DNA of 64,000 bases, from the NCBI RefSeq assembly GCF_900537995.1, contig NZ_LR027880.1, forward strand, positions 3,496,001-3,560,000, given 5' to 3'. The translations under genes and the position numbers were made by a program. Under the pieces are notes generated by a model, which made no database searches, was not told the DNA's origin, and saw only the letters and a program-made list of their open reading frames with translations. This DNA comes from Roseburia intestinalis L1-82 (GTDB lineage Bacteria > Bacillota > Clostridia > Lachnospirales > Lachnospiraceae). Each line of letters begins with the position of its first letter. The first letter of the stretch is position 1. Below, piece after piece: positions 1 through 64,000 of the stretch.

Positions 1-755
1 ATAACTGCAAGCATTACAAAAATGACACACAATATCATATGCTTCCAGTTGCCGCTCTCCAAAGATTTATCCAGAAACAAAAATGCCAGAAGTATGAAAA
101 ACAATCCCGGAATAATTCCATATGCAAATGCCAGGAAGAAAAACTGTGGCAAAAATAAAAATGAAAAAAGTATCACATACAGATTTGTCTTGTGATTTTG
201 TCCAAAACACCGGTCTGTCAGCTTCCAGATCACAAAATTGATCCCTATGATCTGCAGGAGATTGACCGCATATAAAAAGCGCACATCCGTGCTGATAAAA
301 CCAATCAGATATTCATAGGTCACAAAACTTAACTGATGTTCATTCAGATAGATATCCTGTCCCGGATTTAAAAATGAAAAATCATGCTGTCTCATAAGCA
401 CAGAACCGTTATGTGCACTGTACGCATCCATGCGCAATTCCGTTGAAACATTCGCAATCCAGTATATCCCTGCAATTATATAAATTACAGTAAATACAAT
501 AAAGAGTATTTTTTCATCAATCTTTTGAATTTTAGATCCTGCGATCAAAAATACCACAAAAATCAGAACTGCGAGCACCAGTGCTGTGATACTGGTGCGC
601 TCTATGCTCACATCCTCCGTCCACACATATGCCACTTTCGACCGATACAGCAGATTCAAAACTGCTACAAAACCGACACAGCAAAGCATCACCAGCCAGA
701 TTATATTCTGACAAAACCATTCAAACAGCTCAATTACTTTTTTTATCTTTTGCAT
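1..755 (-). CDS. GT-C-like multi-spanning membrane protein (3' end beyond the window)
   Basis: An open frame runs from an ATG at 755 to the left window edge without a stop, giving about 251 residues; the C-terminus is missing. The start lies inside the last codons of the upstream gene (26-bp overlap), so the two are probably translationally coupled. The protein begins with a short basic stretch and then shows hydrophobic segments near residues 15-35, 55-75 and 85-105. A hydrophilic loop containing MDAYSAHNG follows, then several more membrane segments. Alternating membrane helices with acidic residues in an early outer loop are typical of GT-C glycosyltransferases that use polyprenyl-phosphate sugars, but no family signature is decisive. 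It is the last visible gene of a block containing a UbiA-type phosphoribosyltransferase and a GtrII-like protein, so a role in surface glycan assembly is inferred. Confidence 0.6.
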   Translation of the reverse strand, partial: MQKIKKVIELFEWFCQNIIWLVMLCCVGFVAVLNLLYRSKVAYVWTEDVSIERTSITALVLAVLIFVVFLIAGSKIQKIDEKILFIVFTVIYIIAGIYWIANVSTELRMDAYSAHNGSVLMRQHDFSFLNPGQDIYLNEHQLSFVTYEYLIGFISTDVRFLYAVNLLQIIGINFVIWKLTDRCFGQNHKTNLYVILFSFLFLPQFFFLAFAYGIIPGLFFILLAFLFLDKSLESGNWKHMILCVIFVMLAV

Positions 756-2490
756 ATACTTCATATTCCCCGTTTGCAAATACCTGTTGATAAAAATTTT
801 CTTTTACAAATATTAAGACCACATTTGTTTTTTCAGACTGTTCATCCAATGCAGTTTTATTAAAAACCACAAGTGGCATTGCTTCCTGTTCGCTGCCTGA
901 CGAAACAGACTCCTCAAGCTGCTGCTCTATCTCTTCTGCTGTAATGTAGTCCGTCTCAATCCAGCCACCGCATCCGGTAATATAAGGAGCTCTTCCGGTC
1001 AGATAATGTAAGATTGGAATTGCACCACAGGTAACCATCTTATCACTTTCGCTGCCATATGACTTTATAAAGTTTACCACTTCTTCCATCGGCTGTACAA
1101 TATCCGTATCATACCTGATGCCGCGCAGTTCATCGAGTGTGAACTGCTGTTTTGGCTCTTGATCTTTTAAATACGCCTTTGTCATATAAAAACTCTGTGA
1201 TGCAGTCAGACCCACACACCATATCGCACAGATGACGGTAAGAAGTCTTCCCGTATTTCTTACATCCGGCAGCTTGTGCTCTGTCTCCACTGTTTCTTCA
1301 GTCTGTCTCTTCGCCTTTTTCATTCTGTCTCCGATACAGATTGCAATATATGGCAGTACAAAAAAAGCTTCATTGCACAGATGTGTGATACCCACATTCG
1401 ATCCAATCGGCATCAGCACTGCAAGCATCCCGGATGCAAATGCAAGGGTTTTAAATTCTTCCGAAGCCTCTTTGTCTTTTAAAATCAGAACGATACATAC
1501 ATAGAGCATCGCCTTTATCACAGCTACTGCGTTCAGGTAATCTCCAAGCACGCGATACAGCACCGATAATCCTGCGATCTGATCTGCCCCGAAAACCGCA
1601 CCTGCCAACAAAAGAACAGCCACTGCAATCATACCATATCCGATAAGCGGTGCAAGGCTTTTCACTTTTTTTGCCACAAGATAAATGACATACAGCACGG
1701 CAAGCAATAAGATTCCACGCACGGTTCCTTTGAAATTGATCACAACCATGTTACCGATTGTATGTCCGTCATTTGAATTTCCTGCATAGAAGAACATATC
1801 TGCAACCATCTGAAAATAAGTGCCGATCCCGCATGTTTTATACATGAGAAAAAGCCCTGACGCAAAACTACTCAAAACACCCACCACGCACCATAACACC
1901 TGGCGTACAAAATATGCCACATCTTTTTTCCGGTAAAAATCATAAAAAAGAACGATAAACACAGCAAATTGCAGGATGGAAGATATTTTGCAGAAAGCCG
2001 CCAGCATGAAAAATGCCGATGCAAAAAAGAGCATCCCGGACTTTTTGTCATTGACAGCCCGGATCAGGAAATACAATCCCGTCAGTGCCATAAATGCCAC
2101 TGCCGTATTATAAATAAAGAAATGAAAATTACATTTTGCAAGCACCATGGCAAACGCAAGTGCCGGAAGGATCAGCGCATCTTCCCGGTATCTCACATAG
2201 AGCCTGTAAGATAAGAAACACAGGTAGAAGCAGACTGCCGCCCATGCAGTCTCCATGCCAATGTAAGCCGGTATATGCAGTATCCCAAACACTTTTAACA
2301 GGCATCCGCCCAAAATGTTTGTCAAAAACAGCGGCAGATAAGTACTGTCCATATCTGTAAAACAAAACCGGTACTGATTCATGTTAAATCCGACATCACT
2401 GACATCAATACTAAAATTCCATCCCGACGACGGGAGCAGCGGAATCAGTGCGATCAGAATGATCCAGAAAAATTTATATGTCCGTTTCAT
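730..2490 (-). CDS. Polytopic membrane protein of the polysaccharide block, GT-C-like
   Basis: The 586-residue protein has an N-terminal membrane anchor at about residues 8-24, roughly ten further hydrophobic segments up to about residue 440, and a hydrophilic C-terminal domain of about 140 residues probably outside the cell. The first outer loop carries acidic residues (the FTDMDSTYLP segment), as GT-C glycosyltransferases often do there. I recognise no specific family. It sits between a UbiA-type gene 29 bp upstream and an overlapping GT-C-like gene downstream, all on one strand, which suggests one transcript. A function in transferring a lipid-linked sugar to a surface polymer is an inference from architecture and neighbours. 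Confidence 0.6.
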   Translation of the reverse strand: MKRTYKFFWIILIALIPLLPSSGWNFSIDVSDVGFNMNQYRFCFTDMDSTYLPLFLTNILGGCLLKVFGILHIPAYIGMETAWAAVCFYLCFLSYRLYVRYREDALILPALAFAMVLAKCNFHFFIYNTAVAFMALTGLYFLIRAVNDKKSGMLFFASAFFMLAAFCKISSILQFAVFIVLFYDFYRKKDVAYFVRQVLWCVVGVLSSFASGLFLMYKTCGIGTYFQMVADMFFYAGNSNDGHTIGNMVVINFKGTVRGILLLAVLYVIYLVAKKVKSLAPLIGYGMIAVAVLLLAGAVFGADQIAGLSVLYRVLGDYLNAVAVIKAMLYVCIVLILKDKEASEEFKTLAFASGMLAVLMPIGSNVGITHLCNEAFFVLPYIAICIGDRMKKAKRQTEETVETEHKLPDVRNTGRLLTVICAIWCVGLTASQSFYMTKAYLKDQEPKQQFTLDELRGIRYDTDIVQPMEEVVNFIKSYGSESDKMVTCGAIPILHYLTGRAPYITGCGGWIETDYITAEEIEQQLEESVSSGSEQEAMPLVVFNKTALDEQSEKTNVVLIFVKENFYQQVFANGEYEVYAKDKKSN

Positions 2491-2519
2491 AAAATCTCCA
2501 TTCCTGCATTATTTTCACA

Positions 2520-3380
2520 CTATGCTCCAAGATACAGCATACCTATCATTACAATACCATAAACCACACAGAGTGCCATCAGTACCCTGTCATGTAAAAG
2601 GACCTCCACAGGATCTCCCTCCGAATTCCCCTCCACCGTCAGACTGTACTTCATACAGATCAAAATCACGATCGGCACCGTCCACATTGCATATTCCATG
2701 CCGGCATTGGTAATATCCTTACACCATAATGCATAAAATGTATTGAGCAGTGCCAGGCACATATACATATTTTTGTCCAGGAAATCTCTCGTATAATATT
2801 TAAGCACCTTGCGGGTATCCCCGTCCTTTTTCTTCTGCAGCTCGTTGCGTCTTTTTCCAAGACTAAAATAAAACGCACCGGAAAGTACAGTCAGATACAG
2901 CCATTCAGACACTTCCGTCCCTGTCAGGACCGCACCGAAAAGCACGCGCAGCAAAAATCCGGAAGCAAGAATTGTCACATCTAAAAGCGGTACATCCTTA
3001 AGTCCCATACTATATGCCACATTGATAAACAGATATAAAATTACCAGCGCATAACTGCCCGCTGTCGCATCTGACACCACAAGCAGTACCTCTGCTGCGA
3101 TCAGAATGAACACCATCAGCACTACTGCGTGAAACGGTGTGACTGCGCCGGATGCGATCGGGCGATTTTTCTTTGTCGGATGCATCCTGTCTTTTTCCGC
3201 ATCCCTGATATCATTGATGATATAGACCGCAGATGTGACCAGTGAAAATGCGATCATTCCAAGCAGTGTTGCCGTAAACTTACGCCGGTCTGTCAGATTT
3301 CCACTGAAAATCAGTGGCATAAAAATCAGTATGTTTTTGATATAATGATGTACTCTCATGAGATATAAATACTTTTTCAT
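2520..3380 (-). CDS. UbiA-family prenyltransferase, decaprenyl-phosphate phosphoribosyltransferase-like
   Basis: The 286-residue membrane protein has the UbiA signature NDIRDAEKDRMHPTKKNRP near residues 56-74, followed by IASG. This NDxxDxxxDxxHPxKxxRPIAxG form is the version known from mycobacterial Rv3806c, which makes 5-phosphoribosyl-1-phosphoryl-decaprenol from PRPP and decaprenyl phosphate, rather than from quinone or heme enzymes. The opening (YLxxMRVHHYIKN) and about nine hydrophobic segments also fit. The product would be the lipid-linked pentofuranose precursor used by GT-C enzymes. No partner epimerase (DprE1/DprE2) is visible here. The gene is 11 bp downstream of a GtrII-like gene and 29 bp upstream of a large membrane protein gene. 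The assignment to this subfamily is firm; the final sugar (ribofuranose or arabinofuranose) is unknown. Confidence 0.8.
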   Translation of the reverse strand: MKKYLYLMRVHHYIKNILIFMPLIFSGNLTDRRKFTATLLGMIAFSLVTSAVYIINDIRDAEKDRMHPTKKNRPIASGAVTPFHAVVLMVFILIAAEVLLVVSDATAGSYALVILYLFINVAYSMGLKDVPLLDVTILASGFLLRVLFGAVLTGTEVSEWLYLTVLSGAFYFSLGKRRNELQKKKDGDTRKVLKYYTRDFLDKNMYMCLALLNTFYALWCKDITNAGMEYAMWTVPIVILICMKYSLTVEGNSEGDPVEVLLHDRVLMALCVVYGIVMIGMLYLGA

Positions 3381-3391
3381 CCAATCGTTCC

Positions 3392-5002
3392 TTAATTTAT
3401 TTCATAATCAGACAGTTTTACAATAATCGTATCGTCAATCACCTGAATAGATCCATCCGCCGGATAGGATGGCATTTCCCTGACAACCTCTCTCTGCATC
3501 CAGTTCTGGATCTCCTCATAAGTTCCATAATATGGCGAAAATCCAAGATAATCAGACATCAGATACAGCAAAGAGTTATATCCAAGGTTCGTATCTGCTT
3601 TTCCTCCAACGGTAAAAGTATCACCGATCAGACTTCCCATACCATTCGTACTGTCATTAATCTGTGTTCCCACCACGATCACCGGCTTGTCCTGCGAATA
3701 ATCCTCCACACTCCGGATCTTGGTGACCAGCGTCTGCACATAGGAAAAATCATGATATTTCGTATATTCAAGTGCCATGTAATTGCCATTTGCGTACCAG
3801 ACAAACACGATTACCAATGCCGCCGTAAGCAATGCAGACACCCAGTTTGTTATGCTCTTTACCGGAGCATGCAGTTTAAGATTCCGGAAACATGCATCCA
3901 GCCACAACAGGAAAAATACAAAGAAAAATACAACTGAATATGCCATCAGCGTATAGCAGTAGGAATTCGGTGCCATCACATAGATCAAAAACATCGCTAC
4001 CGGAAACACCACTATACCACACAAAACAATTACCTTATTTAAATATTCTTTTTTCTTTAAAACCAGATAAGCACCAATACCTGCTGCAAATAAGATCCAT
4101 ACAACTTTGATCAGACGTCTTACGGTACGGTTATAGCTGATTCCCATAACATCGGAAAATCCCAGATCAAAAAATGAGGTGTAACAAGATTTTAATGCAC
4201 TAATAAGCTGTGCGATCGTGATCTTTCCCATTGTATCGCCACCCTGATAACTGGTAAGCTGTATATGTGTGACTGCAAGTACCGCTTTATTGATCAGAAA
4301 ATAAACCGCAACGCCAGCTGCCATCACCAGTAAGAATCTGGCAATCATAAGGAAAAACTCTTTCCATTCCTTTTTCTCCTTCACACCGCCAAATGCTGCT
4401 TTTAAAATCACCACCATAAGAAGAATGCACACAGTATCCGGGAAGTATGCCTGATATACACCAAGGGAACATGCAATCATTACCACTGCTGCTATATTTG
4501 CAATGATATTTTTCGGATATTTCACAGTGAGCCACGCAGCAAACACACTGAAAAAAATGCCTATTGCATAATAAAGTGCCAGAAACATAAAAAAGTACAT
4601 GGACACAACTGCCGGAAATACTGTCATAAGTCCTCCGATCAGCCCCGCAGTCAGTTTGTTTCTTACCTGAAATACAGATACGACCATTCCCGCTGATAAG
4701 GCAAGGAACAGCAGTGCAAAGATTCCATTAAAAAAAGGCAGTGAATAAGAACCTCCAAATACAGAACGCATAAAACGCCCCATCCAGTTTAACAGCCATC
4801 TTCCCTGTTCTGTACTTAATCCGATACCTCCTGGTGTATTCGCAAGCTCATCATAATTGTATAATTTATTGGTGAACTGATACAAATGAGCTGCAAGCCC
4901 TGCTGCAAAAGCAGCATAAAAAGCTGTCTTTACCGCTCCCGAAAGATTCCGGTACCACTCAGTCAGATACTGATCCGGCATTTTCCATCTGATCGTATTC
5001 AT
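3392..5002 (-). CDS. GtrII-like glucosyltransferase domain membrane protein
   Basis: The 536-residue protein starts with a soluble stretch and a membrane segment near residues 28-44. An outer segment with NYDELANTPGGIGLSTEQGR follows, which is the pattern of the GtrII (Gtr_II) family: a D-E pair, then a glycine-rich turn and a QGRW motif before the second helix. Nine to ten more membrane helices follow, with an extracytoplasmic tail of about 130 residues. GtrII-type proteins transfer a sugar from bactoprenol phosphate to an extracellular polymer, working with a GtrB synthase and a GtrA flippase; two GtrB-like genes and one gtrA-like gene lie at 15.9-18.4 kb. It begins the leftmost minus-strand block, diverging from the gene at 5183. 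Family confidence is good; the substrate is unknown. Confidence 0.72.
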   Translation of the reverse strand: MNTIRWKMPDQYLTEWYRNLSGAVKTAFYAAFAAGLAAHLYQFTNKLYNYDELANTPGGIGLSTEQGRWLLNWMGRFMRSVFGGSYSLPFFNGIFALLFLALSAGMVVSVFQVRNKLTAGLIGGLMTVFPAVVSMYFFMFLALYYAIGIFFSVFAAWLTVKYPKNIIANIAAVVMIACSLGVYQAYFPDTVCILLMVVILKAAFGGVKEKKEWKEFFLMIARFLLVMAAGVAVYFLINKAVLAVTHIQLTSYQGGDTMGKITIAQLISALKSCYTSFFDLGFSDVMGISYNRTVRRLIKVVWILFAAGIGAYLVLKKKEYLNKVIVLCGIVVFPVAMFLIYVMAPNSYCYTLMAYSVVFFFVFFLLWLDACFRNLKLHAPVKSITNWVSALLTAALVIVFVWYANGNYMALEYTKYHDFSYVQTLVTKIRSVEDYSQDKPVIVVGTQINDSTNGMGSLIGDTFTVGGKADTNLGYNSLLYLMSDYLGFSPYYGTYEEIQNWMQREVVREMPSYPADGSIQVIDDTIIVKLSDYEIN

Positions 5003-5111
5003 ATCTTCTCCTTTTTCTATTTATTATTTTCCTAACTTCATATAATCTTTATTGTATCAAAAATGTATAGGACGTGTCAAACAGTAGATTCCCGGCGCCA
5101 TTCCATTTTCC

Positions 5112-5140
5112 TTGACACCACAGGAAGCATTGTTTATGAT
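5112..5140 (+). promoter_or_regulatory. Sigma-A promoter for the 5183-8243 operon
   Basis: TTGACA (5112-5117) and TATGAT (5135-5140) are separated by 17 bases, 43 bp upstream of the start codon at 5183. An AAAGGAG ribosome binding site precedes that start. Confidence 0.6.
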
Positions 5141-5182
5141 GTTTATATCTATGTACTGTGACCAGAAAGGAGTGTTCTTAAG

Positions 5183-6136
5183 ATGGGTACAATCCTCGGA
5201 GCCTCTTATTATCAGTTAAAATACTGTCTGCGTAACAAACTGCGGCAGGCAACAGGTGACCCGGATTTTCTTTACCGTCATTATGTCGGTAAACCTTTTT
5301 ATGATACGGATGCCTTAAACACATACACGGCAGAACTCATCAAGTCCGGCAGACCATTTATGATGGGCCGCTTTGGTGCCGTTGAACTTTTCAATATGCG
5401 TGTTGCCGAATTTCATATGGAAAACAAAAAAGAGAAAGCCTGCGAACAGCTTTTTACCTGCGCCGGTTTTTTCCCCAATGATACATCCCTTCTGCCACGT
5501 TTTAACGATATCATGAAGGACGCCTGCCGGCAGACCGATATTTTAGGTTTATGGCAGAATGCCTGTGAGGATTATTACATCCGCAGATACTGTAACGATC
5601 TAAGCGCAACCTGCCGGCTGATCTCTTTAGAGCCATGGCGCAGCAAAAACCCATGGTCTGCTGCACTTGCCGGGAAAAAGGTACTTGTCATTCATCCGTT
5701 TGAAGAGTCGATCCAGGATCAGTATAAACATTTTGACAAACTCTTCCCAGGCACGGATATCCTGCCGGAGTTCGAATTAAAGACCTTAAAAGCTGTACAG
5801 ACTGCTGGCAGCGCTGTAGATCCGCGTTTTTCCACATGGTTTGACGCACTTGACTATATGTGCGGAGAATGTGAAAAAATTGACTTTGACATCGCCCTGC
5901 TTGGCTGTGGTGCCTACGGCTATCCGCTGGCCGCCCACATCAAAAAAATGGGCAAACAGGCGATCCATCTCGGTGGTTGTCTGCAGATATTGTTTGGTTT
6001 AAAAGGAAGACGCTGGGATGAAGAAGAACCGGATATCGTCGCCATGTATAACGATTACTGGCATTATCCGATGGCAAGCGAAGTTCCAAAAGGAAGTGGT
6101 GACGTGGAAGGCGGCACCTACTGGAAAAAAGAATAG
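5183..6136 (+). CDS. GT-D-like putative glycosyltransferase
   Basis: This 317-residue soluble protein has an N-terminal segment with MMGRFGAVE (about residues 66-74), recalling the RxGxxE core of GT-D fold enzymes. In its second half, KKVLVIHPFEESI is followed by DIALLGCGAYGYPLAAHIKK and an AIHLGGCLQILFG segment, which resemble a Rossmann-like core that alternates beta strands and glycine turns. I infer a sugar-nucleotide-using enzyme of the GT-D/DUF1792-like type, but the match is by pattern only. It has its own promoter and an AAAGGAG ribosome binding site, and is the first of three plus-strand genes (17-bp gap to the next). The pairing with a GT-A-like enzyme and an acyltransferase suggests decoration of a surface glycan. 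Confidence 0.55.
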   Translation: MGTILGASYYQLKYCLRNKLRQATGDPDFLYRHYVGKPFYDTDALNTYTAELIKSGRPFMMGRFGAVELFNMRVAEFHMENKKEKACEQLFTCAGFFPNDTSLLPRFNDIMKDACRQTDILGLWQNACEDYYIRRYCNDLSATCRLISLEPWRSKNPWSAALAGKKVLVIHPFEESIQDQYKHFDKLFPGTDILPEFELKTLKAVQTAGSAVDPRFSTWFDALDYMCGECEKIDFDIALLGCGAYGYPLAAHIKKMGKQAIHLGGCLQILFGLKGRRWDEEEPDIVAMYNDYWHYPMASEVPKGSGDVEGGTYWKKE

Positions 6137-6153
6137 CTAAGGGGGAAACTATT

Positions 6154-7173
6154 ATGAGCAAGATCATTCCTGTTATGGTTCATCACGAAACCGGAGAAAA
6201 GGCTCAGGCTGCGGGGAAGAAGAACCAGGAATACTTAAAATACTGTATCGCACAGGCAAAAAAATATAATGAAAAAGTTGTTTTGCTAGGCGATGAATAT
6301 AACAAAGCGTGGTGTGACGACTGGCACAATGCCAATGACTTCATTACCGAAAAATGGACAAAATTTCATGCTGTCTTTGAGAATCTTTCCACATATCCGA
6401 CCGCATGGGCAGAGGGCATCTTTAAGCGCTTCTTCCTGATACTGGAATACTTAGAGCGCAACTCCTTTGAGGAGTGTGTCATTATCGACAGTGACGTTCT
6501 GCTTTACTTAAATGTCAGTGAATATGAGCCGTTCCGTCACTGCAAAGTGGCTGCTGAAACCCCCCTTTTACAGGATTTTGCAATGCTTGAAAAAGGAAAC
6601 GGGCTGAAATGGAAAACCTGTGCAGGATTTTCCTATTTTACCACACAGGGACTTCGCGAATTTACGGATTTCTGCATCGATATGTATGCAAATCACAAAG
6701 ATTTCCTGATGAAAAAGTGGGATGTCCACCGCAAATTCGGCATGTACGGCGGTGTCGGCGAGATGGCACTATTACATCTGTGGGTTTCTTCCCTTCCGGA
6801 AGGGGAATATTTAAACCTGTTAAAGGACGATGCGGACCACGGTGTATTTGATAATTCCGTGGGTGAATCTTCCGGTTACTTAGAACACCAGTATGAGTAT
6901 ATCAAACGCTTAAGCGTAAAGAATCTGCACTGGGAAGATGGCAGGCCTTACTGCTATACGATCGACGGTCATGAAAAAACCTGGTTTTTAAATCTTCACT
7001 TTGTCGACATTACAAAAATCTTTATGGAAGGTGTCTATGAAAACCAGTCCTATTCTGCACACGCGAAGTTTGTAACATACATGTTGAAATGCCGCGGAAG
7101 ACTTGCAGACATCAAACATGGCAATACAAAATGGCAGCAGAAACTAAAGATCAAACGCAGTAAAAATGTCTGA
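6154..7173 (+). CDS. GT-A-like glycosyltransferase
   Basis: The 339-residue cytosolic protein carries VIIDSDVLLYLN near residues 108-119, a DxD motif after a hydrophobic strand that binds the metal and sugar nucleotide in GT-A enzymes. A basic N-terminal nucleotide-binding half precedes it. An acceptor-side half rich in aromatic residues follows, including a GGVGEMALLHLW segment. No membrane segment is evident. It lies 17 bp after the GT-D-like gene and 23 bp before an acyltransferase, indicating an operon. The precise GT family and acceptor cannot be read from sequence alone. Confidence 0.6.
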   Translation: MSKIIPVMVHHETGEKAQAAGKKNQEYLKYCIAQAKKYNEKVVLLGDEYNKAWCDDWHNANDFITEKWTKFHAVFENLSTYPTAWAEGIFKRFFLILEYLERNSFEECVIIDSDVLLYLNVSEYEPFRHCKVAAETPLLQDFAMLEKGNGLKWKTCAGFSYFTTQGLREFTDFCIDMYANHKDFLMKKWDVHRKFGMYGGVGEMALLHLWVSSLPEGEYLNLLKDDADHGVFDNSVGESSGYLEHQYEYIKRLSVKNLHWEDGRPYCYTIDGHEKTWFLNLHFVDITKIFMEGVYENQSYSAHAKFVTYMLKCRGRLADIKHGNTKWQQKLKIKRSKNV

Positions 7174-7196
7174 TCTGACGGGAAATGAGGTTTGTT

Positions 7197-8243
7197 ATGT
7201 CAAAAGATCGTTCTTCTAATTTTGAATTATTACGTTTATTATGCATTTTCGGAATTCTGATGATGCACACTTTCGGCGGAATCGACACTTCCGTATCATT
7301 TTTTAACACAGAGATCCATGTACTGGTTAACTCCGTCTTTAATATGGGAGTTACCTGCTTTATCCTGCTCTCCGGTTATTTCGGCATCCGTTTTGACTTC
7401 AAAAAACTGATCCGGCTCGACCTTATGATCATCTTTTTCACAATATTTGGTACGATCGCAGTTGGAAATCTGGGTATAAAAGCACTGATCAAATCCTGTA
7501 TTCCGGTAATTTCAAGATATTACTGGTTTATCAGCTGTTACTTTTTCCTCTGCTTTTTAACACCATTTTTAAACCAGATCCCGGAAAAGCTGTCAAAGGA
7601 AAACTTTGAAAAACTGCTCGCCGTCTTACTGCTTCTTTTCTCCGTAATCCCAACCTTCGGATTCTTTGAAATTATGCAGGACGGTGGAAAAGGATTAGTC
7701 CACATGGTTATGATCTATCTGCTCGGACGCTACCTTGCGCTTTATCATAACCGCAGCCATAACACCGGACGCCTGTTCCTTGGACTTTTCCTCAGTATCG
7801 GTTTTATTTTCCTCGCTGACAGTTCGCTGACCTTTGTCCGTGGAAAGCTCTATACAACGTTCTGCCGCGACTGTTCGATTTTCATTATATTTGGTTCTGT
7901 CATGGTTTTACTGCTGTTTCGTGAATTAAATTTTCACAGCCGTTTCATCAACCGTGCTGCCGGAAATGTGCTCGCGGTCTATGTGTTAGATGGAACGGTT
8001 CAGACATTTCTGTTAAAATGGATCGATTTTAAACCGTATGCCGGATCGTGGTTTTTAGTATTCCTTGCGATCGGTTATGCGCTTGCAATTATGATCATTG
8101 CGTGTCTGTTGAACGAGGTGCGGAAAGCGACGATTGGACGACTGGAGCCTTGGCTCGTGAATGTGGTCAATGCCGTGGTGATGTGGGGTGTGAATGCGGT
8201 AAGAGGTGTTGTCCGAAGACTACTCACGTATTTTATTGGTTGA
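7197..8243 (+). CDS. Membrane acyltransferase 3 family protein (OafA-like)
   Basis: About ten hydrophobic helices cover the protein. It begins with SSNFELLRLLCIFGILMMH, the acyltransferase-3 pattern in which an early Arg-Leu-Leu helix ends in a conserved His, and continues with an LLSGYFG turn. Such enzymes O-acetylate or O-acylate sugars from cytoplasmic acyl donors. An in-frame ATG exists at 7185, but GAGG at 7187-7190 is well spaced for the ATG at 7197, which I choose. It is the last gene of the plus-strand trio and is followed by a clear terminator. Confidence 0.75.
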   Translation: MSKDRSSNFELLRLLCIFGILMMHTFGGIDTSVSFFNTEIHVLVNSVFNMGVTCFILLSGYFGIRFDFKKLIRLDLMIIFFTIFGTIAVGNLGIKALIKSCIPVISRYYWFISCYFFLCFLTPFLNQIPEKLSKENFEKLLAVLLLLFSVIPTFGFFEIMQDGGKGLVHMVMIYLLGRYLALYHNRSHNTGRLFLGLFLSIGFIFLADSSLTFVRGKLYTTFCRDCSIFIIFGSVMVLLLFRELNFHSRFINRAAGNVLAVYVLDGTVQTFLLKWIDFKPYAGSWFLVFLAIGYALAIMIIACLLNEVRKATIGRLEPWLVNVVNAVVMWGVNAVRGVVRRLLTYFIG

Positions 8244-8262
8244 TTTTTTATTAAAAGTAACG

Positions 8263-8303
8263 AAAAGCACGGGTTTCCGGTTAGTGGAAAAACGTGCTTT
8301 TTT
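8263..8303 (+). terminator. Rho-independent terminator after the acyltransferase gene
   Basis: AAAAGCACG pairs with CGTGCTTTTT, followed by a T-run, 19 bases after the stop codon. Confidence 0.75.
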
Positions 8304-8332
8304 GCATAGCTGCGGTTGATGACTGAGGGACG

Positions 8333-8429
8333 AAAAAAGGTGTGTCCGAGTGCTTTGGCGGCGCCGGATTCGCGGAACCCCGGGCTGTTTTGTGCAATTT
8401 GCCTTTCACTAACCCCGATACACCTTTTG
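8333..8429 (-). terminator. Long-loop terminator-like structure facing the minus-strand acyltransferase
   Basis: On the minus strand AAAAGGTGT pairs with ACACCTTTT followed by further Ts, but the arms enclose about 79 nt that are much richer in G+C than the surroundings (including GGCGCCGCC). The last part can serve as a terminator for the gene at 8456. The enclosed GC-rich part is unexplained. Confidence 0.45.
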
Positions 8430-8455
8430 TTCCAAACATCCAATCCCTATTTTCC

Positions 8456-9490
8456 CTACAACAATTTCCGGAATACCGGTAATTTCTTCAAAACTAACGT
8501 AACTGCTACTTCAATTAAGAATGCAATTATAATCTCAATGATATATGCCGGCAGCATCCCGGTTACCGGGGTTAACGTGCCAGCAATGACATCCAGCCTT
8601 CCTCCGGTTCCAATAAATCCACCAAGAAGATAACAGCCAAATACGCAGCCTCCGACACTGACGAGAATCTTTTTTGTCCGCTCTGATAGCCGTTCTTCCT
8701 GAAAGAGAAGTTTCGTATTTAAGAATATAACTATGACCGGGACAGACAGCCATGTTCCAAGGTATACTTCCTGATAATTTCCCACTGAAAGATAGTCTTT
8801 ATATACCATCATCTGTGTAAGAACCGCTGCCACAAACACAGCAAGATTCCGGCCGATATTCTTCGGCGTCAGAAACTTCGTTTCACTGAAATACTGATCC
8901 AGTCCATATCCGATCAGTGGATAAAAAATGACATACTGGAACAGTCCGCTAAAATTATAATAACCGCAGAGTCCGTATCCCCATAATACCCATGCTGTCG
9001 GTTTCAGGCAGTCCAGCAATATCTGTAAAATGATCAGATACCAGAAGGTATTTTTCGACATATTCTGTGCCAGTGGGCGCAGGATCGGCAAAATCGTAAG
9101 CACACCGAGATAACTGTATAAAAACCAGTACGGCAGATATACCAGATCCGTCGGCAGTGACAGCAGAAACGAAAACGGTGCAAAAGGACGTTCTCCTTTT
9201 AAAACCAGTTTCATATAATACAGGAACGAGAATATCACAATTACAAGAATCATGCGCAGAATTCTTTTTTGAAACAGATCTTTCCCACTTTCATTTTTTC
9301 CAAGCAACAGTGCTCCGGATACCATGAAAAACAAAGGCACCGCACCTTTGCATACCATGGAAAACAGAAACGATATTGCATATTCTACGCCACTTTGATT
9401 GGAAAATGACATAAATGCTGCAGAATGATTGTACATAACCATCAAAATTGCGAGAATACGGATGACCTCGAGGTAGTATTTCTTTTTCAT
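8456..9490 (-). CDS. Membrane acyltransferase 3 family protein
   Basis: The 344-residue, ten-helix protein opens with KKKYYLEVIRILAILMVMY followed by NHS, the Arg...His signature of acyltransferase-3 proteins. It also contains the FFMVSGALLL turn typical of the WecH/OatA-like group. It probably O-acylates a surface sugar. An AGGAG site precedes the ATG. It is the last gene of a minus-strand run (Wzz-like, Wzy-like, Galf transferase-like, acyltransferase), 33 bp after the transferase gene. It is a distant paralogue of the plus-strand acyltransferase that ends 213 bp away and converges on it. Confidence 0.75.
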   Translation of the reverse strand: MKKKYYLEVIRILAILMVMYNHSAAFMSFSNQSGVEYAISFLFSMVCKGAVPLFFMVSGALLLGKNESGKDLFQKRILRMILVIVIFSFLYYMKLVLKGERPFAPFSFLLSLPTDLVYLPYWFLYSYLGVLTILPILRPLAQNMSKNTFWYLIILQILLDCLKPTAWVLWGYGLCGYYNFSGLFQYVIFYPLIGYGLDQYFSETKFLTPKNIGRNLAVFVAAVLTQMMVYKDYLSVGNYQEVYLGTWLSVPVIVIFLNTKLLFQEERLSERTKKILVSVGGCVFGCYLLGGFIGTGGRLDVIAGTLTPVTGMLPAYIIEIIIAFLIEVAVTLVLKKLPVFRKLL

Positions 9491-9523
9491 AACTTTTTTC
9501 TCCTTTGTGTGTGAATACGAAAC

Positions 9524-10561
9524 TTATCCGCAGGCCGAATCTATCGCCTGGCTCAGATAATAGCCTTCCCACAGTTTCGGTGCAACCGCAAGGGCTGCTT
9601 CTTTGAGTTTTTCATAATCTGCCGTATGAATTGCCTGATCCAGATCGCCAAGGCGGTCAATCGTAATACCGCAGGCATGTTCCCTGACAAAATTTGCCAT
9701 TCCCGACCGGCTCCATACAATGACCGGAATGCCGGACGCAAGGTATAATGCACATTTGTGTGAGTTATTATATCGAAGGTATTCACCCAGGCCGCCTTCG
9801 ATCTCATCTTTTCCGCTGCCATCCCAGACTAATCCATAATCCATCTCTGCAACTGCGAACGGTATCTCATCGGAAGACAATATTCCGTGATAATAACACC
9901 CATCTGCCAGCGTTTTTTCACGCTCCTGATCAAGTTTTCCCCATAATTCCATTCTGACATCAGAAGGTATCTCCATGACAGATAAAAATTCTGATTTGTT
10001 TAAATTGCCGGCAAATGCAATTTTTACTTCATTTTCTTTTTTGTGTGCATGCGATATTTCACGGATTTTAGCGATCTGTGTCTCATTCATCCGGTAATCC
10101 CAGATTCCGACCGGTATCATGTCTGAAGAAATACCGTTTTTCTTTAACATGGAAACAGTATTGACATTCGGTGCAAGGATTTTATCTGCCGCGGCAAGTG
10201 CCCTTACCTCACCGGGATCTCCATCGTTCTGTCCGTCATAGCGGAATGCGTTCAGATCATTGATAAAACAGATGATCCGGTACTTTTTCAGGAGCTGCAA
10301 CCTTTTCAGCAGACGGATTTTTAAATGATTCTCCGGGATCGAATAAAATACGCTGTCGCTTTTTTTCACGCAAAACAGCAAAAACAAAACCAGATAAGGC
10401 AGATCCAGCAGTTTTAAATATTTACTGCAATGTTTTGGTACGCTCCAGATGATCTTCGCCTTTTTGTCCGCAAGCACGGAAAATACGTCACGCATGGCTT
10501 TCCCCGCAGCATCAAATGTTTCATCCTGCCTCTGATTTAACACATAAATATTATTTTTCAT
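9524..10561 (-). CDS. Galactofuranosyltransferase-like glycosyltransferase
   Basis: The 345-residue protein has a GT-B-like layout: an N-terminal domain with an FINDLNAFRYD segment (about residues 98-108) and a C-terminal domain with YHGILSSDEIP, GLVWDGSG and a YNNSHKCALYLASGIPVIVW stretch. These blocks, especially the NNSHK...L.SG.PVI order, are those of bacterial beta-1,6-galactofuranosyltransferases. UDP-galactofuranose would be the donor; no UDP-galactopyranose mutase is in the window. Its start overlaps the 3' end of the Wzy-like gene by 11 bp, implying coupling. Confidence 0.7.
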   Translation of the reverse strand: MKNNIYVLNQRQDETFDAAGKAMRDVFSVLADKKAKIIWSVPKHCSKYLKLLDLPYLVLFLLFCVKKSDSVFYSIPENHLKIRLLKRLQLLKKYRIICFINDLNAFRYDGQNDGDPGEVRALAAADKILAPNVNTVSMLKKNGISSDMIPVGIWDYRMNETQIAKIREISHAHKKENEVKIAFAGNLNKSEFLSVMEIPSDVRMELWGKLDQEREKTLADGCYYHGILSSDEIPFAVAEMDYGLVWDGSGKDEIEGGLGEYLRYNNSHKCALYLASGIPVIVWSRSGMANFVREHACGITIDRLGDLDQAIHTADYEKLKEAALAVAPKLWEGYYLSQAIDSACG

Positions 10562-11684
10562 GTTTTTCCTCCACTATGCCCGGATACAATAATATTCCGC
10601 ACAGAAGTAAAAATATATTCATAAATCCGTTTAATACAAACTGCTCTAACACACCGTACAACGCCAGAGTACCAATCATCACAAGCTCTTTGTAACACTC
10701 CATCCGGTACAATCTTAACATGGTTTTTAAGATAATTACAAAGAAAAGCACTGCTACAAGGATGCCTGCATAAAAAGTCACATGCATGTAACTGTTATCG
10801 ACCAGTCCATGATAACTTGTATAGAAAATCTCCTGTGTCCGCGGAAACAGCGATAGCCCCTGATCTTTATAATAGGTATTCATGATGTATACTCTTCCCG
10901 ACACCAGATGATTAATCTTATAAAGCAGCGCATGTTTTCCATTATAAAACAGTGTCGTAAACAGTGAAAATGCTGCACCGACCGGTACAGAGCACACCAG
11001 AACCGATTTTATTTTTTTACTTTTTACAACTTTATCAAATAAGATCAGCACCCAGCAGAAAAAGAATACAAGCACTCCCGTCCTGCAAAATGTCATCTTG
11101 TAAAAAACAAGTGCGATCAATGATGTCACTCCGCACCACAGGACATTTAATTTCTCATAATTATAGTATAATACTAAAAGTAACGCCAAAAATACCGTCA
11201 GAAATGCGGTATTAGGCTCTCCCATGGCAAACCCATATACATGCTGTTCCACATAGCCGGAATCGAGTTTTGTCTTTTCACCGATATCAAAAATTCCGAT
11301 CAGGGAACCACCTGACAGTATCACCGCCGCCACACAGCGGATCCAGACTGCGATCTGTGCAATCACCGAAAAACGGCAGTTCTTCATCGCCACTACCGTC
11401 ATGATCGACAGCAGCCACATATTCTGTCTTGTGATCACAGAAAGCATCACTCCGATTCCCATCATAACTGTGATCCAGAATACTTCCCACATGGTGTAGG
11501 TCGTAAAAACCATTTTAATCCCCCAGAACAGGATCGCTGTATAGAAAAACCATTTATAGATATTGTCCCCGTGATCATAGGAAAATGCCTTCATCAGAAT
11601 ATTGATTGCAAAATATGCATAAAAAGAGACAACGCCGATTTTTTTAACGTCAGCATTTTTTAAAAATGTTCGTACCGTGTTCAT
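10551..11684 (-). CDS. Wzy-like polysaccharide polymerase
   Basis: The 377-residue polytopic protein has about ten hydrophobic segments and one larger outer loop near residues 240-300 that contains KINHLVSGRVYIMNTYY, a spacing common in Wzy/EpsG-type O-unit polymerases. Primary sequence conservation in that class is poor, so the call rests on topology and neighbours: a Wzz-like regulator ends 3 bp upstream and a glycosyltransferase overlaps downstream. It would join repeat units on the outer face of the membrane. Confidence 0.62.
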   Translation of the reverse strand: MNTVRTFLKNADVKKIGVVSFYAYFAINILMKAFSYDHGDNIYKWFFYTAILFWGIKMVFTTYTMWEVFWITVMMGIGVMLSVITRQNMWLLSIMTVVAMKNCRFSVIAQIAVWIRCVAAVILSGGSLIGIFDIGEKTKLDSGYVEQHVYGFAMGEPNTAFLTVFLALLLVLYYNYEKLNVLWCGVTSLIALVFYKMTFCRTGVLVFFFCWVLILFDKVVKSKKIKSVLVCSVPVGAAFSLFTTLFYNGKHALLYKINHLVSGRVYIMNTYYKDQGLSLFPRTQEIFYTSYHGLVDNSYMHVTFYAGILVAVLFFVIILKTMLRLYRMECYKELVMIGTLALYGVLEQFVLNGFMNIFLLLCGILLYPGIVEEKHEK

Positions 11685-11687
11685 ATG

Positions 11688-12407
11688 TTATCCCTCAAAA
11701 TTCCGTTCTTTTTTGCCGGACACCTGTACGCCCGCATAAACCGCTACTTCTACAATAACACCAAAAAATGCTCCCGCCACAGCTGCCTTGGCAATCTCCC
11801 GCTTAAACTCCTGTATCGTCGGGGCATAGGCGAGATACCTTTTTTGGGCATCTGCCACATACGGCTCATCTAACACATGCACTCCGTTTTTACCAATGCT
11901 GTCCCGTACGGTATCTTTGACTGCCTCCAACAGATAACCTGCAAATTCCAAAGCATCTTCTTCATTTTCCAGTGAGAATGTCCCATAAGTTCTCGGATAT
12001 TTGACATGCACTGTCATCACATCCGAGGAAGTATTCTGCTCTAAGTCAAACATATCCTGATATGCCAGATATTCCATATCATAACCGCTTAGCTGCTTCA
12101 TCTTCTCATAAGTGCTGCGGCTTTCTGCCACCGTGATCACCGTACCGACACGCTCTGCGGCACTCTCCCCGCTGTATTCTTCCACCATCAGAGAGGCCAT
12201 AACGCGGTAATCATCCTCATAATTTTTCTCGGAAACAAAAGAACGGTTCGAGTAATATTTGTAGCCCCCCAAAAGCAGTGCTCCCGCCAATGCACCAAAA
12301 AGCATCAGCCACCATACCTTAAGATTTCCCTGCAGGATCTCCCATACCGTATATTCCCTGTCTGTTGCAACTTTCTTTTCTTCCACTGCATATTCTCCGT
12401 TTTTCAT
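11688..12407 (-). CDS. Wzz/YveK-like polysaccharide chain-length protein
   Basis: The protein has a transmembrane segment at about residues 34-51 and a long outer domain that contains a Wzz-like VITVAESRSTYEKM segment. A second membrane segment near the C-terminus is followed by a short cytosolic tail (SGKKERNFEG). This two-helix bracket is the usual plan of capsular polysaccharide co-polymerases. No Tyr-rich BY-kinase tail is present. A longer reading begins at 12452, but AGCAGGA upstream of the ATG at 12407 supports the shorter protein of about 239 residues. It heads the Wzz-Wzy-transferase-acyltransferase run. Confidence 0.72.
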   Translation of the reverse strand: MKNGEYAVEEKKVATDREYTVWEILQGNLKVWWLMLFGALAGALLLGGYKYYSNRSFVSEKNYEDDYRVMASLMVEEYSGESAAERVGTVITVAESRSTYEKMKQLSGYDMEYLAYQDMFDLEQNTSSDVMTVHVKYPRTYGTFSLENEEDALEFAGYLLEAVKDTVRDSIGKNGVHVLDEPYVADAQKRYLAYAPTIQEFKREIAKAAVAGAFFGVIVEVAVYAGVQVSGKKERNFEG

Positions 12408-12506
12408 TCTATTATTTTCCTGCTGACTCGTGAGGTTTGTTTTTGACCACATATATTTTTCATTTTACCGCAAAACGCGCGATTTTAAAAGCCTAAATAA
12501 CAATAC

Positions 12507-12548
12507 AAAAAAAGATCCGCACTCCATTTCTGAAGCACAGATCTTTTT
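12507..12548 (-). terminator. Terminator after the DUF3048 gene
   Basis: On the minus strand AAAAAGATCTGTGC can pair with GTGCGGATCTTTTTTT around a short loop, 15 bases past the stop codon at 12563. The A-run on the other side makes it potentially bidirectional. Confidence 0.65.
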
Positions 12549-12562
12549 ACGTTATCACTTTA

Positions 12563-13663
12563 TTATTCAATTACAAGATCAAGCCAGTCATCCACCGGGA
12601 CAAATCCTACATAAGTTTTGCCGGTATTAATCTTGATCTCATTGCCTGCTGCATCATAGTAGCGTGTCGGAGAAGTCATCTTCTCTTTCTTCCAGGTAAC
12701 CGGAATCGCTTTTCCATTGGTCACATAATATCCACCGCCCTGGCTGACACAGTCGAAAATCAGATAACCGTGTTCATCATACTGGGTATATCCGCAGCTC
12801 TGGATCAGAAGATTCTTAAAGCAGAGCTGTTTGTTGTCGTTACCCGGATCTACATGTGCTTTACCATACTCTGAGTAGTAGTAAAGCTGGTCATCCGCAT
12901 TGTACTCTAAATAAGAACCATTGTGTGGGAACGGAAGATCCACGGTATTGGCATCGATTGCATCGGATGCAGAAGAAAGATCTACCGGATTACTCTCACT
13001 TGCAAACTGGTAATGCGGTCCCTCATAATAAGAAGTATATTCTTTTGAAACACCACTGTTTTCGAAGTTCTTGTCTAAATCTCCCGGTAAGATATATTCG
13101 GTATATTCTCTTGATTTGCCGTTATCCACACGTGAGAATGTACCACTAAAATTATCCACACTCGGATCTGCCATATATTCATCAATATAGAATGGACCGC
13201 CATCATGACAGATGACTGCATTCCACTCGGATGCAATCAGGATATTCGTCGGACGCACACTTCGGATGCTTCCTAACTGTTTGATGTTTTCCCAGTCTTT
13301 GACAAGTACCATAAATCTGGTGATTCTGCCGTTTAATGTGCTGTTCATCATCTCATAGACAACGTCTGCCTGTGATAAACCGTAATGTGGCAGTGCAATA
13401 GACTCATTGTCCACCATAACTGCGATCGGTCTCTGATTTTTAAGACTCTCATCAATCAGCTCGTTTGTCAGCTCACTGCGGTACATTCCCTCCGGAAGTA
13501 CTTCCTCACTCTCGGTTTCAGCCTCTGTTGACTCTGTTCCAGCCTCTGTCATGGCAACTTCTGTCGAATCAGCCGCCGTCTCGTCTGTTTTTTTGTCGCC
13601 GCATGCTGCCATAGATGCCGCCATTGCAAGCGCAGTCAGCATTAAAATCGCTCTTTTCTTCAA
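12563..13663 (-). CDS. DUF3048 lipoprotein (YerB-like)
   Basis: The 366-residue protein begins with a lipoprotein signal ending in SMAAC at residue 20, then a Glu/Thr-rich linker of about 35 residues. The body contains the DUF3048 hallmarks: NQRPIAVMVDNESIALPHYG near residues 79-98, VYEMMNSTLNGRITRFMVLV, an IGSIRSVRPTN-like stretch and a C-terminal DDWLDLVIE. YerB-type proteins are membrane-anchored and extracellular; their biochemical role is not established. It is flanked by terminators, so it is probably monocistronic. Confidence 0.85.
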   Translation of the reverse strand: MKKRAILMLTALAMAASMAACGDKKTDETAADSTEVAMTEAGTESTEAETESEEVLPEGMYRSELTNELIDESLKNQRPIAVMVDNESIALPHYGLSQADVVYEMMNSTLNGRITRFMVLVKDWENIKQLGSIRSVRPTNILIASEWNAVICHDGGPFYIDEYMADPSVDNFSGTFSRVDNGKSREYTEYILPGDLDKNFENSGVSKEYTSYYEGPHYQFASESNPVDLSSASDAIDANTVDLPFPHNGSYLEYNADDQLYYYSEYGKAHVDPGNDNKQLCFKNLLIQSCGYTQYDEHGYLIFDCVSQGGGYYVTNGKAIPVTWKKEKMTSPTRYYDAAGNEIKINTGKTYVGFVPVDDWLDLVIE

Positions 13664-13798
13664 ACTAAATACCTCTCAACGTAATTATTTTGTGCTCTTT
13701 TGCACCGTTTCTGTTATTATACCACTTTTTAAGACTTTTTTACTATCTTATTTTCACGTTTTAAGAAAACCTTAAGGTAAAAAGCTGTAATTCATAAA

Positions 13799-15907
13799 TT
13801 ACTTCTTTTTCCACTTTGCATACAGTGTCTTATTTCCGCTGCTTCCTTTATTGATGACAGTAACTTTCTTTTTAAATTTCTTATCTAAATACCATCCCTT
13901 AAATACATATCCTTTTCTTGTCGGATTTTTCAGTTTGATCGTCGAAGTCTTGTATGTATATGCAGTCGGATTCTTTTTGGCATTTTTTCCACCATTTAAT
14001 TTATAGGTAATCTTATATTTCGTAAGTTTCCACTGTGCATACAGTGTAATGTTCTTCGTGAGCTTGATCTTTGCTTTGTTTTTATAAGACTTACCTTTTC
14101 CGTTTGCCTTGGTATTCCAGCCTGTAAACGTATAATATTTCCTGGAAAACTTATTTTTTGAGATCGCGGTGGAAACACCCTTTGCCATACTCTGCTTGCT
14201 CATGCTTCCCTTGCCGCCATTGCTCTTGAATGTGATCTTATAAGTTGTCAGCTTTGCGAGTTTCTTCGATGAAACACTGCTGTCCGCATATTTATTGCAG
14301 ACTGCAACTGCCTTCACCGTCTTACCAGGGGAAACTGTAAATGCTCCCGTATAACGTGTGCCCTTTGAATATGCCGCATTTGGCTCACTTCCGTCTGTGG
14401 TATAATAAATAACTGCTCCAGATGTTTTCGATGTTATTTTTACTTTATAGGAGGTACCGCTTACCGACGCTGAAATAACTGGCTTTGCTACTGTCTGAGT
14501 GATTGTGGCAATCGTTCCCGGTGCTGTGGATGTCGCCCCGGAATCGATCGTACATGCCGGCAGGTAACCCTCCCAGATATCTTCTTCCGCATGGAAAACA
14601 TAGGAACTATAATTTACTGTATCATAATAATTATCGCTTCTTTCAAAATAACCATAGTAAATGGTTCCGTCCGCATCATCCCATGTACAGTCTACATTGT
14701 ACCAGGAATCGTTAAGACGCACTTTATTCCACTCGTGATAGTAACTTGTTACTGCTACGGCATCGATTCCTGAGCCATTGCACATCATCTCAAATGCCTG
14801 TGAATATCCCGCACATACCGTCAGATCTGTGCAAAATACACTGTAGGCAGACTGGGAATATGCCGTATCCTCATCTTTAAAATTATTATCATATAAGGTC
14901 TGGTTATATTCCACTTTATCAATGATCAGATCATGGATCATTTTTACCTTTTTCTCATCTGTTGAGCAGGCATCGATCTTCTTCTGCCAGGATGAAACCT
15001 GACTCTGCACTTTTTTTGTTGTAGCTGCACGTGCGGAACCATTTGCAAATGCAGGATAAACACAGCCTGCAATACCATAAGTTCCATTTTTTAAGTATGC
15101 ACTCTTTAAGAAATAGTACTGTGGATTTGAATAACGGAAGATCTGATATACCTCCTCCATCTGCGATAATGACAGCGAACTGCTGCCTACTATATCAATA
15201 TAATAGTAAGTTGTCCCACTGATATTGTATTTTGCTGCATCTGCCTGTGTTGTCATATACTTTAAACAAACTTTATTCAAAGCATCCCAGTATGCCTTTT
15301 CCTTACTGCTTAACTGATTATAAAAATAATAACTTCCATATTTTTCCCAGGTACTGTTATAATAAGCAGATGATTTTAAAATATTTTCTGCTTCTTCCTC
15401 TTCCGCAGTTTCGCCATCCAGTGTGATTTCACCAACTGCTTCAAACGGCATAAGACCTGTCGGCATTCCTGTAAGTGCAGCCGCCCTGGTTTCCGCCTCC
15501 TCAGTTTCTTCGACCTCTTCGGTTTCCAGTATTTCTGTCTCCTCCACCGTCTGCGTTTCCAGTGTTTCTGTTTCCCCGGCCGTCTTAGTCTCCACTTCCT
15601 CAGTCTCCGCCGTTTCTGACACTTCAATTTCCGTTGCTTCACTCTGTGTCACACCGGCTTTCTGCTCCGTCTGACTCGCATTTTCTGTATCTTTGTCCTC
15701 TGCGTCAGCCTGCTCCGTCCCAGTTTCGGTTTCAGTTTCCTCACTCTGCACTTCTTTCTGAAGTTCTGTTTCCGTTTCCGGCGTAATCTCCTCCGTCTGC
15801 TCTTCTGTAATCTGTGCCGCATAAACAGAACCGGTCTCCGCCGGTGCAAGCACAGTCCCCACAGTGACAAAGACTGCCATAAACACTGCCAATACCTTTT
15901 TCTTCAT
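13799..15907 (-). CDS. Secreted transglutaminase-like surface protein with InlB-type B repeats
   Basis: A GTG at 15934 would give a longer protein, but AGGAGG sits 5 bases before the ATG at 15907, so the mature reading starts with MKKKVLAVFMAVFVTVGTV, a signal peptide. An acidic Glu/Thr-rich stretch follows to about residue 150. A transglutaminase/protease-like domain has Cys in TVCAGYSQAF, His in YYHEWNKV and Asp in VDCTWDD, a complete Cys-His-Asp triad. Next come a chitobiase C-terminal-like domain (IYYTTDGSEPN) and two InlB-type repeats of about 70 residues, each with a GW...K pattern and LYA.WK ending. No sortase motif is seen; the basic C-terminal repeats may bind the wall. It lies 27 bp after a GT2 gene. 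Confidence 0.8.
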   Translation of the reverse strand: MKKKVLAVFMAVFVTVGTVLAPAETGSVYAAQITEEQTEEITPETETELQKEVQSEETETETGTEQADAEDKDTENASQTEQKAGVTQSEATEIEVSETAETEEVETKTAGETETLETQTVEETEILETEEVEETEEAETRAAALTGMPTGLMPFEAVGEITLDGETAEEEEAENILKSSAYYNSTWEKYGSYYFYNQLSSKEKAYWDALNKVCLKYMTTQADAAKYNISGTTYYYIDIVGSSSLSLSQMEEVYQIFRYSNPQYYFLKSAYLKNGTYGIAGCVYPAFANGSARAATTKKVQSQVSSWQKKIDACSTDEKKVKMIHDLIIDKVEYNQTLYDNNFKDEDTAYSQSAYSVFCTDLTVCAGYSQAFEMMCNGSGIDAVAVTSYYHEWNKVRLNDSWYNVDCTWDDADGTIYYGYFERSDNYYDTVNYSSYVFHAEEDIWEGYLPACTIDSGATSTAPGTIATITQTVAKPVISASVSGTSYKVKITSKTSGAVIYYTTDGSEPNAAYSKGTRYTGAFTVSPGKTVKAVAVCNKYADSSVSSKKLAKLTTYKITFKSNGGKGSMSKQSMAKGVSTAISKNKFSRKYYTFTGWNTKANGKGKSYKNKAKIKLTKNITLYAQWKLTKYKITYKLNGGKNAKKNPTAYTYKTSTIKLKNPTRKGYVFKGWYLDKKFKKKVTVINKGSSGNKTLYAKWKKK

Positions 15908-15933
15908 ACCTAACCTCCTGCTTATCTTTGACA

Positions 15934-16878
15934 CTATTTCACTTTTTCCATATCCTCACGGTTTGTGTCCGAAACGATATAGTGTGGTCTTTTTTTGACT
16001 TCCAGATATGTTTTTGCAATATACTGTCCCATAATTCCCATACAGAATAACTGTATGCCGCCGATCAGCGTAATAATACATACGGTTGATGCCCAGCCAT
16101 CGACCGGATCACCAAAGATCAGTTTACGGATAATGATAAACACAACTGCGATAAACGAAACAAATGTCATAAACATTCCAAACCAGGATGCCACGGAAAG
16201 CGGTGCCTGTGAAAAGTTAATCACACCATCAATCGCATAGCGAAACAGTTTCCAGAAACTCCACTTTGTTTCCCCTGCCACACGGTTAACGTTCTCATAT
16301 GGAAGCCAGTATGTCTTAAAACCGATCCACCCAAAAATTCCTTTTGAAAAACGGTTGTACTCTCCCATCTCGACGATCGCATCAACCATGCTGCGTTTCA
16401 TCAGTCGGAAATCTCTCGCACCATCCACAATATCCGCATCCGAAATCTTATTGATCAGACGGTAAAACATTCTTGCAAACCAGCTTCTTATCACCGGTTC
16501 TCCTTTTCTTGTAGCACGGCGCGTTGCCACGCTGTCATACCCCTGATTCTCTAATATATCAAGCATTTGTGGTAATAATGACGGAGGATCCTGCATATCC
16601 GCATCCATGACTGCCGCATAATCCCCGGTCACATTGCAAAAACCGGCATACATAGCCGCTTCCTTTCCAAAATTTCTGGAAAATCCGATATAGGTCACAT
16701 GTGTATCTTCTTTTGCAAACTCTTTCAAAAGCTCCAGTGTTCCATCCTTTGACCCGTCATTGACAAAAATCATTTCATAATCACAGTCCATGGACTCCAT
16801 AACTTTTTTGGTTTCCCGATAAAAGATCGGTAATGCTTCCTGCTCGTTATAGCATGGAACAATCAATGAAATCTTCAT
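15934..16878 (-). CDS. GtrB-type polyprenyl-phosphate glycosyltransferase (GT2)
   Basis: The 314-residue protein starts with ISLIVPCYNEQEALPIFY, has MIFVNDGSKDGT for nucleotide binding and AVMDADMQDPP with the catalytic DxD. It ends with two membrane helices at about residues 230-255 and 265-290. This is the DPM1/GtrB plan: it loads a sugar from UDP or GDP onto undecaprenyl phosphate at the inner face of the membrane. It is 8 bp after a paralogue at 16887. Together with the GtrA-like protein at 17935 and the GtrII-like protein at 3392 it could complete a side-chain glucosylation system. Confidence 0.85.
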   Translation of the reverse strand: MKISLIVPCYNEQEALPIFYRETKKVMESMDCDYEMIFVNDGSKDGTLELLKEFAKEDTHVTYIGFSRNFGKEAAMYAGFCNVTGDYAAVMDADMQDPPSLLPQMLDILENQGYDSVATRRATRKGEPVIRSWFARMFYRLINKISDADIVDGARDFRLMKRSMVDAIVEMGEYNRFSKGIFGWIGFKTYWLPYENVNRVAGETKWSFWKLFRYAIDGVINFSQAPLSVASWFGMFMTFVSFIAVVFIIIRKLIFGDPVDGWASTVCIITLIGGIQLFCMGIMGQYIAKTYLEVKKRPHYIVSDTNREDMEKVK

Positions 16879-16886
16879 TTGTTTCT

Positions 16887-17864
16887 CTATTCTCCTTTTT
16901 CTTCATCCTCATTTTGTTTCGTCCAGGTACGCTCGCTGATGATATAGCGCGGCCTTGCCTTGACTTCCATGTAAATTTTTCCAATATATTCGCCCAGCAC
17001 GCCAAGACAGACAAGCTGTACACCTCCCATAAAACAGATCACACAGACGGTACTTGCCCATCCGGTCACCGTTCTGCCGCAGATCTGTGTAATAACGGCC
17101 CATAAAACTCCAACAAAACTTAACACAGACACGCCAATTCCAAGACCTGAAATAAGACGGAGCGGTTTTACACTTAAGCTCGTGATCCCGTCAATCGCCA
17201 GATTGACCATCTTTGCGAGCGGATAATGCGATTCCCCTGCGATCCTCTCATGCCTCTCATAAAAAACACTCGTACTCTTGAATCCAACCAGCGGGATCAT
17301 CCCGCGCAGAAATAAATTTACCTCTTTAAAACCTGCAAATTCCTTTAATACCCTCGCCGATATCAGCCGGTAATCTGCATGATTATAAACGGTTTCCACC
17401 CCCATCCGCATTAAGACCTTATAAAAAGCCTGTGCCGTAAATCGCTTAAAGAAGGTATCCGTATCACGGCTGCTTCTGACACCATAGACCACTTCCGCCC
17501 CGTCATAGTAAGCATCCACCATCGCTTCCATCGTTGCGATATCATCCTGCCCGTCACAATCGATCGATATCGTAATGTCACTGACATCTTTTGCCTCCAT
17601 CAGTCCTGCAAGGACTGCATTCTGATGTCCTCTGTTGCGGCTCTGACAGATTCCAATAAAGTGTGGATTCTCCCTGGCAAGTCCTTCTATAATCTCCCAT
17701 GTTCGGTCCTTACTCCCGTCATTGACAAAAAGGATGCGGCTCTCTTCACTTATCTTTTCTTTTTCGATCAGCAACTGTAATTCCTCTAAAAACAGACCGG
17801 AAGTTACCGGTAAAACTTCTTCCTCATTATAACACGGAATTACCATATATAAGACTGCCTTCAT
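16887..17864 (-). CDS. GtrB-type polyprenyl-phosphate glycosyltransferase (GT2), second copy
   Basis: The 325-residue protein has the same order as its neighbour: VIPCYNEEEVLP, FVNDGSKDRTWEII, ISIDCDGQDDIATM (acidic metal-binding loop, with GQDD in place of MQDP) and two C-terminal membrane helices, ending in a basic EARPRYI-like tail. The two genes are adjacent, on one strand, and clearly homologous, so a tandem duplication followed by divergence of the donor sugar is likely. No terminator is seen between them. Confidence 0.83.
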   Translation of the reverse strand: MKAVLYMVIPCYNEEEVLPVTSGLFLEELQLLIEKEKISEESRILFVNDGSKDRTWEIIEGLARENPHFIGICQSRNRGHQNAVLAGLMEAKDVSDITISIDCDGQDDIATMEAMVDAYYDGAEVVYGVRSSRDTDTFFKRFTAQAFYKVLMRMGVETVYNHADYRLISARVLKEFAGFKEVNLFLRGMIPLVGFKSTSVFYERHERIAGESHYPLAKMVNLAIDGITSLSVKPLRLISGLGIGVSVLSFVGVLWAVITQICGRTVTGWASTVCVICFMGGVQLVCLGVLGEYIGKIYMEVKARPRYIISERTWTKQNEDEEKGE

Positions 17865-17934
17865 TTACTTTCTCCCTTTAATTCTGTTCAATTATGCCCT
17901 CAGGCTCTATCAACCCCCTGCCCGATACAACTTT

Positions 17935-18396
17935 TTATTTCCGGAAAACCCATAATTTACTGATCACATAATTCAATACGATCACAATGATCTGGGCTGC
18001 AATTTTTACCACCATGCTTCCAAATCCCAGTTTTGTGATAAACACGAAAAGAATCACTTCCTCAACAACTAACGTTGCAACTCTTCCACCGAAAAAATTC
18101 ATCATCTGTACAAAAAATTCTTTCGCACCATTTGTCTTCCCGTCAAATACCCAGATACGGTTTGTAAAAAAAGCAAATAAAACCGCTAAAATCCATGAAA
18201 AAATGTTTGCGACAAGCTCGTTCATTCCCAGTGAAACATTAAAAAAGGCATATGTGATAACACTTATCACAAATGTCAATCCACCGAAAAACAGATATAA
18301 AAGCATTTCCTTATGTTTTTTATAAAACGGTTCAAAGATATTTAAAACCGGCAGATGCATCAGCCGGTCAAAAATATCCGGTTTCCTTGTATCCAT
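17935..18396 (-). CDS. GtrA-family membrane protein, putative lipid-linked sugar flippase
   Basis: The 153-residue protein has four membrane segments, with the GtrA pattern FFGGLTFVISVITYAFFN early, FSWILAVLFAFFTNRIWVF in the second helix pair and NYVISKLWVFRK at the C-terminus. GtrA proteins are thought to flip bactoprenol-phosphate sugar made by GtrB. It precedes two GtrB-like genes on the same strand with a 70-bp gap, so it probably starts their operon. Confidence 0.82.
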   Translation of the reverse strand: MDTRKPDIFDRLMHLPVLNIFEPFYKKHKEMLLYLFFGGLTFVISVITYAFFNVSLGMNELVANIFSWILAVLFAFFTNRIWVFDGKTNGAKEFFVQMMNFFGGRVATLVVEEVILFVFITKLGFGSMVVKIAAQIIVIVLNYVISKLWVFRK

Positions 18397-18617
18397 AAAT
18401 TTCTCCGTTCCCTTCTCTTTAACGTATCATAACGTTTCTATTATAGAGCACACGGGATTGCCTGTCAATGAAGCGGGATTTTTTTGTAAGTTTCCAATTT
18501 CCAGAATTTACCAACATATTTTTTCTCCCCCTGTAAATAATAGGATTAGGACATACAGTAATTCTTACTTGTAAATCCTAATAACAAACAACAGATTAAT
18601 TTACGGAGGTGAAATCC

Positions 18618-18839
18618 ATGAGTGGATCTAACAATTCTGGTTCTAACACCAGCAAAATGGCTGTACCACAGGCAAAAGAGGCTATGAACCGTTTTAAACA
18701 GGAAGTAGCAAGCGAGATCGGTGTACCGTTAAAAGAGGGTTACAATGGTGACCTTACTTCTGCACAGGCAGGAAGCATCGGCGGTGAGATGGTCAAAAAA
18801 ATGATCATGAAACAGGAAGAGCAGATGTCAGGCAAGTAA
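18618..18839 (+). CDS. Alpha/beta-type small acid-soluble spore protein
   Basis: The 73-residue protein contains AMNRFKQEVASEIGVPLK and YNGDLTSAQAGSIGGEMVKK, the two conserved blocks of alpha/beta SASPs, including the EIGV sequence cut by the germination protease. SASPs coat spore DNA and protect it from UV and heat. A GTG at 18609 is in frame but lies inside the GGAGGTG ribosome binding site, so the ATG at 18618 is the start. The last codons and stop begin a tandem repeat. Expression from a forespore sigma factor is expected, but I could not assign the promoter boxes. Confidence 0.93.
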   Translation: MSGSNNSGSNTSKMAVPQAKEAMNRFKQEVASEIGVPLKEGYNGDLTSAQAGSIGGEMVKKMIMKQEEQMSGK

Positions 18840-18897
18840 AAAAACAACTTGCCGGAAGTAAAAAACAACTTCCCGCAAGTAAAAAACAACTTGCCGC
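18834..18897. repeat. Three tandem 21-22-bp repeats overlapping the SASP stop codon
   Basis: Units begin at 18834, 18856 and 18877 with consensus AAGTAAAAAACAACTTGCCGC; they differ by one extra A and a G/C change. The first unit contains the SASP stop codon. Each ACTT...AAGT pair could make a tiny hairpin. Confidence 0.8.
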
Positions 18898-18903
18898 AAG
18901 ACC

Positions 18904-18945
18904 AAAAACGGCTCCACATCCATGGTGTGATGTGAAGCCGTTTTT
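18904..18945. terminator. Bidirectional terminator between SASP and the DJ-1-like gene
   Basis: AAAAACGGCT...CACATC pairs with GATGTG...AGCCGTTTTT; both sides carry A/T runs, so it can end the SASP transcript and the convergent minus-strand gene. Confidence 0.8.
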
Positions 18946-18965
18946 CTTATACAACATACACTTTA

Positions 18966-19526
18966 CTATTTTTCATTCGCACGGTACACAAGTCCCTGAC
19001 GGACATGCTCTACTGTCTCATCATCGGTAAAGTAACGCACGATCTCAAACGCAAACGGAATCGCTGTTCCCATACCGCGGCTTGTGATGATATTGCCGTC
19101 CACTACAACCTCATCCTCGCTGGTCGTCGCACCGGTTAATTTTTCCTCGAAGCCCGGATGACAGGTTGCGTGTTTCCCTTCTAACAGGCCTGCTGCGCCT
19201 AACACACTCGGAGCTGCACAGATCGCAGCAACCATTTTTCCTTCCTCTGCAAACTTGCGGATCACGGCATTGACGGTCTCATTTTCCAGTAAATGCATGG
19301 TTCCCGGCATACCGCCCGGAAGCACGATTCCATCCAGGTCTTCATATCCGGTTTCTTCTGCAAGCGCATCTGCTAAAAAAGTAACCCCGTGAGAGCTTGT
19401 CACTTCTTTTTTTCCGGTAATTGAGAGCATAACGATCTCCATTTTTGCACGACGCACAACATCAACTACGGTAAGTCCCTCAATTTCCTCACAGCCATCT
19501 GCCATGAAAATTCCAATTTTACTCAT
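18966..19526 (-). CDS. DJ-1/PfpI family protein
   Basis: The 186-residue protein has FMADGCEEIEGLTVVDVVRR (the conserved Glu of the DJ-1 site), GIVLPGGMPGTMHL and MVAAICAAPSVLGAAGLLEG with the nucleophilic Cys in the AICAAP elbow. A GNIITSRGMGTAIPFAFEIV block is near the C-terminus. This is the ThiJ/YajL-like branch, linked to deglycase or stress roles in other bacteria; the substrate is not deducible. It converges with SASP across a shared terminator. Confidence 0.88.
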   Translation of the reverse strand: MSKIGIFMADGCEEIEGLTVVDVVRRAKMEIVMLSITGKKEVTSSHGVTFLADALAEETGYEDLDGIVLPGGMPGTMHLLENETVNAVIRKFAEEGKMVAAICAAPSVLGAAGLLEGKHATCHPGFEEKLTGATTSEDEVVVDGNIITSRGMGTAIPFAFEIVRYFTDDETVEHVRQGLVYRANEK

Positions 19527-19726
19527 AAATATTTCCTGCCTTTCTAAAGCTTTTGTTTTCCATTTTTGTACAGATAAAGTATAGCAAACTGATTTTTTGT
19601 GGTCAATGACTTACATGTCTTCCAATACTTCTTTTTTCCTGCCCCTGCAACTGCTATAATAGATGCAGTAGTGCTGTTTTCACGCACCAATTAAAAATTT
19701 TTTAAACCAAAAGGAGTTTCTACACC

Positions 19727-20173
19727 ATGGAAATTGAACGTAAATATCTGGTAAAAACCTTACCTGACCACTTAGAACAATATGCCTGTAAAGTGATCGA
19801 ACAGGGCTACTTAAACACTAACCCGGTCGTGCGCATCCGCCGCTCCAATGACGATTACATTCTGACCTGCAAGGGAAAAGGCATGATGGTGCGTGAGGAA
19901 TACAATCTCCCTTTAAATGAAGAAGCATTTCTTCACCTGAAAGAAAAAATCGACGGAAGGCTGATTCAGAAACGCCGCTATCTGATCCCGCTTGCCCCTA
20001 AATATACGATCGAATTAGATGTGTTTGAGGGAGATCTTGCACCACTGCAGCTTGCCGAAGTGGAATTTGAAACAGAGGAAGAGGCAAATAATTTCACTCC
20101 GCCGGAATGGTTCGGAGAGGATGTCACATTCTCCGGCAAATACCACAACAGTCAGTTAAGTAAACTTCCGTAA
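19727..20173 (+). CDS. CYTH-domain protein (triphosphate tunnel metalloenzyme)
   Basis: The 148-residue protein begins MEIERKYLV, the ExExK motif that gives the CYTH fold its metal and triphosphate site. VVRIRRSNDDYILTCKGKG supplies the basic tunnel residues and YTIELDVFEG plus LAEVEFETEEEA the acidic ones. Such proteins act on inorganic triphosphate or nucleoside triphosphates. Length is typical of the short bacterial class. An AAAGGAG site precedes the ATG and a strong terminator follows directly, so it is monocistronic. Confidence 0.88.
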   Translation: MEIERKYLVKTLPDHLEQYACKVIEQGYLNTNPVVRIRRSNDDYILTCKGKGMMVREEYNLPLNEEAFLHLKEKIDGRLIQKRRYLIPLAPKYTIELDVFEGDLAPLQLAEVEFETEEEANNFTPPEWFGEDVTFSGKYHNSQLSKLP

Positions 20174-20176
20174 CCT

Positions 20177-20210
20177 AAAATGGGTGTGGCAAAACAGCCA
20201 CACCCATTTT
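20177..20210. terminator. Bidirectional terminator
   Basis: AAAATGGGTGTGGC pairs perfectly with GCCACACCCATTTT around a 6-base loop, between the convergent CYTH and methyltransferase genes. Confidence 0.88.
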
Positions 20211-20215
20211 GATTT

Positions 20216-21379
20216 TTAAATTTTCCCGCTGTCTTTCAGCAGTCCATACAGTGTCGGTGTAAAATGAAACTCCTCCATCATATGTTCCACCTCTGTGAGG
20301 TAATTTTGTTTTACCGCACGCGGCACGATCTTCTTCTGTACTGCACGGATCAGGATATTCTTTGGCGTATGCGCAAAATCAACAAACTCTAAAAGCTGAG
20401 TTTTGTATCCACACACCTCCAGCAGATTCGCACGTATCGCATCTGTCGCAAGCGCGGAAAAACGCTCTTTTATAATGCCATAGCGCGTCAGTAATGAAAA
20501 CTGCTCCGTCTTTATCTGTCCGTTCAACTCATGCTGACAGCACGGTACGGAAAAAATCATCTTTGCATCCCACTGAACCGCATTATAAAGCGCATAATCC
20601 GTCGCCGTATCACAGGCATGCAGTGTCACTACCATGTCTACCGGAAACGGTGTCTGATAGCCGTTGATGTCCCCCAGTTCAAAATGCAGATTGTGATAGC
20701 CATATTTCTCCGCCGCAAGATTGCAGTTTTTGATCACGTCCTCTTTCAGATCAAGTCCTACGATCTGCACGTTCATCTTTTTGATCTCCGCAAAATAATA
20801 ATACAGGATAAAAGTCAGGTAAGACTTTCCGCAGCCGAAATCAATGATATTTAAGTGATCATACGGATAATCCCGCACTCCGTCCTCGATGATTTCAAGG
20901 AAACGGTTGATCTGCCGGAACTTATCGTACATAGTGCGGACTACTTTTCCGTCTGCCGTAAAAACTCCCATATCAACCAGCGGTGGGATCACGGTTCCCT
21001 CTTCCAACAGATATTTCTTTTTACGGTTATGGGATTCCTGCACTTTTGCTGCACCCTCTGCCTGCTTTTTGCAGCGGTAAGTCACTTTTCCTTTTTTTGA
21101 GATCAAAAGCATATATTCACTGGTTCCATCCCAGGCATTTAACTGTAAAAATTCACTGCCGACACGCCCTGACAGATAATCTAAAAGTCCATCCGGTTCT
21201 ATCTTTTCATGAAAAACCTGTTTCTGCGTATAAGCGGCTGCCTGGTAACCGGACGATTTTTTTTCAATCTCGATCTTGCGGTATTTTGCAGCTTTGTCAG
21301 AGGGTTTGCTGACGATCACCTTGTAAATCTCCTGCTGCGTGATCTGTTGTAATTTTGATTTTAATTCTTCTGAAACCAT
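20216..21379 (-). CDS. Class I SAM-dependent methyltransferase, Methyltransf_32-like
   Basis: The protein has a large N-terminal region (residues 1 to about 170) of unknown role and then a Rossmann methyltransferase core: NIIDFGCGKSYLTFILYYYF is motif I, IVGLDLKEDV motif II, and VTLHACDTATDYAL motif IV. The GCGKSYLTF and LHACDTATD pair is shared with the GSTCD/METTL25-like (Methyltransf_32) group. FSVPCCQHELN adds a Cys pair. The target is unknown. A GTG at 21400 extends the frame, but GGAGA spaced 5 bases before the ATG at 21379 favours the shorter start. Confidence 0.75.
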   Translation of the reverse strand: MVSEELKSKLQQITQQEIYKVIVSKPSDKAAKYRKIEIEKKSSGYQAAAYTQKQVFHEKIEPDGLLDYLSGRVGSEFLQLNAWDGTSEYMLLISKKGKVTYRCKKQAEGAAKVQESHNRKKKYLLEEGTVIPPLVDMGVFTADGKVVRTMYDKFRQINRFLEIIEDGVRDYPYDHLNIIDFGCGKSYLTFILYYYFAEIKKMNVQIVGLDLKEDVIKNCNLAAEKYGYHNLHFELGDINGYQTPFPVDMVVTLHACDTATDYALYNAVQWDAKMIFSVPCCQHELNGQIKTEQFSLLTRYGIIKERFSALATDAIRANLLEVCGYKTQLLEFVDFAHTPKNILIRAVQKKIVPRAVKQNYLTEVEHMMEEFHFTPTLYGLLKDSGKI

Positions 21380-21458
21380 GTAATCTCCATTTTTGTACAC
21401 TAATCTTCAACAAATAGCCGTGTGAAAAACAAACTCACAGTCTTATTTTCCACACAGA

Positions 21459-22160
21459 TTATCTGAGACGTGTGCTCTCAAAACGCTGTCTGGTACGGAT
21501 ACACTGTTTGAGCTGCTCATAACGGTCATCGAGATCTCCTTCCGGGATCACAACGTCTAAAACAACTGCCATATTGTTGATCATTTTATCTGTAATGATA
21601 TCGCGCATAGATGTCAGGATATTATACTTTTCCTCAAAGGAAACCGCATCCAAAAACTCCATAAGTTTCGGTTCTACCTGCTCTTCTGTATCAGATGAAG
21701 CACCTTTACTTTCCTGCGCTCCGACATCTCCTGACACAGCTTTGTTGCTCTGTACACTGATATCTCCTGACACGCGCTCATTCTCCCGTACGCTGGTATC
21801 TGCATTTCTTCCGTTCTGATTCTGTAGAATCGTCCGCCCTGTACTATGTCCAACACTATATCTTTGTGTCATGTCTGCAGACCGCTCACTGCCAGTCTGT
21901 GCTGCCTGCACATCCTCTTTCTTCTCCCGCTCCACCAGCTCAAACCGGTATTTCTGCGTCACCTCCGGATATTTTTCGTGATCCACTTCACTGGTAAACA
22001 TGGTAAGTGGTCTTGCATACACGCCAAAATCTCCATATAACGCCTGGTAGATCACCAGTTTTTCTCCTGTTTCAGAATGTGTCGCAATTGCTACGATCTG
22101 ATATAATTTATTTTTAAAATGGCGGTAGATCTCGCCACTTACCGGTATTCTTTCTGCCAT
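21459..22160 (-). CDS. DUF1653 protein with repetitive linker
   Basis: The 233-residue protein starts with a DUF1653 domain (about residues 6-75): [20 protein letters not shown] and [16 protein letters not shown] low-complexity linker contains degenerate repeats of the type [24 protein letters not shown] (about residues 130-155). A C-terminal helical domain of about 75 residues follows. DUF1653 folds as a small barrel of unknown function. The gene lies 24 bp after the membrane-anchored gene at 22185 on the same strand, probably co-transcribed. Confidence 0.75.
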
Positions 22161-22184
22161 ACTGTTGCTGTCCTTTCTTTCAAC

Positions 22185-22793
22185 TTATGCCGTATGTACT
22201 TCTGTCAATCCCGCAATTTCGTCCGGCAGTTCAAAACGGTTTAACATCTCCACTCCCTCTGCCACAAAATCGCGCTCAAAACTCAGGTTTGCCTGATATC
22301 CCATGATCATCAGATCATTGACCTGATCCATCAGGGAACATTCGTCCTCACACTCCCCGTGTACTTTTTTCGGCGGCTCCCCTGTTTTTTCATAAAACTG
22401 TTCCCGCAGTTCGTCCGTCTGGTTTTCATTGACGTTCGAATCTGCACGGTTTAAAATAGCACCTTTTCCGGGATTTGAAACAGGGCGCGCTGCCTGCGTG
22501 GGCTTTGCCGTATTCGATGCAACCGTGCCATACTTCTGCTGCAGCCTCTGTTTTAATTCCTGCTGTCTTACTGATAAATCCCTCTGCATCGCATTTGCCG
22601 CATCCGCCAGAACATCCGGTCTTCCTGCATGACCACCATAAGAAACCTGTGTCTGTGGTACATTTTTTCTTCCTCCGCCGGGCTGATTCGGCACAGCCGC
22701 TTTCTTTTGTTTTCCTTCTTTTTTCTTTTTATCACTGTAAATCCCTGCTGCAATGCCAATAATTATCACAATCAGACCAAACAAATCATCCAT
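22185..22793 (-). CDS. Unknown protein with N-terminal membrane anchor
   Basis: I do not recognise a family. The 202-residue protein begins with one membrane helix (DLFGLIVIIIGIAAGIYSD) and a Lys-rich stop-transfer segment. A Gln/Arg-rich middle with a QRDLSVRQQELKQRLQQKYG coiled-coil-like stretch follows, and an acidic C-terminal third. The cytosolic part would be residues 25-202. It is the first gene of a pair with the DUF1653 gene and diverges from ktrB. Confidence 0.55.
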   Translation of the reverse strand: MDDLFGLIVIIIGIAAGIYSDKKKKEGKQKKAAVPNQPGGGRKNVPQTQVSYGGHAGRPDVLADAANAMQRDLSVRQQELKQRLQQKYGTVASNTAKPTQAARPVSNPGKGAILNRADSNVNENQTDELREQFYEKTGEPPKKVHGECEDECSLMDQVNDLMIMGYQANLSFERDFVAEGVEMLNRFELPDEIAGLTEVHTA

Positions 22794-22818
22794 AACTCTT
22801 CATGCTCCTCTCCTCTTT

Positions 22819-22849
22819 AACTTTGTAAAAATGTTATATATACAAAGTT
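22819..22849. promoter_or_regulatory. Inverted repeat between divergent genes upstream of ktrB
   Basis: AACTTTGTA (22819-22827) and TACAAAGTT (22841-22849) form a 9-bp dyad with a 13-base spacer, between the anchored protein gene and ktrB. A repressor site or an RNA hairpin in the minus-strand leader are both possible. Confidence 0.4.
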
Positions 22850-22913
22850 CACTATTCGTATTATAATATTTTAATATACGTTTCTCAACAAAATTTTACT
22901 CTTTGGAGGATAT

Positions 22914-24257
22914 ATGTTACCAAAAAAATTAAAGCGGCTCTCTGACATGCAGTTGATCGCACTTGGTTTTCTTCTGCTTATCTTAGGCGGAACATGTCTT
23001 TTGATGCTTCCCTGCTCTTCCCGCACCGGCGAATTTACCCCTTTTATCACAGCACTTTTTACAGCAACAAGTGCCACCTGCGTCACCGGTCTTATTCTGG
23101 TCGATACCTATACACACTGGTCCTTCTTTGGACAGCTTGTATTATTACTTTTAATCCAGATCGGCGGTCTTGGCTTTATTACCATCGGAACTGCTGTTTC
23201 CCTGGTGCTGCGCAGGAAAATCGGTCTCAAAGAACGCGGCTGGATCAAGGAAAGTTTCAATGTATTAGATATCGGCGGCGTAGTACGGCTGATCAAACGT
23301 GTATTAAAGGGAACCGTACTATTTGAAGGAATCGGTGCACTGCTGTTATTTACCCGCTTTTATCCTGAAATGGGTTTTTTTAACGGACTTTATTACAGCA
23401 TCTTTCATTCCATATCTGCGTTTTGCAATGCGGGTTTCGACATCATGGGAAAATACAAACCATATTCCTCTTTTACTGCCTATTATGACGATCCAATCGT
23501 AAGCTTTACGCTGTCTGCATTAATTCTGATCGGCGGCATCGGATTTATCGTCTGGAGTGATATCATTGACCACAAATGGCACTTTAAAAAATATGCCCTG
23601 CAGACAAAAATGGTCTTGAGTTTTTCGGCAGTTCTGGTATTTGGCGGAGCTTTACTGTTTTATTTGCTGGAACGAAATAATCTTTACGCCGATATGAGCA
23701 CGACAGGCATCATCTGCAGTTCTTTTTTCAGTGTGATTACACCAAGAACTGCCGGTTTTAATACACTTGATATTGGCTCTCTCACAGAGGGTGGCAAACT
23801 GCTTACCATTATCCTGATGTTCATCGGAGGCGGTTCCGGTTCCACGGCGGGCGGCGTCAAAATGGCAACCATTTTCGTTCTGCTCCTGCATCTGCGCTCC
23901 ACGCTCTTAAGAACGACCGGAACAAATATTTTTGGCCGCAGGATCGAAGACGACACGATCACAAAAGCTACAGCCCTGCTGTGTACCTACCTGTTTGCCG
24001 GACTTGCCGCAACCCTCGCAATCTGCGGCATGCAGGGTTTTCCGCTCGGAGATACGCTTTTTGAAGTCATATCCGCAATCTGTACTGCCGGAATGACAAC
24101 CGGACTGACCGGACAGCTTAATTTTATCTCGCGGCTTATCATTATTTTTCTGATGTATATCGGTCGTTTGGGAAGCCTTTCCTTTGCACTTTCCTTTACC
24201 GATCACAAAAAACTGACACATATCATGCAGCCGGTAGAACACATCAACATCGGCTGA
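22914..24257 (+). CDS. ktrB: Potassium uptake protein, TrkH/KtrB family
   Basis: The 447-residue protein has the four M1-P-M2 repeats of Trk/Ktr channels. Pore loops are visible as ATSATCVTGL, SISAFCNAGFD, TPRTAGFNTLD and SAICTAGMTTGLTG, each with the selectivity-filter glycine. GGGSGSTAGGVKMATI is the gating loop region. It forms a membrane dimer that moves K+ under control of the KtrA ring encoded 15 bp downstream. GGAGG precedes the ATG. The system is usually regulated by c-di-AMP and nucleotide binding through KtrA; no c-di-AMP riboswitch was recognised in the short leader. Confidence 0.92.
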   Translation: MLPKKLKRLSDMQLIALGFLLLILGGTCLLMLPCSSRTGEFTPFITALFTATSATCVTGLILVDTYTHWSFFGQLVLLLLIQIGGLGFITIGTAVSLVLRRKIGLKERGWIKESFNVLDIGGVVRLIKRVLKGTVLFEGIGALLLFTRFYPEMGFFNGLYYSIFHSISAFCNAGFDIMGKYKPYSSFTAYYDDPIVSFTLSALILIGGIGFIVWSDIIDHKWHFKKYALQTKMVLSFSAVLVFGGALLFYLLERNNLYADMSTTGIICSSFFSVITPRTAGFNTLDIGSLTEGGKLLTIILMFIGGGSGSTAGGVKMATIFVLLLHLRSTLLRTTGTNIFGRRIEDDTITKATALLCTYLFAGLAATLAICGMQGFPLGDTLFEVISAICTAGMTTGLTGQLNFISRLIIIFLMYIGRLGSLSFALSFTDHKKLTHIMQPVEHINIG

Positions 24258-24272
24258 GAAAGGAATTTACTT

Positions 24273-24923
24273 ATGAAATCAATTTTAATTATCGGACTCG
24301 GACGTTTCGGCACCCATTTATGTCAGGATCTTGCCAGACTTGACAATGAGATTATGATCGTTGACAAAGACGAAGCAAGCTTAGAAGACCTTCTTCCCCT
24401 TGTGGTCAGCGCCAAGATTGGCGACTGCACCAACGAAAAAGTATTAAAAAGTCTTGGTGTCGGAAACTTTGATTACTGTTTTGTCTGTATTGGTGAAAAT
24501 TTTCAGAGCAGTCTTGAGATCACAAGCCTGTTAAAAGATCTTGGAGCAAAATATGTTGTCAGCAAGGCCAACCGTGATATCCACGCAAAGTTCCTGCTGC
24601 GCAACGGCGCGGACGAAGTTATTTATCCAGACCGTGATATTGCAGAAAAAGTTGCAGTCCGTTTTTCTGCAAATCAGGTCTTTGACTATGTGGAACTCGG
24701 AAATAATTTTTCCATTTACGAAATTGCCCCTCTGCCGGAATGGATCGGTCATTCGATCAGGGAGATCAATGTCCGCGTCAAATATAATGCAAATATCATC
24801 GGCATCAAAGCTGAAAACGGCATGGAACTGATGCCGAATGCAGAGTATGTGTTCCGTAGAGAAGAACATCTGATGATCATCGGGCATAAGCGGGACATGG
24901 AAAAGATTTTGAAGAAATTATAA
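24273..24923 (+). CDS. ktrA: KtrA/TrkA-type regulatory subunit
   Basis: The 216-residue protein has an RCK_N domain beginning ILIIGLGRFGTHLCQDLA (Rossmann glycine motif) and IVDKDEASLEDL with the acidic ribose-binding residue. An RCK_C domain follows from about residue 135 (APLPEWIGHSIREINVRVKY). It forms the cytosolic octameric ring that binds nucleotides and, in related proteins, c-di-AMP. It follows ktrB by 15 bp. Its last bases overlap the end of the convergent aldo/keto reductase gene by 6 bp. Confidence 0.92.
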   Translation: MKSILIIGLGRFGTHLCQDLARLDNEIMIVDKDEASLEDLLPLVVSAKIGDCTNEKVLKSLGVGNFDYCFVCIGENFQSSLEITSLLKDLGAKYVVSKANRDIHAKFLLRNGADEVIYPDRDIAEKVAVRFSANQVFDYVELGNNFSIYEIAPLPEWIGHSIREINVRVKYNANIIGIKAENGMELMPNAEYVFRREEHLMIIGHKRDMEKILKKL

Positions 24924-26060
24924 GTGCATTTCTTTTTCATAAATGTCTGCTGCCTCTTCTAACAGTTTTCGGATTTCAAGATGCTGCGGGCACTGTGCCT
25001 CGCATTTTCCGCATTTGATGCAGTCTCCGGCTTTACCGCTTCCGTCGATCTGACAGCGGTAAGACCCCCGCGTCACATCCGTCACTCCAAACTGTACGCC
25101 CATGTTGTAGACTCCAAAAATATCCGGGATACGGATCTTTTTCGGACATCCCTCCACACAGTAACGGCAGTTGGTACAAGGAATCGTTGGAAGTTTTTCG
25201 AGTTCTTCCACCACCTTTCCAATTGCCTGCTGCTCTTTATCCGTGAGCGGCTGAAAATCTTTCATATAAGCCGTATTGTCCTGTAACTGCTTTAGATCCG
25301 ACATTCCGCTTAACACCAAAATTACATTGGGCAGTGATGCAGCATACCGGACCGCATAAGATGCATAGGAAGCATTTTCATCCAGCGCACTTAAGATCCT
25401 CGCCGGCTCTCCGACCATATTTGCTAACGTACCGCCCTTGACAGGCTCCATCACGATCACAGGTACTCCATGCTTTTCTGCCACCTCATAACATTTGCGT
25501 GACTGCACGTTCTCAGACTCCCAGTCATAATAATTGATCTGAAGCTGCACAAACTCCATCTCCGGATGATTTGTCAGAATCTCATCCAACACATCTGCCT
25601 TATCGTGGAAAGAAAATCCGATATGCCGGATCTTTCCCTCCGCTTTCATGCTCTGTACAAACTGAAATCCGCCTAAGTTCTCTGCCTCTTTGACCCGGTC
25701 TTTATTCATGGCATGTAAAAGATAAAAGTCAAAATACTCTACCTGGCATTTTTTTAACTGTTCCTCGAAATACTTTCCGTAGTCAGCGTACTCTTTGACC
25801 AGCCATACCGGCATCTTGCTCGCAAGGAAAAAACGATCCCTCGCATACCGTTGTACCAGACAGCGTCCGACTGCTTCCTCGGATCTGCCATTGTGATATG
25901 GATATGCGGTGTCAAAGTACTTAAATCCCTGTTCGATGTAGGAATCGATCATCTCGCAGAACGCTGCGTCGTTGATATTTTCTGTGCTGCCGTCGGTTAC
26001 CGGGAGACGCATGCAGCCGAATCCCAGTTTCTTTGGCATTTCTTTGGTTAACTCGCTCAT
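24918..26060 (-). CDS. Aldo/keto reductase with C-terminal 4Fe-4S ferredoxin motifs
   Basis: The 380-residue protein begins KLGFGCMRLPV and has the AKR catalytic Asp/Tyr in YFDTAYPYHNGRSEEAVG, the Lys in FFLASKMPVW and the His in FYLLHAM. The last 100 residues contain CTNCRYCVEGCPKKIRI and CIKCGKCEAQCPQHLEI, two Cys clusters for Fe-S clusters. This is the common anaerobe AKR-ferredoxin type. It may couple NAD(P)H or ferredoxin oxidation to reduction of small carbonyls; the substrate is unknown. The leader upstream of the ATG runs directly into a 179-bp inverted-repeat element. Confidence 0.9.
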   Translation of the reverse strand: MSELTKEMPKKLGFGCMRLPVTDGSTENINDAAFCEMIDSYIEQGFKYFDTAYPYHNGRSEEAVGRCLVQRYARDRFFLASKMPVWLVKEYADYGKYFEEQLKKCQVEYFDFYLLHAMNKDRVKEAENLGGFQFVQSMKAEGKIRHIGFSFHDKADVLDEILTNHPEMEFVQLQINYYDWESENVQSRKCYEVAEKHGVPVIVMEPVKGGTLANMVGEPARILSALDENASYASYAVRYAASLPNVILVLSGMSDLKQLQDNTAYMKDFQPLTDKEQQAIGKVVEELEKLPTIPCTNCRYCVEGCPKKIRIPDIFGVYNMGVQFGVTDVTRGSYRCQIDGSGKAGDCIKCGKCEAQCPQHLEIRKLLEEAADIYEKEMHL

Positions 26061-26072
26061 TTGTGTGTGCCC

Positions 26073-26251
26073 CTTTCTTTTGGGTTGTTATAATAAAGTA
26101 ATAGAGCCTAGGGCGAAACTCTTTTTTAGGTTGTGGTGGTCGTTGTGTGGCGGGCACCTGTTTAACGAAGGCACGCCGCACAACGACGCTACGTTCTTGA
26201 GAGTTTCGCGTTGGCAAACCTTTCTTTTTATTATAGCAACCCAAAGGAAAG
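26073..26251. mobile_element. MITE-like element with nested inverted repeats
   Basis: Ends CTTTCTTTTGGGTTGTTATA and, on the other strand from 26251, CTTTCCTTTGGGTTGCTATA form terminal inverted repeats of about 26 bp with 2 mismatches before the arms drift. Inside are two more inverted pairs: CGAAACTCT/AGAGTTTCG, and CGTTGTGTGGCG/CGCCGCACAACG with one G-T pair. No transposase or protein is supported. Each end has a TATAAT box pointing inwards. It may be a non-autonomous transposable element, or a single structured transcript. Confidence 0.6.
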
Positions 26252-26333
26252 CTGTATAGTATTCTTTTTCATGCAGGTACGCAGGCGGTCGGCACACCGC
26301 ACCAGCCGGCAAACCCAGCCACCCCACTCCCAC

Positions 26334-26366
26334 AAAAAAAGCAGAGCCACCCATGCCCTGCTTTTT
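26334..26366 (-). terminator. Terminator of the liv/cytidylate kinase-like operon
   Basis: On the minus strand AAAGCAG pairs with CTGCTTT followed by more Ts, 12 bases past the stop codon at 26379. Confidence 0.75.
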
Positions 26367-26378
26367 CATTCCCGCACC

Positions 26379-27002
26379 TTAACTCTGGTACACCTCAATA
26401 AAGTTCTTCACAACCTCCACCAGCTTTTCATATCCCATGGAAGTCGTATCCAGACAGAAATCATAGTTTCTCGCATCATACCAGTCCTTCCCGGTATAAT
26501 ATTTATAATAATCCGCACGGTGCTTATCGATCTTTTCGATCTTATTCTCCGCATCCCGCCCGGTGATTCCGTCATGCTCCATTACACGGACGATACAATC
26601 TTCCTTCGGTGCAAAGAAAAACAGACGGAGCACATTCGGATCATCCTTTAACACATAATCCGCACATCTTCCGATAATGATACAGGACTCTTCCTCCGCC
26701 AGTTCACGGATCACTTTTGCCTGATAATTAAACAGGTTGTCATCCGATACAAAATCTGCGCTCTCCGGCGGAATCACACCGCCCTTATACGGATTTTTGC
26801 GTGCAATACGAAACAAAGGTGATTTCTTTAATTTTTCATCGGTCTGTCCGAAAAGCGCCTCATTGATGCCGCTGTCATCGGATGCCATTCTTAAAATCTC
26901 TCTGTCGTAGCAATTAATTCCAAGTTCTTCTGCGAGCAGCTTACCCAGCGTACGTCCACCGCTGCCGTAGCTTCTTGCGATTGTAATCACTGTTTTTTTC
27001 AT
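26379..27002 (-). CDS. Cytidylate kinase-like family protein
   Basis: The 207-residue protein begins TVITIARSYGSGGRTLGKLL, a P-loop of the GxGGxxxG kind used by the Cytidylate_kin2 family. It continues with CYDREILRMAS, IIIGRCADYVL (the second conserved block), and an arginine-containing lid (FFAPKEDCIVRVMEHDGIT). These proteins phosphorylate small substrates or may be regulatory; the substrate is not established. It sits 12 bp after livF and before the operon terminator, so it is probably transcribed with the amino-acid transporter. Confidence 0.82.
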   Translation of the reverse strand: MKKTVITIARSYGSGGRTLGKLLAEELGINCYDREILRMASDDSGINEALFGQTDEKLKKSPLFRIARKNPYKGGVIPPESADFVSDDNLFNYQAKVIRELAEEESCIIIGRCADYVLKDDPNVLRLFFFAPKEDCIVRVMEHDGITGRDAENKIEKIDKHRADYYKYYTGKDWYDARNYDFCLDTTSMGYEKLVEVVKNFIEVYQS

Positions 27003-27014
27003 TGCTGCATCCCC

Positions 27015-27725
27015 CTATTCTCCAAGATATGCTTTCTTGATCGATTCGTTATTCATCATTTCCTTTGCATCACCGGAGAGAACGATATTGCCGGTCTCCA
27101 GTACATATGCACGGTCAGCGATGGATAACGCTTTCTTCGCATTCTGCTCTACTAAAAGTACGGTTGTTCCACCCGCAGAGATTTCACGGATAATGTGGAA
27201 AATCTCTTCCACGAGAATCGGAGAAAGTCCCATAGACGGCTCATCCATCAGAATGATCTTCGGCTTCGACATCAGCGCACGCCCCATGGCAAGCATCTGC
27301 TGCTCACCACCGCTTAAGGTTCCTGCAAGCTGGTTTTTACGCTCTTCCAGTCGTGGGAAACTCTCATATACTTTTGCTAATGACTCTGCGATCTCCTGTT
27401 TATCTTTTCTGGTATATGCACCCAGTTTTAAGTTTTCATATACGGACAACTCTGCAAATACACGACGTCCCTCCGGCACATGCGCCATTCCCATGGAAAC
27501 GATCTTGTGTCCCGGGATCTTTGAGATATCACATCCCTCAAAAATAATCTCGCCCGCCGCAGGACTCAACATACCGGTGATCGTCTGCAGCGTTGTCGTC
27601 TTTCCGGCGCCGTTTGCACCGATCAGCGCAATGACTTCTCCCTCATTGACCTCAAAGGAGATTCCCTTGATTGCCTGGATCACGCCATAGTATACTTCCA
27701 GATTCTTTACTTCAAGCATTGCCAT
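27015..27725 (-). CDS. livF: Branched-chain amino-acid ABC transporter ATP-binding protein LivF
   Basis: The 236-residue ATPase has Walker A GANGAGKTT, the Q-loop region in the SMGMAHVPEGRRVFAELSV block, signature LSGGEQQMLAMGRAL, Walker B ILMDEPSMGLSP and the switch His region in LLVEQNAKKALSIADRAYVL. The VPEGRRVF segment is characteristic of LivF. It pairs with LivG to power the LivHM channel. The gene is 18 bp after livG and 12 bp before the kinase-like gene. Confidence 0.93.
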   Translation of the reverse strand: MAMLEVKNLEVYYGVIQAIKGISFEVNEGEVIALIGANGAGKTTTLQTITGMLSPAAGEIIFEGCDISKIPGHKIVSMGMAHVPEGRRVFAELSVYENLKLGAYTRKDKQEIAESLAKVYESFPRLEERKNQLAGTLSGGEQQMLAMGRALMSKPKIILMDEPSMGLSPILVEEIFHIIREISAGGTTVLLVEQNAKKALSIADRAYVLETGNIVLSGDAKEMMNNESIKKAYLGE

Positions 27726-27743
27726 AACTTAAAACCTCCTTTC

Positions 27744-28502
27744 CTATTCTCCTAAGTATGCCTTGATAACCTGTGGATCATTCAGGACTTCTGTCGTTTT
27801 ACCCTCTGCTAAAACCTGCCCGAAGTTTAACACGGTAAGTTTCTCACAGATACCGGATACCAGTTTCATATCATGCTCGATCAGAAGCACTGTCATGTCA
27901 AACTCATCTCTCACAAAATGAATTGTCTCCATCAGCTCTTTTGTCTCGTTCGGGTTCATACCGGCAGCCGGCTCATCTAAGAGCAGAAGCTTTGGATTTG
28001 TCGCAAGTGCTCTCGCGATCTCAAGTTTTCTCTGTTTACCATAAGGAAGGTTGGATGCAAGAAAATCTGCTTCCTTCTCAAGGTCAAAGACTTTTAAAAG
28101 TTCCATTGCCTTCTCATTCATCTCTTTTTCTGCCTTATGGTACTTCGGCAGACGCAAAATTCCGGTCAGTGTGGAATAAGTGATCTGATTGTGCAGACCG
28201 ATTTTTACATTATCAAGTACGGACTGGTCTTTAAACAGACGGATATTCTGGAATGTACGGGCAATCCCTGCTTTGTTGATATCGATCGTCTTTTTCCCTG
28301 TGATATCCACTCCATCTAACGTGATTGATCCGTCATTCGGTGTATATACACCGGTGAGCATATTAAATACGGTCGTTTTTCCGGCACCGTTTGGCCCGAT
28401 CAGTCCGTATAACTGTCCTTTTTCAATCGAAATATGAAATCCGTCTACTGCACGCAGACCGCCAAAGGAGATACCAAGATTTTTTACTTCCAATAAACTC
28501 AT
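27744..28502 (-). CDS. livG: Branched-chain amino-acid ABC transporter ATP-binding protein LivG
   Basis: The 252-residue ATPase has Walker A GPNGAGKTT, the GIARTFQNIRLFKDQSVLDN Q-loop stretch typical of LivG, YGKQRKLEIARAL as its signature (the family uses YGxQR in place of LSGGQ), Walker B LLLDEPAAGMNPNE and LIEHDMKLV. It is 1 bp after livM, which implies coupled translation. Confidence 0.94.
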   Translation of the reverse strand: MSLLEVKNLGISFGGLRAVDGFHISIEKGQLYGLIGPNGAGKTTVFNMLTGVYTPNDGSITLDGVDITGKKTIDINKAGIARTFQNIRLFKDQSVLDNVKIGLHNQITYSTLTGILRLPKYHKAEKEMNEKAMELLKVFDLEKEADFLASNLPYGKQRKLEIARALATNPKLLLLDEPAAGMNPNETKELMETIHFVRDEFDMTVLLIEHDMKLVSGICEKLTVLNFGQVLAEGKTTEVLNDPQVIKAYLGE

Positions 28503-28503
28503 G

Positions 28504-29580
28504 TTACTGTACTCCTTTCTTTGTGTTCTTTTTCAGTTTTGCAGCTACACGCTGTCTGAACTCAATACATTTCGGTGCCCAGTTAAAGAGCATCATTGCG
28601 ATCAGTACGATGGAATAAATCAGCATACGATAATCGGAGAGTCCACGCAGCACCTCCGGCAGCAATGTCAGGATCACAGCCGCAATGATCGAACCGCGGA
28701 AGCTTCCCATACCACCTAATACAACAAATACAAGGATCATGATCGACATATTGTAACCAAAGTTTGCAGGTGTCGCTGTAACAGTAGACAGATTGTGCGC
28801 ATATAAAACACCGCCTGCTCCCGCGATCGCTGCAGAGATCGTAAATGCCATCAATTTAAATTTTGTAATGTTAATACCAACCGATTCAGCTGCAATACGG
28901 TTATCACGGATCGCCATGATGGCACGTCCGCTTCTGGAATTTACCAGATGATATACAATGAAAAGACAGATCAGAATCATAATCACGCCGGCGGTAAAGC
29001 TGGATAAGTGCGGAATCTTTGCAATTCCTTTTGCACCATTGATCAGCCACTCTCCCTCATCGGAAAGTTTGATTGCATTTCCATTTGAAATCGCAAAATG
29101 AAAACCATCGGTATCTTTTGCGATATAAAGTACGTTGATCACGTTTTTGATGATCTCACCAAATGCAAGCGTTACGATTGCAAGATAGTCACCTCTTAAG
29201 CGCAGTACCGGGATACCGATCAGGAATCCGAAAAATGCTGCTACAGCGGTTCCGATAATTAAAACGATGATAAACAGCAGAATCTGGTTTGGGATCACAT
29301 TCTGTAAAAGTTTTGTTGCAAATGCACTTGAAAAAGCACCGACACACATAAATCCTGCATGTCCGATACTGAGTTCCCCTAAATAACCCACGCACAGATT
29401 TAATCCGATCGCAACAATGGAATAAGTGCACATCGGCACTAAAAGTCCCTGCATCAGGGAGGACAACACTCCGGCTGCAATCAGTATCTGGACGATGAGA
29501 TAGGCCACAATTACCATCGCAAAGGTAATCAGATGGTCTAATGTACTTTTTTTCATTGATTTTACATTTAATTTTGACAT
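28504..29580 (-). CDS. livM: Branched-chain amino-acid ABC transporter permease LivM
   Basis: The 358-residue permease has about ten membrane segments. It carries the LivM pattern LCVGYLGELSIGHAGFMCVG, GDYLAIVTLAFGEI, and the ATPase-contact loop AIRDNRIAAESVGINITKFK. It forms the channel with LivH, whose gene ends 20 bp upstream. Confidence 0.93.
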   Translation of the reverse strand: MSKLNVKSMKKSTLDHLITFAMVIVAYLIVQILIAAGVLSSLMQGLLVPMCTYSIVAIGLNLCVGYLGELSIGHAGFMCVGAFSSAFATKLLQNVIPNQILLFIIVLIIGTAVAAFFGFLIGIPVLRLRGDYLAIVTLAFGEIIKNVINVLYIAKDTDGFHFAISNGNAIKLSDEGEWLINGAKGIAKIPHLSSFTAGVIMILICLFIVYHLVNSRSGRAIMAIRDNRIAAESVGINITKFKLMAFTISAAIAGAGGVLYAHNLSTVTATPANFGYNMSIMILVFVVLGGMGSFRGSIIAAVILTLLPEVLRGLSDYRMLIYSIVLIAMMLFNWAPKCIEFRQRVAAKLKKNTKKGVQ

Positions 29581-29600
29581 ATCATTACTCCAATCTGACC

Positions 29601-30482
29601 TTATACTTTTTCGTGGATCTGTTTTCCAAGAATACCGGTCGGTTTTACAAGCAGTACAATGATCAGTACTGCAAACACGATTGCATCTGACAACTGGGAC
29701 GAAATATAAGCACGTCCTAAGATCTCAATGATACCAAGCAGAATACCACCAATCAGTGCTCCCGGAATGGAACCGATTCCTCCGAATACCGCTGCGGTAA
29801 ATGCTTTGATACCAGGCATGGAACCTGTATAAGGAGTCAGTGTAGGATATGCGGAGCAGAACAGCACACCTGCGATTGCCGCAAGCCCGGAGCCAATTGC
29901 AAAGGTCAGTGAAATTGTTGCATTGACATTCACACCCATCAGCTGTGCTGCATCTTTATCCTCAGAAACAGCAAGCATAGCCTGTCCGGCTTTTGTTTTT
30001 TTGATAAAAATCATCAGACCAGCCATGATGATGACACAGGCAAGAACCGTCACGATCGTGGTTCCTGAGATTGTAAGACTTCCACCTGCAAGTTTTAAGG
30101 ACGGCAGTGTTACAACATTTGTAAAGGACTTTGTGTCTGCACCGAATAATAACAGTGCGGCATTCTGTAAAAAGTAGCTGACACCGATCGCTGTAATCAA
30201 TACGGCAAGCGGGGTAGCACGTCTGAGTGGTTTGTAAGCAATTTTTTCGATGACGATACCAAGAACCGTACAAACAATAACAGACAGAACAACTGCCACA
30301 AGTGGCGGCCATCCCTGACCGTTCATGGCAAGGAATACCACATAACAGCCGATCATGATAACATCTCCATGTGCAAAGTTTAACATCTTTGCGATACCGT
30401 ATACCATGGTATATCCCAGTGCAATGATCGCATAGACGCTTCCAAGACTGATACCATTGATCAGGTAAGATAAGAAATTCAT
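29601..30482 (-). CDS. livH: Branched-chain amino-acid ABC transporter permease LivH
   Basis: The 293-residue permease has eight to nine membrane segments, with ISLGSVYAIIALGYTMVYGI and AKMLNFAHGDVIMIG at the N-terminus and the contact loop AVSEDKDAAQLMGVNVN. The FGGIGSIPGALIGG motif closes the core. It has its own promoter-like sequence upstream and is separated from livJ by a hairpin, so the binding protein and the membrane complex can be expressed at different levels. Confidence 0.93.
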   Translation of the reverse strand: MNFLSYLINGISLGSVYAIIALGYTMVYGIAKMLNFAHGDVIMIGCYVVFLAMNGQGWPPLVAVVLSVIVCTVLGIVIEKIAYKPLRRATPLAVLITAIGVSYFLQNAALLLFGADTKSFTNVVTLPSLKLAGGSLTISGTTIVTVLACVIIMAGLMIFIKKTKAGQAMLAVSEDKDAAQLMGVNVNATISLTFAIGSGLAAIAGVLFCSAYPTLTPYTGSMPGIKAFTAAVFGGIGSIPGALIGGILLGIIEILGRAYISSQLSDAIVFAVLIIVLLVKPTGILGKQIHEKV

Positions 30483-30529
30483 AACAATCCTCCATTCTTA
30501 CTTTATAACGTTAATACATTGATTTTTTT

Positions 30530-30558
30530 ATTATACCATTTGAAATACTTGTATACAA
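30530..30558 (-). promoter_or_regulatory. Putative promoter of livHMGF
   Basis: On the minus strand TTGTAT (30558-30553) and TATAAT (30535-30530) are separated by 17 bases, about 50 bp upstream of livH. The -35 region lies in a small TTGTATACAA palindrome. Confidence 0.55.
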
Positions 30559-30616
30559 TCTTTTTGTTTCAAAAAACGCCACAATGTGACGTTTAAAAAT
30601 ATTCTGTCATAAGTAT

Positions 30617-30660
30617 AAAAGGGGCTGACTGCGACAGCTTCGTCTGCAAACAACCCCTTT
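30617..30660 (-). terminator. Hairpin between livJ and livH
   Basis: AAAGGGG pairs with CCCCTTT on the minus strand, 38 bases after the livJ stop, with only a short U-run. It could be a partial terminator or an mRNA 3'-end stabiliser giving excess binding protein. Confidence 0.6.
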
Positions 30661-30697
30661 CTTTCCTTATAAAATAACTATTTATTTTTTATTTCAT

Positions 30698-31906
30698 TTA
30701 CATTGCTGCGTAAGCACCATCTTTGATCACTACTGCCTTCGGAGCCTTGCTGACCTCTCCGGTTGCCTGCCATGTCATTCCCTCACCTGTCAATCCATCT
30801 ACAGAGATAGATGTCATTGCTCCGGTTAATGCAGTGCCCAGATCAGAAGCACTCATATCCGGTGTTGCACCTGCCTGCTCGATAGCTGCTTTGATAACAT
30901 AGATTGCATCGTAAGCATCTGCTGCGAACTGGTTTGGAACATCGCCATATTTCTCTTTGTATGTGGAAACAAATGCTTTTGTTTTCTCATCATCTGCATC
31001 TGCAGCGAATGGAGTTAATAACATAACACCTTCCGCTAAAGATGTATCAAAGTTCTCAACGCCAAGGATTCCGTCCATACCATCAACACCGAAGAAAGCC
31101 GGCTCATAACCCATACCGTTTGCCTGGGTTAAAATGATAGATGCCTCTGTATAGTAAATCGGTAAGAATACTAAGTCAGCGCCTGCAGACTGCGCTTTCT
31201 GAAGCTGTGTGGAAAAATCTGTCTTGGAATCTGCTGTAAACGCTTCCTCAGCTACAACCTCAAGTCCTTTATTCTGTGCCTCTTCCACGAAAGTAGCTTC
31301 GATACCGGAAGAATATACGCTCGAACTGTCATAGATGACTGCAACTTTTGTTCCTAAATTGTTGTCTGCAATGTACTGTGCAGAAGCTGTACCCTGGTTC
31401 GGATCTGTAAAGCATGCCTGGAATACATTATCGTTTGTGATAACATCTGTGGATGATGCGGATGGTGTAATCTCAAACATACCATCTTCTGCTGTCTTGT
31501 CTGCAACTGCTACACAAGGTGTTGTTGTAACAGTTCCCATTAAGATCTGCATACCCCAGTCTTTTAATGAGTTATATGCATTGACGGATTTCTCTGCATC
31601 GTTCTGATCATCCTCTGCTTTGAATGCAAGCTGATATCCGTTTGCACCGCCAGCTGCATTGATCTCATCCACTGCCATCTGTGCTGCGTTCATAACTGCG
31701 TTTCCGTAAATTGCTGCATCACCGGTTGTCGGTCCGATGCTTCCGATCTTAAATACAGAACCGTCTGCTGCACTGTCGTCTGATGCGCTGCTGTCTGCTC
31801 CTGCAGATGCATTGCCTGTTGATGTGTTTCCTGCTGAACTGCCACAGCCTGCCAGACAACTTACTGCCAGTGCTGCTGTTAAAAACATACTTACCGCTTT
31901 TTTCAT
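30698..31906 (-). CDS. livJ: Branched-chain amino-acid binding lipoprotein (LivJ/LivK-like)
   Basis: The protein begins with a lipoprotein signal (lipobox SCLAGC near residue 20) and a Ser/Ala-rich linker. The periplasmic-binding type I fold follows: IGSIGPTTGDAAIYGNAVMN, AVDEINAAGGANGY, VFQACFTDPNQGTASAQY and VAVIYDSSSVYSSG. It captures Leu/Ile/Val or related ligands for LivHMGF. A longer reading from 31918 (MEAI...) is in frame, but GGAGG lies 7 bases before the ATG at 31906. The mRNA leader shares a structured block with the leader of the chemoreceptor at 41682. Confidence 0.92.
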   Translation of the reverse strand: MKKAVSMFLTAALAVSCLAGCGSSAGNTSTGNASAGADSSASDDSAADGSVFKIGSIGPTTGDAAIYGNAVMNAAQMAVDEINAAGGANGYQLAFKAEDDQNDAEKSVNAYNSLKDWGMQILMGTVTTTPCVAVADKTAEDGMFEITPSASSTDVITNDNVFQACFTDPNQGTASAQYIADNNLGTKVAVIYDSSSVYSSGIEATFVEEAQNKGLEVVAEEAFTADSKTDFSTQLQKAQSAGADLVFLPIYYTEASIILTQANGMGYEPAFFGVDGMDGILGVENFDTSLAEGVMLLTPFAADADDEKTKAFVSTYKEKYGDVPNQFAADAYDAIYVIKAAIEQAGATPDMSASDLGTALTGAMTSISVDGLTGEGMTWQATGEVSKAPKAVVIKDGAYAAM

Positions 31907-31995
31907 AATAGCCTCCATTCCTACCCATTTTTCAGGGCATCACAAGTTTGTGTTCAAACACAAATCTTGTGTGTGAAAAATGTAATTTTTCACAC
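31907..31995 (-). promoter_or_regulatory. Structured livJ leader, copy A of a conserved element
   Basis: Three hairpins can form in series on the minus strand: GTGTGAAAAAT/ATTTTTCACAC; TTGTGT/ACACAA inside CACAAG/CTTGTG; and GCCC/GGGT just before the AGGAATGGAGG ribosome binding site. The block is nearly identical to 41592-41681 upstream of the MCP-PilZ gene, including one compensatory base-pair change. It probably controls transcription or translation of livJ. Confidence 0.6.
31940..31993 (-). CDS. Possible 17-residue leader peptide upstream of livJ
   Basis: A GTG preceded by GGAGG (spacing 7) opens an 18-codon frame (GTG to TGA) reading [18 protein letters not shown]. The matching frame upstream of the MCP at 41682 reads [16 protein letters not shown] after its GTG, with 4 of the 6 differing codons synonymous. 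It may be a regulatory upstream ORF, or a by-product of the RNA hairpins it overlaps. Confidence 0.4.
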   Translation of the reverse strand: MKNYIFHTQDLCLNTNL

Positions 31996-32076
31996 TTTTT
32001 CCTCCATTCATCTTCCGCACCTTATATTGTCATGATATTTCATACATTTGCGAAAGCTCTGAAACTTGTTGTTGCA

Positions 32077-32105
32077 ATAATAGCAAAAATATACACTTTG
32101 CACAA
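32077..32105 (-). promoter_or_regulatory. Putative livJ promoter
   Basis: TTGTGC (32105-32100) and TATTAT (32082-32077) with a 17-base spacer on the minus strand, giving a leader of about 160 nt before livJ. Confidence 0.5.
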
Positions 32106-32174
32106 TATTCAGATTCACCTAAATTCTTGATGGATTTTAATCATAATTATACAAAGTGACATGTTTCATAACTT

Positions 32175-32852
32175 TTAGTTATATATAGCATGAATCATAC
32201 GAATAAAAGCATCCATATCCTCTTTTAACCCTGCTGCTTCGATGCTGTCTGCATAGCGGTCCGTAAAATTTTCTTTCAGATAATCCGAAAGGAACTGATT
32301 GCGCTGTCCATTTTCCATATCAGCAAGTGTATCTTTCTCTTCACGAATCAAATAAAATGCAAGTGCAAAAAAATCCGGTGCTTCCCATGCCGCAGCATCC
32401 TTTAACACTGCCTGTATGTTTTCCAGCTCGCTGCGCAGCATAAGTGTGCTGATCTTTGCATCCGGCATTCCAAGCTCCGATGATGCCGTCTTTAAACACT
32501 TTACCGTTGAACCGTAATCCGGATCGTCCTCCCGGATCGAACATATGTGATAAACATGATCTAAATCCACGATCAAAGAATCCAGGCTTTTTTTTACATC
32601 CCGTTCCGGTTCCTCCGTCATTTCATCCAGTAAAAGTTCTATCTTACGCTGTGCACGTTCTAAATGTTCCCTTGATGTTTTATAGCCTTCCTGAAGACTT
32701 TCTCCTGACCTCTGTGCCTCAGTTATTATTTTTGCCAGTTCACCGGCAGCTCCCTTTTCCATCCCGGCACCAGTCAGTTTCCCCTTCCATTCCTTTTCCC
32801 TGCTGCGCTGTTCCTTTTGTTTCTTTTTCTGCTCACTATCCCCAAATATCAA
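32175..32852 (-). CDS. Unknown charged helical protein
   Basis: I do not recognise a family. The frame is open from a GTG at 32891, but GGGGGAG spaced 6 bases before a TTG at 32852 makes the shorter protein (about 225 residues, starting at IFGDSEQKKKQK) more likely. It is rich in Lys and Glu, mostly helical in appearance, without membrane segments or signal. A coiled-coil-like region is near residues 45-95 of the longer form. The gene follows an equally unknown small membrane protein on the same strand, downstream of oppF and its terminator. Confidence 0.55.
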   Translation of the reverse strand: MIFGDSEQKKKQKEQRSREKEWKGKLTGAGMEKGAAGELAKIITEAQRSGESLQEGYKTSREHLERAQRKIELLLDEMTEEPERDVKKSLDSLIVDLDHVYHICSIREDDPDYGSTVKCLKTASSELGMPDAKISTLMLRSELENIQAVLKDAAAWEAPDFFALAFYLIREEKDTLADMENGQRNQFLSDYLKENFTDRYADSIEAAGLKEDMDAFIRMIHAIYN

Positions 32853-32926
32853 TTTTCTCTCCCCCTTCAAACTCCCGCCTGGTTTTAACACAGTAATCTT
32901 TGTCTGCGCCGGTGGTCTCCTGCCAG

Positions 32927-33160
32927 TCAGTGTAACAGGAAATATCCTGCCACAAGAATAATTCCAAGCACTAAAATGGCAACCGGTATGAATGTGATAA
33001 ATGCTGCGATGATCATTGCAGGCATATCCCCCTTTTCCAGTTCCGGACGTTCCATCTCCTCATACGGCTCCCCCGCTTCTTTTCTGCGTTCTTCCTCGGC
33101 AGCATCACTGCCCTCATGCAGTTTTTTCATTGCTCCATCTATTTTTCTCTGAAATAACAT
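32927..33160 (-). CDS. Small C-tail-anchored membrane protein, unknown
   Basis: The 77-residue protein has a cytosolic charged N-terminal half (KKLHEGSDAAEEERRKEAG) and one membrane helix at the C-terminus (MIIAAFITFIPVAILVLGII). GGAGAG spaced 4 bases before the ATG at 33160 favours this start over the ATG at 33172. It lies between the opp terminator and the charged protein at 32175, and the two probably form a unit. No family is recognised. Confidence 0.55.
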   Translation of the reverse strand: MLFQRKIDGAMKKLHEGSDAAEEERRKEAGEPYEEMERPELEKGDMPAMIIAAFITFIPVAILVLGIILVAGYFLLH

Positions 33161-33184
33161 AAAACTCTCCATTTCTTACTTATA

Positions 33185-33241
33185 AAATAAGAGCTCACTC
33201 TCACTAAAAACACTACGTTTCCAGTTTAAGCCAGCTCTTAT
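33185..33241 (-). terminator. Terminator-like structure after oppF
   Basis: ATAAGAGCT pairs with AGCTCTTAT on the minus strand around a loop of about 39 nt, followed by TTTATAAG, 65 bases after the oppF stop. Confidence 0.5.
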
Positions 33242-33305
33242 CATCTGTCAATTTGTATCTATTTTTATTTTTTGCTGCTGTTCACATCTATAGTGCAGAC
33301 AATAA

Positions 33306-34814
33306 CTATTTTTCTTCCGGCACACCTAATTTATGATGACATGCCACGAAATGTCCCGGTTCTACCTCTTCGAACTGCGGAGTCACATTCTTGCAGATCT
33401 CTGTGCAGTAACGACATCTCGTATGGAACTTACATCCCTTCGGCGGGTTGATCGGGCTTGGGATATCTCCCTCAAGAATGATCGTCTCTTTCCTGCCATC
33501 CACATCCGTTGTAGGGATCGCAGAAAGTAATGCCTCTGTATATGGATGGTACGGATGTGCAAACAGATGCTCCGTATCGGAAAGCTCCATCATATTTCCC
33601 AGATACATTACACCGATTCTGTCACTGATGTATTTGATAACAGAAAGGTCATGGGAAATGAACAGATAGGTTAAATTATTCTGCTCTTTTAAGTCTAACA
33701 GAAGGTTAATGATCTGTGACTGAATGGAAACATCCAGTGCAGATACCGCCTCATCACAGACAACAAACTTCGGATGTACTGCAAGAGAACGCGCAATACC
33801 GATTCGCTGTCTCTGTCCACCGGAGAACTGATGCGGATAACGATGAATAAAATAGGACGCAAGTCCACACTTCTCCATGATCTCCATGATATAATCCTGC
33901 ATCTTCGGATCACCTTTTTTGAAGATATTGTGCGCCATCAGTCCCTCGCCGATGATCTGCCCTACGGTCATACGTGGGTTTAAGGATGAATATGGATCCT
34001 GGAAAATAAGCTGAAGATCACGGCGTAAATAACGCATCTCTGCATCGGTTAAGTTTGCAAGATTGATGCCGTCGTCCTTCTGTACCTCATATTTTTCAAA
34101 ATCTTCATCCTTTTTGCAGTTGTCACGGATCTTATCGATCTCTGCTAACTCAGCCTGTACTTTTTTCTGAAGCTCCGGAATCTTTTTCTTTACTTCCCCG
34201 GCTTTCGCAGATTTTCCGTTCTTCTCAAACTCATCTGCCTGTGCATTGATCTTTCGGATCTCTTTCATGGCAAGATACTCTGCGAGATAATGACGGCCTG
34301 CCTCTGCAAGTGCAGTCTCATCTAACGTATAAAGTCCACCAATCAGAGCTGTGATATCCAAAAGATCGTTATCTGCCTCGCTCTCCATCTCGGCAAGGTG
34401 CTGTCCGGCTACCTTCTTAGCGATCTTTTCTTCCTCAGTGCCCTCCGGCATTTTTGCATAGTCAGCCTCTAATTTTTTTACTTTACCTAAAAGTTCCTCG
34501 CATTTTTTCTTTTTATCCGGAAGATTCTTAAAGATCTCCTCAACATATTTTAAATCAAAATCTTCAACGGTACGTCCGTAATATACGGTGCGTCCGCCGG
34601 TCTGACGGTAAAGCTGTAACAGCGTACGTCCGAATGTGGATTTTCCACATCCACTCTCACCTACCAGACCAAATGTCTCGCCTTCGTAAATATTTAAACT
34701 GATTCCATCATTTGCCTTTACAAATGACTGTGGTTTTCCCATCTTCTTTTTTCCGATCGGGAAATACTGTTTTAAATTCGAAACGCGCAGTAATACCTTG
34801 TTCTCGTCACTCAT
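33306..34814 (-). CDS. oppF: Oligopeptide ABC transporter ATP-binding protein OppF with large insertion
   Basis: At 502 residues it is about 170 longer than usual OppF. Walker A GESGCGKST is at 52-60, the Q-loop FQDPYSSLNPRM starts at 271, and FSGGQRQRIGIARSL, VVCDEAVSALDVS and ISHDLSVIKYISD are normal. The C-terminal oligopeptide extension (PPKGCKFHTRC...C) is present with its cysteines. Residues of about 85-250, between Walker A and the Q-loop, are a Lys/Glu-rich, probably coiled-coil insert (CEELLGKVKKLEADYAKM, KIPELQKKVQAELAEIDKIR). The frame is intact through it, so it is not a frameshift. The start codon overlaps the end of oppD. Confidence 0.9.
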   Translation of the reverse strand: MSDENKVLLRVSNLKQYFPIGKKKMGKPQSFVKANDGISLNIYEGETFGLVGESGCGKSTFGRTLLQLYRQTGGRTVYYGRTVEDFDLKYVEEIFKNLPDKKKKCEELLGKVKKLEADYAKMPEGTEEEKIAKKVAGQHLAEMESEADNDLLDITALIGGLYTLDETALAEAGRHYLAEYLAMKEIRKINAQADEFEKNGKSAKAGEVKKKIPELQKKVQAELAEIDKIRDNCKKDEDFEKYEVQKDDGINLANLTDAEMRYLRRDLQLIFQDPYSSLNPRMTVGQIIGEGLMAHNIFKKGDPKMQDYIMEIMEKCGLASYFIHRYPHQFSGGQRQRIGIARSLAVHPKFVVCDEAVSALDVSIQSQIINLLLDLKEQNNLTYLFISHDLSVIKYISDRIGVMYLGNMMELSDTEHLFAHPYHPYTEALLSAIPTTDVDGRKETIILEGDIPSPINPPKGCKFHTRCRYCTEICKNVTPQFEEVEPGHFVACHHKLGVPEEK

Positions 34815-35797
34815 TAGTTTCTTTCCCCTTTCTTCGGATAAAAGCAGCGTACCATATGTCCCGGTTCTACCTCATTCAGTTCCGGTTCCATCTCACGGCA
34901 CTTGTCCGTTGCATATTTACAGCGCGGTGCAAATTTACATCCCTTCGGAAGGTCCAGCGGATGCGGTACGGCACCCGGAATCGCCTCTAAGCGGATTCCG
35001 GTCGGTGTATCAAGACGCGGGATAGAGTAAAGCAGTCCTTCCGTATACGGATGCAGGTAGGAGTTATCCCCAAAAATGCTGCGCACCGGAGCTTTTTCCA
35101 CAACCTGACCACAGTACATAACAGCGACATCGTCTGCCATCTCGTTGATAACACCAAGATCATGTGTGATAAAGAGAATGGATGTTCCTTTCTCTTTTTT
35201 CAGATCATTCATTAATTTTAAGATCTGCGCCTGGATCGTTACATCAAGTGCAGTCGTCGGCTCATCGGCGATCAACAGTTTCGGTCGGCAGGCAAGTGCC
35301 ATGGCGATCATGACACGCTGACGCATACCACCGGAAAGCTGATGCGGATACTGTTTTGCAACTGCCTCCGGGTTCGGGATACGGACATCCTTTAACATCT
35401 CAACCACTTTCTCGGCTGCCTCTTTTTTATTCATTCCCTGATGAATGATAAAAGGCTCGGAGAGCTGACGCTCCACGGTAAAAATCGGGTTTAAGCTGGT
35501 CATCGGCTCCTGGAAGATAACAGAGATCTCATTTCCACGGATCTTACACATATCTTTTACAGATACGTCTGCAAGATTTTTACCGTCAAAAATAATCTCA
35601 CCGCTGTCAATATAACCGTTGCCATCTAATAATTTTAAAATACTCATGGCGGAAACACTCTTGCCGCTTCCGCTCTCACCTACAACACCAAGTGTCTTTC
35701 CCGGTTCTACCGAATAAGAAACACCGTTTACTGCCTTGACAATACCCTTTTTCGTTTTAAAGAAGGTATGCAGGTCATGAATCTCTAATAAAGCCAT
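34814..35797 (-). CDS. oppD: Oligopeptide ABC transporter ATP-binding protein OppD
   Basis: The 327-residue ATPase has Walker A GESGSGKSV, Q-loop FQEPMTSLNP, signature LSGGMRQRVMIAMAL, Walker B LIADEPTTALDV and FITHDLGVINE. The oligopeptide C-terminal extension is PKGCKFAPRCKYATDKCREM. Its length is typical, unlike its partner OppF. It lies 15 bp after oppC and shares one base with the oppF start. Confidence 0.94.
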   Translation of the reverse strand: MALLEIHDLHTFFKTKKGIVKAVNGVSYSVEPGKTLGVVGESGSGKSVSAMSILKLLDGNGYIDSGEIIFDGKNLADVSVKDMCKIRGNEISVIFQEPMTSLNPIFTVERQLSEPFIIHQGMNKKEAAEKVVEMLKDVRIPNPEAVAKQYPHQLSGGMRQRVMIAMALACRPKLLIADEPTTALDVTIQAQILKLMNDLKKEKGTSILFITHDLGVINEMADDVAVMYCGQVVEKAPVRSIFGDNSYLHPYTEGLLYSIPRLDTPTGIRLEAIPGAVPHPLDLPKGCKFAPRCKYATDKCREMEPELNEVEPGHMVRCFYPKKGERN

Positions 35798-35812
35798 TTT
35801 GTGTCTCCTCCT

Positions 35813-37597
35813 TTAACGCTCATTTGATTTCGGGTCGATGGCATCACGCAGACCGTCGCCGACCATATTGATACAGATTACGCAGATACCTAACATGATG
35901 GCAGGGAATACCCATCTCCACCAGTAGTTCTGGATAACAACGGAACTTACGCAGCCGTTCAACATATTTCCCCAGGTAGGACGCGGCAGTTTCACACCGA
36001 ATCCTAAGAAGGATAACGTAGACTCTGTCAGCATACAATATGCAAAATCAAGCGTTGCGGATACAATGATAACCGAAATAACATTCGGGATAATATGCTT
36101 AAATACGATCACGGAACGTTTTACACCCATCGCATTTGCAGCGGTTACAAACTCCTGCTCACGCTCGGCAAGCACCTGTGCACGGACAAGTCTTGCAAGG
36201 CTCGGCCAGCTTAATATACCGAGGATCACCATGATCAGGGCAATCCTTGCGCTCTCTGTCATACTGTTTCCGATAATAGATGTTAAGATCATCGCCATCG
36301 GCAGGAACGGAAGACATGCAACGATCTCTGTGATACGCTGTAACACGATATCTACCCAGCCTCCGAAGAAACCGGACACACCACCGACGATGATACCGAT
36401 GATCGTGGAAATGATAACAGAGATCGCACCGATCGTCATGGTCATACGTCCACCGTTTAAGATACGCGTGAATACGTCACGTCCAAGTTCATCGCTTCCG
36501 AACAGATAACCTTTTAATCCCCAGGTCACAATATCCCCGGATTTTGTCACTGCATAGTTCTGATAAGTACCGCCGTAGATGGCAGTAACATCTTTTGCTT
36601 TCTTTGGAACGTCTGTCTGGTGTTTTGCATTGCTTCCCCAGGAGTAAACAGTTCCTTTATCTGTCAGTGTTGTAATATGATATCTTCCGGCAAACATGGA
36701 AACGATCTCTCCATCCATTTCCGGAATCTCTTTCTCACTCTTGTTGGCTTTTCCCCAGATACGGAGAGAACCATCCTCCATCAGTGCAACACAGGCATCG
36801 GATGTTGTCACAATATCTTTTGCTTTTCCAAGATCTTCCGGGATATTGGAAATATCGGATTTCTGACTTCCTAAATGCCGGATCTCACCATCATCTGTGA
36901 GTGCCATTAAAGTTGTATTGGCAACAGAGATCTTTGCAATGTGGCTGTTACCGTTTCTTCTGGTCAGGCGCACATCATTTAAGTTTTCATTTCCCCATGC
37001 GATGACTTCGCCGCCTTCGGTTAAAACATAAGAAATCTGATAACCGGCTGCGATCTGTTTGATCTTCTCATGCTTTACTTCCATCGGAACCTGACACTGT
37101 CCCATACGGTCACTACCCCAGATGAAAAGCTCCCCATCTTCATTGAGTGCCATGACATGGTCAAATCCTGCAGATACAGATACCACTTTTCCCATTTCTT
37201 TCTGCTTTGGCATCTTCTTTGCAATATCGATCTTGTTACTGATCTTGGTGTAACCCCAGACATAGACTTTTCCGTTATTGTCAACGCCCACGCTGAATGT
37301 TGCACCCGTGGAAATCTCTTTTACATTTCCTTTTAAACCATCCGGCACTTTCATCATATTCAGTCCCGGAGCGACATTGATCTGTGTCTCTTCTTTTTCA
37401 CTTAAGTCGATCGGGTTAAAGACCGGTCCGATCAGTACGATCAGGAAAATAACCAAAAATACGATCAGGCCGCCAAACGCAAGTCTGTTTGAGGTAAAAT
37501 TCCTCACAACCGTACGGAGCGGACTCTGAAGCGCTTCTTCCTGTAATACATCGAGTTCTTTATCCCTTTTTCCAAAAAGGTGTTTGAGCATCTTCAT
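35813..37597 (-). CDS. oppC: OppC-type permease with an inserted seven-repeat RCC1 propeller
   Basis: The 594-residue protein has the normal OppC N-terminus with transmembrane helix 1 at about 42-60. About 270 residues of RCC1-like repeats follow (about 92-362). The permease then resumes at LFGSDELGRDVFTRI (365-379) and runs normally to ANAMGVKRSVIVFKHIIPNV and the C-terminus. Seven repeats of 36-42 residues can be aligned, each with a GxV/LxxWG turn: VYVWG, LFIWG, VIAWG, IRHLG, LRIWG, VYSWG and IVTWG. This suggests a closed seven-bladed beta-propeller in the first outer loop, facing the substrate-binding protein. A usual OppC is about 300 residues. Flanking genes are ordinary oppB and oppD, and the frame is continuous. 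Confidence 0.93.
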   Translation of the reverse strand: MKMLKHLFGKRDKELDVLQEEALQSPLRTVVRNFTSNRLAFGGLIVFLVIFLIVLIGPVFNPIDLSEKEETQINVAPGLNMMKVPDGLKGNVKEISTGATFSVGVDNNGKVYVWGYTKISNKIDIAKKMPKQKEMGKVVSVSAGFDHVMALNEDGELFIWGSDRMGQCQVPMEVKHEKIKQIAAGYQISYVLTEGGEVIAWGNENLNDVRLTRRNGNSHIAKISVANTTLMALTDDGEIRHLGSQKSDISNIPEDLGKAKDIVTTSDACVALMEDGSLRIWGKANKSEKEIPEMDGEIVSMFAGRYHITTLTDKGTVYSWGSNAKHQTDVPKKAKDVTAIYGGTYQNYAVTKSGDIVTWGLKGYLFGSDELGRDVFTRILNGGRMTMTIGAISVIISTIIGIIVGGVSGFFGGWVDIVLQRITEIVACLPFLPMAMILTSIIGNSMTESARIALIMVILGILSWPSLARLVRAQVLAEREQEFVTAANAMGVKRSVIVFKHIIPNVISVIIVSATLDFAYCMLTESTLSFLGFGVKLPRPTWGNMLNGCVSSVVIQNYWWRWVFPAIMLGICVICINMVGDGLRDAIDPKSNER

Positions 37598-37611
37598 GTT
37601 TTTCGTTCCTC

Positions 37612-38598
37612 CTACTTATCAATGCGTACACGCGGATCTACCAGACCGTAGCTTAAGTCTGTGATCAGGTTGCTGAGCAGTGTGATGATACAGTAGAGCA
37701 TGTTGACTGCCAATGCCATATCATAATCCTGATTCATCAGTCCGACATAATACATTTTACCGATACCATTCAACTGGAAAATCTGCTCAATAACGATCGA
37801 ACCCATGAAAATACTCATGAACCAGCTGATGATCAGTGTGATGACCGGAAGAAGTGCATTTCTCCATGCGTGGGAATAAATAACAACCTTTTCCTTCAAA
37901 CCTTTTGCTCTTGCAGTACGGATATAATCCATACGAAGTGCGTCGATCATTGCCGCACGGACATAACGTGTCATACTTCCTAACGCTGCAACCGTCATAA
38001 CGATGACCGGAAGTGCCAGATAGTGGAGACGGTCAAGCACGAATGCCACTCCTGTTCCCTGGAAGTTCGGCGTATTCATGCCACTGATCGGGAACCAGCC
38101 GAGTTTTACGGCAAAAACAAAAATAAATACCAGTGCAACTATATATTGAGGCATACTGTAGCCGACAATCGTCAGTACCTGTACCGTATTGTCAAATTTA
38201 GAAAATTTTCTGACCGCACAGTGAATACCGAGCGGTATCGTGATCGCCAATGCGAGTATCGTGGATACGATATTGATCTGTATCGTGTTTAACAGTGGTG
38301 TAGAGAGACAGTCTTTCACATCTTTTTTGTAGAAGGAAGAATATCCAAGATCACCTTTTAACAAGTTTCCCATCCATTTTACATAGCGGACCGGAATCGG
38401 ATCGTCTAATCCTAATTTTTCTCTCGCTTCCTGATAGCGGAGCTGGAATGTCTCATCGGAGACTTTACCTCTTAAGTTCTGCACCTGATTAAGAGCACGG
38501 TCACCAGGTACGTTATTAAACAGTACAAAAAGGATAATGGATACTACAAAGAATACCCCTATCATATATAAAATTCTTTTCCCAACGTACTTTAACAT
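37612..38598 (-). CDS. oppB: Oligopeptide ABC transporter permease OppB
   Basis: The 328-residue permease has the OppB order: LKYVGKRILYMIGVFFVVS, a loop with DDPIPVRYVKWMGNLLKGDL(G) and six helices. The ATPase-contact EAA-like loop is RTARAKGLKEKVVIYSHAWRN. Length is normal and no insertion is present, in contrast to OppC and OppF. Confidence 0.93.
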   Translation of the reverse strand: MLKYVGKRILYMIGVFFVVSIILFVLFNNVPGDRALNQVQNLRGKVSDETFQLRYQEAREKLGLDDPIPVRYVKWMGNLLKGDLGYSSFYKKDVKDCLSTPLLNTIQINIVSTILALAITIPLGIHCAVRKFSKFDNTVQVLTIVGYSMPQYIVALVFIFVFAVKLGWFPISGMNTPNFQGTGVAFVLDRLHYLALPVIVMTVAALGSMTRYVRAAMIDALRMDYIRTARAKGLKEKVVIYSHAWRNALLPVITLIISWFMSIFMGSIVIEQIFQLNGIGKMYYVGLMNQDYDMALAVNMLYCIITLLSNLITDLSYGLVDPRVRIDK

Positions 38599-38711
38599 AA
38601 TTTAACCAACCTTCATTTGATTTTTCTTCTTCGTTTCCTTAGGAACAAAATCCTGACATGCCCCTTTGATCCCATTCCAAAAGAAACGATCAAAGAATTT
38701 GCCGGAATATA

Positions 38712-38754
38712 TACCGCATGGGCGCGGGACTTATGCCCCACGCCACATACCGGT
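38712..38754 (-). other. Strong RNA hairpin between oppA and oppB
   Basis: On the minus strand TACCG...GGCGTGGG pairs with CCCGCGCC...CGGTA around GCATAAGT, without a T-run. It probably stabilises the oppA message 3' end or tunes read-through into oppBCDF. A weaker TTTGATC/GATCAAA pair lies further downstream. Confidence 0.5.
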
Positions 38755-38811
38755 AAAATTTCACATGGAATAAAATATTACATTGAAATGAAATATTCTA
38801 ATCAGAATCAA

Positions 38812-40728
38812 TTACTCCATGTTTGCATACAGAATTGCGTTTGTTGCATCCCAGTTGTATCCATCTTCTTCAAAGTCATGAAGCTTTGATGTGAAGAAAT
38901 CATGGTAATCATTGGAGTACAGCGGAATCTCAGGAAGCTCATCATTCCAGTCAGCGATGAAATCGAACCATGCTTTTGCATATGCCTCATCATCACCTTC
39001 TTCTGTATGATTCATGGCAAGTGCAAGATCATACAGTTTCTGTCCTTCTTCGCCCTCTAATGCGTTGGTGTTGTTAGAAGAGCCCGGCTCATACTGGAAT
39101 GCAACATCATAAGGGTTACCGAAACCACTTGCTAAGTTGAACATCTGATATGGGTTCTCCGTTGAGTTATCATAGTAATAGGTCAGTAAGTCTGTGAAAG
39201 TACCAACAGTCTGGTTGATCTTCATACCTGCTGCTTCTACATCCGGGTTCTGCTGTAAGGAAGTTACAAGCAGGTCAGATACAGAGTTATTCTCAGAAGA
39301 GAACCACTCGATGACTAACGGCATGTAAGTACCATCGTCTAATTTCTTATAACGGATTCCGGAACCTGAGTAATCAGAACCATCTTCGTTGTATACCCAG
39401 CCGCCGTCCTCTAACTCTTTGACTGCAGAGTCAAGGCTGTATGTGTAAGAGTTTAATCCGTCTAATTCTTCTGCATATTCCTCAGCCATCCACTGCTGCG
39501 TACCATAAGGTCCGCTTACAACAGTACCATGTCCGCCTGTGAATGTCTGTGCAAATGTTACACGGTCAAGTAAGTAAGCCATTGCATGACGTACTTCTTT
39601 GAACTGGGTCGGTCCCTGATTACATTTGAGAGAAATCATTCCATAACCTGCGCGGCCATAGCTTAAGTAATTGAAGTTACCCTCTTCTACCATGTCAAGA
39701 CCCTGTTCGATCTGATCGCCGTCTGCTACCTGATATAAGATATCAACAGCACCGGTCTTTAACTGATCCATCATAGTATCCTGTGGTGTATATTTTACGA
39801 TAACAGTCTCGATATTTGCTGTCTGTCCCTCGAAGTTACCCGGGAAATTCGGGTTCTTTGTCAGTGTGTATGCATAAGAGTTCTCATCATAAGATGTGAA
39901 CATGTAAGGACCGGAGCAGATATTGTAGTCATATCTTGCAGCCTGTACTTTGTCTCCGATGTACTCAGAAGTAAAGTTGTCAGAGAATTTCACACCATTC
40001 TCTGTATCCTCTAAAGTAACATCTTCCGGTAACCATAAGTCCATAGACTCCGGCTCGTTGGAGATCAAAGCCTGTCCATAGTAATATGGCATAAACTGTG
40101 CATCGATCGTTACAGAAAAAGTCTTGTCATCGATCAGATGAAGTCCTTCGAATGTATCGCTCTCACCATTTAAATATGCATCATATCCTTTTACATACTG
40201 AACAGTACTGTCTGTTAAGTTGCTTGCTTCGAGATCCGTAACCATCTCATTGCATCTTAACATGTATGTTAATAAGTAATCATCTGCATTGATATCAGAA
40301 CCATCACTGAACTTTAAGCCGTCCTTGATCTTAACAGTGTAAGTTCTGCTTCCGTCCTCGTTATCTGTTACTTCCAGATTGTCAAGAACAGCCGGGTTCT
40401 CGATCCATTTACCTGTCTGGTCTTTGTCGATCGGAGCCATACCTGTAACTAATTTGAATGCATCGTAATCAGAAGCACCGTTTGCCCAGAATGGAGTAAT
40501 ATCTCCACTTGTCTCAGAACTCTCGCCTAAGATTACCTGTTTGTTGCTGTAAGTACCGTTAAAAGTACTCTCTGTTCCGTCTGCAGCTGCCTCTGTACCT
40601 TCTACAGCAGCGTTGTCAGAAGAAGCGTTGTTTCCCGCATCAGCATTGCTGTTTCCTGAACCGCATCCTGCTACCATTCCGGTAGTCATGGCACCGATCA
40701 GAAAAAGAGAAATCAGTTTCTTTTTCAT
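38812..40728 (-). CDS. oppA: Oligopeptide-binding lipoprotein OppA-like
   Basis: The 638-residue protein begins with a lipoprotein signal (lipobox MVAGC) and a Ser/Ala/Asn linker. The SBP_bac_5 body follows: YTVKIKDGLKFSDGSDINAD is the family signature, and the pattern continues through AMAYLLDRVTFAQTF and a C-terminal YDLALAMNHTEEGDDE. It delivers peptides to OppBC, whose first outer loop carries the RCC1 domain. The gene has its own strong promoter and a structured leader. A hairpin follows the stop, typical for excess synthesis of the binding protein. Confidence 0.92.
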   Translation of the reverse strand: MKKKLISLFLIGAMTTGMVAGCGSGNSNADAGNNASSDNAAVEGTEAAADGTESTFNGTYSNKQVILGESSETSGDITPFWANGASDYDAFKLVTGMAPIDKDQTGKWIENPAVLDNLEVTDNEDGSRTYTVKIKDGLKFSDGSDINADDYLLTYMLRCNEMVTDLEASNLTDSTVQYVKGYDAYLNGESDTFEGLHLIDDKTFSVTIDAQFMPYYYGQALISNEPESMDLWLPEDVTLEDTENGVKFSDNFTSEYIGDKVQAARYDYNICSGPYMFTSYDENSYAYTLTKNPNFPGNFEGQTANIETVIVKYTPQDTMMDQLKTGAVDILYQVADGDQIEQGLDMVEEGNFNYLSYGRAGYGMISLKCNQGPTQFKEVRHAMAYLLDRVTFAQTFTGGHGTVVSGPYGTQQWMAEEYAEELDGLNSYTYSLDSAVKELEDGGWVYNEDGSDYSGSGIRYKKLDDGTYMPLVIEWFSSENNSVSDLLVTSLQQNPDVEAAGMKINQTVGTFTDLLTYYYDNSTENPYQMFNLASGFGNPYDVAFQYEPGSSNNTNALEGEEGQKLYDLALAMNHTEEGDDEAYAKAWFDFIADWNDELPEIPLYSNDYHDFFTSKLHDFEEDGYNWDATNAILYANME

Positions 40729-40831
40729 AATAGTTCCTCCTTATAGAAAATTGTTCTATATAAAAACGCCACGGCGTCTTTATAACATTATCGTTGTAGC
40801 ACGTTATCGCGCTAAAATATTTTTGTATAAG

Positions 40832-40872
40832 CAAAAAAAGTGCCAACAGACCTCTTTGCCCGTTGCACTTTA
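40832..40872 (-). terminator. Attenuator-like terminator inside the oppA leader
   Basis: AAAGTGCAAC pairs with GTTGGCACTTT (one bulged G) and is followed by a run of Ts on the minus strand. It lies about 40 nt after the predicted transcript start and about 100 nt before the oppA ATG. An upstream GTTGTTC/GAACAAAC hairpin and a downstream ACGCC/GGCGT hairpin with TTTTT flank it. Confidence 0.6.
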
Positions 40873-40914
40873 AAAATATACAACTGTTTGTTCCCGACGA
40901 ACAACACTTTTTTT

Positions 40915-40942
40915 ATTATACATGCGAGCCGTTTTTTGTCAA
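40915..40942 (-). promoter_or_regulatory. Strong sigma-A promoter of oppA
   Basis: TTGACA (40942-40937) and TATAAT (40920-40915), both perfect consensus boxes with a 16-base spacer on the minus strand. Confidence 0.82.
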
Positions 40943-41220
40943 TACTTTTTCTCATTTTCAGACATGTATAAATATAACGCTTTTTCCACTAATTTCCATT
41001 CTTTTGCATTATCATTCAAGAACCTTCCTAAATGTATGAATTTTTTTTCATTATTTTAATTATTGGGAATATTTATATTCCGTTATAGATTTCACCTTTT
41101 CCTGTTTCTTCTATATTATATGCATTTCACCGTTATGCTGCTTTCCATCTCTGTCTGCAGCTGTTATAATAGAGATACTTTGTAATCCCATTCATTTTTA
41201 TTTATAAAGGAGACATCACC
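40943..41220. other. AT-rich intergenic stretch between divergent genes
   Basis: Very A/T-rich, without a convincing ORF. A TATAAT at about 41166 with a weak TTTCCA 17 bases upstream may be the promoter for the gene at 41221, whose AAAGGAG site lies just before the ATG. I see nothing else. Confidence 0.4.
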
Positions 41221-41511
41221 ATGATCACACCGGAGGACATATTAAACCTTAATTTCTATAAAAAAGAAAAATTTACCGGCAGCTACAAAGGCATGCGCTA
41301 CCTGATCCAGAAGGACCATGAGGAAGAGTCCGATCATGACATTTTCCGTGCCACTTACTGGCCGGGTCCCTATAACTTTGCAGTCACAGATGATTCCTTA
41401 AAAAGCTCTGCCACCTTTCCTTTTACAGAGGACGGAAAGCTCCAGGTCGTGGACTGGCTTAATGAGAACTGGGAAAAGGAAAAAGATCATTTTCAGTCTT
41501 TATTGCTTTAA
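41221..41511 (+). CDS. Small soluble protein of unknown function
   Basis: The 96-residue protein has a good AAAGGAG site and a compact composition, with KGMRYLIQKDHEEES, a YWPGPYNFAVT turn and a C-terminal VDWLNENWEKEKDHF helix. No signal or membrane segment is seen. I recognise no named family. It stops 5 bp before the promoter of the chemoreceptor gene. Confidence 0.65.
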   Translation: MITPEDILNLNFYKKEKFTGSYKGMRYLIQKDHEEESDHDIFRATYWPGPYNFAVTDDSLKSSATFPFTEDGKLQVVDWLNENWEKEKDHFQSLLL

Positions 41512-41515
41512 AGGA

Positions 41516-41544
41516 TTGACAGTACCCCGCTATAAACTTAAAAT
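41516..41544 (+). promoter_or_regulatory. Putative promoter of the MCP-PilZ gene
   Basis: TTGACA (41516-41521) and TAAAAT (41539-41544) with a 17-base spacer. I found no sigma-28-type box, which is notable for a chemotaxis gene. Confidence 0.6.
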
Positions 41545-41591
41545 CTGATTAAAGGTGTTACTTTAGTCCTAACTTACACAGAATGAAAATA

Positions 41592-41681
41592 GTGTGAAAA
41601 ATAAGATTTTTCACACGCAAGATTTGTGCTTACGCACAAACTTATGATGCCCTGAAAAACGGGCAGGAATGGAGAGATTTT
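41592..41681 (+). promoter_or_regulatory. Structured MCP leader, copy B of a conserved element
   Basis: Hairpins GTGTGAAAAAT/ATTTTTCACAC, TTGTGC/GCACAA and GCCC/GGGC occur in the same order and spacing as upstream of livJ (31907-31995). The middle stem changes T-A to C-G on both sides relative to livJ, and the third stem changes GGGT to GGGC, keeping pairing. The AGGAATGGAG site follows directly. Confidence 0.6.
41594..41647 (+). CDS. Possible 17-residue leader peptide upstream of the MCP-PilZ gene
   Basis: A GTG-to-TGA frame reads [16 protein letters not shown] after the start, matching the livJ leader frame in all but two residues. No clear ribosome binding site precedes it here, unlike in copy A, which weakens the coding reading. 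Confidence 0.33.
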
Positions 41682-43793
41682 ATGGAGTATAACGAATCGT
41701 ATTTCAAAGCAAAGTCAAATGCAAAAGCGCGCACGGTCTGGCTGATCTTAATCGCCATCATGACTTTGTCCTATGGCTCTGAGACATCCCAGGGGCTTCA
41801 CTCAGCAAAATATTACACAACCTTTCTTCTCATGGCATGGGTTCCCTTTTTCATTGGTATTCTCGTACTAAAGATCAATGGAAAAGCTTCTTCTGTATAC
41901 AAGGAAATCGTTGCCGTCGGTTACGGTTCGTTTTATACTTACGTCATCCTTACCACGGATTCCGCGATCGCTTTCGGCTATATCCTGCCTCTGACAAGTA
42001 TGCTGATTCTTTTTAAGGATCGCAAGTACATGATCCGGTGTGGTATTGCCAATGAGATCATCGTAATTGTCCATCTTGTTTTACATAATATGTATGGAAT
42101 CAACCCGAGTATCGTACTGAACGATTACTATCTTCAGATTTCCACGATATTGCTCTGCTATATCTGCTACGTTGTTTCCATTGACCATTTAAACGAATCT
42201 GACGGTGCACTCGTCAACTCCATCCGGGACAATTTAGACCGCGTGGTAACAACAGTCGGACAGGTAAAAGGCGCCAGCAGTTCCATTGTTGATGGTGTCA
42301 CTGTTGTCCGCGAACTTGCTGATGAAAACAGGCAAGGAGCTGATTCCGTTGTAAAAAGTATGGAAGAGCTTACCCAGAATAACGATATTCTTTATACAAA
42401 AACGATGTCCTCCATGGATAAAACCTCCGATATCAACATGCAGGTGCAAAATGTGGCAGCTCTGATCGAAAAGATGGTAAATCTGATTCAGGAATCCATC
42501 GAGCATGCAAACTTAAGTGCCGAAGAGCTTGCCGATGTTGTGACAACCACCAACACAATGGCTGATCTGTCCGCGCATGTCGAACAGGTTTTAGAGAACT
42601 TCAAACAGGATTTTGATATGGTAAAGGAAGAGACCGGAACGATCGAAGGAATTACTTTCCAGACAAACCTCCTCGCCTTAAACGCCTCCATCGAAGCCGC
42701 CAGAGCCGGTGCTGCCGGAAAAGGCTTTGCCGTTGTAGCTGACCAGATTCAGGGGCTCAGCGTGGAGACCAAAAATTCATCCGGCCGCATTCGTGATGCG
42801 TTGACCCATTTAGATGAGACTTCCGGAAAAATGACACAGTCCATCACGCAGACACTTGAACTTATCCAGACAACACGTGAAAAACTAACACTCGTAAAAG
42901 AAAGTGTTTCCAGTATTACGCAGGACTCAACAACACTCGGTGAAAACATTAAAGTAATCGACGGTGCCATGAAAGATGTGGAATCCTCCAATCAGGACAT
43001 GGTCGACAACATGAAACAGGTCTGCGATACCATGGGTGTCATGACAAAATGTATCAACCAGTCAGACGATGTTTCCCGCACCATGCTGAGTAAATATGAA
43101 GAATCTGCCATCAACGTAAACAAGATCGAAACCATTGTCGGAAAACTGATGGGTGAGCTTGGTACCGGAGGTTTCATGGGAATCGGCGATGCCAGACCCG
43201 GCATGAAAGTCGTCCTGATTGCAAAGAACGGAAGCTCTTCTTTCACCGCTCACGGCGAAGTGACAGAATCCTTAGATGGTGGAATCACGGCACGTCTGCA
43301 TGTTCCTTCCGGAAGTTCGATCGATACCAGAAACAGGAATTTTACCTACGAACTGCAGATCTCCGTGACAAACGCATTGTATATCTGGGAAAATGCTGAG
43401 ATCACCACGATGCGTGGTCAGTCGTCCGATATGTATAAGATTACAGTTACAACCAACCCGAAGGTTGTTAACCGGCGTAAATATCCTCGTATGCCGATCT
43501 CTAACAAGTGTACGATCACGGTAAAACAGAACGGTAAACAATATAACGGTCAGATGATCAACATCAGTGCCGGCGGCTTTGCATTCAGTGTCCGTGATAA
43601 TTTCTTTTCCAGTGCGATCGGTTCTGATATCACCTTATCGATTCCTGATCTTCCGGTGGAAAATGCCCGCCAGTTAGAAGGTCATATCATCCGAAGCACA
43701 GACAATGAGAACGTCTTTATCGTCGGCTGCCGTATGCCAGAGGATAATACAGCGGTCGAACAGTATGTACAAAACAATTACCAGGGTGAGTAA
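41682..43793 (+). CDS. Methyl-accepting chemotaxis protein fused to a YcgR/PilZ-like module
   Basis: The 703-residue protein has an N-terminal block of about six membrane helices (residues 18-170) instead of a large sensor domain. A long helical signalling region follows, with the MCP hairpin tip [20 protein letters not shown] near residue 325. After about residue 500 comes a beta-rich PilZ-N-like domain ([19 protein letters not shown]). A PilZ domain with RRKYPRMP and NISAGGF, the RxxxR and (D/N)xSxxG c-di-GMP motifs, lies at about 590-690. YcgR-type pairs slow the flagellar motor when c-di-GMP is bound, so this fusion could link ligand or membrane sensing to c-di-GMP. Its leader matches that of livJ. 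Confidence 0.88.
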
Positions 43794-43807
43794 ATCTCAT
43801 ATGTCAT

Positions 43808-43860
43808 AAATAAAACAGCGGATAACAACTTCTTTTCTTGTTGTTACCCGCTGTTTTATT
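43808..43860. terminator. Bidirectional terminator between convergent chemoreceptor genes
   Basis: AATAAAACAGCGG pairs with CCGCTGTTTTATT, with an inner AACAA.../TTGTT pair; A/T runs lie on both sides. Confidence 0.85.
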
Positions 43861-43899
43861 ATTTGTGCCTGTTAATTTCTTCTTATTTACTTTTATTCC

Positions 43900-45678
43900 T
43901 TATACAATAAAATGCTCTACGTTCTGCTGTAACTTATCTGCTGCATGATGAGTTGCTTCCGCTTTTTCTTTAATCTCGGCTGCCTTCTCTACCACAACAC
44001 CTGTCTTCTCTGCGATATCGTTTGTACCGGTTGCTCCCTCTGTAGCCGCCTTGCTTACCTCGCCGATGGCATCCATAACGCCGTTGATCGATGCTAACAG
44101 CTGCTCTGAGGATGCAGAAAAATCAGTTACCAATCCATCAATCTTACCTGCATCATTGCTGTAGGAATCCGCCATATCGGAGAATCCCGCAAAGCTGTCT
44201 ACCACGTCGGTTCCAACAAACTCTAACAACTTCTTTGCTCCGTCTGCAAGATTTGTTACCGATTCCACAACATTCTTTGTCACATCCTGGATATGTACAA
44301 CTGCTGCCTTTGACTGCTCGGCAAGTACCCTGATCTCATCCGCAACAACTGCAAATCCCTTTCCTGCCTCTCCTGCACGCGCTGCCTCAATTGAAGCATT
44401 GAGTGCTAACAGGTTGGTCTGTCCGGTAATCTCCATAATGGACTCTGCAAGAACACCGATCTGATCGACTACCTTGATATCTTCAAGTGCTTTTGTCAGT
44501 CCCTCATTGATCTCGGCATGGATTGCCTTGGTACGCTCATCATTTTCTGTTGTTGTCTTTTTAATACCTACGGCACGGTCACGGATATCATCTGCTTCCG
44601 TTGCACCGTCCTGTGAACGTGTTGCAATACTCTTTGCTGCACTTTCGATCTCATGGGACATTGCATTGATCTCTTCGGAGGAAGCCGCTGTCTCTTCCAT
44701 ACCCGCTGCAAGCTCTTCCGTCGTTGCGGAAACATTCTCGATTTCTTCGTCTAATGCCTGAATATTATCATCGATCTCCTGTACCATTCTGGTGATCTCA
44801 GTTGCCTGACTCTTGACCTCACCGATCAGTCCGCTCATCTCATTTCTCATGGACTCTAAAGATGCTGCGAGTTTTCCAAAATCATCGCGGCGCTTTAACA
44901 GTGCCGTTCCCATTGCCTGTGAAAAATCGCCCTGTTCCATGACACCGATGGAACTGATACATTTTTTCAGTGGTCTGATGATGCTGATAATGATCATAAT
45001 CAGCAATAAAACTACTATTATTCCCTCAATCAACGTTGAGATAATAAACAGTGTCATCCTGCCTGTAACATAAGAAGAAAAATCTTTTTCAATTGATGCT
45101 ACCTGATCATCAATATAATCCGTATAATTTCCGGTTCCGATCACCCATCCAAACGGTTCAAATGCCTTACTGTAGGAACGCTTCGGAGAAGGTTCTGTCT
45201 CTCCTTCTTTCGGGAATACATAATCCGTGTATCCTCCGTCTGCCTCCTGACCGACACGGATGATCTCTTTTACCATCTGGTATCCATTGGCATCTTTCGT
45301 CTCCATACGATTGGTGCCTTCCGTGTCATTTCCTAAAAGCACCACATTGGTTCCGTCATACTGATCCACCCAGAAATATCCGGCATCTCCATAACGAAGC
45401 TGTCTGATCTCATCTGCTGCCAATTTCTTTGCTTCCTCTTCCGTATACACACCAGCCTGATACTGATCGTAAATTGTCTGGCAGAGCGAAATCACATTGT
45501 CCACCTGCTGTTTGATCTGTTCGTCGTAAGATGCGCGCTCATCTGCTTCCAGCGTTTCCAGTGCTTTACTCTGCAGCTGTTTCATGCTTTCCGATGAAAT
45601 AACAGCACACAACACCAGTGCCACTATCGTCGCCAACATTACGATAATCAGCTTCGTCTGTACTTTCACATTGTTCAT
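43900..45678 (-). CDS. Methyl-accepting chemotaxis protein with single Cache sensor
   Basis: The protein has helix 1 at about residues 9-28 and an extracellular sCache_2-like domain with [15 protein letters not shown] and [19 protein letters not shown] second helix near residues 190-215, a HAMP region and a signalling domain with [20 protein letters not shown] follow. The ATG at 45753 is in frame, but GGAGG precedes the ATG at 45678 with suitable spacing, so the shorter form (about 592 residues) is preferred. It senses a small extracellular ligand, often a carboxylate in this family, and signals to CheA. Confidence 0.9.
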
Positions 45679-46100
45679 AAATTGTTCCTCCCGCTTCCAT
45701 ACTTTCATTCCGGAGTTTACAAACATGATGTATATGGATTTTTCTATATACATTTTTGAAACTTCCTTGCCATTATTTTACCATATTATACAAATTTCCT
45801 CAATTATTTTACTTTTATTACAGGGATTTCGCTTTAACTTTTTTATCTATGCATTTTTATAAACAATCCAGTTATCAGCATTCCATCTGAGGTTACCCTT
45901 CATTTCTGGTCAATACGCACAAAATTCCCCCCTGCTTTTTCCCTATATATTTTTTCTGCTGATTTTCTATCCGCCTTTTTCATATAAAATCTGTTTCACT
46001 TTTTACTGTGTTCATATCCCGTATAATTCTGCTGTGTATTACTATACAGATCACCAATCCATGCAACTCATAATCATACATATTCGAGTATTTTAGATTA
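45679..46100. other. Intergenic stretch without recognisable gene
   Basis: A/T-rich and pyrimidine-rich on the plus strand. I see no supported ORF, no riboswitch pattern and no repeat. A TATAAT at about 46021 lacks a convincing -35 box. Confidence 0.5.
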
Positions 46101-46157
46101 AAACAATAGCCGGAAAACCTTGATTTTACAATAAAATCTCGACTTTCCGGCTATTTT
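46101..46157 (-). terminator. Terminator after tRNA-Leu(TAG)
   Basis: AAAATAGCCGGAAA pairs with TTTCCGGCTATT on the minus strand, with an inner GATTTTA/TAAAATC stem and a following T-run. Confidence 0.82.
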
Positions 46158-46164
46158 AAATCAA

Positions 46165-46245
46165 TGCGGGTGACAGGACTTGAACCTGCACGTCGGGGAC
46201 ACTAGAACCTAAATCTAGCGCGTCTGCCAATTCCGCCACACCCGC
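46165..46245 (-). tRNA. tRNA-Leu (anticodon TAG)
   Basis: A class II tRNA of 81 nt with long variable arm. The acceptor GCGGGTG pairs with CACCCGC and the anticodon loop TTTAGGT sits between CTAGA and TCTAG. CCA is not encoded. It is a single-gene unit with its own promoter and terminator. Confidence 0.93.
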
Positions 46246-46258
46246 GAACCACTTTGCC

Positions 46259-46287
46259 ATTATATCTTAGCACTCACAAAATTGCAA
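46259..46287 (-). promoter_or_regulatory. Promoter of tRNA-Leu
   Basis: TTGCAA (46287-46282) and TATAAT (46264-46259), 17-base spacer, 14 bp upstream of the tRNA 5' end. Confidence 0.72.
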
Positions 46288-46346
46288 GTATTTTTTCACC
46301 TGCATCTTAGCCCGCACCTCTGCTGCTCAGAGTAAATAACGGCAGT

Positions 46347-47081
46347 TTACTTTCGGTACAAAGATAACGGCAGTTCCAGGCCATGTGTCTCCAGCAGCTT
46401 ACGATCACTTAAAATCTCCCTGGTATCCCCATCACACACAATTCTGCCCTCAGACAATAAAATCGTTCTGTCACAGGTATCCCACACAAAATCCAGATCG
46501 TGCGAAGCTATGAGTTTCAAATAAGAAAATTCATTTAATACCCGGATCAGATTTCTGCGGTTTTGCGGATCAAGTGCCGCCGACGGCTCATCCATCAGGA
46601 TAATATCCGGTTTCATGGAAAGGATTGTCGCAATCGCTGCCAGTTTCTTTTCCCCACCCGATAATTTGTGGATCGGTTTTTTTGCAAGATGCCCAATATG
46701 GACTGCAGCAAGCGCCATTTTCGTTCTGTATGCGACCTCTTCTTCCGGAAGGCCGTAATTCTGCGGGGCAAATGCCACATCCTCGTATACATTTGGCATA
46801 AAAAGCTGACTCTCAGAATCCTGAAATACATAGCCAGCTATTTTTCTGATCTGTGCTAACGTTTCTTTCTGCAACGGCACATCCCCGATGCGGATACTTC
46901 CGGAGTCCGGGAAATACAGACCGACAAGTAATTTTAAAAGTGTGGACTTTCCCGCCCCGTTTGCGCCGACCACACCAATCGATGCCTGTCCGTCTGCTGT
47001 AAATGAAATATCCTGCAGGATAGGGTTTTGTTTTTCATAAGAAAAATTCAGATGTGTTACTTCTATATTAATCTGTCCCAT
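46347..47081 (-). CDS. cbiO: Cobalt/nickel ECF transporter ATP-binding protein CbiO
   Basis: The 244-residue ATPase has Walker A GANGAGKST, Q-loop FQDSESQLF, LSGGEKKLAAIATIL, Walker B ILMDEPSAALDPQ and LIASHDLDFVWDTCDRTILL. The QDSESQLFMPNVYEDVAFAP block is characteristic of CbiO/EcfA ATPases. It energises uptake by CbiMQ, whose genes lie upstream on the same strand with a 55-bp gap. Confidence 0.92.
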   Translation of the reverse strand: MGQINIEVTHLNFSYEKQNPILQDISFTADGQASIGVVGANGAGKSTLLKLLVGLYFPDSGSIRIGDVPLQKETLAQIRKIAGYVFQDSESQLFMPNVYEDVAFAPQNYGLPEEEVAYRTKMALAAVHIGHLAKKPIHKLSGGEKKLAAIATILSMKPDIILMDEPSAALDPQNRRNLIRVLNEFSYLKLIASHDLDFVWDTCDRTILLSEGRIVCDGDTREILSDRKLLETHGLELPLSLYRK

Positions 47082-47136
47082 ATACTTATGTCCTCTCTTT
47101 TCAATCTGTCACAGAACCGTCAACTTTCTTTGACTG

Positions 47137-47934
47137 CTAAAACATCGTTCCTATCATCTGTCCAACCGCAAAATACCGCAATACAGCAAATATCACGATC
47201 CATAAAACAAGATACACTGCATCCCTGGCACAAAACCGTATCTCTTTTTTTAATCTGAATACCCCATCAAAACCACGCAGGCACATACTCTCATAGATCA
47301 CCTCCGCCCGATCCATACTCCGAAGCAGCATCTGGCCCATCAGCGATCCCCACACTTTAAAATGAATGCCCTTCTGTCCCGGTGCCCGAAGTTCATACGC
47401 CTGCACGACCCTCTGCGTCTCTGCCAGCAAAACGGAAATATACCGGTAGATCAGCCACACCTGCATCACAAGAGACTTTGGAAGATGGCATATCTCAAGT
47501 GCACAGCAGATTTTTTCAATCGTCGTCGTAGCGATCAGAAGATACGATGCCGAAACCGTAAAAACACCTTTTAACATCAGCGTCAGCATGGAAATCACTC
47601 CGCCGGTAATTTCAATCTGTCCCACTGTCATGACAGCCTGCCTGTCAAAAAAAGGGTTAAATATTCCTGCCACACAGACAAGCGGCAGCACGACCCGCAT
47701 TCTCCACAGCGCATCCTTCACCGAAATATCATTCATAATAAAAAGAATAACCGGATAAACTGCCATCACAAGCAGTCCGCTCAGGTTATACTTCGAAAAG
47801 GAAACGACCGTCCCTATATACAAAATTGTCACACACAATTTTACAAGTGGGTGAACCTGGTTCACCCACCTGTCTTCATTTGCCAGTTCCTCGATACTTT
47901 TGATCTCAGAAACTGCCTTTTGAATTTTACTCAT
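47137..47934 (-). CDS. cbiQ: Cobalt/nickel ECF transporter transmembrane protein CbiQ
   Basis: The protein has five or six membrane helices and the two arginine-containing coupling motifs, AYELRAPGQKG and YESMCLRGFDG, that bind the ATPase. The frame is open from 47994, but the natural start is the ATG at 47934, which overlaps the end of cbiM. This gives about 265 residues, normal for CbiQ. Confidence 0.9.
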   Translation of the reverse strand: MSKIQKAVSEIKSIEELANEDRWVNQVHPLVKLCVTILYIGTVVSFSKYNLSGLLVMAVYPVILFIMNDISVKDALWRMRVVLPLVCVAGIFNPFFDRQAVMTVGQIEITGGVISMLTLMLKGVFTVSASYLLIATTTIEKICCALEICHLPKSLVMQVWLIYRYISVLLAETQRVVQAYELRAPGQKGIHFKVWGSLMGQMLLRSMDRAEVIYESMCLRGFDGVFRLKKEIRFCARDAVYLVLWIVIFAVLRYFAVGQMIGTMF

Positions 47935-48931
47935 GTTTTTGATTCTTTCCAAAAAATTTAAACAAATAGCAGCCTCCAACACAGACAGCCACAACTACCG
48001 CAGCTCCTGCCACACCCGAAAACGATGTTCCTGCCATGCTCTCACTGTTTTTAAATGCATAATCCGGAAGCAGCGCTGTCCACTCCTGGATATCTGCTGC
48101 CTTTTGATATGCCGCCCCTTTGGCATCTAGCTCTGTGGTTCCGGCAACTTTCTCCATAGACCATTCCAGTCCGTCCGGATTTGCCGAAGCAAACAAAGAG
48201 AGACCTCCACCGATCCAAACGGTTAAAACTGCAAGGATCGCAACTGTCTTTTTCAAAGAAAAACGTGCTTTTTGTCTCTGTGTACTTTCATCCGTTCCCC
48301 AAAGCAGCTCCGGTCTTGCCTCATAGACAAAGCAAAGCACTGCTGCCGTGATCAGTCCTTCTACCAGACCGATTGCCAGATGGATCGGCTGCATCACTGC
48401 AACAAATGTCTGAAATGGAAGCTCCGTGATACCGGAAGCTAACGTCTCTAATGTAACGGAAAATGCTCCAAGCTGCAGCGTCAGGACACAGCCAAGCACA
48501 GATGCTGCAACGATTTTCTTTTTGGATGCCCCACGGCGCATCATCGGTTTCCAGATCAGCAGGGCCCCGATAAAGCACCCATAAAATGCCATATTCCATA
48601 TATTACAGCCAAGCGCTAAAAGCCCTCCGTCTGCAAACAGCAGACACTGTATCAAAAGGACTCCGATCATCGTAAGAAATCCCGCATACGGTCCAAGCAG
48701 TGCGGAGAGAAGCATACCACCACACAGATGTCCGGATGACCCTGTTCCCGGAATCGTAAAATTGATCATCTGGGTTGCAAAAACAAACGCTCCCATCACC
48801 CCCATAACCGGAACCTTTTTAGGTTCATTTAATGCCCTTACCTGTCTTACTGAATATCCGCCAGCCGCCGCTGAACAAAGATACATTGTTGTTGCAACTG
48901 CCGGTGCAACCAACGCATCTGCCATATGCAT
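47927..48931 (-). CDS. cbiM: Cobalt/nickel substrate-specificity protein CbiM with CbiN/PDGLE-like tail
   Basis: The start at 48931 gives MHMADALVAPAVATTMYLCS, the N-terminus whose second-residue His coordinates the metal; upstream in-frame codons to 48985 are probably untranslated. Seven or so helices follow with the GTGSSGHLCGGMLLSALLGP block. The C-terminal 100 residues contain ANPDGLEWSMEKVAG and a last membrane helix, which is the PDGLE/CbiN-like part fused to CbiM. The operon cbiM-cbiQ-cbiO is complete for Co2+ or Ni2+ uptake. Confidence 0.9.
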   Translation of the reverse strand: MHMADALVAPAVATTMYLCSAAAGGYSVRQVRALNEPKKVPVMGVMGAFVFATQMINFTIPGTGSSGHLCGGMLLSALLGPYAGFLTMIGVLLIQCLLFADGGLLALGCNIWNMAFYGCFIGALLIWKPMMRRGASKKKIVAASVLGCVLTLQLGAFSVTLETLASGITELPFQTFVAVMQPIHLAIGLVEGLITAAVLCFVYEARPELLWGTDESTQRQKARFSLKKTVAILAVLTVWIGGGLSLFASANPDGLEWSMEKVAGTTELDAKGAAYQKAADIQEWTALLPDYAFKNSESMAGTSFSGVAGAAVVVAVCVGGCYLFKFFGKNQKHE

Positions 48932-48958
48932 ACCAAAATACCACCTTTCATTTATCTT

Positions 48959-48992
48959 TGACCATATTAGCAAAAATCTGGTCATACCACAA
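48959..48992 (-). promoter_or_regulatory. cbiM promoter overlapped by an inverted repeat (operator candidate)
   Basis: TTGTGG (48992-48987) and TAATAT (48969-48964) with a 17-base spacer on the minus strand. TGACCA-N14-TGGTCA (48959-48984) brackets the -10 region. The GTATGACC half recalls NikR half sites, but the spacing differs. Confidence 0.5.
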
Positions 48993-49082
48993 GCTTTTTA
49001 TCACAGATATTTGGTTGATACTTTTATTTTTTTCCAACTAACTCACATCCTAATCCCTTCCATTCCTGCCATAATGCTCCTA

Positions 49083-49111
49083 TTGCGAAAATGTTACATA
49101 ATTGTTACAAT
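49083..49111 (+). promoter_or_regulatory. Promoter of the small Cys peptide gene
   Basis: TTGCGA (49083-49088) and TACAAT (49106-49111) with a 17-base spacer, diverging from cbiM. Confidence 0.5.
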
Positions 49112-49162
49112 CTTTTATGTGATCGGCCGATACACACAAAAGATTGCAGGATCATCGCAATC
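49108..49162 (+). promoter_or_regulatory. Palindrome and alternative hairpin in the peptide gene leader
   Basis: CAATCTTTT...TGTG (from 49108) pairs with CACA...AAAAGATTG (to 49146) around TCGGCCGA. The GATTGC arm (49143-49148) can instead pair with GCAATC (49157-49162). The first arm overlaps the assigned -10 box, so the palindrome may act as a DNA operator, or the true start of transcription may lie further upstream. Confidence 0.5.
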
Positions 49163-49188
49163 AAAATAAAAATAAGGAGGACGAAACT

Positions 49189-49260
49189 ATGTGTTTTAAT
49201 TTCAATAGCTGTTCCGAGTTATTTAATGCTATCTGCAAATATTTTAACCTCGGTTGTTAA
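49189..49260 (+). CDS. 23-residue Cys-containing peptide gene
   Basis: The frame is ATG to TAA and encodes 23 residues: MCFNFNSCSELF, then NAICKYFNLGC. Cysteines are at 2, 8, 16 and 23. AAGGAGG lies 8 bases before the ATG, one of the best ribosome binding sites in the window. Promoter-like boxes and a palindromic leader precede it, and a strong GC-rich terminator follows, so it looks like a complete transcription unit. No maturase, transporter or immunity gene is adjacent: cbiM diverges upstream and an epimerase gene converges downstream. I recognise no family. It could be a small metal- or redox-responsive protein, a secreted peptide, or a leader peptide. Confidence 0.55.
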   Translation: MCFNFNSCSELFNAICKYFNLGC

Positions 49261-49303
49261 TAATAGCTTGTGCACTTTTCCGGCAGACTGACTGCCAGAA
49301 ATA

Positions 49304-49339
49304 TATGCCCCGGGCATCTGCCCGGGGTATTTTTCTTTT
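49304..49339 (+). terminator. Terminator of the small peptide gene
   Basis: CCCCGGGCA pairs with TGCCCGGGG around TC, followed by TATTTTTCTTTTA. A smaller GGCAG/CTGCC hairpin lies just upstream. Confidence 0.88.
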
Positions 49340-49394
49340 ATCTGTCTAAATATCAATTCCTATACAGCAAAAATCTACTTTTTTCTAAATATAC

Positions 49395-49922
49395 TTATCT
49401 GTCTAAAAGCAGCTCTCCCAGCCACATGGCATTTTTATCTTTTTCTGAAATGATATATTCTCCCTTTGTCCATGCTTCGCCTTTCCAGACGAGATCCGGG
49501 TCATCATACCGCACGGCCTGTGCTGTCTCCCCGCAAAAATCCTGATCCACACACCACTGCATCAGTGTGTCATCCTCCAATGTCAGATACCCGTGGGCAA
49601 ACCCCTTTGGAATATACATCATTTTCCGGTTTTCAAAAGATAAAACTTCACTGTATGAATACCCAAAACATTTTCCCGGTCTTAAATCCACGGCAACATT
49701 AAAAATCGAACCATGCAGGCAGGAAACCATTTTTGCCTGTGCATGCTCCCCCATCTGAAAATGCAGTCCCCGCAGCGTAAATGCCTCTCTGCTGTATCCC
49801 TGGTTGATCTGACAGACCTGAAATGGAACATCCCTGTCATACGGAACAGACAGATATCCCCGAAAATCTTCAAACGCAGGCGGAATAAATACTTGTGGTT
49901 TATCTGATGAAAACTGGTTCAT
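49395..49922 (-). CDS. RmlC-like dTDP-sugar 3,5-epimerase family protein
   Basis: The protein has the RmlC cupin pattern: FEDFRGYLSVPY, TLRGLHFQMGEHAQAKMVSC with the catalytic His, FNVAVDLRPGKCFG with its Asp partner, and YIPKGFAHGYLTLEDDTLMQW. It epimerises a dTDP-4-keto-6-deoxyhexose, normally on the way to dTDP-L-rhamnose. The start is the ATG at 49922, preceded by GGGAGG. No rmlABD genes are in the window. It is about 175 residues, near the usual 180. A relaxed or related sugar specificity is possible. Confidence 0.85.
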   Translation of the reverse strand: MNQFSSDKPQVFIPPAFEDFRGYLSVPYDRDVPFQVCQINQGYSREAFTLRGLHFQMGEHAQAKMVSCLHGSIFNVAVDLRPGKCFGYSYSEVLSFENRKMMYIPKGFAHGYLTLEDDTLMQWCVDQDFCGETAQAVRYDDPDLVWKGEAWTKGEYIISEKDKNAMWLGELLLDR

Positions 49923-50054
49923 TTTTGCCTCCCTTGGCATACATTATCATTACACTAACTTGCCATCCATAAGATACATGATCCTGCGGACACAATGTGG
50001 ACATGAAAAAAACAGATACTCTCCAACCCACACCCAACCCAATCGAAAAAGCAT

Positions 50055-50091
50055 AAAAAAGAACGGAAGTGCTGAAAAATCAACACTTCCG
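50055..50091 (-). terminator. Terminator of the six-tRNA operon
   Basis: GCGGAAGTGTTGA pairs with TCAGCACTTCCG(T) on the minus strand, followed by TCTTTTTT, 14 bp after the tRNA-Lys 3' end. Confidence 0.85.
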
Positions 50092-50104
50092 CATTTTCAA
50101 ATCG

Positions 50105-50177
50105 TGAGACATCGGGGATTCGAACCCCGGACAACTTGATTAAAAGTCAAGTGCTCTACCAACTGAGCTAATATCCC
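50105..50177 (-). tRNA. tRNA-Lys (anticodon TTT)
   Basis: 73 nt; the acceptor GGGATAT pairs with ATGTCTC, and loop CTTTTAA sits between CTTGA and TCAAG. Last gene of a six-tRNA operon; CCA is not encoded. Confidence 0.94.
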
Positions 50178-50193
50178 ATATTTTTAATTTAAG

Positions 50194-50265
50194 CTGGGCT
50201 AGCAGGATTCGAACCTGCGAATGCTGGAATCAAAATCCAGTGCCTTACCGCTTGGCGATAGCCCA
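50194..50265 (-). tRNA. tRNA-Gln (anticodon TTG)
   Basis: 72 nt; the acceptor TGGGCTA pairs with TAGCCCA, and loop TTTTGAT sits between CTGGA and TCCAG. The U1-A72 start is typical of tRNA-Gln. Confidence 0.94.
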
Positions 50266-50334
50266 ACAAGAAATATAAGATCAACATCCTAAGATGTTGT
50301 CATATTTCAAACCTGTTGCACTAGTCGCAACAAA

Positions 50335-50409
50335 GGTGGATACAGGGATTCGAACCCTGGGCCTCCAGAGCCACAATCTGGCGCGCTAACCAACTGCGCT
50401 ATACCCACC
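50335..50409 (-). tRNA. tRNA-His (anticodon GTG)
   Basis: Loop TTGTGGC sits between CCAGA and TCTGG. The acceptor GTGGGTA pairs with TATCCAC, and an extra G at 50409 provides the G-1 identity base of tRNA-His. Confidence 0.94.
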
Positions 50410-50449
50410 ATACGGCTATAAAGCCTGACACCTTATTAAAATAAGGAAA

Positions 50450-50523
<74 letters not shown>

Positions 50524-50611
50524 ATTTATCACATCTGCACTATAACAGGTTGCATATCTTCATAAAAAATCTGTTATATATTATGCTTTCCATAATAATT
50601 TGCAAATGGAA

Positions 50612-50682
50612 AGCGGGTGATGGGAATCGAACCCACGTATCCAGCTTGGAAGGCTGGTGTTCTACCATTGAACTACACCCGC
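50612..50682 (-). tRNA. tRNA-Gly (anticodon TCC)
   Basis: 71 nt; the acceptor GCGGGTG pairs with CACCCGC, and loop CTTCCAA sits between CCAGC and GCTGG. Confidence 0.94.
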
Positions 50683-50688
50683 ACACGA

Positions 50689-50763
50689 TCGGGGTGACAG
50701 GATTCGAACCTGCGACCTCCTGGTCCCAAACCAGGCGCTCTAGCCAAGCTGAGCCACACCCCG
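50689..50763 (-). tRNA. tRNA-Pro (anticodon TGG)
   Basis: 75 nt; the acceptor CGGGGTG pairs with CACCCCG, and loop TTTGGGA sits between CCTGG and CCAGG. It is the first gene of the operon, 6 bp before tRNA-Gly. Confidence 0.94.
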
Positions 50764-50836
50764 ATATGAATTTTTATCCTGAAAAGCAAGTCATTCAAGT
50801 GCTTGTCTTTTCCGTCTCATCCGTGACGCAAGAGTT

Positions 50837-50865
50837 ATTATATAGGACGCAAACATAAATGTCAA
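50837..50865 (-). promoter_or_regulatory. Promoter of the six-tRNA operon
   Basis: TTGACA (50865-50860) and TATAAT (50842-50837), both perfect, with a 17-base spacer, 74 bp upstream of tRNA-Pro and directly after the yfcE-like gene. Confidence 0.88.
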
Positions 50866-50903
50866 CACTTTTTTTTATATTTTTTCAATTTTTTTAATTT
50901 TTT

Positions 50904-51383
50904 CTATAAATACTCGATTTCATAATGCGCCATACCCTTTTTATCAATGTCCATCAGGATATACGAAGGGCGTTTTCCCTCCTGTCGCGGATAGGAAATA
51001 CTTCCAGGGTTCATGACAACGATTCCGTCCCCGTATTCGATCAGCGGAATATGTGTATGCCCGAACATTGCGACATCCGCGCCCCGCGCTAAAGCCTCAC
51101 GCTTTAAATCCTCTATCCCTGATCCGACATAGTAATAATGTCCGTGTGTCATAAACACACGGTAATTTCCTGCCATGATCTCCTTTTCACGTGGCAGAGA
51201 AGAGAAAAAATCATTATTTCCAGCCACAATTTCTAATGGACAGCCACAAAGCTCCCCAATATAGTCTTCATACCCTTCCGCATCCCCGAGATGGATCACA
51301 AGATCCACCGGCGAAACTCTCTCTAAAACAACTTTTAAATTTTCATGTTTTTTATGCGTATCACTAATAACCAGTACTCTCAT
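50904..51383 (-). CDS. YfcE/MJ0936-type metallophosphoesterase
   Basis: The 159-residue enzyme has the calcineurin-like metal motifs: VISDTHKKHENL, VIHLGDAEGYEDY, VAGNNDFF, MTHGHYYYVG and MFGHTHIPL. This short class acts as a phosphodiesterase in related bacteria; the physiological substrate is unknown. It lies 48 bp after rdgB, the usual neighbour in Firmicutes, and ends the rdgB operon. Confidence 0.92.
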   Translation of the reverse strand: MRVLVISDTHKKHENLKVVLERVSPVDLVIHLGDAEGYEDYIGELCGCPLEIVAGNNDFFSSLPREKEIMAGNYRVFMTHGHYYYVGSGIEDLKREALARGADVAMFGHTHIPLIEYGDGIVVMNPGSISYPRQEGKRPSYILMDIDKKGMAHYEIEYL

Positions 51384-51431
51384 AAGGCTACCTGCCCCAT
51401 CCTATGTATTTCCAATCCCCGTTTTTATACA

Positions 51432-52028
51432 TCAGATTCCATACTGATTCAATTTTTCCTTCATGGCGCGCAGCGCCTTTCCCCTGTGGCTGATCTGATT
51501 TTTCTGTTTCTCCGTAAGCTCTGCAGTGGAACATCCAAACTCATCCACATAAAAAATCGGGTCATATCCAAACCCGTTACTTCCTGCAGGTTTTTCTCCG
51601 ATATAACCTTCTATCGTTTCTCTTGTAACCAGCACATCTCCATTTGGCATTGCAGCAGCGATCGCACAGACAAAACGAGCCGTACGCTTTTCCTTCGGCA
51701 CACCTTTTAACCGGTCTAAAATTGCCTGATTTTTGATCGTATAAGAGGTATCTTCCCCCATATAGCGGGCAGAATATACGCCTGGTTCCTTATTCAGATA
51801 ATCCACCTCAAGTCCGGAATCATCTGCAAGGACAATATCTTTTGTAAACTGGGCCACTGCCTTTGCTTTTATTCTGGCATTTTCCTCAAATGTCGTCCCG
51901 TTTTCCACGATATCCGTCTGGATCCCGGCTTCTTTCATAGACAGGATCTCTGCATCCATATCCCCTAAAATTTCTCTGATTTCTTTCATTTTACCGGCAT
52001 TTCCGGTCGCAAAAATAATTCTGTTCAT
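51432..52028 (-). CDS. rdgB: XTP/dITP diphosphatase (RdgB/HAM1)
   Basis: The 198-residue enzyme begins RIIFATGNAGKMKEIREIL, the substrate-binding SxNxxK-like motif. VLADDSGLEVDYLNKEPGVYSAR and SNGFGYDPIFYVDEFG follow, then QISHRGKAL near the C-terminus. It removes non-canonical purine nucleotides (XTP, dITP) from the pool by cleaving off pyrophosphate. It is 39 bp downstream of an amidase gene. Confidence 0.94.
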   Translation of the reverse strand: MNRIIFATGNAGKMKEIREILGDMDAEILSMKEAGIQTDIVENGTTFEENARIKAKAVAQFTKDIVLADDSGLEVDYLNKEPGVYSARYMGEDTSYTIKNQAILDRLKGVPKEKRTARFVCAIAAAMPNGDVLVTRETIEGYIGEKPAGSNGFGYDPIFYVDEFGCSTAELTEKQKNQISHRGKALRAMKEKLNQYGI

Positions 52029-52067
52029 TCCGCTTCTCCATTTCCCTGTATGACATTGGTTTTCACA

Positions 52068-53129
52068 CTAATATCCTTCTTCAAATGCACGCAATATCGC
52101 ATGATAGATACCAAGTGCTGCTTTTTTCTGATAATCCTCCGACCGCAGCAGATCAAGCTCCTGCTGATTGGTCATAAATCCAACCTCGATCAGCGCAACC
52201 GGAACCTTGCTTGTCCTTATAATATAGATACTGTCTCCCTCAACAAGACCACGGTTTCTGCTCTGTAACTGTCCCGTTACTTCCTCTAAACAGATCTGTG
52301 CCAGCCGCTTACTTCCAAGTTCGCTCTCATCCGACTCGTTATACATGACTGCTGTACCATTTGCCGAGGACATTCTTCCACTGTTTGTGGAATTGTTATG
52401 TACGCTGATAAAAAGATCGGCGTCCGACTTATTTGCAAGCTGTACCCTCTGATCAAAAGTAGGGTTGCTGTCGTCGGTTCTGGTATAATAAACACCGATA
52501 TTGTGATCATCCTCATCAAGTATCTTTTTTAACTGAAGCACAATATCAAGATCAATTTCTTTTTCATTGACCCCCTGTTTGTTCGCTCCCGGCGCACGGC
52601 CTCCATGCCCCGCATCGATTACGACTACTTTATCATACACTTCCTGCGGTGTCAAAAAATCAAAATAATAATATGCACTGTCATATTCCGTTTTTAATTC
52701 ATAAACATGATCCATTACGATCTCTATCACACCATCTTCTCCCTTGCTGGAATAAGAAAGTGTCGCAATGTGATTACTGCTTCCCGTAATCGGTCCGTTT
52801 TCAAAATAAGAGCGGTCTGTTCCCGGAATGCTGATTTTTATCGTCTGTGTCACATAATCATTTGTAAATTGAATATCAGATCCATTTATGCCCTCCGGCA
52901 GTTTCAACTGCAGCTGTCCGCCATGAACCTGTTCTGATGTATCTGCAGCAACAATTTCAAGATCTTTCATCTCTGTCTGGTTTTCCGCATATTCCTGCTC
53001 TGCTAAACGCTCTTCCCGCGATTCCACTGCCCAGGTATGGATCTGTGGAAAAAACGGAAGTCCAATGCAGACTGCCACAGTAAGCACCACAACAACTGCT
53101 GTCGCAAATTTTAATATTTTATCTTCCAT
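52068..53129 (-). CDS. N-acetylmuramoyl-L-alanine amidase (Amidase_3)
   Basis: The 353-residue protein has an N-terminal membrane segment at about 10-28 and an AMIN-like region. From about residue 168 the zinc amidase starts: VVVIDAGHGGRAPGANKQG with the first His ligand and NEKEIDLDI with Glu. DLFISVHNNSTNSGRMSSANG carries the next His, and VALIEVGFMTN the catalytic Glu. It cleaves the peptide from glycan chains of peptidoglycan. Next to a secreted papain-like protease gene (15 bp upstream) it suggests a cell-envelope function, possibly during sporulation. Confidence 0.9.
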   Translation of the reverse strand: MEDKILKFATAVVVVLTVAVCIGLPFFPQIHTWAVESREERLAEQEYAENQTEMKDLEIVAADTSEQVHGGQLQLKLPEGINGSDIQFTNDYVTQTIKISIPGTDRSYFENGPITGSSNHIATLSYSSKGEDGVIEIVMDHVYELKTEYDSAYYYFDFLTPQEVYDKVVVIDAGHGGRAPGANKQGVNEKEIDLDIVLQLKKILDEDDHNIGVYYTRTDDSNPTFDQRVQLANKSDADLFISVHNNSTNSGRMSSANGTAVMYNESDESELGSKRLAQICLEEVTGQLQSRNRGLVEGDSIYIIRTSKVPVALIEVGFMTNQQELDLLRSEDYQKKAALGIYHAILRAFEEGY

Positions 53130-53143
53130 GTAATAACTGCTTT

Positions 53144-54847
53144 CTATCGATTATCACTGAATGCCTTGATACAGAGATTGGATTTCTCTACGGTATCAAC
53201 ACTCACCCATTTCGAGCCATTTGCACTGATATAGCTCTCTCCATCATCTAAGTCTACATTTTCAGTCGCTTCATCCGCAGCATACTCGATTGCCATCGGA
53301 TGTACGGATCCGGGTGTAATTATATACAGAACAACCGCATAACGCTCCCCCGCATCCACTTCAATTCCCTGGTTAAAGTCAACGGTATAATAACCGGCAT
53401 TCCCAAGCTTGCCGGACGCAACCGGAATCATCTTCTCCAACGATGTCTCATCTTCAAACTGACGCACCACATATAATTCGTACTGTGAGTCTTTTCCAGT
53501 CGCATAAAAAGATGCCGCCTTTAAGGTTTCATTCCCCTCTGCGGTAAATACATTGGCACCGTAGATGCTGTCTTTATTATAACCAAGCTGTCCAACCCAT
53601 CCGCACAGATCACTCTGATAAATGTGATCATAATTATCCGTGTTTTCTATATCCGTATAAACAACATTATGTGTTCCAATATTTGTATCATAATAGGAAA
53701 TATAAAAGAAGCCGTTTTCCCCGAAATTATCTCCCCAGCTGTTCTGACAGATAAATGCTCCATCACCCTCGAGATCAGTGTTAAAATTATCCTTAGAATA
53801 AGAATCATCCCATCCGACGATCACCACATCATGGTTTGGTTTCTCTGTACCAATATAGCAGTATGCATCTGTGCTTTTGTTATAATATGGGGAGGAAGAC
53901 TGTGAACTGCGCAGTGCATTGTAAATGGATGTCTGTACTCCGCCGTATTTGAATACAGCTTCCTTGATCTTTTCATAATCTTTGCTTTCAATGATCTGCA
54001 TTTCCTGCACATGTTTTACCGCGGTAAGATCCTCATTTGTCTGATTATCTCCATAAGGATCATCTTTTTCATAGACAGGTCCCTTCCATGCTGCAAGATA
54101 TGCCATTCCCATGGTATATTCCCCACCGTCATTCTGCGTCATATTAAATCCGTTACAGAGTGTCATATGATCCACAGAATACTGCTCACTCTCCTCCGGC
54201 AGAAGCGATGATTCCAGCGCCCCTAACGCCGCAAATGACCAGCAGGTTCCATAACTTCCCTGATTACGCACTTCTGATGTCCGGTTTTTCGTCCGCAGAT
54301 CATAACTGGTCGGCACGATCGACGCATCTGAATTATCCGCAGCCTGTGCCTCATTTTCCTGCATGTTCCAGCTATATGTATAATCCATATATTGTGAGAG
54401 ATCATTGAGACTGACATAATACTCATTATCTATCATGGTAAACGGAGAAGTGATCTTTTCAATGTCCCCATTCACGGTCGCAGTCTCCTGATCCAGGGAA
54501 AATGATATGTCGCTGGAATGTTTTTCCACCACAAGCCTGTCCCCGTCATAAATATGTGCGCTGCAGTTTAAGGCATCCCGCAAAATGGAAACAGGCATCA
54601 TAATGTCTAAATTGTCATCCATATAAAATTTGTATTTCTCATTGGTATACTGTTTATTATCAATGATCACAGACAGCAGATTATCATTCACACTTGATGC
54701 AATCAGCGGATTCCAGGTTTCTGCTTCTAAACTCGCTCCGCGGAAACTGCCGATCTGCTCATACTCAGCACCAGGTATATTATATTTTATCAAAAAAGCA
54801 ATCGCCACAATTCCACCAAAGGCAATAAATCTTTTCGAATAATGCAT
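53144..54847 (-). CDS. Secreted papain-like (C1) protease with copper-amine-oxidase-like and lectin-like domains
   Basis: The 567-residue protein has a signal anchor at residues 5-22. A copper-amine-oxidase N-like domain is at about 55-160 (DDNLDIMMPVSILRDAL and YYVSLNDLSQYMDYTYSW). The C1 domain begins SYDLRTKNRTSEVRNQGSYG, continues with TCWSFAALGALES (catalytic Cys), NHDVVIVGWDDSY (His) and CQNSWGDNFGENGFFYISY (Asn). A lectin_like C-terminal domain follows from about residue 430. All catalytic residues are present. No inhibitor propeptide of the cathepsin type is seen; the N-terminal domain may replace it. Confidence 0.88.
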   Translation of the reverse strand: MHYSKRFIAFGGIVAIAFLIKYNIPGAEYEQIGSFRGASLEAETWNPLIASSVNDNLLSVIIDNKQYTNEKYKFYMDDNLDIMMPVSILRDALNCSAHIYDGDRLVVEKHSSDISFSLDQETATVNGDIEKITSPFTMIDNEYYVSLNDLSQYMDYTYSWNMQENEAQAADNSDASIVPTSYDLRTKNRTSEVRNQGSYGTCWSFAALGALESSLLPEESEQYSVDHMTLCNGFNMTQNDGGEYTMGMAYLAAWKGPVYEKDDPYGDNQTNEDLTAVKHVQEMQIIESKDYEKIKEAVFKYGGVQTSIYNALRSSQSSSPYYNKSTDAYCYIGTEKPNHDVVIVGWDDSYSKDNFNTDLEGDGAFICQNSWGDNFGENGFFYISYYDTNIGTHNVVYTDIENTDNYDHIYQSDLCGWVGQLGYNKDSIYGANVFTAEGNETLKAASFYATGKDSQYELYVVRQFEDETSLEKMIPVASGKLGNAGYYTVDFNQGIEVDAGERYAVVLYIITPGSVHPMAIEYAADEATENVDLDDGESYISANGSKWVSVDTVEKSNLCIKAFSDNR

Positions 54848-54861
54848 GAATCAGAATCTCC

Positions 54862-56016
54862 TTAATGAAAATTATCCCGTTTTGGCGGTTTCGGTCCCAT
54901 AAACTGATAAAAATACGTCTTTAACATTCCGTTGTAGATCTTGCGGTTTTTATCTGCCTTCCGTCCTATGTAACGCTCGGTGTCCTCATAACTGGTGATC
55001 AGATACATAGACCATGCATCCAGTCTGCGGTAAGCCTCCCCGATCTGACTGTATAATTCCGGCAGATCCGCCTTATCCTCTAAACGCTCTCCGTATGGCG
55101 GGTTTGTCACGATAAAACCGTATTTCTTTGGATGGTGCAGTTCTGCCACTGGTCTCTGCTGGAAATGGATCAGGTGGTCAACTCCTGCACGTTTTGCATT
55201 CTCCCGCGCCGCCTTAACCACATCACCGTCAATGTCATATCCCTGGATATCCACGGTAATGTCATCATTTACCATGTCCTGTGCCTCTTTTACGCATTCA
55301 TACCACACCTTACGGTCAATGATGTTTGTCCACTGCTCTGCCGTAAATTCACGGTTCATTCCCGGTGCAATATTAGCAGCGATCATTGCCGCCTCAATCG
55401 GAAATGTACCACTTCCACAAAACGGATCCACGAGAATACGGTCCGGTCTCCACGGTGTCAGCATAAGCAGGGATGCCGCAAGTGTCTCCGTCAGCGGAGC
55501 CTTGCTCGTTAAAGTACGGTATCCTCTTTTGTGCAGAGAATCCCCTGATGTATCAAGTGTCACCATCACTTCATCCTTTAGCAGGAAAATACGCACCGGG
55601 TACGGCGCCCCATCCTCCGGGAACCACTCCTTATGATACTGCTGCTTTAACCGCTCCACCATCGCTTTTTTCGCGATCGACTGAATATCGGACGGACTGA
55701 ACAGTTTACTCTTGATGGAGGATGCTTTTTTAACCCAGAACTTACCGTTTTCCGGGATATAATTTTCCCATGGAAGCGCTTTGATTCCCTGAAATAATTC
55801 CTCAAACGTTTCTGCATGAAAACGTCCCACCTGGATCAGGACACGTTCTGCCGTGCGCAGGAAAATATTCGCCCGGCAGATTGCTTCCTCATCTCCGGTA
55901 AATGTGATCCTTCCGTCTTCTACTCTGCCTATCTCATAGCCAAGATCATAAATCTCTCTTTTCAATACCGCCTCTAACCCAAAATGGCACGGTACCACAA
56001 GCTCATATGTTTTCAT
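54862..56016 (-). CDS. RlmL/YpsC-like 23S rRNA guanine-N2 methyltransferase
   Basis: The 384-residue enzyme begins YELVVPCHFGLEAVLKREI and has a THUMP domain in the first 160 residues. The SAM-binding core follows: PDRILVDPFCGSGTFPIEAA, the conserved VTNPPYGERLEDK catalytic loop, and YDIDGDVVKAARENAKRAG. It methylates a guanine of 23S rRNA in E. coli and B. subtilis relatives. It heads the run ypsC-like, C1 protease, amidase, rdgB, yfcE-like. Confidence 0.92.
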   Translation of the reverse strand: MKTYELVVPCHFGLEAVLKREIYDLGYEIGRVEDGRITFTGDEEAICRANIFLRTAERVLIQVGRFHAETFEELFQGIKALPWENYIPENGKFWVKKASSIKSKLFSPSDIQSIAKKAMVERLKQQYHKEWFPEDGAPYPVRIFLLKDEVMVTLDTSGDSLHKRGYRTLTSKAPLTETLAASLLMLTPWRPDRILVDPFCGSGTFPIEAAMIAANIAPGMNREFTAEQWTNIIDRKVWYECVKEAQDMVNDDITVDIQGYDIDGDVVKAARENAKRAGVDHLIHFQQRPVAELHHPKKYGFIVTNPPYGERLEDKADLPELYSQIGEAYRRLDAWSMYLITSYEDTERYIGRKADKNRKIYNGMLKTYFYQFMGPKPPKRDNFH

Positions 56017-56082
56017 GAATTCTCCTTAACTGTTTCTTTTACCTTAGTACTATATTATCCGTTCTAAAATACCCTGTCAATG

Positions 56083-56388
56083 TTAATCATAACCATTATA
56101 GCGTCTGATTGCCTGCATTCCTCCAACAACGGTATACACCTCATAGCCACATTTTGAAAGCTGTCTTGCTGCTAAAAGACTCGTACTGCCATATTCACAG
56201 TAAACTAATAGTGTTCTATTTCTGTTAAAATGCCGCATCCACCCATCGATCTCCTCATATGGACAACAGTATGCTCCCCTAAAATGCCCTTCCCGGTAAG
56301 ATTCCCGTTCCCTTACATCCAAAACCAGGGCATGCTTATTTAAAATAATCTGTTCCATCTCGCGTGGATGGATCGTAAAAAAAGCCAT
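56083..56388 (-). CDS. Single-domain rhodanese-like protein
   Basis: The 101-residue protein has the rhodanese pattern LVLDVRERESYREGHFRGAY and the active loop LLVYCEYGSTSLLAARQL, with Cys as the persulfide carrier, ending VVGGMQAI. It moves sulfane sulfur in the cytosol. A terminator is present just upstream of its start, so it needs a separate promoter, which I could not define. Confidence 0.9.
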   Translation of the reverse strand: MAFFTIHPREMEQIILNKHALVLDVRERESYREGHFRGAYCCPYEEIDGWMRHFNRNRTLLVYCEYGSTSLLAARQLSKCGYEVYTVVGGMQAIRRYNGYD

Positions 56389-56402
56389 ACTCCCTCCGAA
56401 AT

Positions 56403-56438
56403 AAAAACAGATTACAAAGCTCTGCCCTGTAATCTGTT
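56403..56438 (-). terminator. Terminator of the small Asn-rich protein gene
   Basis: AACAGATTACA pairs with TGTAATCTGTT on the minus strand, followed by TTTTATTT, 53 bp after the stop. Confidence 0.8.
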
Positions 56439-56491
56439 CTTCTGCTAATGTTTTTTCCTTACATTATATGCAGTTTCCGGTACCCGTGTTC

Positions 56492-56671
56492 TTATTTTGA
56501 TACGTTAGAACCTGTACTGTTCTGTCCGGATTTATTCTGTCCGTTGCTGTTTGTTGCTTTGTTGGAAGACTTATTTTTTGAGCTGTTCTGCTCATAACTA
56601 TTCTCATAGCTGTCCTCGTAACTGTTTCTGCAATTAGATCCACTGTTTGCATTGTCTGCATTCTTTGCCAT
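56492..56671 (-). CDS. Small Asn/Ser-rich protein
   Basis: The 59-residue protein MAKNADNANSGSNCRNSYED... is almost only Asn, Ser, Lys, Gly and Gln, with a triplicated SYE motif (SYED-SYEN-SYEQ). The frame is open to 56731, but GGAG spaced 6 bases before the ATG at 56671 favours this start. Composition resembles small spore or low-complexity stress proteins of Firmicutes, but no SASP motif is present. It is flanked by its own terminator. Function unknown. Confidence 0.6.
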   Translation of the reverse strand: MAKNADNANSGSNCRNSYEDSYENSYEQNSSKNKSSNKATNSNGQNKSGQNSTGSNVSK

Positions 56672-56847
56672 TTCTTTCTCCATTCCGGTGCTGTTCTGCA
56701 CCTTGTTTACTACAATTTCGCTTACATGCAATTTTCCTTACACCCAATTCTGATTACGCATAATCTTTCTTACACGCAATTTTGGGTACATGAAACTTTA
56801 ATTACATGAAACTTTTATTGCAAGAATATTATGGGAAGAAATTCTCT

Positions 56848-56895
56848 AAATTATACATACAGTTACATCATAAATTATACATACAATTACATCAT
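56848..56895. repeat. Two tandem 24-bp repeats at the 3' end of the gene at 56887
   Basis: AAATTATACATACARTTACA followed by TCAT occurs twice, at 56848-56871 and 56872-56895, with one base difference. The second copy contains the stop codon of the 764-aa protein. Confidence 0.85.
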
Positions 56896-59181
56896 ATAAT
56901 ATTCTAAATTATCCTTCAGTTCATCCGTGATCTTACCACCGGCCTTCTGATATTTATCATAGACTCCCTTGATACGCTGAATCTTTTTCGTAATTAAAAT
57001 ATCATATCTCTGCCATGCATTCTGATACATCGGATTGGACTTTAACTCTTCTCTGATCTCCTTGGAAAATGGACAGTATGTCACAAGGATCTCTCTTGAA
57101 ACTTTATTTAAACGGAAGCTTCCCTTTGATTCATATTTGATCCAGTTCTGATAATCTTTCACAAACACCTCGCGGTAATTATTTTTTCCACGAAGCAATG
57201 CACTTTTTATCTTCTCTTTTGCCTCAGTCGAAAGATCATGATTCTTCTTATAAAACTGAATATAATCACAATACTCTGCCGTCAGGGATTTATCGCGGAT
57301 ATCATTCCAATGAACCCCCTGAATTTTACGACAGATCTCCCAACGGTAACGGCCGGTCGTTTCAACCATCATATCATCGAGATCAACTGCCGTAAAAATA
57401 GGGAACATATATCTTGCCGGTGTATCACGTCTGACCCCCGCTGTTTCCTGCCACATCATAGCTCTTGTTCCAGCGTTCGGCATCAGAATAATATTCGGAA
57501 GTACCTCTTTCATGATCTCCTCGCGATTGATTCCCTTGTCCGGATCAGAAAATACAACGCCTCTGTAAAATACGGAAAAATCAACTTTCCGCACTTTATT
57601 CATGGCATCCTCGATTTTCTGTGCCGTAACGAGCATCTTATCAACGGAATTGATCAGATCATTTTCGCCAAGGATCGGACAGAATGTTGAAACTCTGCCG
57701 TATGTAACACGGTTTCCGGAAGTAAACATATTCTGTATCTCAAATTTTACCTTCATCTCACGGTTATTCGCATAATCGCGCATCTGTTTTTCATTTACTT
57801 TTCCGGTCTTTTTCAGTTCTGCCAGATAGCCCGCATAATCTAAGTCAAATTCGTTTTTTGACGGTTCATTCTGACCGTTATAAATCGTTTTTAACCATTC
57901 AAAAATAGTAAAAATATGCTCTGAATTGCAAAGTTCTAAATGTTCTGTCAGATCGTAAAGGATATTGGCATTATCCTCACCTACCATCTGTACATCCATA
58001 AATCCGAAATTCAAAAACATCTCTATGATCGGTGTCGGTTCATCATCATCTTTCATCACATTCATAAATACTTTATAATATGCATCATAAAAGACCTGTG
58101 AAAGCTGTTTTCTAAGCTGGAACACTTCCGCATCCGTGGAAAGCATATCCGGAAGCTCCCTGTATTTCCGGATCAGATTACGCATATCTTCGATCCGTTC
58201 CGGTGTATATCCGGCATAGGTCAGGATATGTTCTAAGCAGTCTTCTGACTCTTCTTCCTCTTCATCCCACTCATCATCCGAAACATTATCATCTTCCCCC
58301 GGCGTCGCAAACTCATCCATCGCATACTGGGTAAAGTCGTGATTTTTGTATTCATTCAGACGATAGGATACCAGTTTGTCATCATAGATATTTAATTTGC
58401 GGATCACTTCCGCAATTTTATCCATACGTTCTTTTAACGGCGTCACATCATAATGATTCATTTCCGCCTGTATTACAAGTTCAAAATAAAGATGGAATAA
58501 ATCGTTTTCAGATTCTGATAACAGGATATCCTGATTATATTTTAAATAATCAACCATCTCGATAATTCCCTGCATCACTCGCCTTGTCTGATAGGAAGCC
58601 TCCATAATAGCCCCGATACAGAGACTGTCGTCTTTTTGCATGAGTTTTATGTATTCATCAAGATATCCTTTTTTTGTAAGGCTTGTACTGTTATTAACCT
58701 CCCAGTTTTCTGCCATATGTACCATATCAAGCGGTTTAAAGTTGTCCATCCTCGTAAACCCCTGTCCATCGATACGCATCTGACTGCAGAGCATGGTATA
58801 ATCGTTATATTCCGTTTCCACAAACGTATGGAACTGTCTTACCAGATTTTTAAATCCAGCATACATCTCAAGCAGCATCTGCCGCTGCTTTAATGCAGCA
58901 CGAAGAAGCGTGCCTCTCATACTCTCCTGCCCATTTAATGCATTGATCAGATCATCTGCTGTATTGTATGGAAAAACTGCAAGCACAGAATCTTCTCTCG
59001 CAATATAATCGCACAAAAACCGGTCTTTTTCCGAGACACCGATCACACTTTCTTTGTTCAGAACAATCCTCGCATAGGAATTTCTCTGTACGACCGAACC
59101 TTCTAAAATTAAATACCATGCTTTTACTTTTTCTTTTTGTTTTGCAATGATCTGATTTTTCTGTACTTTAATCGTTTCCAT
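56887..59181 (-). CDS. Large protein with N-terminal cyclic-nucleotide-binding-like domain
   Basis: Residues 1 to about 110 resemble a cNMP-binding beta roll: KVQKNQIIAKQKEKVKAWYL, ILEGSVV, SVIGVSEKDRFLCDYIARED. The typical RxA phosphate-cassette Arg is not obvious. The remaining 650 residues are mostly helical with an acidic stretch (about 290-310, EDDNVSDDEWDEEEEESED) and no HTH, kinase or membrane segment. It is therefore not a Crp-type regulator. I recognise no family for the main part. It lies 56 bp after coaBC on the same strand and may share its transcript. Confidence 0.7.
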   Translation of the reverse strand: METIKVQKNQIIAKQKEKVKAWYLILEGSVVQRNSYARIVLNKESVIGVSEKDRFLCDYIAREDSVLAVFPYNTADDLINALNGQESMRGTLLRAALKQRQMLLEMYAGFKNLVRQFHTFVETEYNDYTMLCSQMRIDGQGFTRMDNFKPLDMVHMAENWEVNNSTSLTKKGYLDEYIKLMQKDDSLCIGAIMEASYQTRRVMQGIIEMVDYLKYNQDILLSESENDLFHLYFELVIQAEMNHYDVTPLKERMDKIAEVIRKLNIYDDKLVSYRLNEYKNHDFTQYAMDEFATPGEDDNVSDDEWDEEEEESEDCLEHILTYAGYTPERIEDMRNLIRKYRELPDMLSTDAEVFQLRKQLSQVFYDAYYKVFMNVMKDDDEPTPIIEMFLNFGFMDVQMVGEDNANILYDLTEHLELCNSEHIFTIFEWLKTIYNGQNEPSKNEFDLDYAGYLAELKKTGKVNEKQMRDYANNREMKVKFEIQNMFTSGNRVTYGRVSTFCPILGENDLINSVDKMLVTAQKIEDAMNKVRKVDFSVFYRGVVFSDPDKGINREEIMKEVLPNIILMPNAGTRAMMWQETAGVRRDTPARYMFPIFTAVDLDDMMVETTGRYRWEICRKIQGVHWNDIRDKSLTAEYCDYIQFYKKNHDLSTEAKEKIKSALLRGKNNYREVFVKDYQNWIKYESKGSFRLNKVSREILVTYCPFSKEIREELKSNPMYQNAWQRYDILITKKIQRIKGVYDKYQKAGGKITDELKDNLEYYMM

Positions 59182-59237
59182 ATATCCTGTCTCCTGTCAG
59201 CTTTTCACGCTGCAACACTTTTTGTTTTACACCGCCA

Positions 59238-60437
59238 TTATTTTTTGTTTTTCTTAATTTTTAACAATTCATCTAGCAGACATTTTGCTGCTTCGTCCTT
59301 ACTCATAAGTGCAAGTTCTTTTTCCCAGTCTTCTGTAATCAGAGTCAGCACATTGGTATCACCAGCAAATCCGGCTCCCTGCTGTTTTAAATTATTTGCA
59401 GCGATCATATCAAGATTTTTCTTTTTGCGTTTTGCCCTGGAATTTTCCAACATATGCTCTGTTTCCATGGAAAATCCACATAAGACCGTATTGCCTTTAT
59501 TTTTTCCGAGTTCTGCAAGAATATCCGTCGTTTTTTCCAGTGCGAGTGATAACTCACCTTCTGATTTTTTAATTTTCTCATCTGCGGTATGCGCCGGTGT
59601 GTAATCTGCCACTGCCGCAGCCTTTACGATAATGTCCTGTTCTTTTGCACATTCCATGACCGCCTGATACATATCTTTTGCAGATGTTACGGGAACCGTT
59701 TTTACAAACATCGGCGGTTCTAATGCCGTCCTGCCTGTAACCAGTGTCACTTCTGCACCTCTTAACATTGCGTTCTTTGCTATGGCATACCCCATCTTTC
59801 CGGTAGAATGATTTGATATAAAACGTACCGGGTCGATTGCTTCCTGTGTCGGTCCTGCTGTTACCAGTACTTTCAGTCCCTGCATATCCTTCTCAAATGC
59901 CAGTTCCCTTAAAACATACTCCACCAGCGTTTCTTCAGACGGAAGTTTTCCATCACCGGTATCACCATTTGCAAGCATGCCGCATACCGGATCTATCATC
60001 TCATACCCATGCCGCTTCAGTTTTTCCAGATTCTCCTGCACGATCGAATTGTGATACATATTATGATTCATCGCCGGTGCAACCAGTACTTTACAGGTAC
60101 ATGCCATCACTGTCGTAGTCAGCATATCATCCGCAATCCCGTTTGCTATCTTACCAATCACATTTGCAGTTGCCGGTGCAAGTAATACAAGATCTGCCTG
60201 CTTTGCCAATGCAACATGTTCCACCGAAAATTCAAAATTACGGTCAAATGTATCAATCAGACATTTATTGCCGGTCAGTGTTTCAAATGTTGTTGCTGTA
60301 ATAAAGTTTGTTGCATTCTGTGTCATCAGAACATGTACGTTACAATGCATTTTCTTTAGCATCCGCGCCACATTCGGCATCTTGTATGCTGCAATCCCTC
60401 CTGTTACACCAAGAAGTACTGTCTTTCCCTGAAGCAT
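59238..60437 (-). CDS. coaBC: Bifunctional phosphopantothenoylcysteine decarboxylase/synthase CoaBC
   Basis: The CoaC half begins KTVLLGVTGGIAAYKMPNVA, has APAMNHNMYHNS and PVCGMLANGDTGDGKLP with the catalytic Cys. The CoaB half starts near residue 185 with LKVLVTAGPTQEAIDPVRF, contains NHSTGKMGYAIAKNAML and KAAAVADYTP. It joins cysteine to 4'-phosphopantothenate and decarboxylates the product in coenzyme A synthesis. The frame is open to 60521, but AGGAGG spaced 8 bases before the ATG at 60437 sets the start, giving 399 residues. Confidence 0.94.
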   Translation of the reverse strand: MLQGKTVLLGVTGGIAAYKMPNVARMLKKMHCNVHVLMTQNATNFITATTFETLTGNKCLIDTFDRNFEFSVEHVALAKQADLVLLAPATANVIGKIANGIADDMLTTTVMACTCKVLVAPAMNHNMYHNSIVQENLEKLKRHGYEMIDPVCGMLANGDTGDGKLPSEETLVEYVLRELAFEKDMQGLKVLVTAGPTQEAIDPVRFISNHSTGKMGYAIAKNAMLRGAEVTLVTGRTALEPPMFVKTVPVTSAKDMYQAVMECAKEQDIIVKAAAVADYTPAHTADEKIKKSEGELSLALEKTTDILAELGKNKGNTVLCGFSMETEHMLENSRAKRKKKNLDMIAANNLKQQGAGFAGDTNVLTLITEDWEKELALMSKDEAAKCLLDELLKIKKNKK

Positions 60438-60559
60438 TTTATTTTCCTCCTGCTCTCGTTCTTTTACGATACGATGCTTTTTTAAAAATATTTTATACTG
60501 TTTTTGTATATTTCGCAACAAAAGATTTCATGCGACAAATTACATGCAATTTTCTATGA

Positions 60560-62408
60560 ATCGAGTAGGAGGGAAATCTGAGTGATTTCCCGACCTCTCA
60601 CACCACCGTGCGTACCGTTCGGTACACGGCGGTTCAATCAACTTAACAAGTAACACACCTTTCGGTGTAGTAATCTAACATTGAGACTAATCCAAATGAA
60701 GTTAGTCTCTTTGTGCTTATAGCCTTTTGTATCCATCCATTGTGACACATGTGTGCATACCGATTGCCAGTATTTGCCACTTTATGTGCCGCCCATCTTG
60801 GAACGCCGAGTTTAACCAAATTCTTCTCTTTGTTTTGTGGTGTTTTCCAATGTTTCCAAATACACATGCGTATTCTATATCTAATGTTTCCATCAAGTTC
60901 TCTACAGAGAGTTTTCATACTACCTATCTTAAAGTAGTTAATCCATCCTCTGATAAGCTGATTAAGTCTCTCTACTTTATAGCTGTTGCTAACGCCCCAG
61001 CTACGACAAGTGAGTTCCCTCATCCTCTTCTTATACTTCATTACTGATTTTGCATGTGGTTTCGCCTTGAATTGCTGTGCACTTGTATCGTAGTAGAATC
61101 CAAACCCAAGGTATTTAATTCCTCTTGGTCTATCTACTTTGCTCTTCGTCATATTGACTTTAAGTCCTAGTTTTTCCTCAATGAATCGTGAGATATTTCT
61201 CATAACTCTATTCGCAGACATTTCACTTCCGACCATAATGATACAGTCATCCGCATACCGTACAAAGTTAAGTCCTCTCTTTTCCATTTCCTTGTCTAGT
61301 TCGTTCAGCATAATATTTGCCAATAATGGCGAGAGATTTCCACCTTGAGGTGTTCCCACGATAGAATCCTCATACTCATCGTCAATCATGATTCCACTGA
61401 CTAGGTATTTTCTGACAATAGAGATAACATCTCCATCTTTAATAGTTCTACCTATGATAGTCATAAGTTTGTCATGATTTACTGTGTCAAAGAACTTTTC
61501 CAAGTCAATGTCTACAATCCAATCATTTCCGTCATTCATCATATCGAGTGCTGTAAGGATTGCTTGCTGTGCACATCTGTTCGGTCTGAATCCATAGCTA
61601 TGGTCATGGAATTGTTCCTCATAGATTGGTGTTAAAACCTGTGCAATAGCTTGTTGTATGAATCTGTCTGTTACTGTCGGTACTCCCAGGTTTCTGACAC
61701 CACCATCAGGCTTTGGTATCTCCACTCTTCGTACTGGTTGAGGTTTATATTTTCTTATCCTCAACTGTTCCTTGATAATTTCGCCGTTCTTTGCAAGATA
61801 TTCCTTGAGTTCTGTGTACTTCATTCCGTCTACTCCCTCGGCACCTTTGTTTCGTACGACTTGCAGATATGCTCTGTTGAGATTATCGTTAGATAGTATC
61901 TGCTCCATTAGACTACTTGTGTCCATGCGTTCTTTCCTTTCCGTCCCGCTTGATTTGACCATCTTTTACCCGATTGGTTACGGCAGATGTTATCTCTTCT
62001 GCAATACGAGACATACTCAAACTTATTGATTGTTCGCCCCTTTGCTCTATCTCCATTACAGAGACTTCTTCACTACTATGGGCTCGGCTGACTTCTCACA
62101 GTTCGTTGTTACTAGGCTAATGAAACCCCTGTGAGACCTCCACGCTTAAGGTGCACGCTCTTTCCTCTCATCTATCCGCCACATCTACTCGTACTTCCAG
62201 CAACTTTAGGACTTCATCTCTTTTGGCAGACTTATCCGTATTTCCGAGCCTTATATGTGATTTCTGTCCGTCGGACCAAGAGTTTGCTTACAGCTTCCTT
62301 CAGATTCCACCTCACGATGGACACCCTTGCTGTTCTGCTATACACTTCCTCGTTGCCTAGGCGTGTTCGGGACTTTCACCCATTAGAGCGCGCCCATGGC
62401 GCGCAAAC
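60560..62408 (-). mobile_element. Group II intron with maturase ORF, inserted behind a tRNA-operon terminator
   Basis: On the minus strand the element starts GTTTGCGCGCCATGGGCGCG at 62408. It contains the maturase ORF and ends with domain V, GAACCGCCGTGTACC-GAAC-GGTACGCACGGTGGTG (60601-60635), and a domain VI-like stem with bulge region ending CTACTCGAT at 60560. The domain V helix and tetraloop-like turn are clear. The 5' junction directly follows the T-run of the terminator at 62410-62442. With an endonuclease-less RT this fits class IIC behaviour. It is about 1.85 kb and appears intact. Confidence 0.88.
60643..61926 (-). CDS. Group II intron reverse transcriptase/maturase
   Basis: The start chosen is the ATG at 61926 (AAGGAAAG upstream), giving about 427 residues; the frame is open to 61962. 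RT blocks are PKPDGGVRNLGVPTVTDRFI, DHSYGFRPNRCAQQAI, WIVDIDLEKFFDTVNH, GTPQGGNLSPLLANI and FVRYADDCII (the catalytic YADD). A maturase domain X with LIRGWINYFKIG follows. No HNH endonuclease domain is present at the C-terminus. The enzyme folds and mobilises its own intron. Confidence 0.95.
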   Translation of the reverse strand: MDTSSLMEQILSNDNLNRAYLQVVRNKGAEGVDGMKYTELKEYLAKNGEIIKEQLRIRKYKPQPVRRVEIPKPDGGVRNLGVPTVTDRFIQQAIAQVLTPIYEEQFHDHSYGFRPNRCAQQAILTALDMMNDGNDWIVDIDLEKFFDTVNHDKLMTIIGRTIKDGDVISIVRKYLVSGIMIDDEYEDSIVGTPQGGNLSPLLANIMLNELDKEMEKRGLNFVRYADDCIIMVGSEMSANRVMRNISRFIEEKLGLKVNMTKSKVDRPRGIKYLGFGFYYDTSAQQFKAKPHAKSVMKYKKRMRELTCRSWGVSNSYKVERLNQLIRGWINYFKIGSMKTLCRELDGNIRYRIRMCIWKHWKTPQNKEKNLVKLGVPRWAAHKVANTGNRYAHMCHNGWIQKAISTKRLTSFGLVSMLDYYTERCVTC

Positions 62409-62409
62409 C

Positions 62410-62442
62410 AAAAAAGAGACATGATATTATCATGTCTCTTTT
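62410..62442 (-). terminator. Terminator of the eight-tRNA operon
   Basis: AAAGAGACATGATA pairs with TATCATGTCTCTTT on the minus strand, followed by TTT; it directly abuts the intron 5' end. Confidence 0.88.
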
Positions 62443-62446
62443 CATA

Positions 62447-62520
62447 CGTGCGCGAGAAGATTCGAACTCCCGACACCTTGGTCCGTAGCCAAGTGCTCTA
62501 TCCAGCTGAGCTACGCACAC
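62447..62520 (-). tRNA. tRNA-Arg (anticodon ACG)
   Basis: 74 nt; the acceptor GTGTGCG pairs with CGCGCAC, and loop CTACGGA sits between CTTGG and CCAAG. It is the last tRNA of the operon. Confidence 0.93.
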
Positions 62521-62554
62521 ATATTCAATTCATTGTATCTAGAACCAGATACAA

Positions 62555-62638
62555 TGCCGGCGACCGGAATCGAACCGGTACTGTATTTCTACAACAGGAT
62601 TTTAAGTCCTGCGCGTCTGCCAGTTCCGCCACGCCGGC
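62555..62638 (-). tRNA. tRNA-Leu (anticodon TAA)
   Basis: 84-nt class II tRNA; the acceptor GCCGGCG pairs with CGCCGGC, loop CTTAAAA sits between CAGGA and TCCTG, and a long variable arm is present. Confidence 0.94.
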
Positions 62639-62660
62639 ATAATGAGATAAACTCATCAAA

Positions 62661-62733
62661 TGGGACCTATAGGGCTCGAACCTATGACCCTCTGCTTGTA
62701 AGGCAGATGCTCTCCCAGCTGAGCTAAGATCCC
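62661..62733 (-). tRNA. tRNA-Val (anticodon TAC)
   Basis: 73 nt; the acceptor GGGATCT pairs with AGGTCCC, and loop CTTACAA sits between TCTGC and GCAGA. Confidence 0.94.
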
Positions 62734-62776
62734 ATGCGATTACTTGTAGAGAATATCGTATTTTCTTCACTACGAA

Positions 62777-62850
62777 CGACCCAAGCGGGACTCGAACCCG
62801 CGACCTCCGCCGTGACAGGGCGGCGCTCTAACCAACTGAGCCATTAGGCC
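62777..62850 (-). tRNA. tRNA-Asp (anticodon GTC)
   Basis: 74 nt; the acceptor GGCCTAA pairs with TTGGGTC, and loop CTGTCAC sits between CCGCC and GGCGG; discriminator G. Confidence 0.94.
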
Positions 62851-62862
62851 TTATTTAGTTAG

Positions 62863-62936
62863 TGGACCATCGGGGACTCGAACCCAGGACCGACCGGTTA
62901 TGAGCCGGTTGCTCTAACCAACTGAGCTAATGGTCC
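62863..62936 (-). tRNA. tRNA with CAT anticodon (Met, or Ile2 if lysidine-modified)
   Basis: 74 nt; the acceptor GGACCAT pairs with ATGGTCC, and loop CTCATAA sits between ACCGG and CCGGT. It is not the initiator type (no three G-C pairs in the anticodon stem next to a mismatched first pair). The GGACC acceptor with discriminator A also fits Firmicute tRNA-Ile2, so the amino acid is ambiguous. Confidence 0.85.
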
Positions 62937-62946
62937 AAATCTTGAA

Positions 62947-63019
62947 AGCCGATGATCGGACTCGAACCGATAACCTGCTGATTACAAATCAGCTGCTCTG
63001 CCAATTGAGCCACATCGGC
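62947..63019 (-). tRNA. tRNA-Thr (anticodon TGT)
   Basis: 73 nt; the acceptor GCCGATG pairs with CATCGGC, and loop TTTGTAA sits between GCTGA and TCAGC. Confidence 0.94.
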
Positions 63020-63115
63020 ACGTTTTCTATCAACAACATACTTTATGCTATTAATATTACTGCCTAACTATATACCAAGAATATAAATCTGTCAATACTT
63101 TATTTATATTCTTAA

Positions 63116-63187
63116 TGACTCCGACGGGAATCGAACCCGTGTTACCGCCGTGAAAGGGCGATGTCTTAACCGCTTGACCACGGAGCC
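63116..63187 (-). tRNA. tRNA-Glu (anticodon TTC)
   Basis: 72 nt; the acceptor GGCTCCG pairs with CGGAGTC, loop CTTTCAC. A 96-bp A/T-rich gap separates it from tRNA-Thr. Confidence 0.94.
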
Positions 63188-63213
63188 TTATCTTTATTCT
63201 TTCATTAAAAAAA

Positions 63214-63286
63214 CTCCCCGAGTAGGACTCGAACCTACGACAGCGCGGTTAACAGCCGCGTGCTCTACCAACTGAGCTATCGAGGA
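63214..63286 (-). tRNA. tRNA-Asn (anticodon GTT)
   Basis: 73 nt; the acceptor TCCTCGA pairs with TCGGGGA, and loop CTGTTAA sits between CGCGG and CCGCG; discriminator G. It is the first tRNA after the 23S gene. Confidence 0.94.
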
Positions 63287-63390
63287 ATAATCTAAAGGTA
63301 TTTCTGATACCTTCAAAATTTCATACAGAACTCCGTCAACCAACTGTGAAGTTGCAAAGCAACTTCCAATGCGAACATCGTTCGCTATTT
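63287..63390 (-). other. 23S-tRNA spacer without a 5S rRNA gene
   Basis: The 104 bp between the 23S 3' end and tRNA-Asn contain small hairpins (GAAGTTGC/GCAACTTC; AAGGTATC/GATACCTT) but no sequence that could fold as a 117-nt 5S rRNA. The spacer is also too short for one. Confidence 0.75.

Positions 63391-64000
<610 letters not shown>

Follow-up and report, generated by a model that had tools for sequence, protein, structure and literature searches.

A structured repeat with its own Shine-Dalgarno sequence, dispersed before genes of Roseburia intestinalis and related bacteria

MITEs and other small palindromic repeats of bacteria are short, non-coding, hairpin-forming sequences which occur in many copies per genome and are polymorphic between relatives. 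REP/REPIN sequences are short hairpin repeats mobilised by RAYT (Y1) transposases and amplified in a species-specific way, and Rickettsia palindromic elements are palindromic repeats whose sequence can form part of the reading frame of a gene. Among structured RNAs, TD-2 RNA is a multi-hairpin RNA repeated in one genome, the preQ1-II riboswitch has a pseudoknot close to the Shine-Dalgarno (SD) sequence, and in erm leaders the translation of a short ORF opens hairpins.

The element that we describe in R. intestinalis L1-82 resembles MITEs in its shortness, copy number, hairpins and polymorphism and in being non-coding. It differs from them in that it carries an SD, sits immediately ahead of start codons and mostly in a single orientation, has no clear target duplication and shows a covarying pseudoknot. 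With REP/REPIN it shares short hairpins and species-specific amplification; however, it is found at ribosome-binding sites in the sense orientation, and its hairpins were absent, one loose pattern match aside, from the loci of the five Y1-transposase matches in its own genome. No Y1 transposase adjoined the copies, no mobilising enzyme was found among these Y1 loci, and a partner of the IS200/IS605 type was rejected on the same evidence. Like the Rickettsia elements, it is a palindromic repeat readable in frame with a gene, but it occurs at gene starts and not inside coding sequence, and the frames are not preserved. It is comparable to preQ1-II in having a pseudoknot or alternative pairing by the SD that competes with a hairpin, but it has no conserved gene set, is dispersed and polymorphic, and the SD itself lies outside the counted pseudoknot pairs.

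The two copies in the window

We analysed a stretch of 64,000 nucleotides, referred to here as the window, in which a preliminary description had pointed to nearly identical leaders before livJ and before an MCP-PilZ gene. Both leaders were found where they had been placed, as an element of about 84 nt that forms three hairpins (P1, P2 and P3) and ends in an SD (Table 1), and both gene names agree with the Pfam assignments, Peripla_BP_6 (30701-31918) for livJ and MCPsignal plus PilZ for the other gene. The likeness is not a product of chance (E = 1.3e-24 within the genome), and the paired changes reported between the copies are present, from GTGT/ACAC to GTGC/GCAC in P2 and from GGGT to GGGC opposite GCCC in P3. 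Neither leader had been recognised as a known riboswitch class, and in an Rfam scan of the window neither copy matched any family at the gathering threshold. The best match below threshold was TD-2 RNA (RF03162; 22.7 and 22.5 bits, on the antisense strand), which is alike in being multi-hairpin and repeated, but the scores are far below its gathering score of 48.7. TD-2, algC and the others all remained below the threshold, and a known RNA family was rejected. No earlier description of the element was found in the literature, against which its novelty was weakly tested.

Table 1. Positions of the element copies, their parts and the adjoining genes in the window
Feature	Position	Strand	Description	Basis
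Element copy before livJ	31913..31996	-	84 nt: P1, P2, P3, SD	DNA match E=1.3e-24; covariance model 98.6 bits
P1 hairpin, livJ copy	31971..31995	-	11-bp stem GTGTGAAAAAT/ATTTTTCACAC	Fold; covariation in relatives
P2 hairpin, livJ copy	31942..31970	-	ACAAG.TTTGTGT/ACACAAACTTGT	Fold
P3 hairpin, livJ copy	31922..31939	-	5-bp TGCCC/GGGTA; ends 2 nt before AATGGAG	Fold; alignment
Carried SD, livJ copy	31913..31919	-	AATGGAG	Sequence; conserved among aligned copies
livJ-type periplasmic binding protein	30698..31906	-	ATG 6 nt past SD; 402 aa	ORF list; Pfam
SD-like sequence	32001..32009	-	GAATGGAGG, just upstream of P1 of livJ copy	Sequence
Element copy before MCP-PilZ gene	41591..41674	+	84 nt	Covariance model 105.5 bits
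P1 hairpin, MCP-PilZ copy	41592..41616	+		Fold
P2 hairpin, MCP-PilZ copy	41617..41645	+	CTTA weakens lower stem	Fold
P3 hairpin, MCP-PilZ copy	41648..41665	+	TGCCC/GGGCA	Fold
SD, MCP-PilZ copy	41668..41674	+	AATGGAG, 7 nt before ATG	Sequence
MCP-PilZ gene	41682..43793	+		ORF list; Pfam MCPsignal + PilZ (41682-43790)

Both copies fold more stably than shuffled sequences (MFE z=-5.07 for livJ and z=-4.56 for MCP-PilZ; 0/200 shuffles folded as well in each case). P1 of the livJ copy holds a TGA in one frame; its second frame reads TTA and hence lacks the TAA that is present there in most copies of the genome. P2 of both copies consists of two short stems with an A bulge between them, and in relatives its loop is, by the pairing counts, the partner in the pseudoknot. 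The longest ORF of livJ starts at 31918, the in-frame ATG inside AATGGAG, and the gene accordingly has 406 aa in the ORF list and 402 aa from the ATG after the SD. Wherever the usual 6-nt spacing puts this ATG in frame, automatic start calling lengthens the protein by four residues, and start codons can be misplaced in annotation, as for livJ here. The SD-like sequence upstream of P1 (Table 1) is probably an older SD behind which the livJ element came to lie, judged from its letters and from the enrichment of upstream SDs over all copies. Elsewhere in the window, matches to group II intron domains (RF02001, RF01998) lie at 62037-62321 on the minus strand beside a tRNA cluster, and the adjacent ORF of 439 aa (60643-61962, minus strand) may encode the intron-encoded protein.

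Number, placement and mobility of the copies

Copy number, placement, orientation, presence or absence at orthologous sites, insertion point and covariation were computed. A DNA search of the own genome with one copy gave 71 matches, the first 40 of which were not just the palindromic P1 matching itself on the opposite strand. With a covariance model built from 24 copies, and strong copies defined by at least 62.8 bits, 34 strong copies were found on both strands of the 4.49-Mb genome, the MCP-PilZ and livJ copies ranking tenth and fifteenth. The sharing of a leader by two genes thus holds as to likeness, and its specificity to these genes does not, since they account for 2 of 34 copies; a regulon of two genes is ruled out by 34 strong copies before unrelated genes. 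Such numbers of similar, dispersed copies are those of a mobile repeat or MITE. Tandem copies occur, the upstream one sometimes degenerate, and the copies are alike within species and diverged between species, like amplified repeats.

Other genera of the family have related copies as well. Of 40 genomes, 12 (the own one included) matched at E <= 0.1, ten of them in the genus, again including the own genome, and two genomes of other families (G026 and G030) matched weakly (E about 0.012). Among 16 chosen members of the genus, one of them (G006) searched before, 13 matched at E <= 0.001, with a maximum of 49 matches in G074. In the order, 8 of 294 genomes, including the own one, matched at E <= 1e-4, all from one family and 6 genera; these counts are low bounds, obtained with stricter filters and at most 15 candidates scored per genome. 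The exact P3-SD pattern occurred in at least 118 stretches of GTDB contigs. Most of the 80 record titles among the matches listed were Lachnospiraceae; further titles among these matches were Acetatifactor, Roseburia, Lachnoclostridium, Eubacterium, Clostridium, Hungatella and unnamed Clostridia or Bacillota. One MAG among the P3-SD matches listed was titled Bacteroides, which may be a binning error. One exact P1 pattern gave 0 matches in viral_contigs, and on this result a phage origin was rejected.

The copies are placed at the starts of genes. In the own genome, 30 of 34 were followed 4-11 nt after the SD by a start codon with an ORF, 26 of them at exactly +6, the four exceptions being L005, L019, L025 and L027. 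Among the P3-SD matches listed from relatives, a pattern which itself requires an SD, 120 of 121 had sufficient length to be judged, and a start was counted at this place in 106 of them, in 81 at +6; 102 of these 106 starts were ATG, and the four GTG belonged to P1 of a following tandem copy. The preliminary description had taken many copies away from genes as the mark of a mobile repeat; the copies are indeed many, but most of them stand directly before start codons.

A second SD is frequently found on the other side. An SD core occurred within 14 nt upstream of P1 in 24 of 34 own copies, compared to 1-6 of 34 in control windows further upstream, and in 48 of 82 copies of relatives, compared to 9-10 in control windows, with a gap to the element of most commonly 2-4 nt. 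No SD core was found just upstream of the remaining 10 own copies and 34 copies of relatives. SD-like sequence flanks many copies on both sides, and the ends are ambiguous, the resident and the carried SD being alike. No clean target-site duplication was seen at the copies, where the left SD resembles the carried one and the exact ends are uncertain. Upstream open frames of 100 codons or more, counted as open frames and not as confirmed genes, terminated within the element or where it joins the flank in 18 of 133 copies; in 7 of the 18 the end fell at the junction, and in one (L135) it fell near the 3' end.

Signs of movement come from orthologous sites in sister genomes, which differ in the presence of the element as mobile repeats do. 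The flanks in G006 and G059 are 92-96% identical. These two genomes have copies in common at the same genes (L071/L361, L082/L360, L109/L363 and L111/L364), and L110 is filled in both. At four further sites (L060 before fabZ, L107, L108 and L113) the element is present in G006, and in G059 the flanks meet without it. The leader of fabZ reads AATGGAGGGAAACTATG in G059 and AATGAAGGGAA, element, AAAGTATG in G006. This site is empty also in the outgroups G022 and G023, and a gain in G006 is therefore likely; for L107, L108 and L113, a loss in G059 is an alternative to a gain in G006. G020 has an insert at L125, a variant whose 3' part differs; the corresponding site of G069 is empty, and GGAGGAT stands to the left in both genomes. 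Before adk, G056 has a short P1-SD insert and its sister G048 nothing but its SD. In L060, L107, L113 (which lacks the 5' half of P1), L125 and adk of G056, an SD-like sequence precedes the insert and the start codon follows it. L108 is in the 3' end of the upstream gene and not behind an SD, and the frame of that gene ends at the TGA of the element. At L371, G048 has the element and G056 does not, and the filled site no longer shows the old SD. L365 was occupied in both genomes compared, and L370, L074 and L064 gave no readable junction.

The genes downstream do not belong together. In the own genome they encode FabD, IlvD, HPr, PdxT, PanB, Ldh, Adk, a MatE transporter, a Clp-protease-like protein, a GDP-sugar epimerase, DUF proteins and ABC-transport proteins, and a weaker copy precedes what was read by eye as a DnaA-like protein. 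One pathway with genes conserved between species, as expected for a riboswitch, was not found. A comparison of 46 own downstream proteins with 59 of relatives gave two clear orthologous pairs (L002/L114 and L099/L134), by a rough estimate about what unrelated placement would give, and weak cross-genome matches of 24-31% identity, which we took as paralogy. Orthologues elsewhere mostly lack the element. At 30 adk loci read by eye, it or a remnant was seen in G000, G015 and G062, and a short form in G056. Thirty loci were also read for each of the other two genes: mnmA had it clearly only in G022 (25 of 30 starts found, 5 missing), and fabD had it, of the livJ/MCP-PilZ type, only in G000 (21 of 30 starts found, 9 missing).

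Several variants were observed. In the short form, GCAAGAATGGAG or a sequence close to it comes straight after P1, again before start codons (L092, L094, L096, L098, L101 and L105 in G000). These look as if P2 and P3 had been deleted between GCAAGA repeats, and adk of G056 (L292) is short as well. L019, L022 and L026 of G000 have a further palindrome of 22 nt, AATGAAAACGTTGTTTTCATTG, inserted in P3 as an extra hairpin. A longer, related-looking element with P1 of GTGTGAAAAATAAGC...GCTTATTTTTCACAC or similar and extra hairpins, several ending in GGAATGGAG, was seen in G002 (L068/L080), G030 (L070), G006 (L112), G023 (L136) and G000 (L104/L106). In G023, L132, L133, L137 and L139 have a variant P1, GGTTGAAAG, and an anti-SD-like TTCCTCC just after P2, which could pair with the SD GAGAGGAA. 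A further repeat family, distinct from the one described here, begins with a hairpin of the GCGTGAAA type and ends in an SD (GCATGGAGG or similar). It precedes fabD in G048 (L334) and is absent in the sister G056 (L335), is found also in the upstream flanks of L367 and L368, and has dozens of copies in G056. Its layout, the same as here, suggests a wider class.

Fold, covariation and pseudoknot

The preliminary description had looked to covariation beyond the two window copies, and it was found across species in P1 and in the pseudoknot. The arms of P1 change together between species (GTGTG/CACAC, GAGTG/CACTC, GATTG/CAATC, GGTTG/CAACC). In 51 aligned sequences, 336 of 353 P1 cells were paired, with two-sided changes in three of the seven counted pairs; for P3, 251 of 255 cells were paired and one of five pairs had changed on both sides, the kinship of the copies inflating such counts. 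Thirteen of the 64 extracted sequences had been left out of this alignment (A2) for wrong segmentation or another P2/P3 type, and its P2 columns were partly misaligned (410/509 cells paired), and P2 was excluded as covariation evidence. These comparisons indicate that the fold is under selection, P1 and P3 being kept by base-pairing. Conserved structure with covariation upstream of genes is what a cis-regulatory RNA shows, and the earlier proposal of such an RNA is borne out as far as a structured leader with a selected fold is concerned; the coordination of amino-acid uptake with chemotaxis or c-di-GMP signalling that it was to serve is not.

The P2 loop of relatives (CTGCGC...) has its complement in the loop and the 3' arm of P3. 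This pairing held in 353 of 367 cells in one loop type (37 sequences), compared to 22-70% when the partners were slid, and in 125 of 126 cells in the other (14 sequences), compared to 9-46%. The loops also fitted their own P3 better than swapped ones. The mean over 66 unique pairs, roughly one per genome by contig prefix and from L227 onward by locus, was -14.42 against -12.88 (sd 0.21; 0/300 permutations), and with 29 distinct P3 arms it was -12.57 against -10.40 (sd 0.37; 0/300 permutations); 161 of 256 rows (135 + 121) were parsed in this test and the rest dropped. Because the pseudoknot uses the 3' arm of P3, the two structures are mutually exclusive. One orthologous site (L082 of G006, L360 of G059) shows a change in the P2 loop matched by one in P3, C with G as opposed to T with A. 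The complementarity between loop and P3 is weaker in the family of the own genome, where the commonest pair reaches about -5 kcal/mol, and the strong complementarity of relatives is absent from both copies in the window. Within the own genome P1 and P2 hardly vary.

The predicted openness of the SD was 0.61 in native leaders and 0.53 in shuffled leaders of G000, higher in 25 of 34. It was higher than in shuffled leaders in 7 of 10 in G006, 8 of 13 in G011, 4 of 5 in G059, 5 of 11 in G004 and 1 of 4 in G020. The predicted effect on SD accessibility is weak and uneven, and we build no claim on it.

Explanations and meaning for the family

The element is real, structured, dispersed and recently mobile, and its unusual property is its placement at ribosome-binding sites with a carried SD. 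We consider it likely that the leader before livJ and the MCP-PilZ gene is a copy of a small non-coding mobile element which targets ribosome-binding sites and brings its own SD. An element of about 84-97 nt would have spread within one family, Lachnospiraceae by most record titles among the matches listed, with copying that would need an enzyme acting in trans. It would insert in one orientation, the sense, usually a few nt 3' of the resident SD and before the start codon. With an SD at its 3' end, as a rule 6 nt away from the start codon, it would let the gene keep a ribosome-binding site, and this SD would probably take over as the one that is used. The TGA of P1 and usually also its TAA, in two frames, could end an upstream ORF running in, and these stop codons would make the insertion tolerable within operons. 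In relatives, the P2 loop can pair with the 3' side of P3, a pseudoknot that excludes P3 beside the SD, and the choice between the two is predicted to affect translation.

A stricter form of this explanation is less probable, though it deserves serious weight: the element may be an entirely selfish palindromic repeat. Its fold would then be maintained for nothing but its own copying, as single-stranded DNA or RNA, and the element would not influence the host gene other than by being harmless through its SD and stops. Its dispersal and polymorphism, its placement independent of the gene, and a predicted SD openness near that of shuffled leaders all agree with this. However, the matched change between L082 and L360, a single case, does not fit such a repeat, and neither do P3-SD modules that lack an evident P1 and P2 upstream. 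It is also conceivable, although we think it rather unlikely, that the element is a self-spreading translational switch, which seeks out SDs and replaces them and brings unrelated genes under one P3/pseudoknot switch that answers to a common cellular signal. If so, genes would be recruited and lost by insertion and the regulon would differ between species.

A conventional cis-regulatory leader, either a riboswitch or a protein-binding RNA with a regulon including livJ and the MCP-PilZ gene, is improbable. The conserved structure beside the SD, the covariation and the pseudoknot are in its favor, and the matched change between L082 and L360 suggests selection at a resident copy. However, the downstream genes have no common pathway and differ between species, the element is present or absent between sister species, and likeness within species with divergence between them is the pattern of amplified repeats. 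For an amino-acid uptake and chemotaxis or c-di-GMP regulon, as had been suggested, the downstream functions are too diverse, clear orthologous pairs too few (two), and presence in sister species too variable. We give as little credence to spread by recombination, template switching or gene conversion at short SD homologies in place of a transposition-type mechanism. The SD-like sequence flanking many copies and the occurrence of tandem and partial copies would be expected from it, but most copies are complete units at unrelated genes with flanks otherwise unbroken, and the common homology is only about 8 nt.

A leader-peptide attenuator, in which translation of a short ORF from an NTG AAA start in P1 would open the hairpins by analogy with erm leaders, is very improbable and was rejected on the unconserved frames between copies: an SD core does stand upstream, usually at 2-4 nt from the element, NTG then AAA occurs in most copies and the frame is often open, but indels shift the frame, stops are scattered, the later peptide is unconserved, L013, L008, L029 and L050 have no NTG, and insertion behind a resident SD also explains the upstream SD.

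Should the explanation by a mobile element with its own SD prove correct, gut bacteria of this family would harbour a mobile element adapted specifically to the ribosome-binding site, with stop codons in front and an SD behind that keep its insertion tolerable. As a way of entering gene-dense operons, this would be unusual. It raises the testable question of whether the resident fold tunes expression and what moves the element, and it would provide a route to rapid translational re-wiring between sister species.
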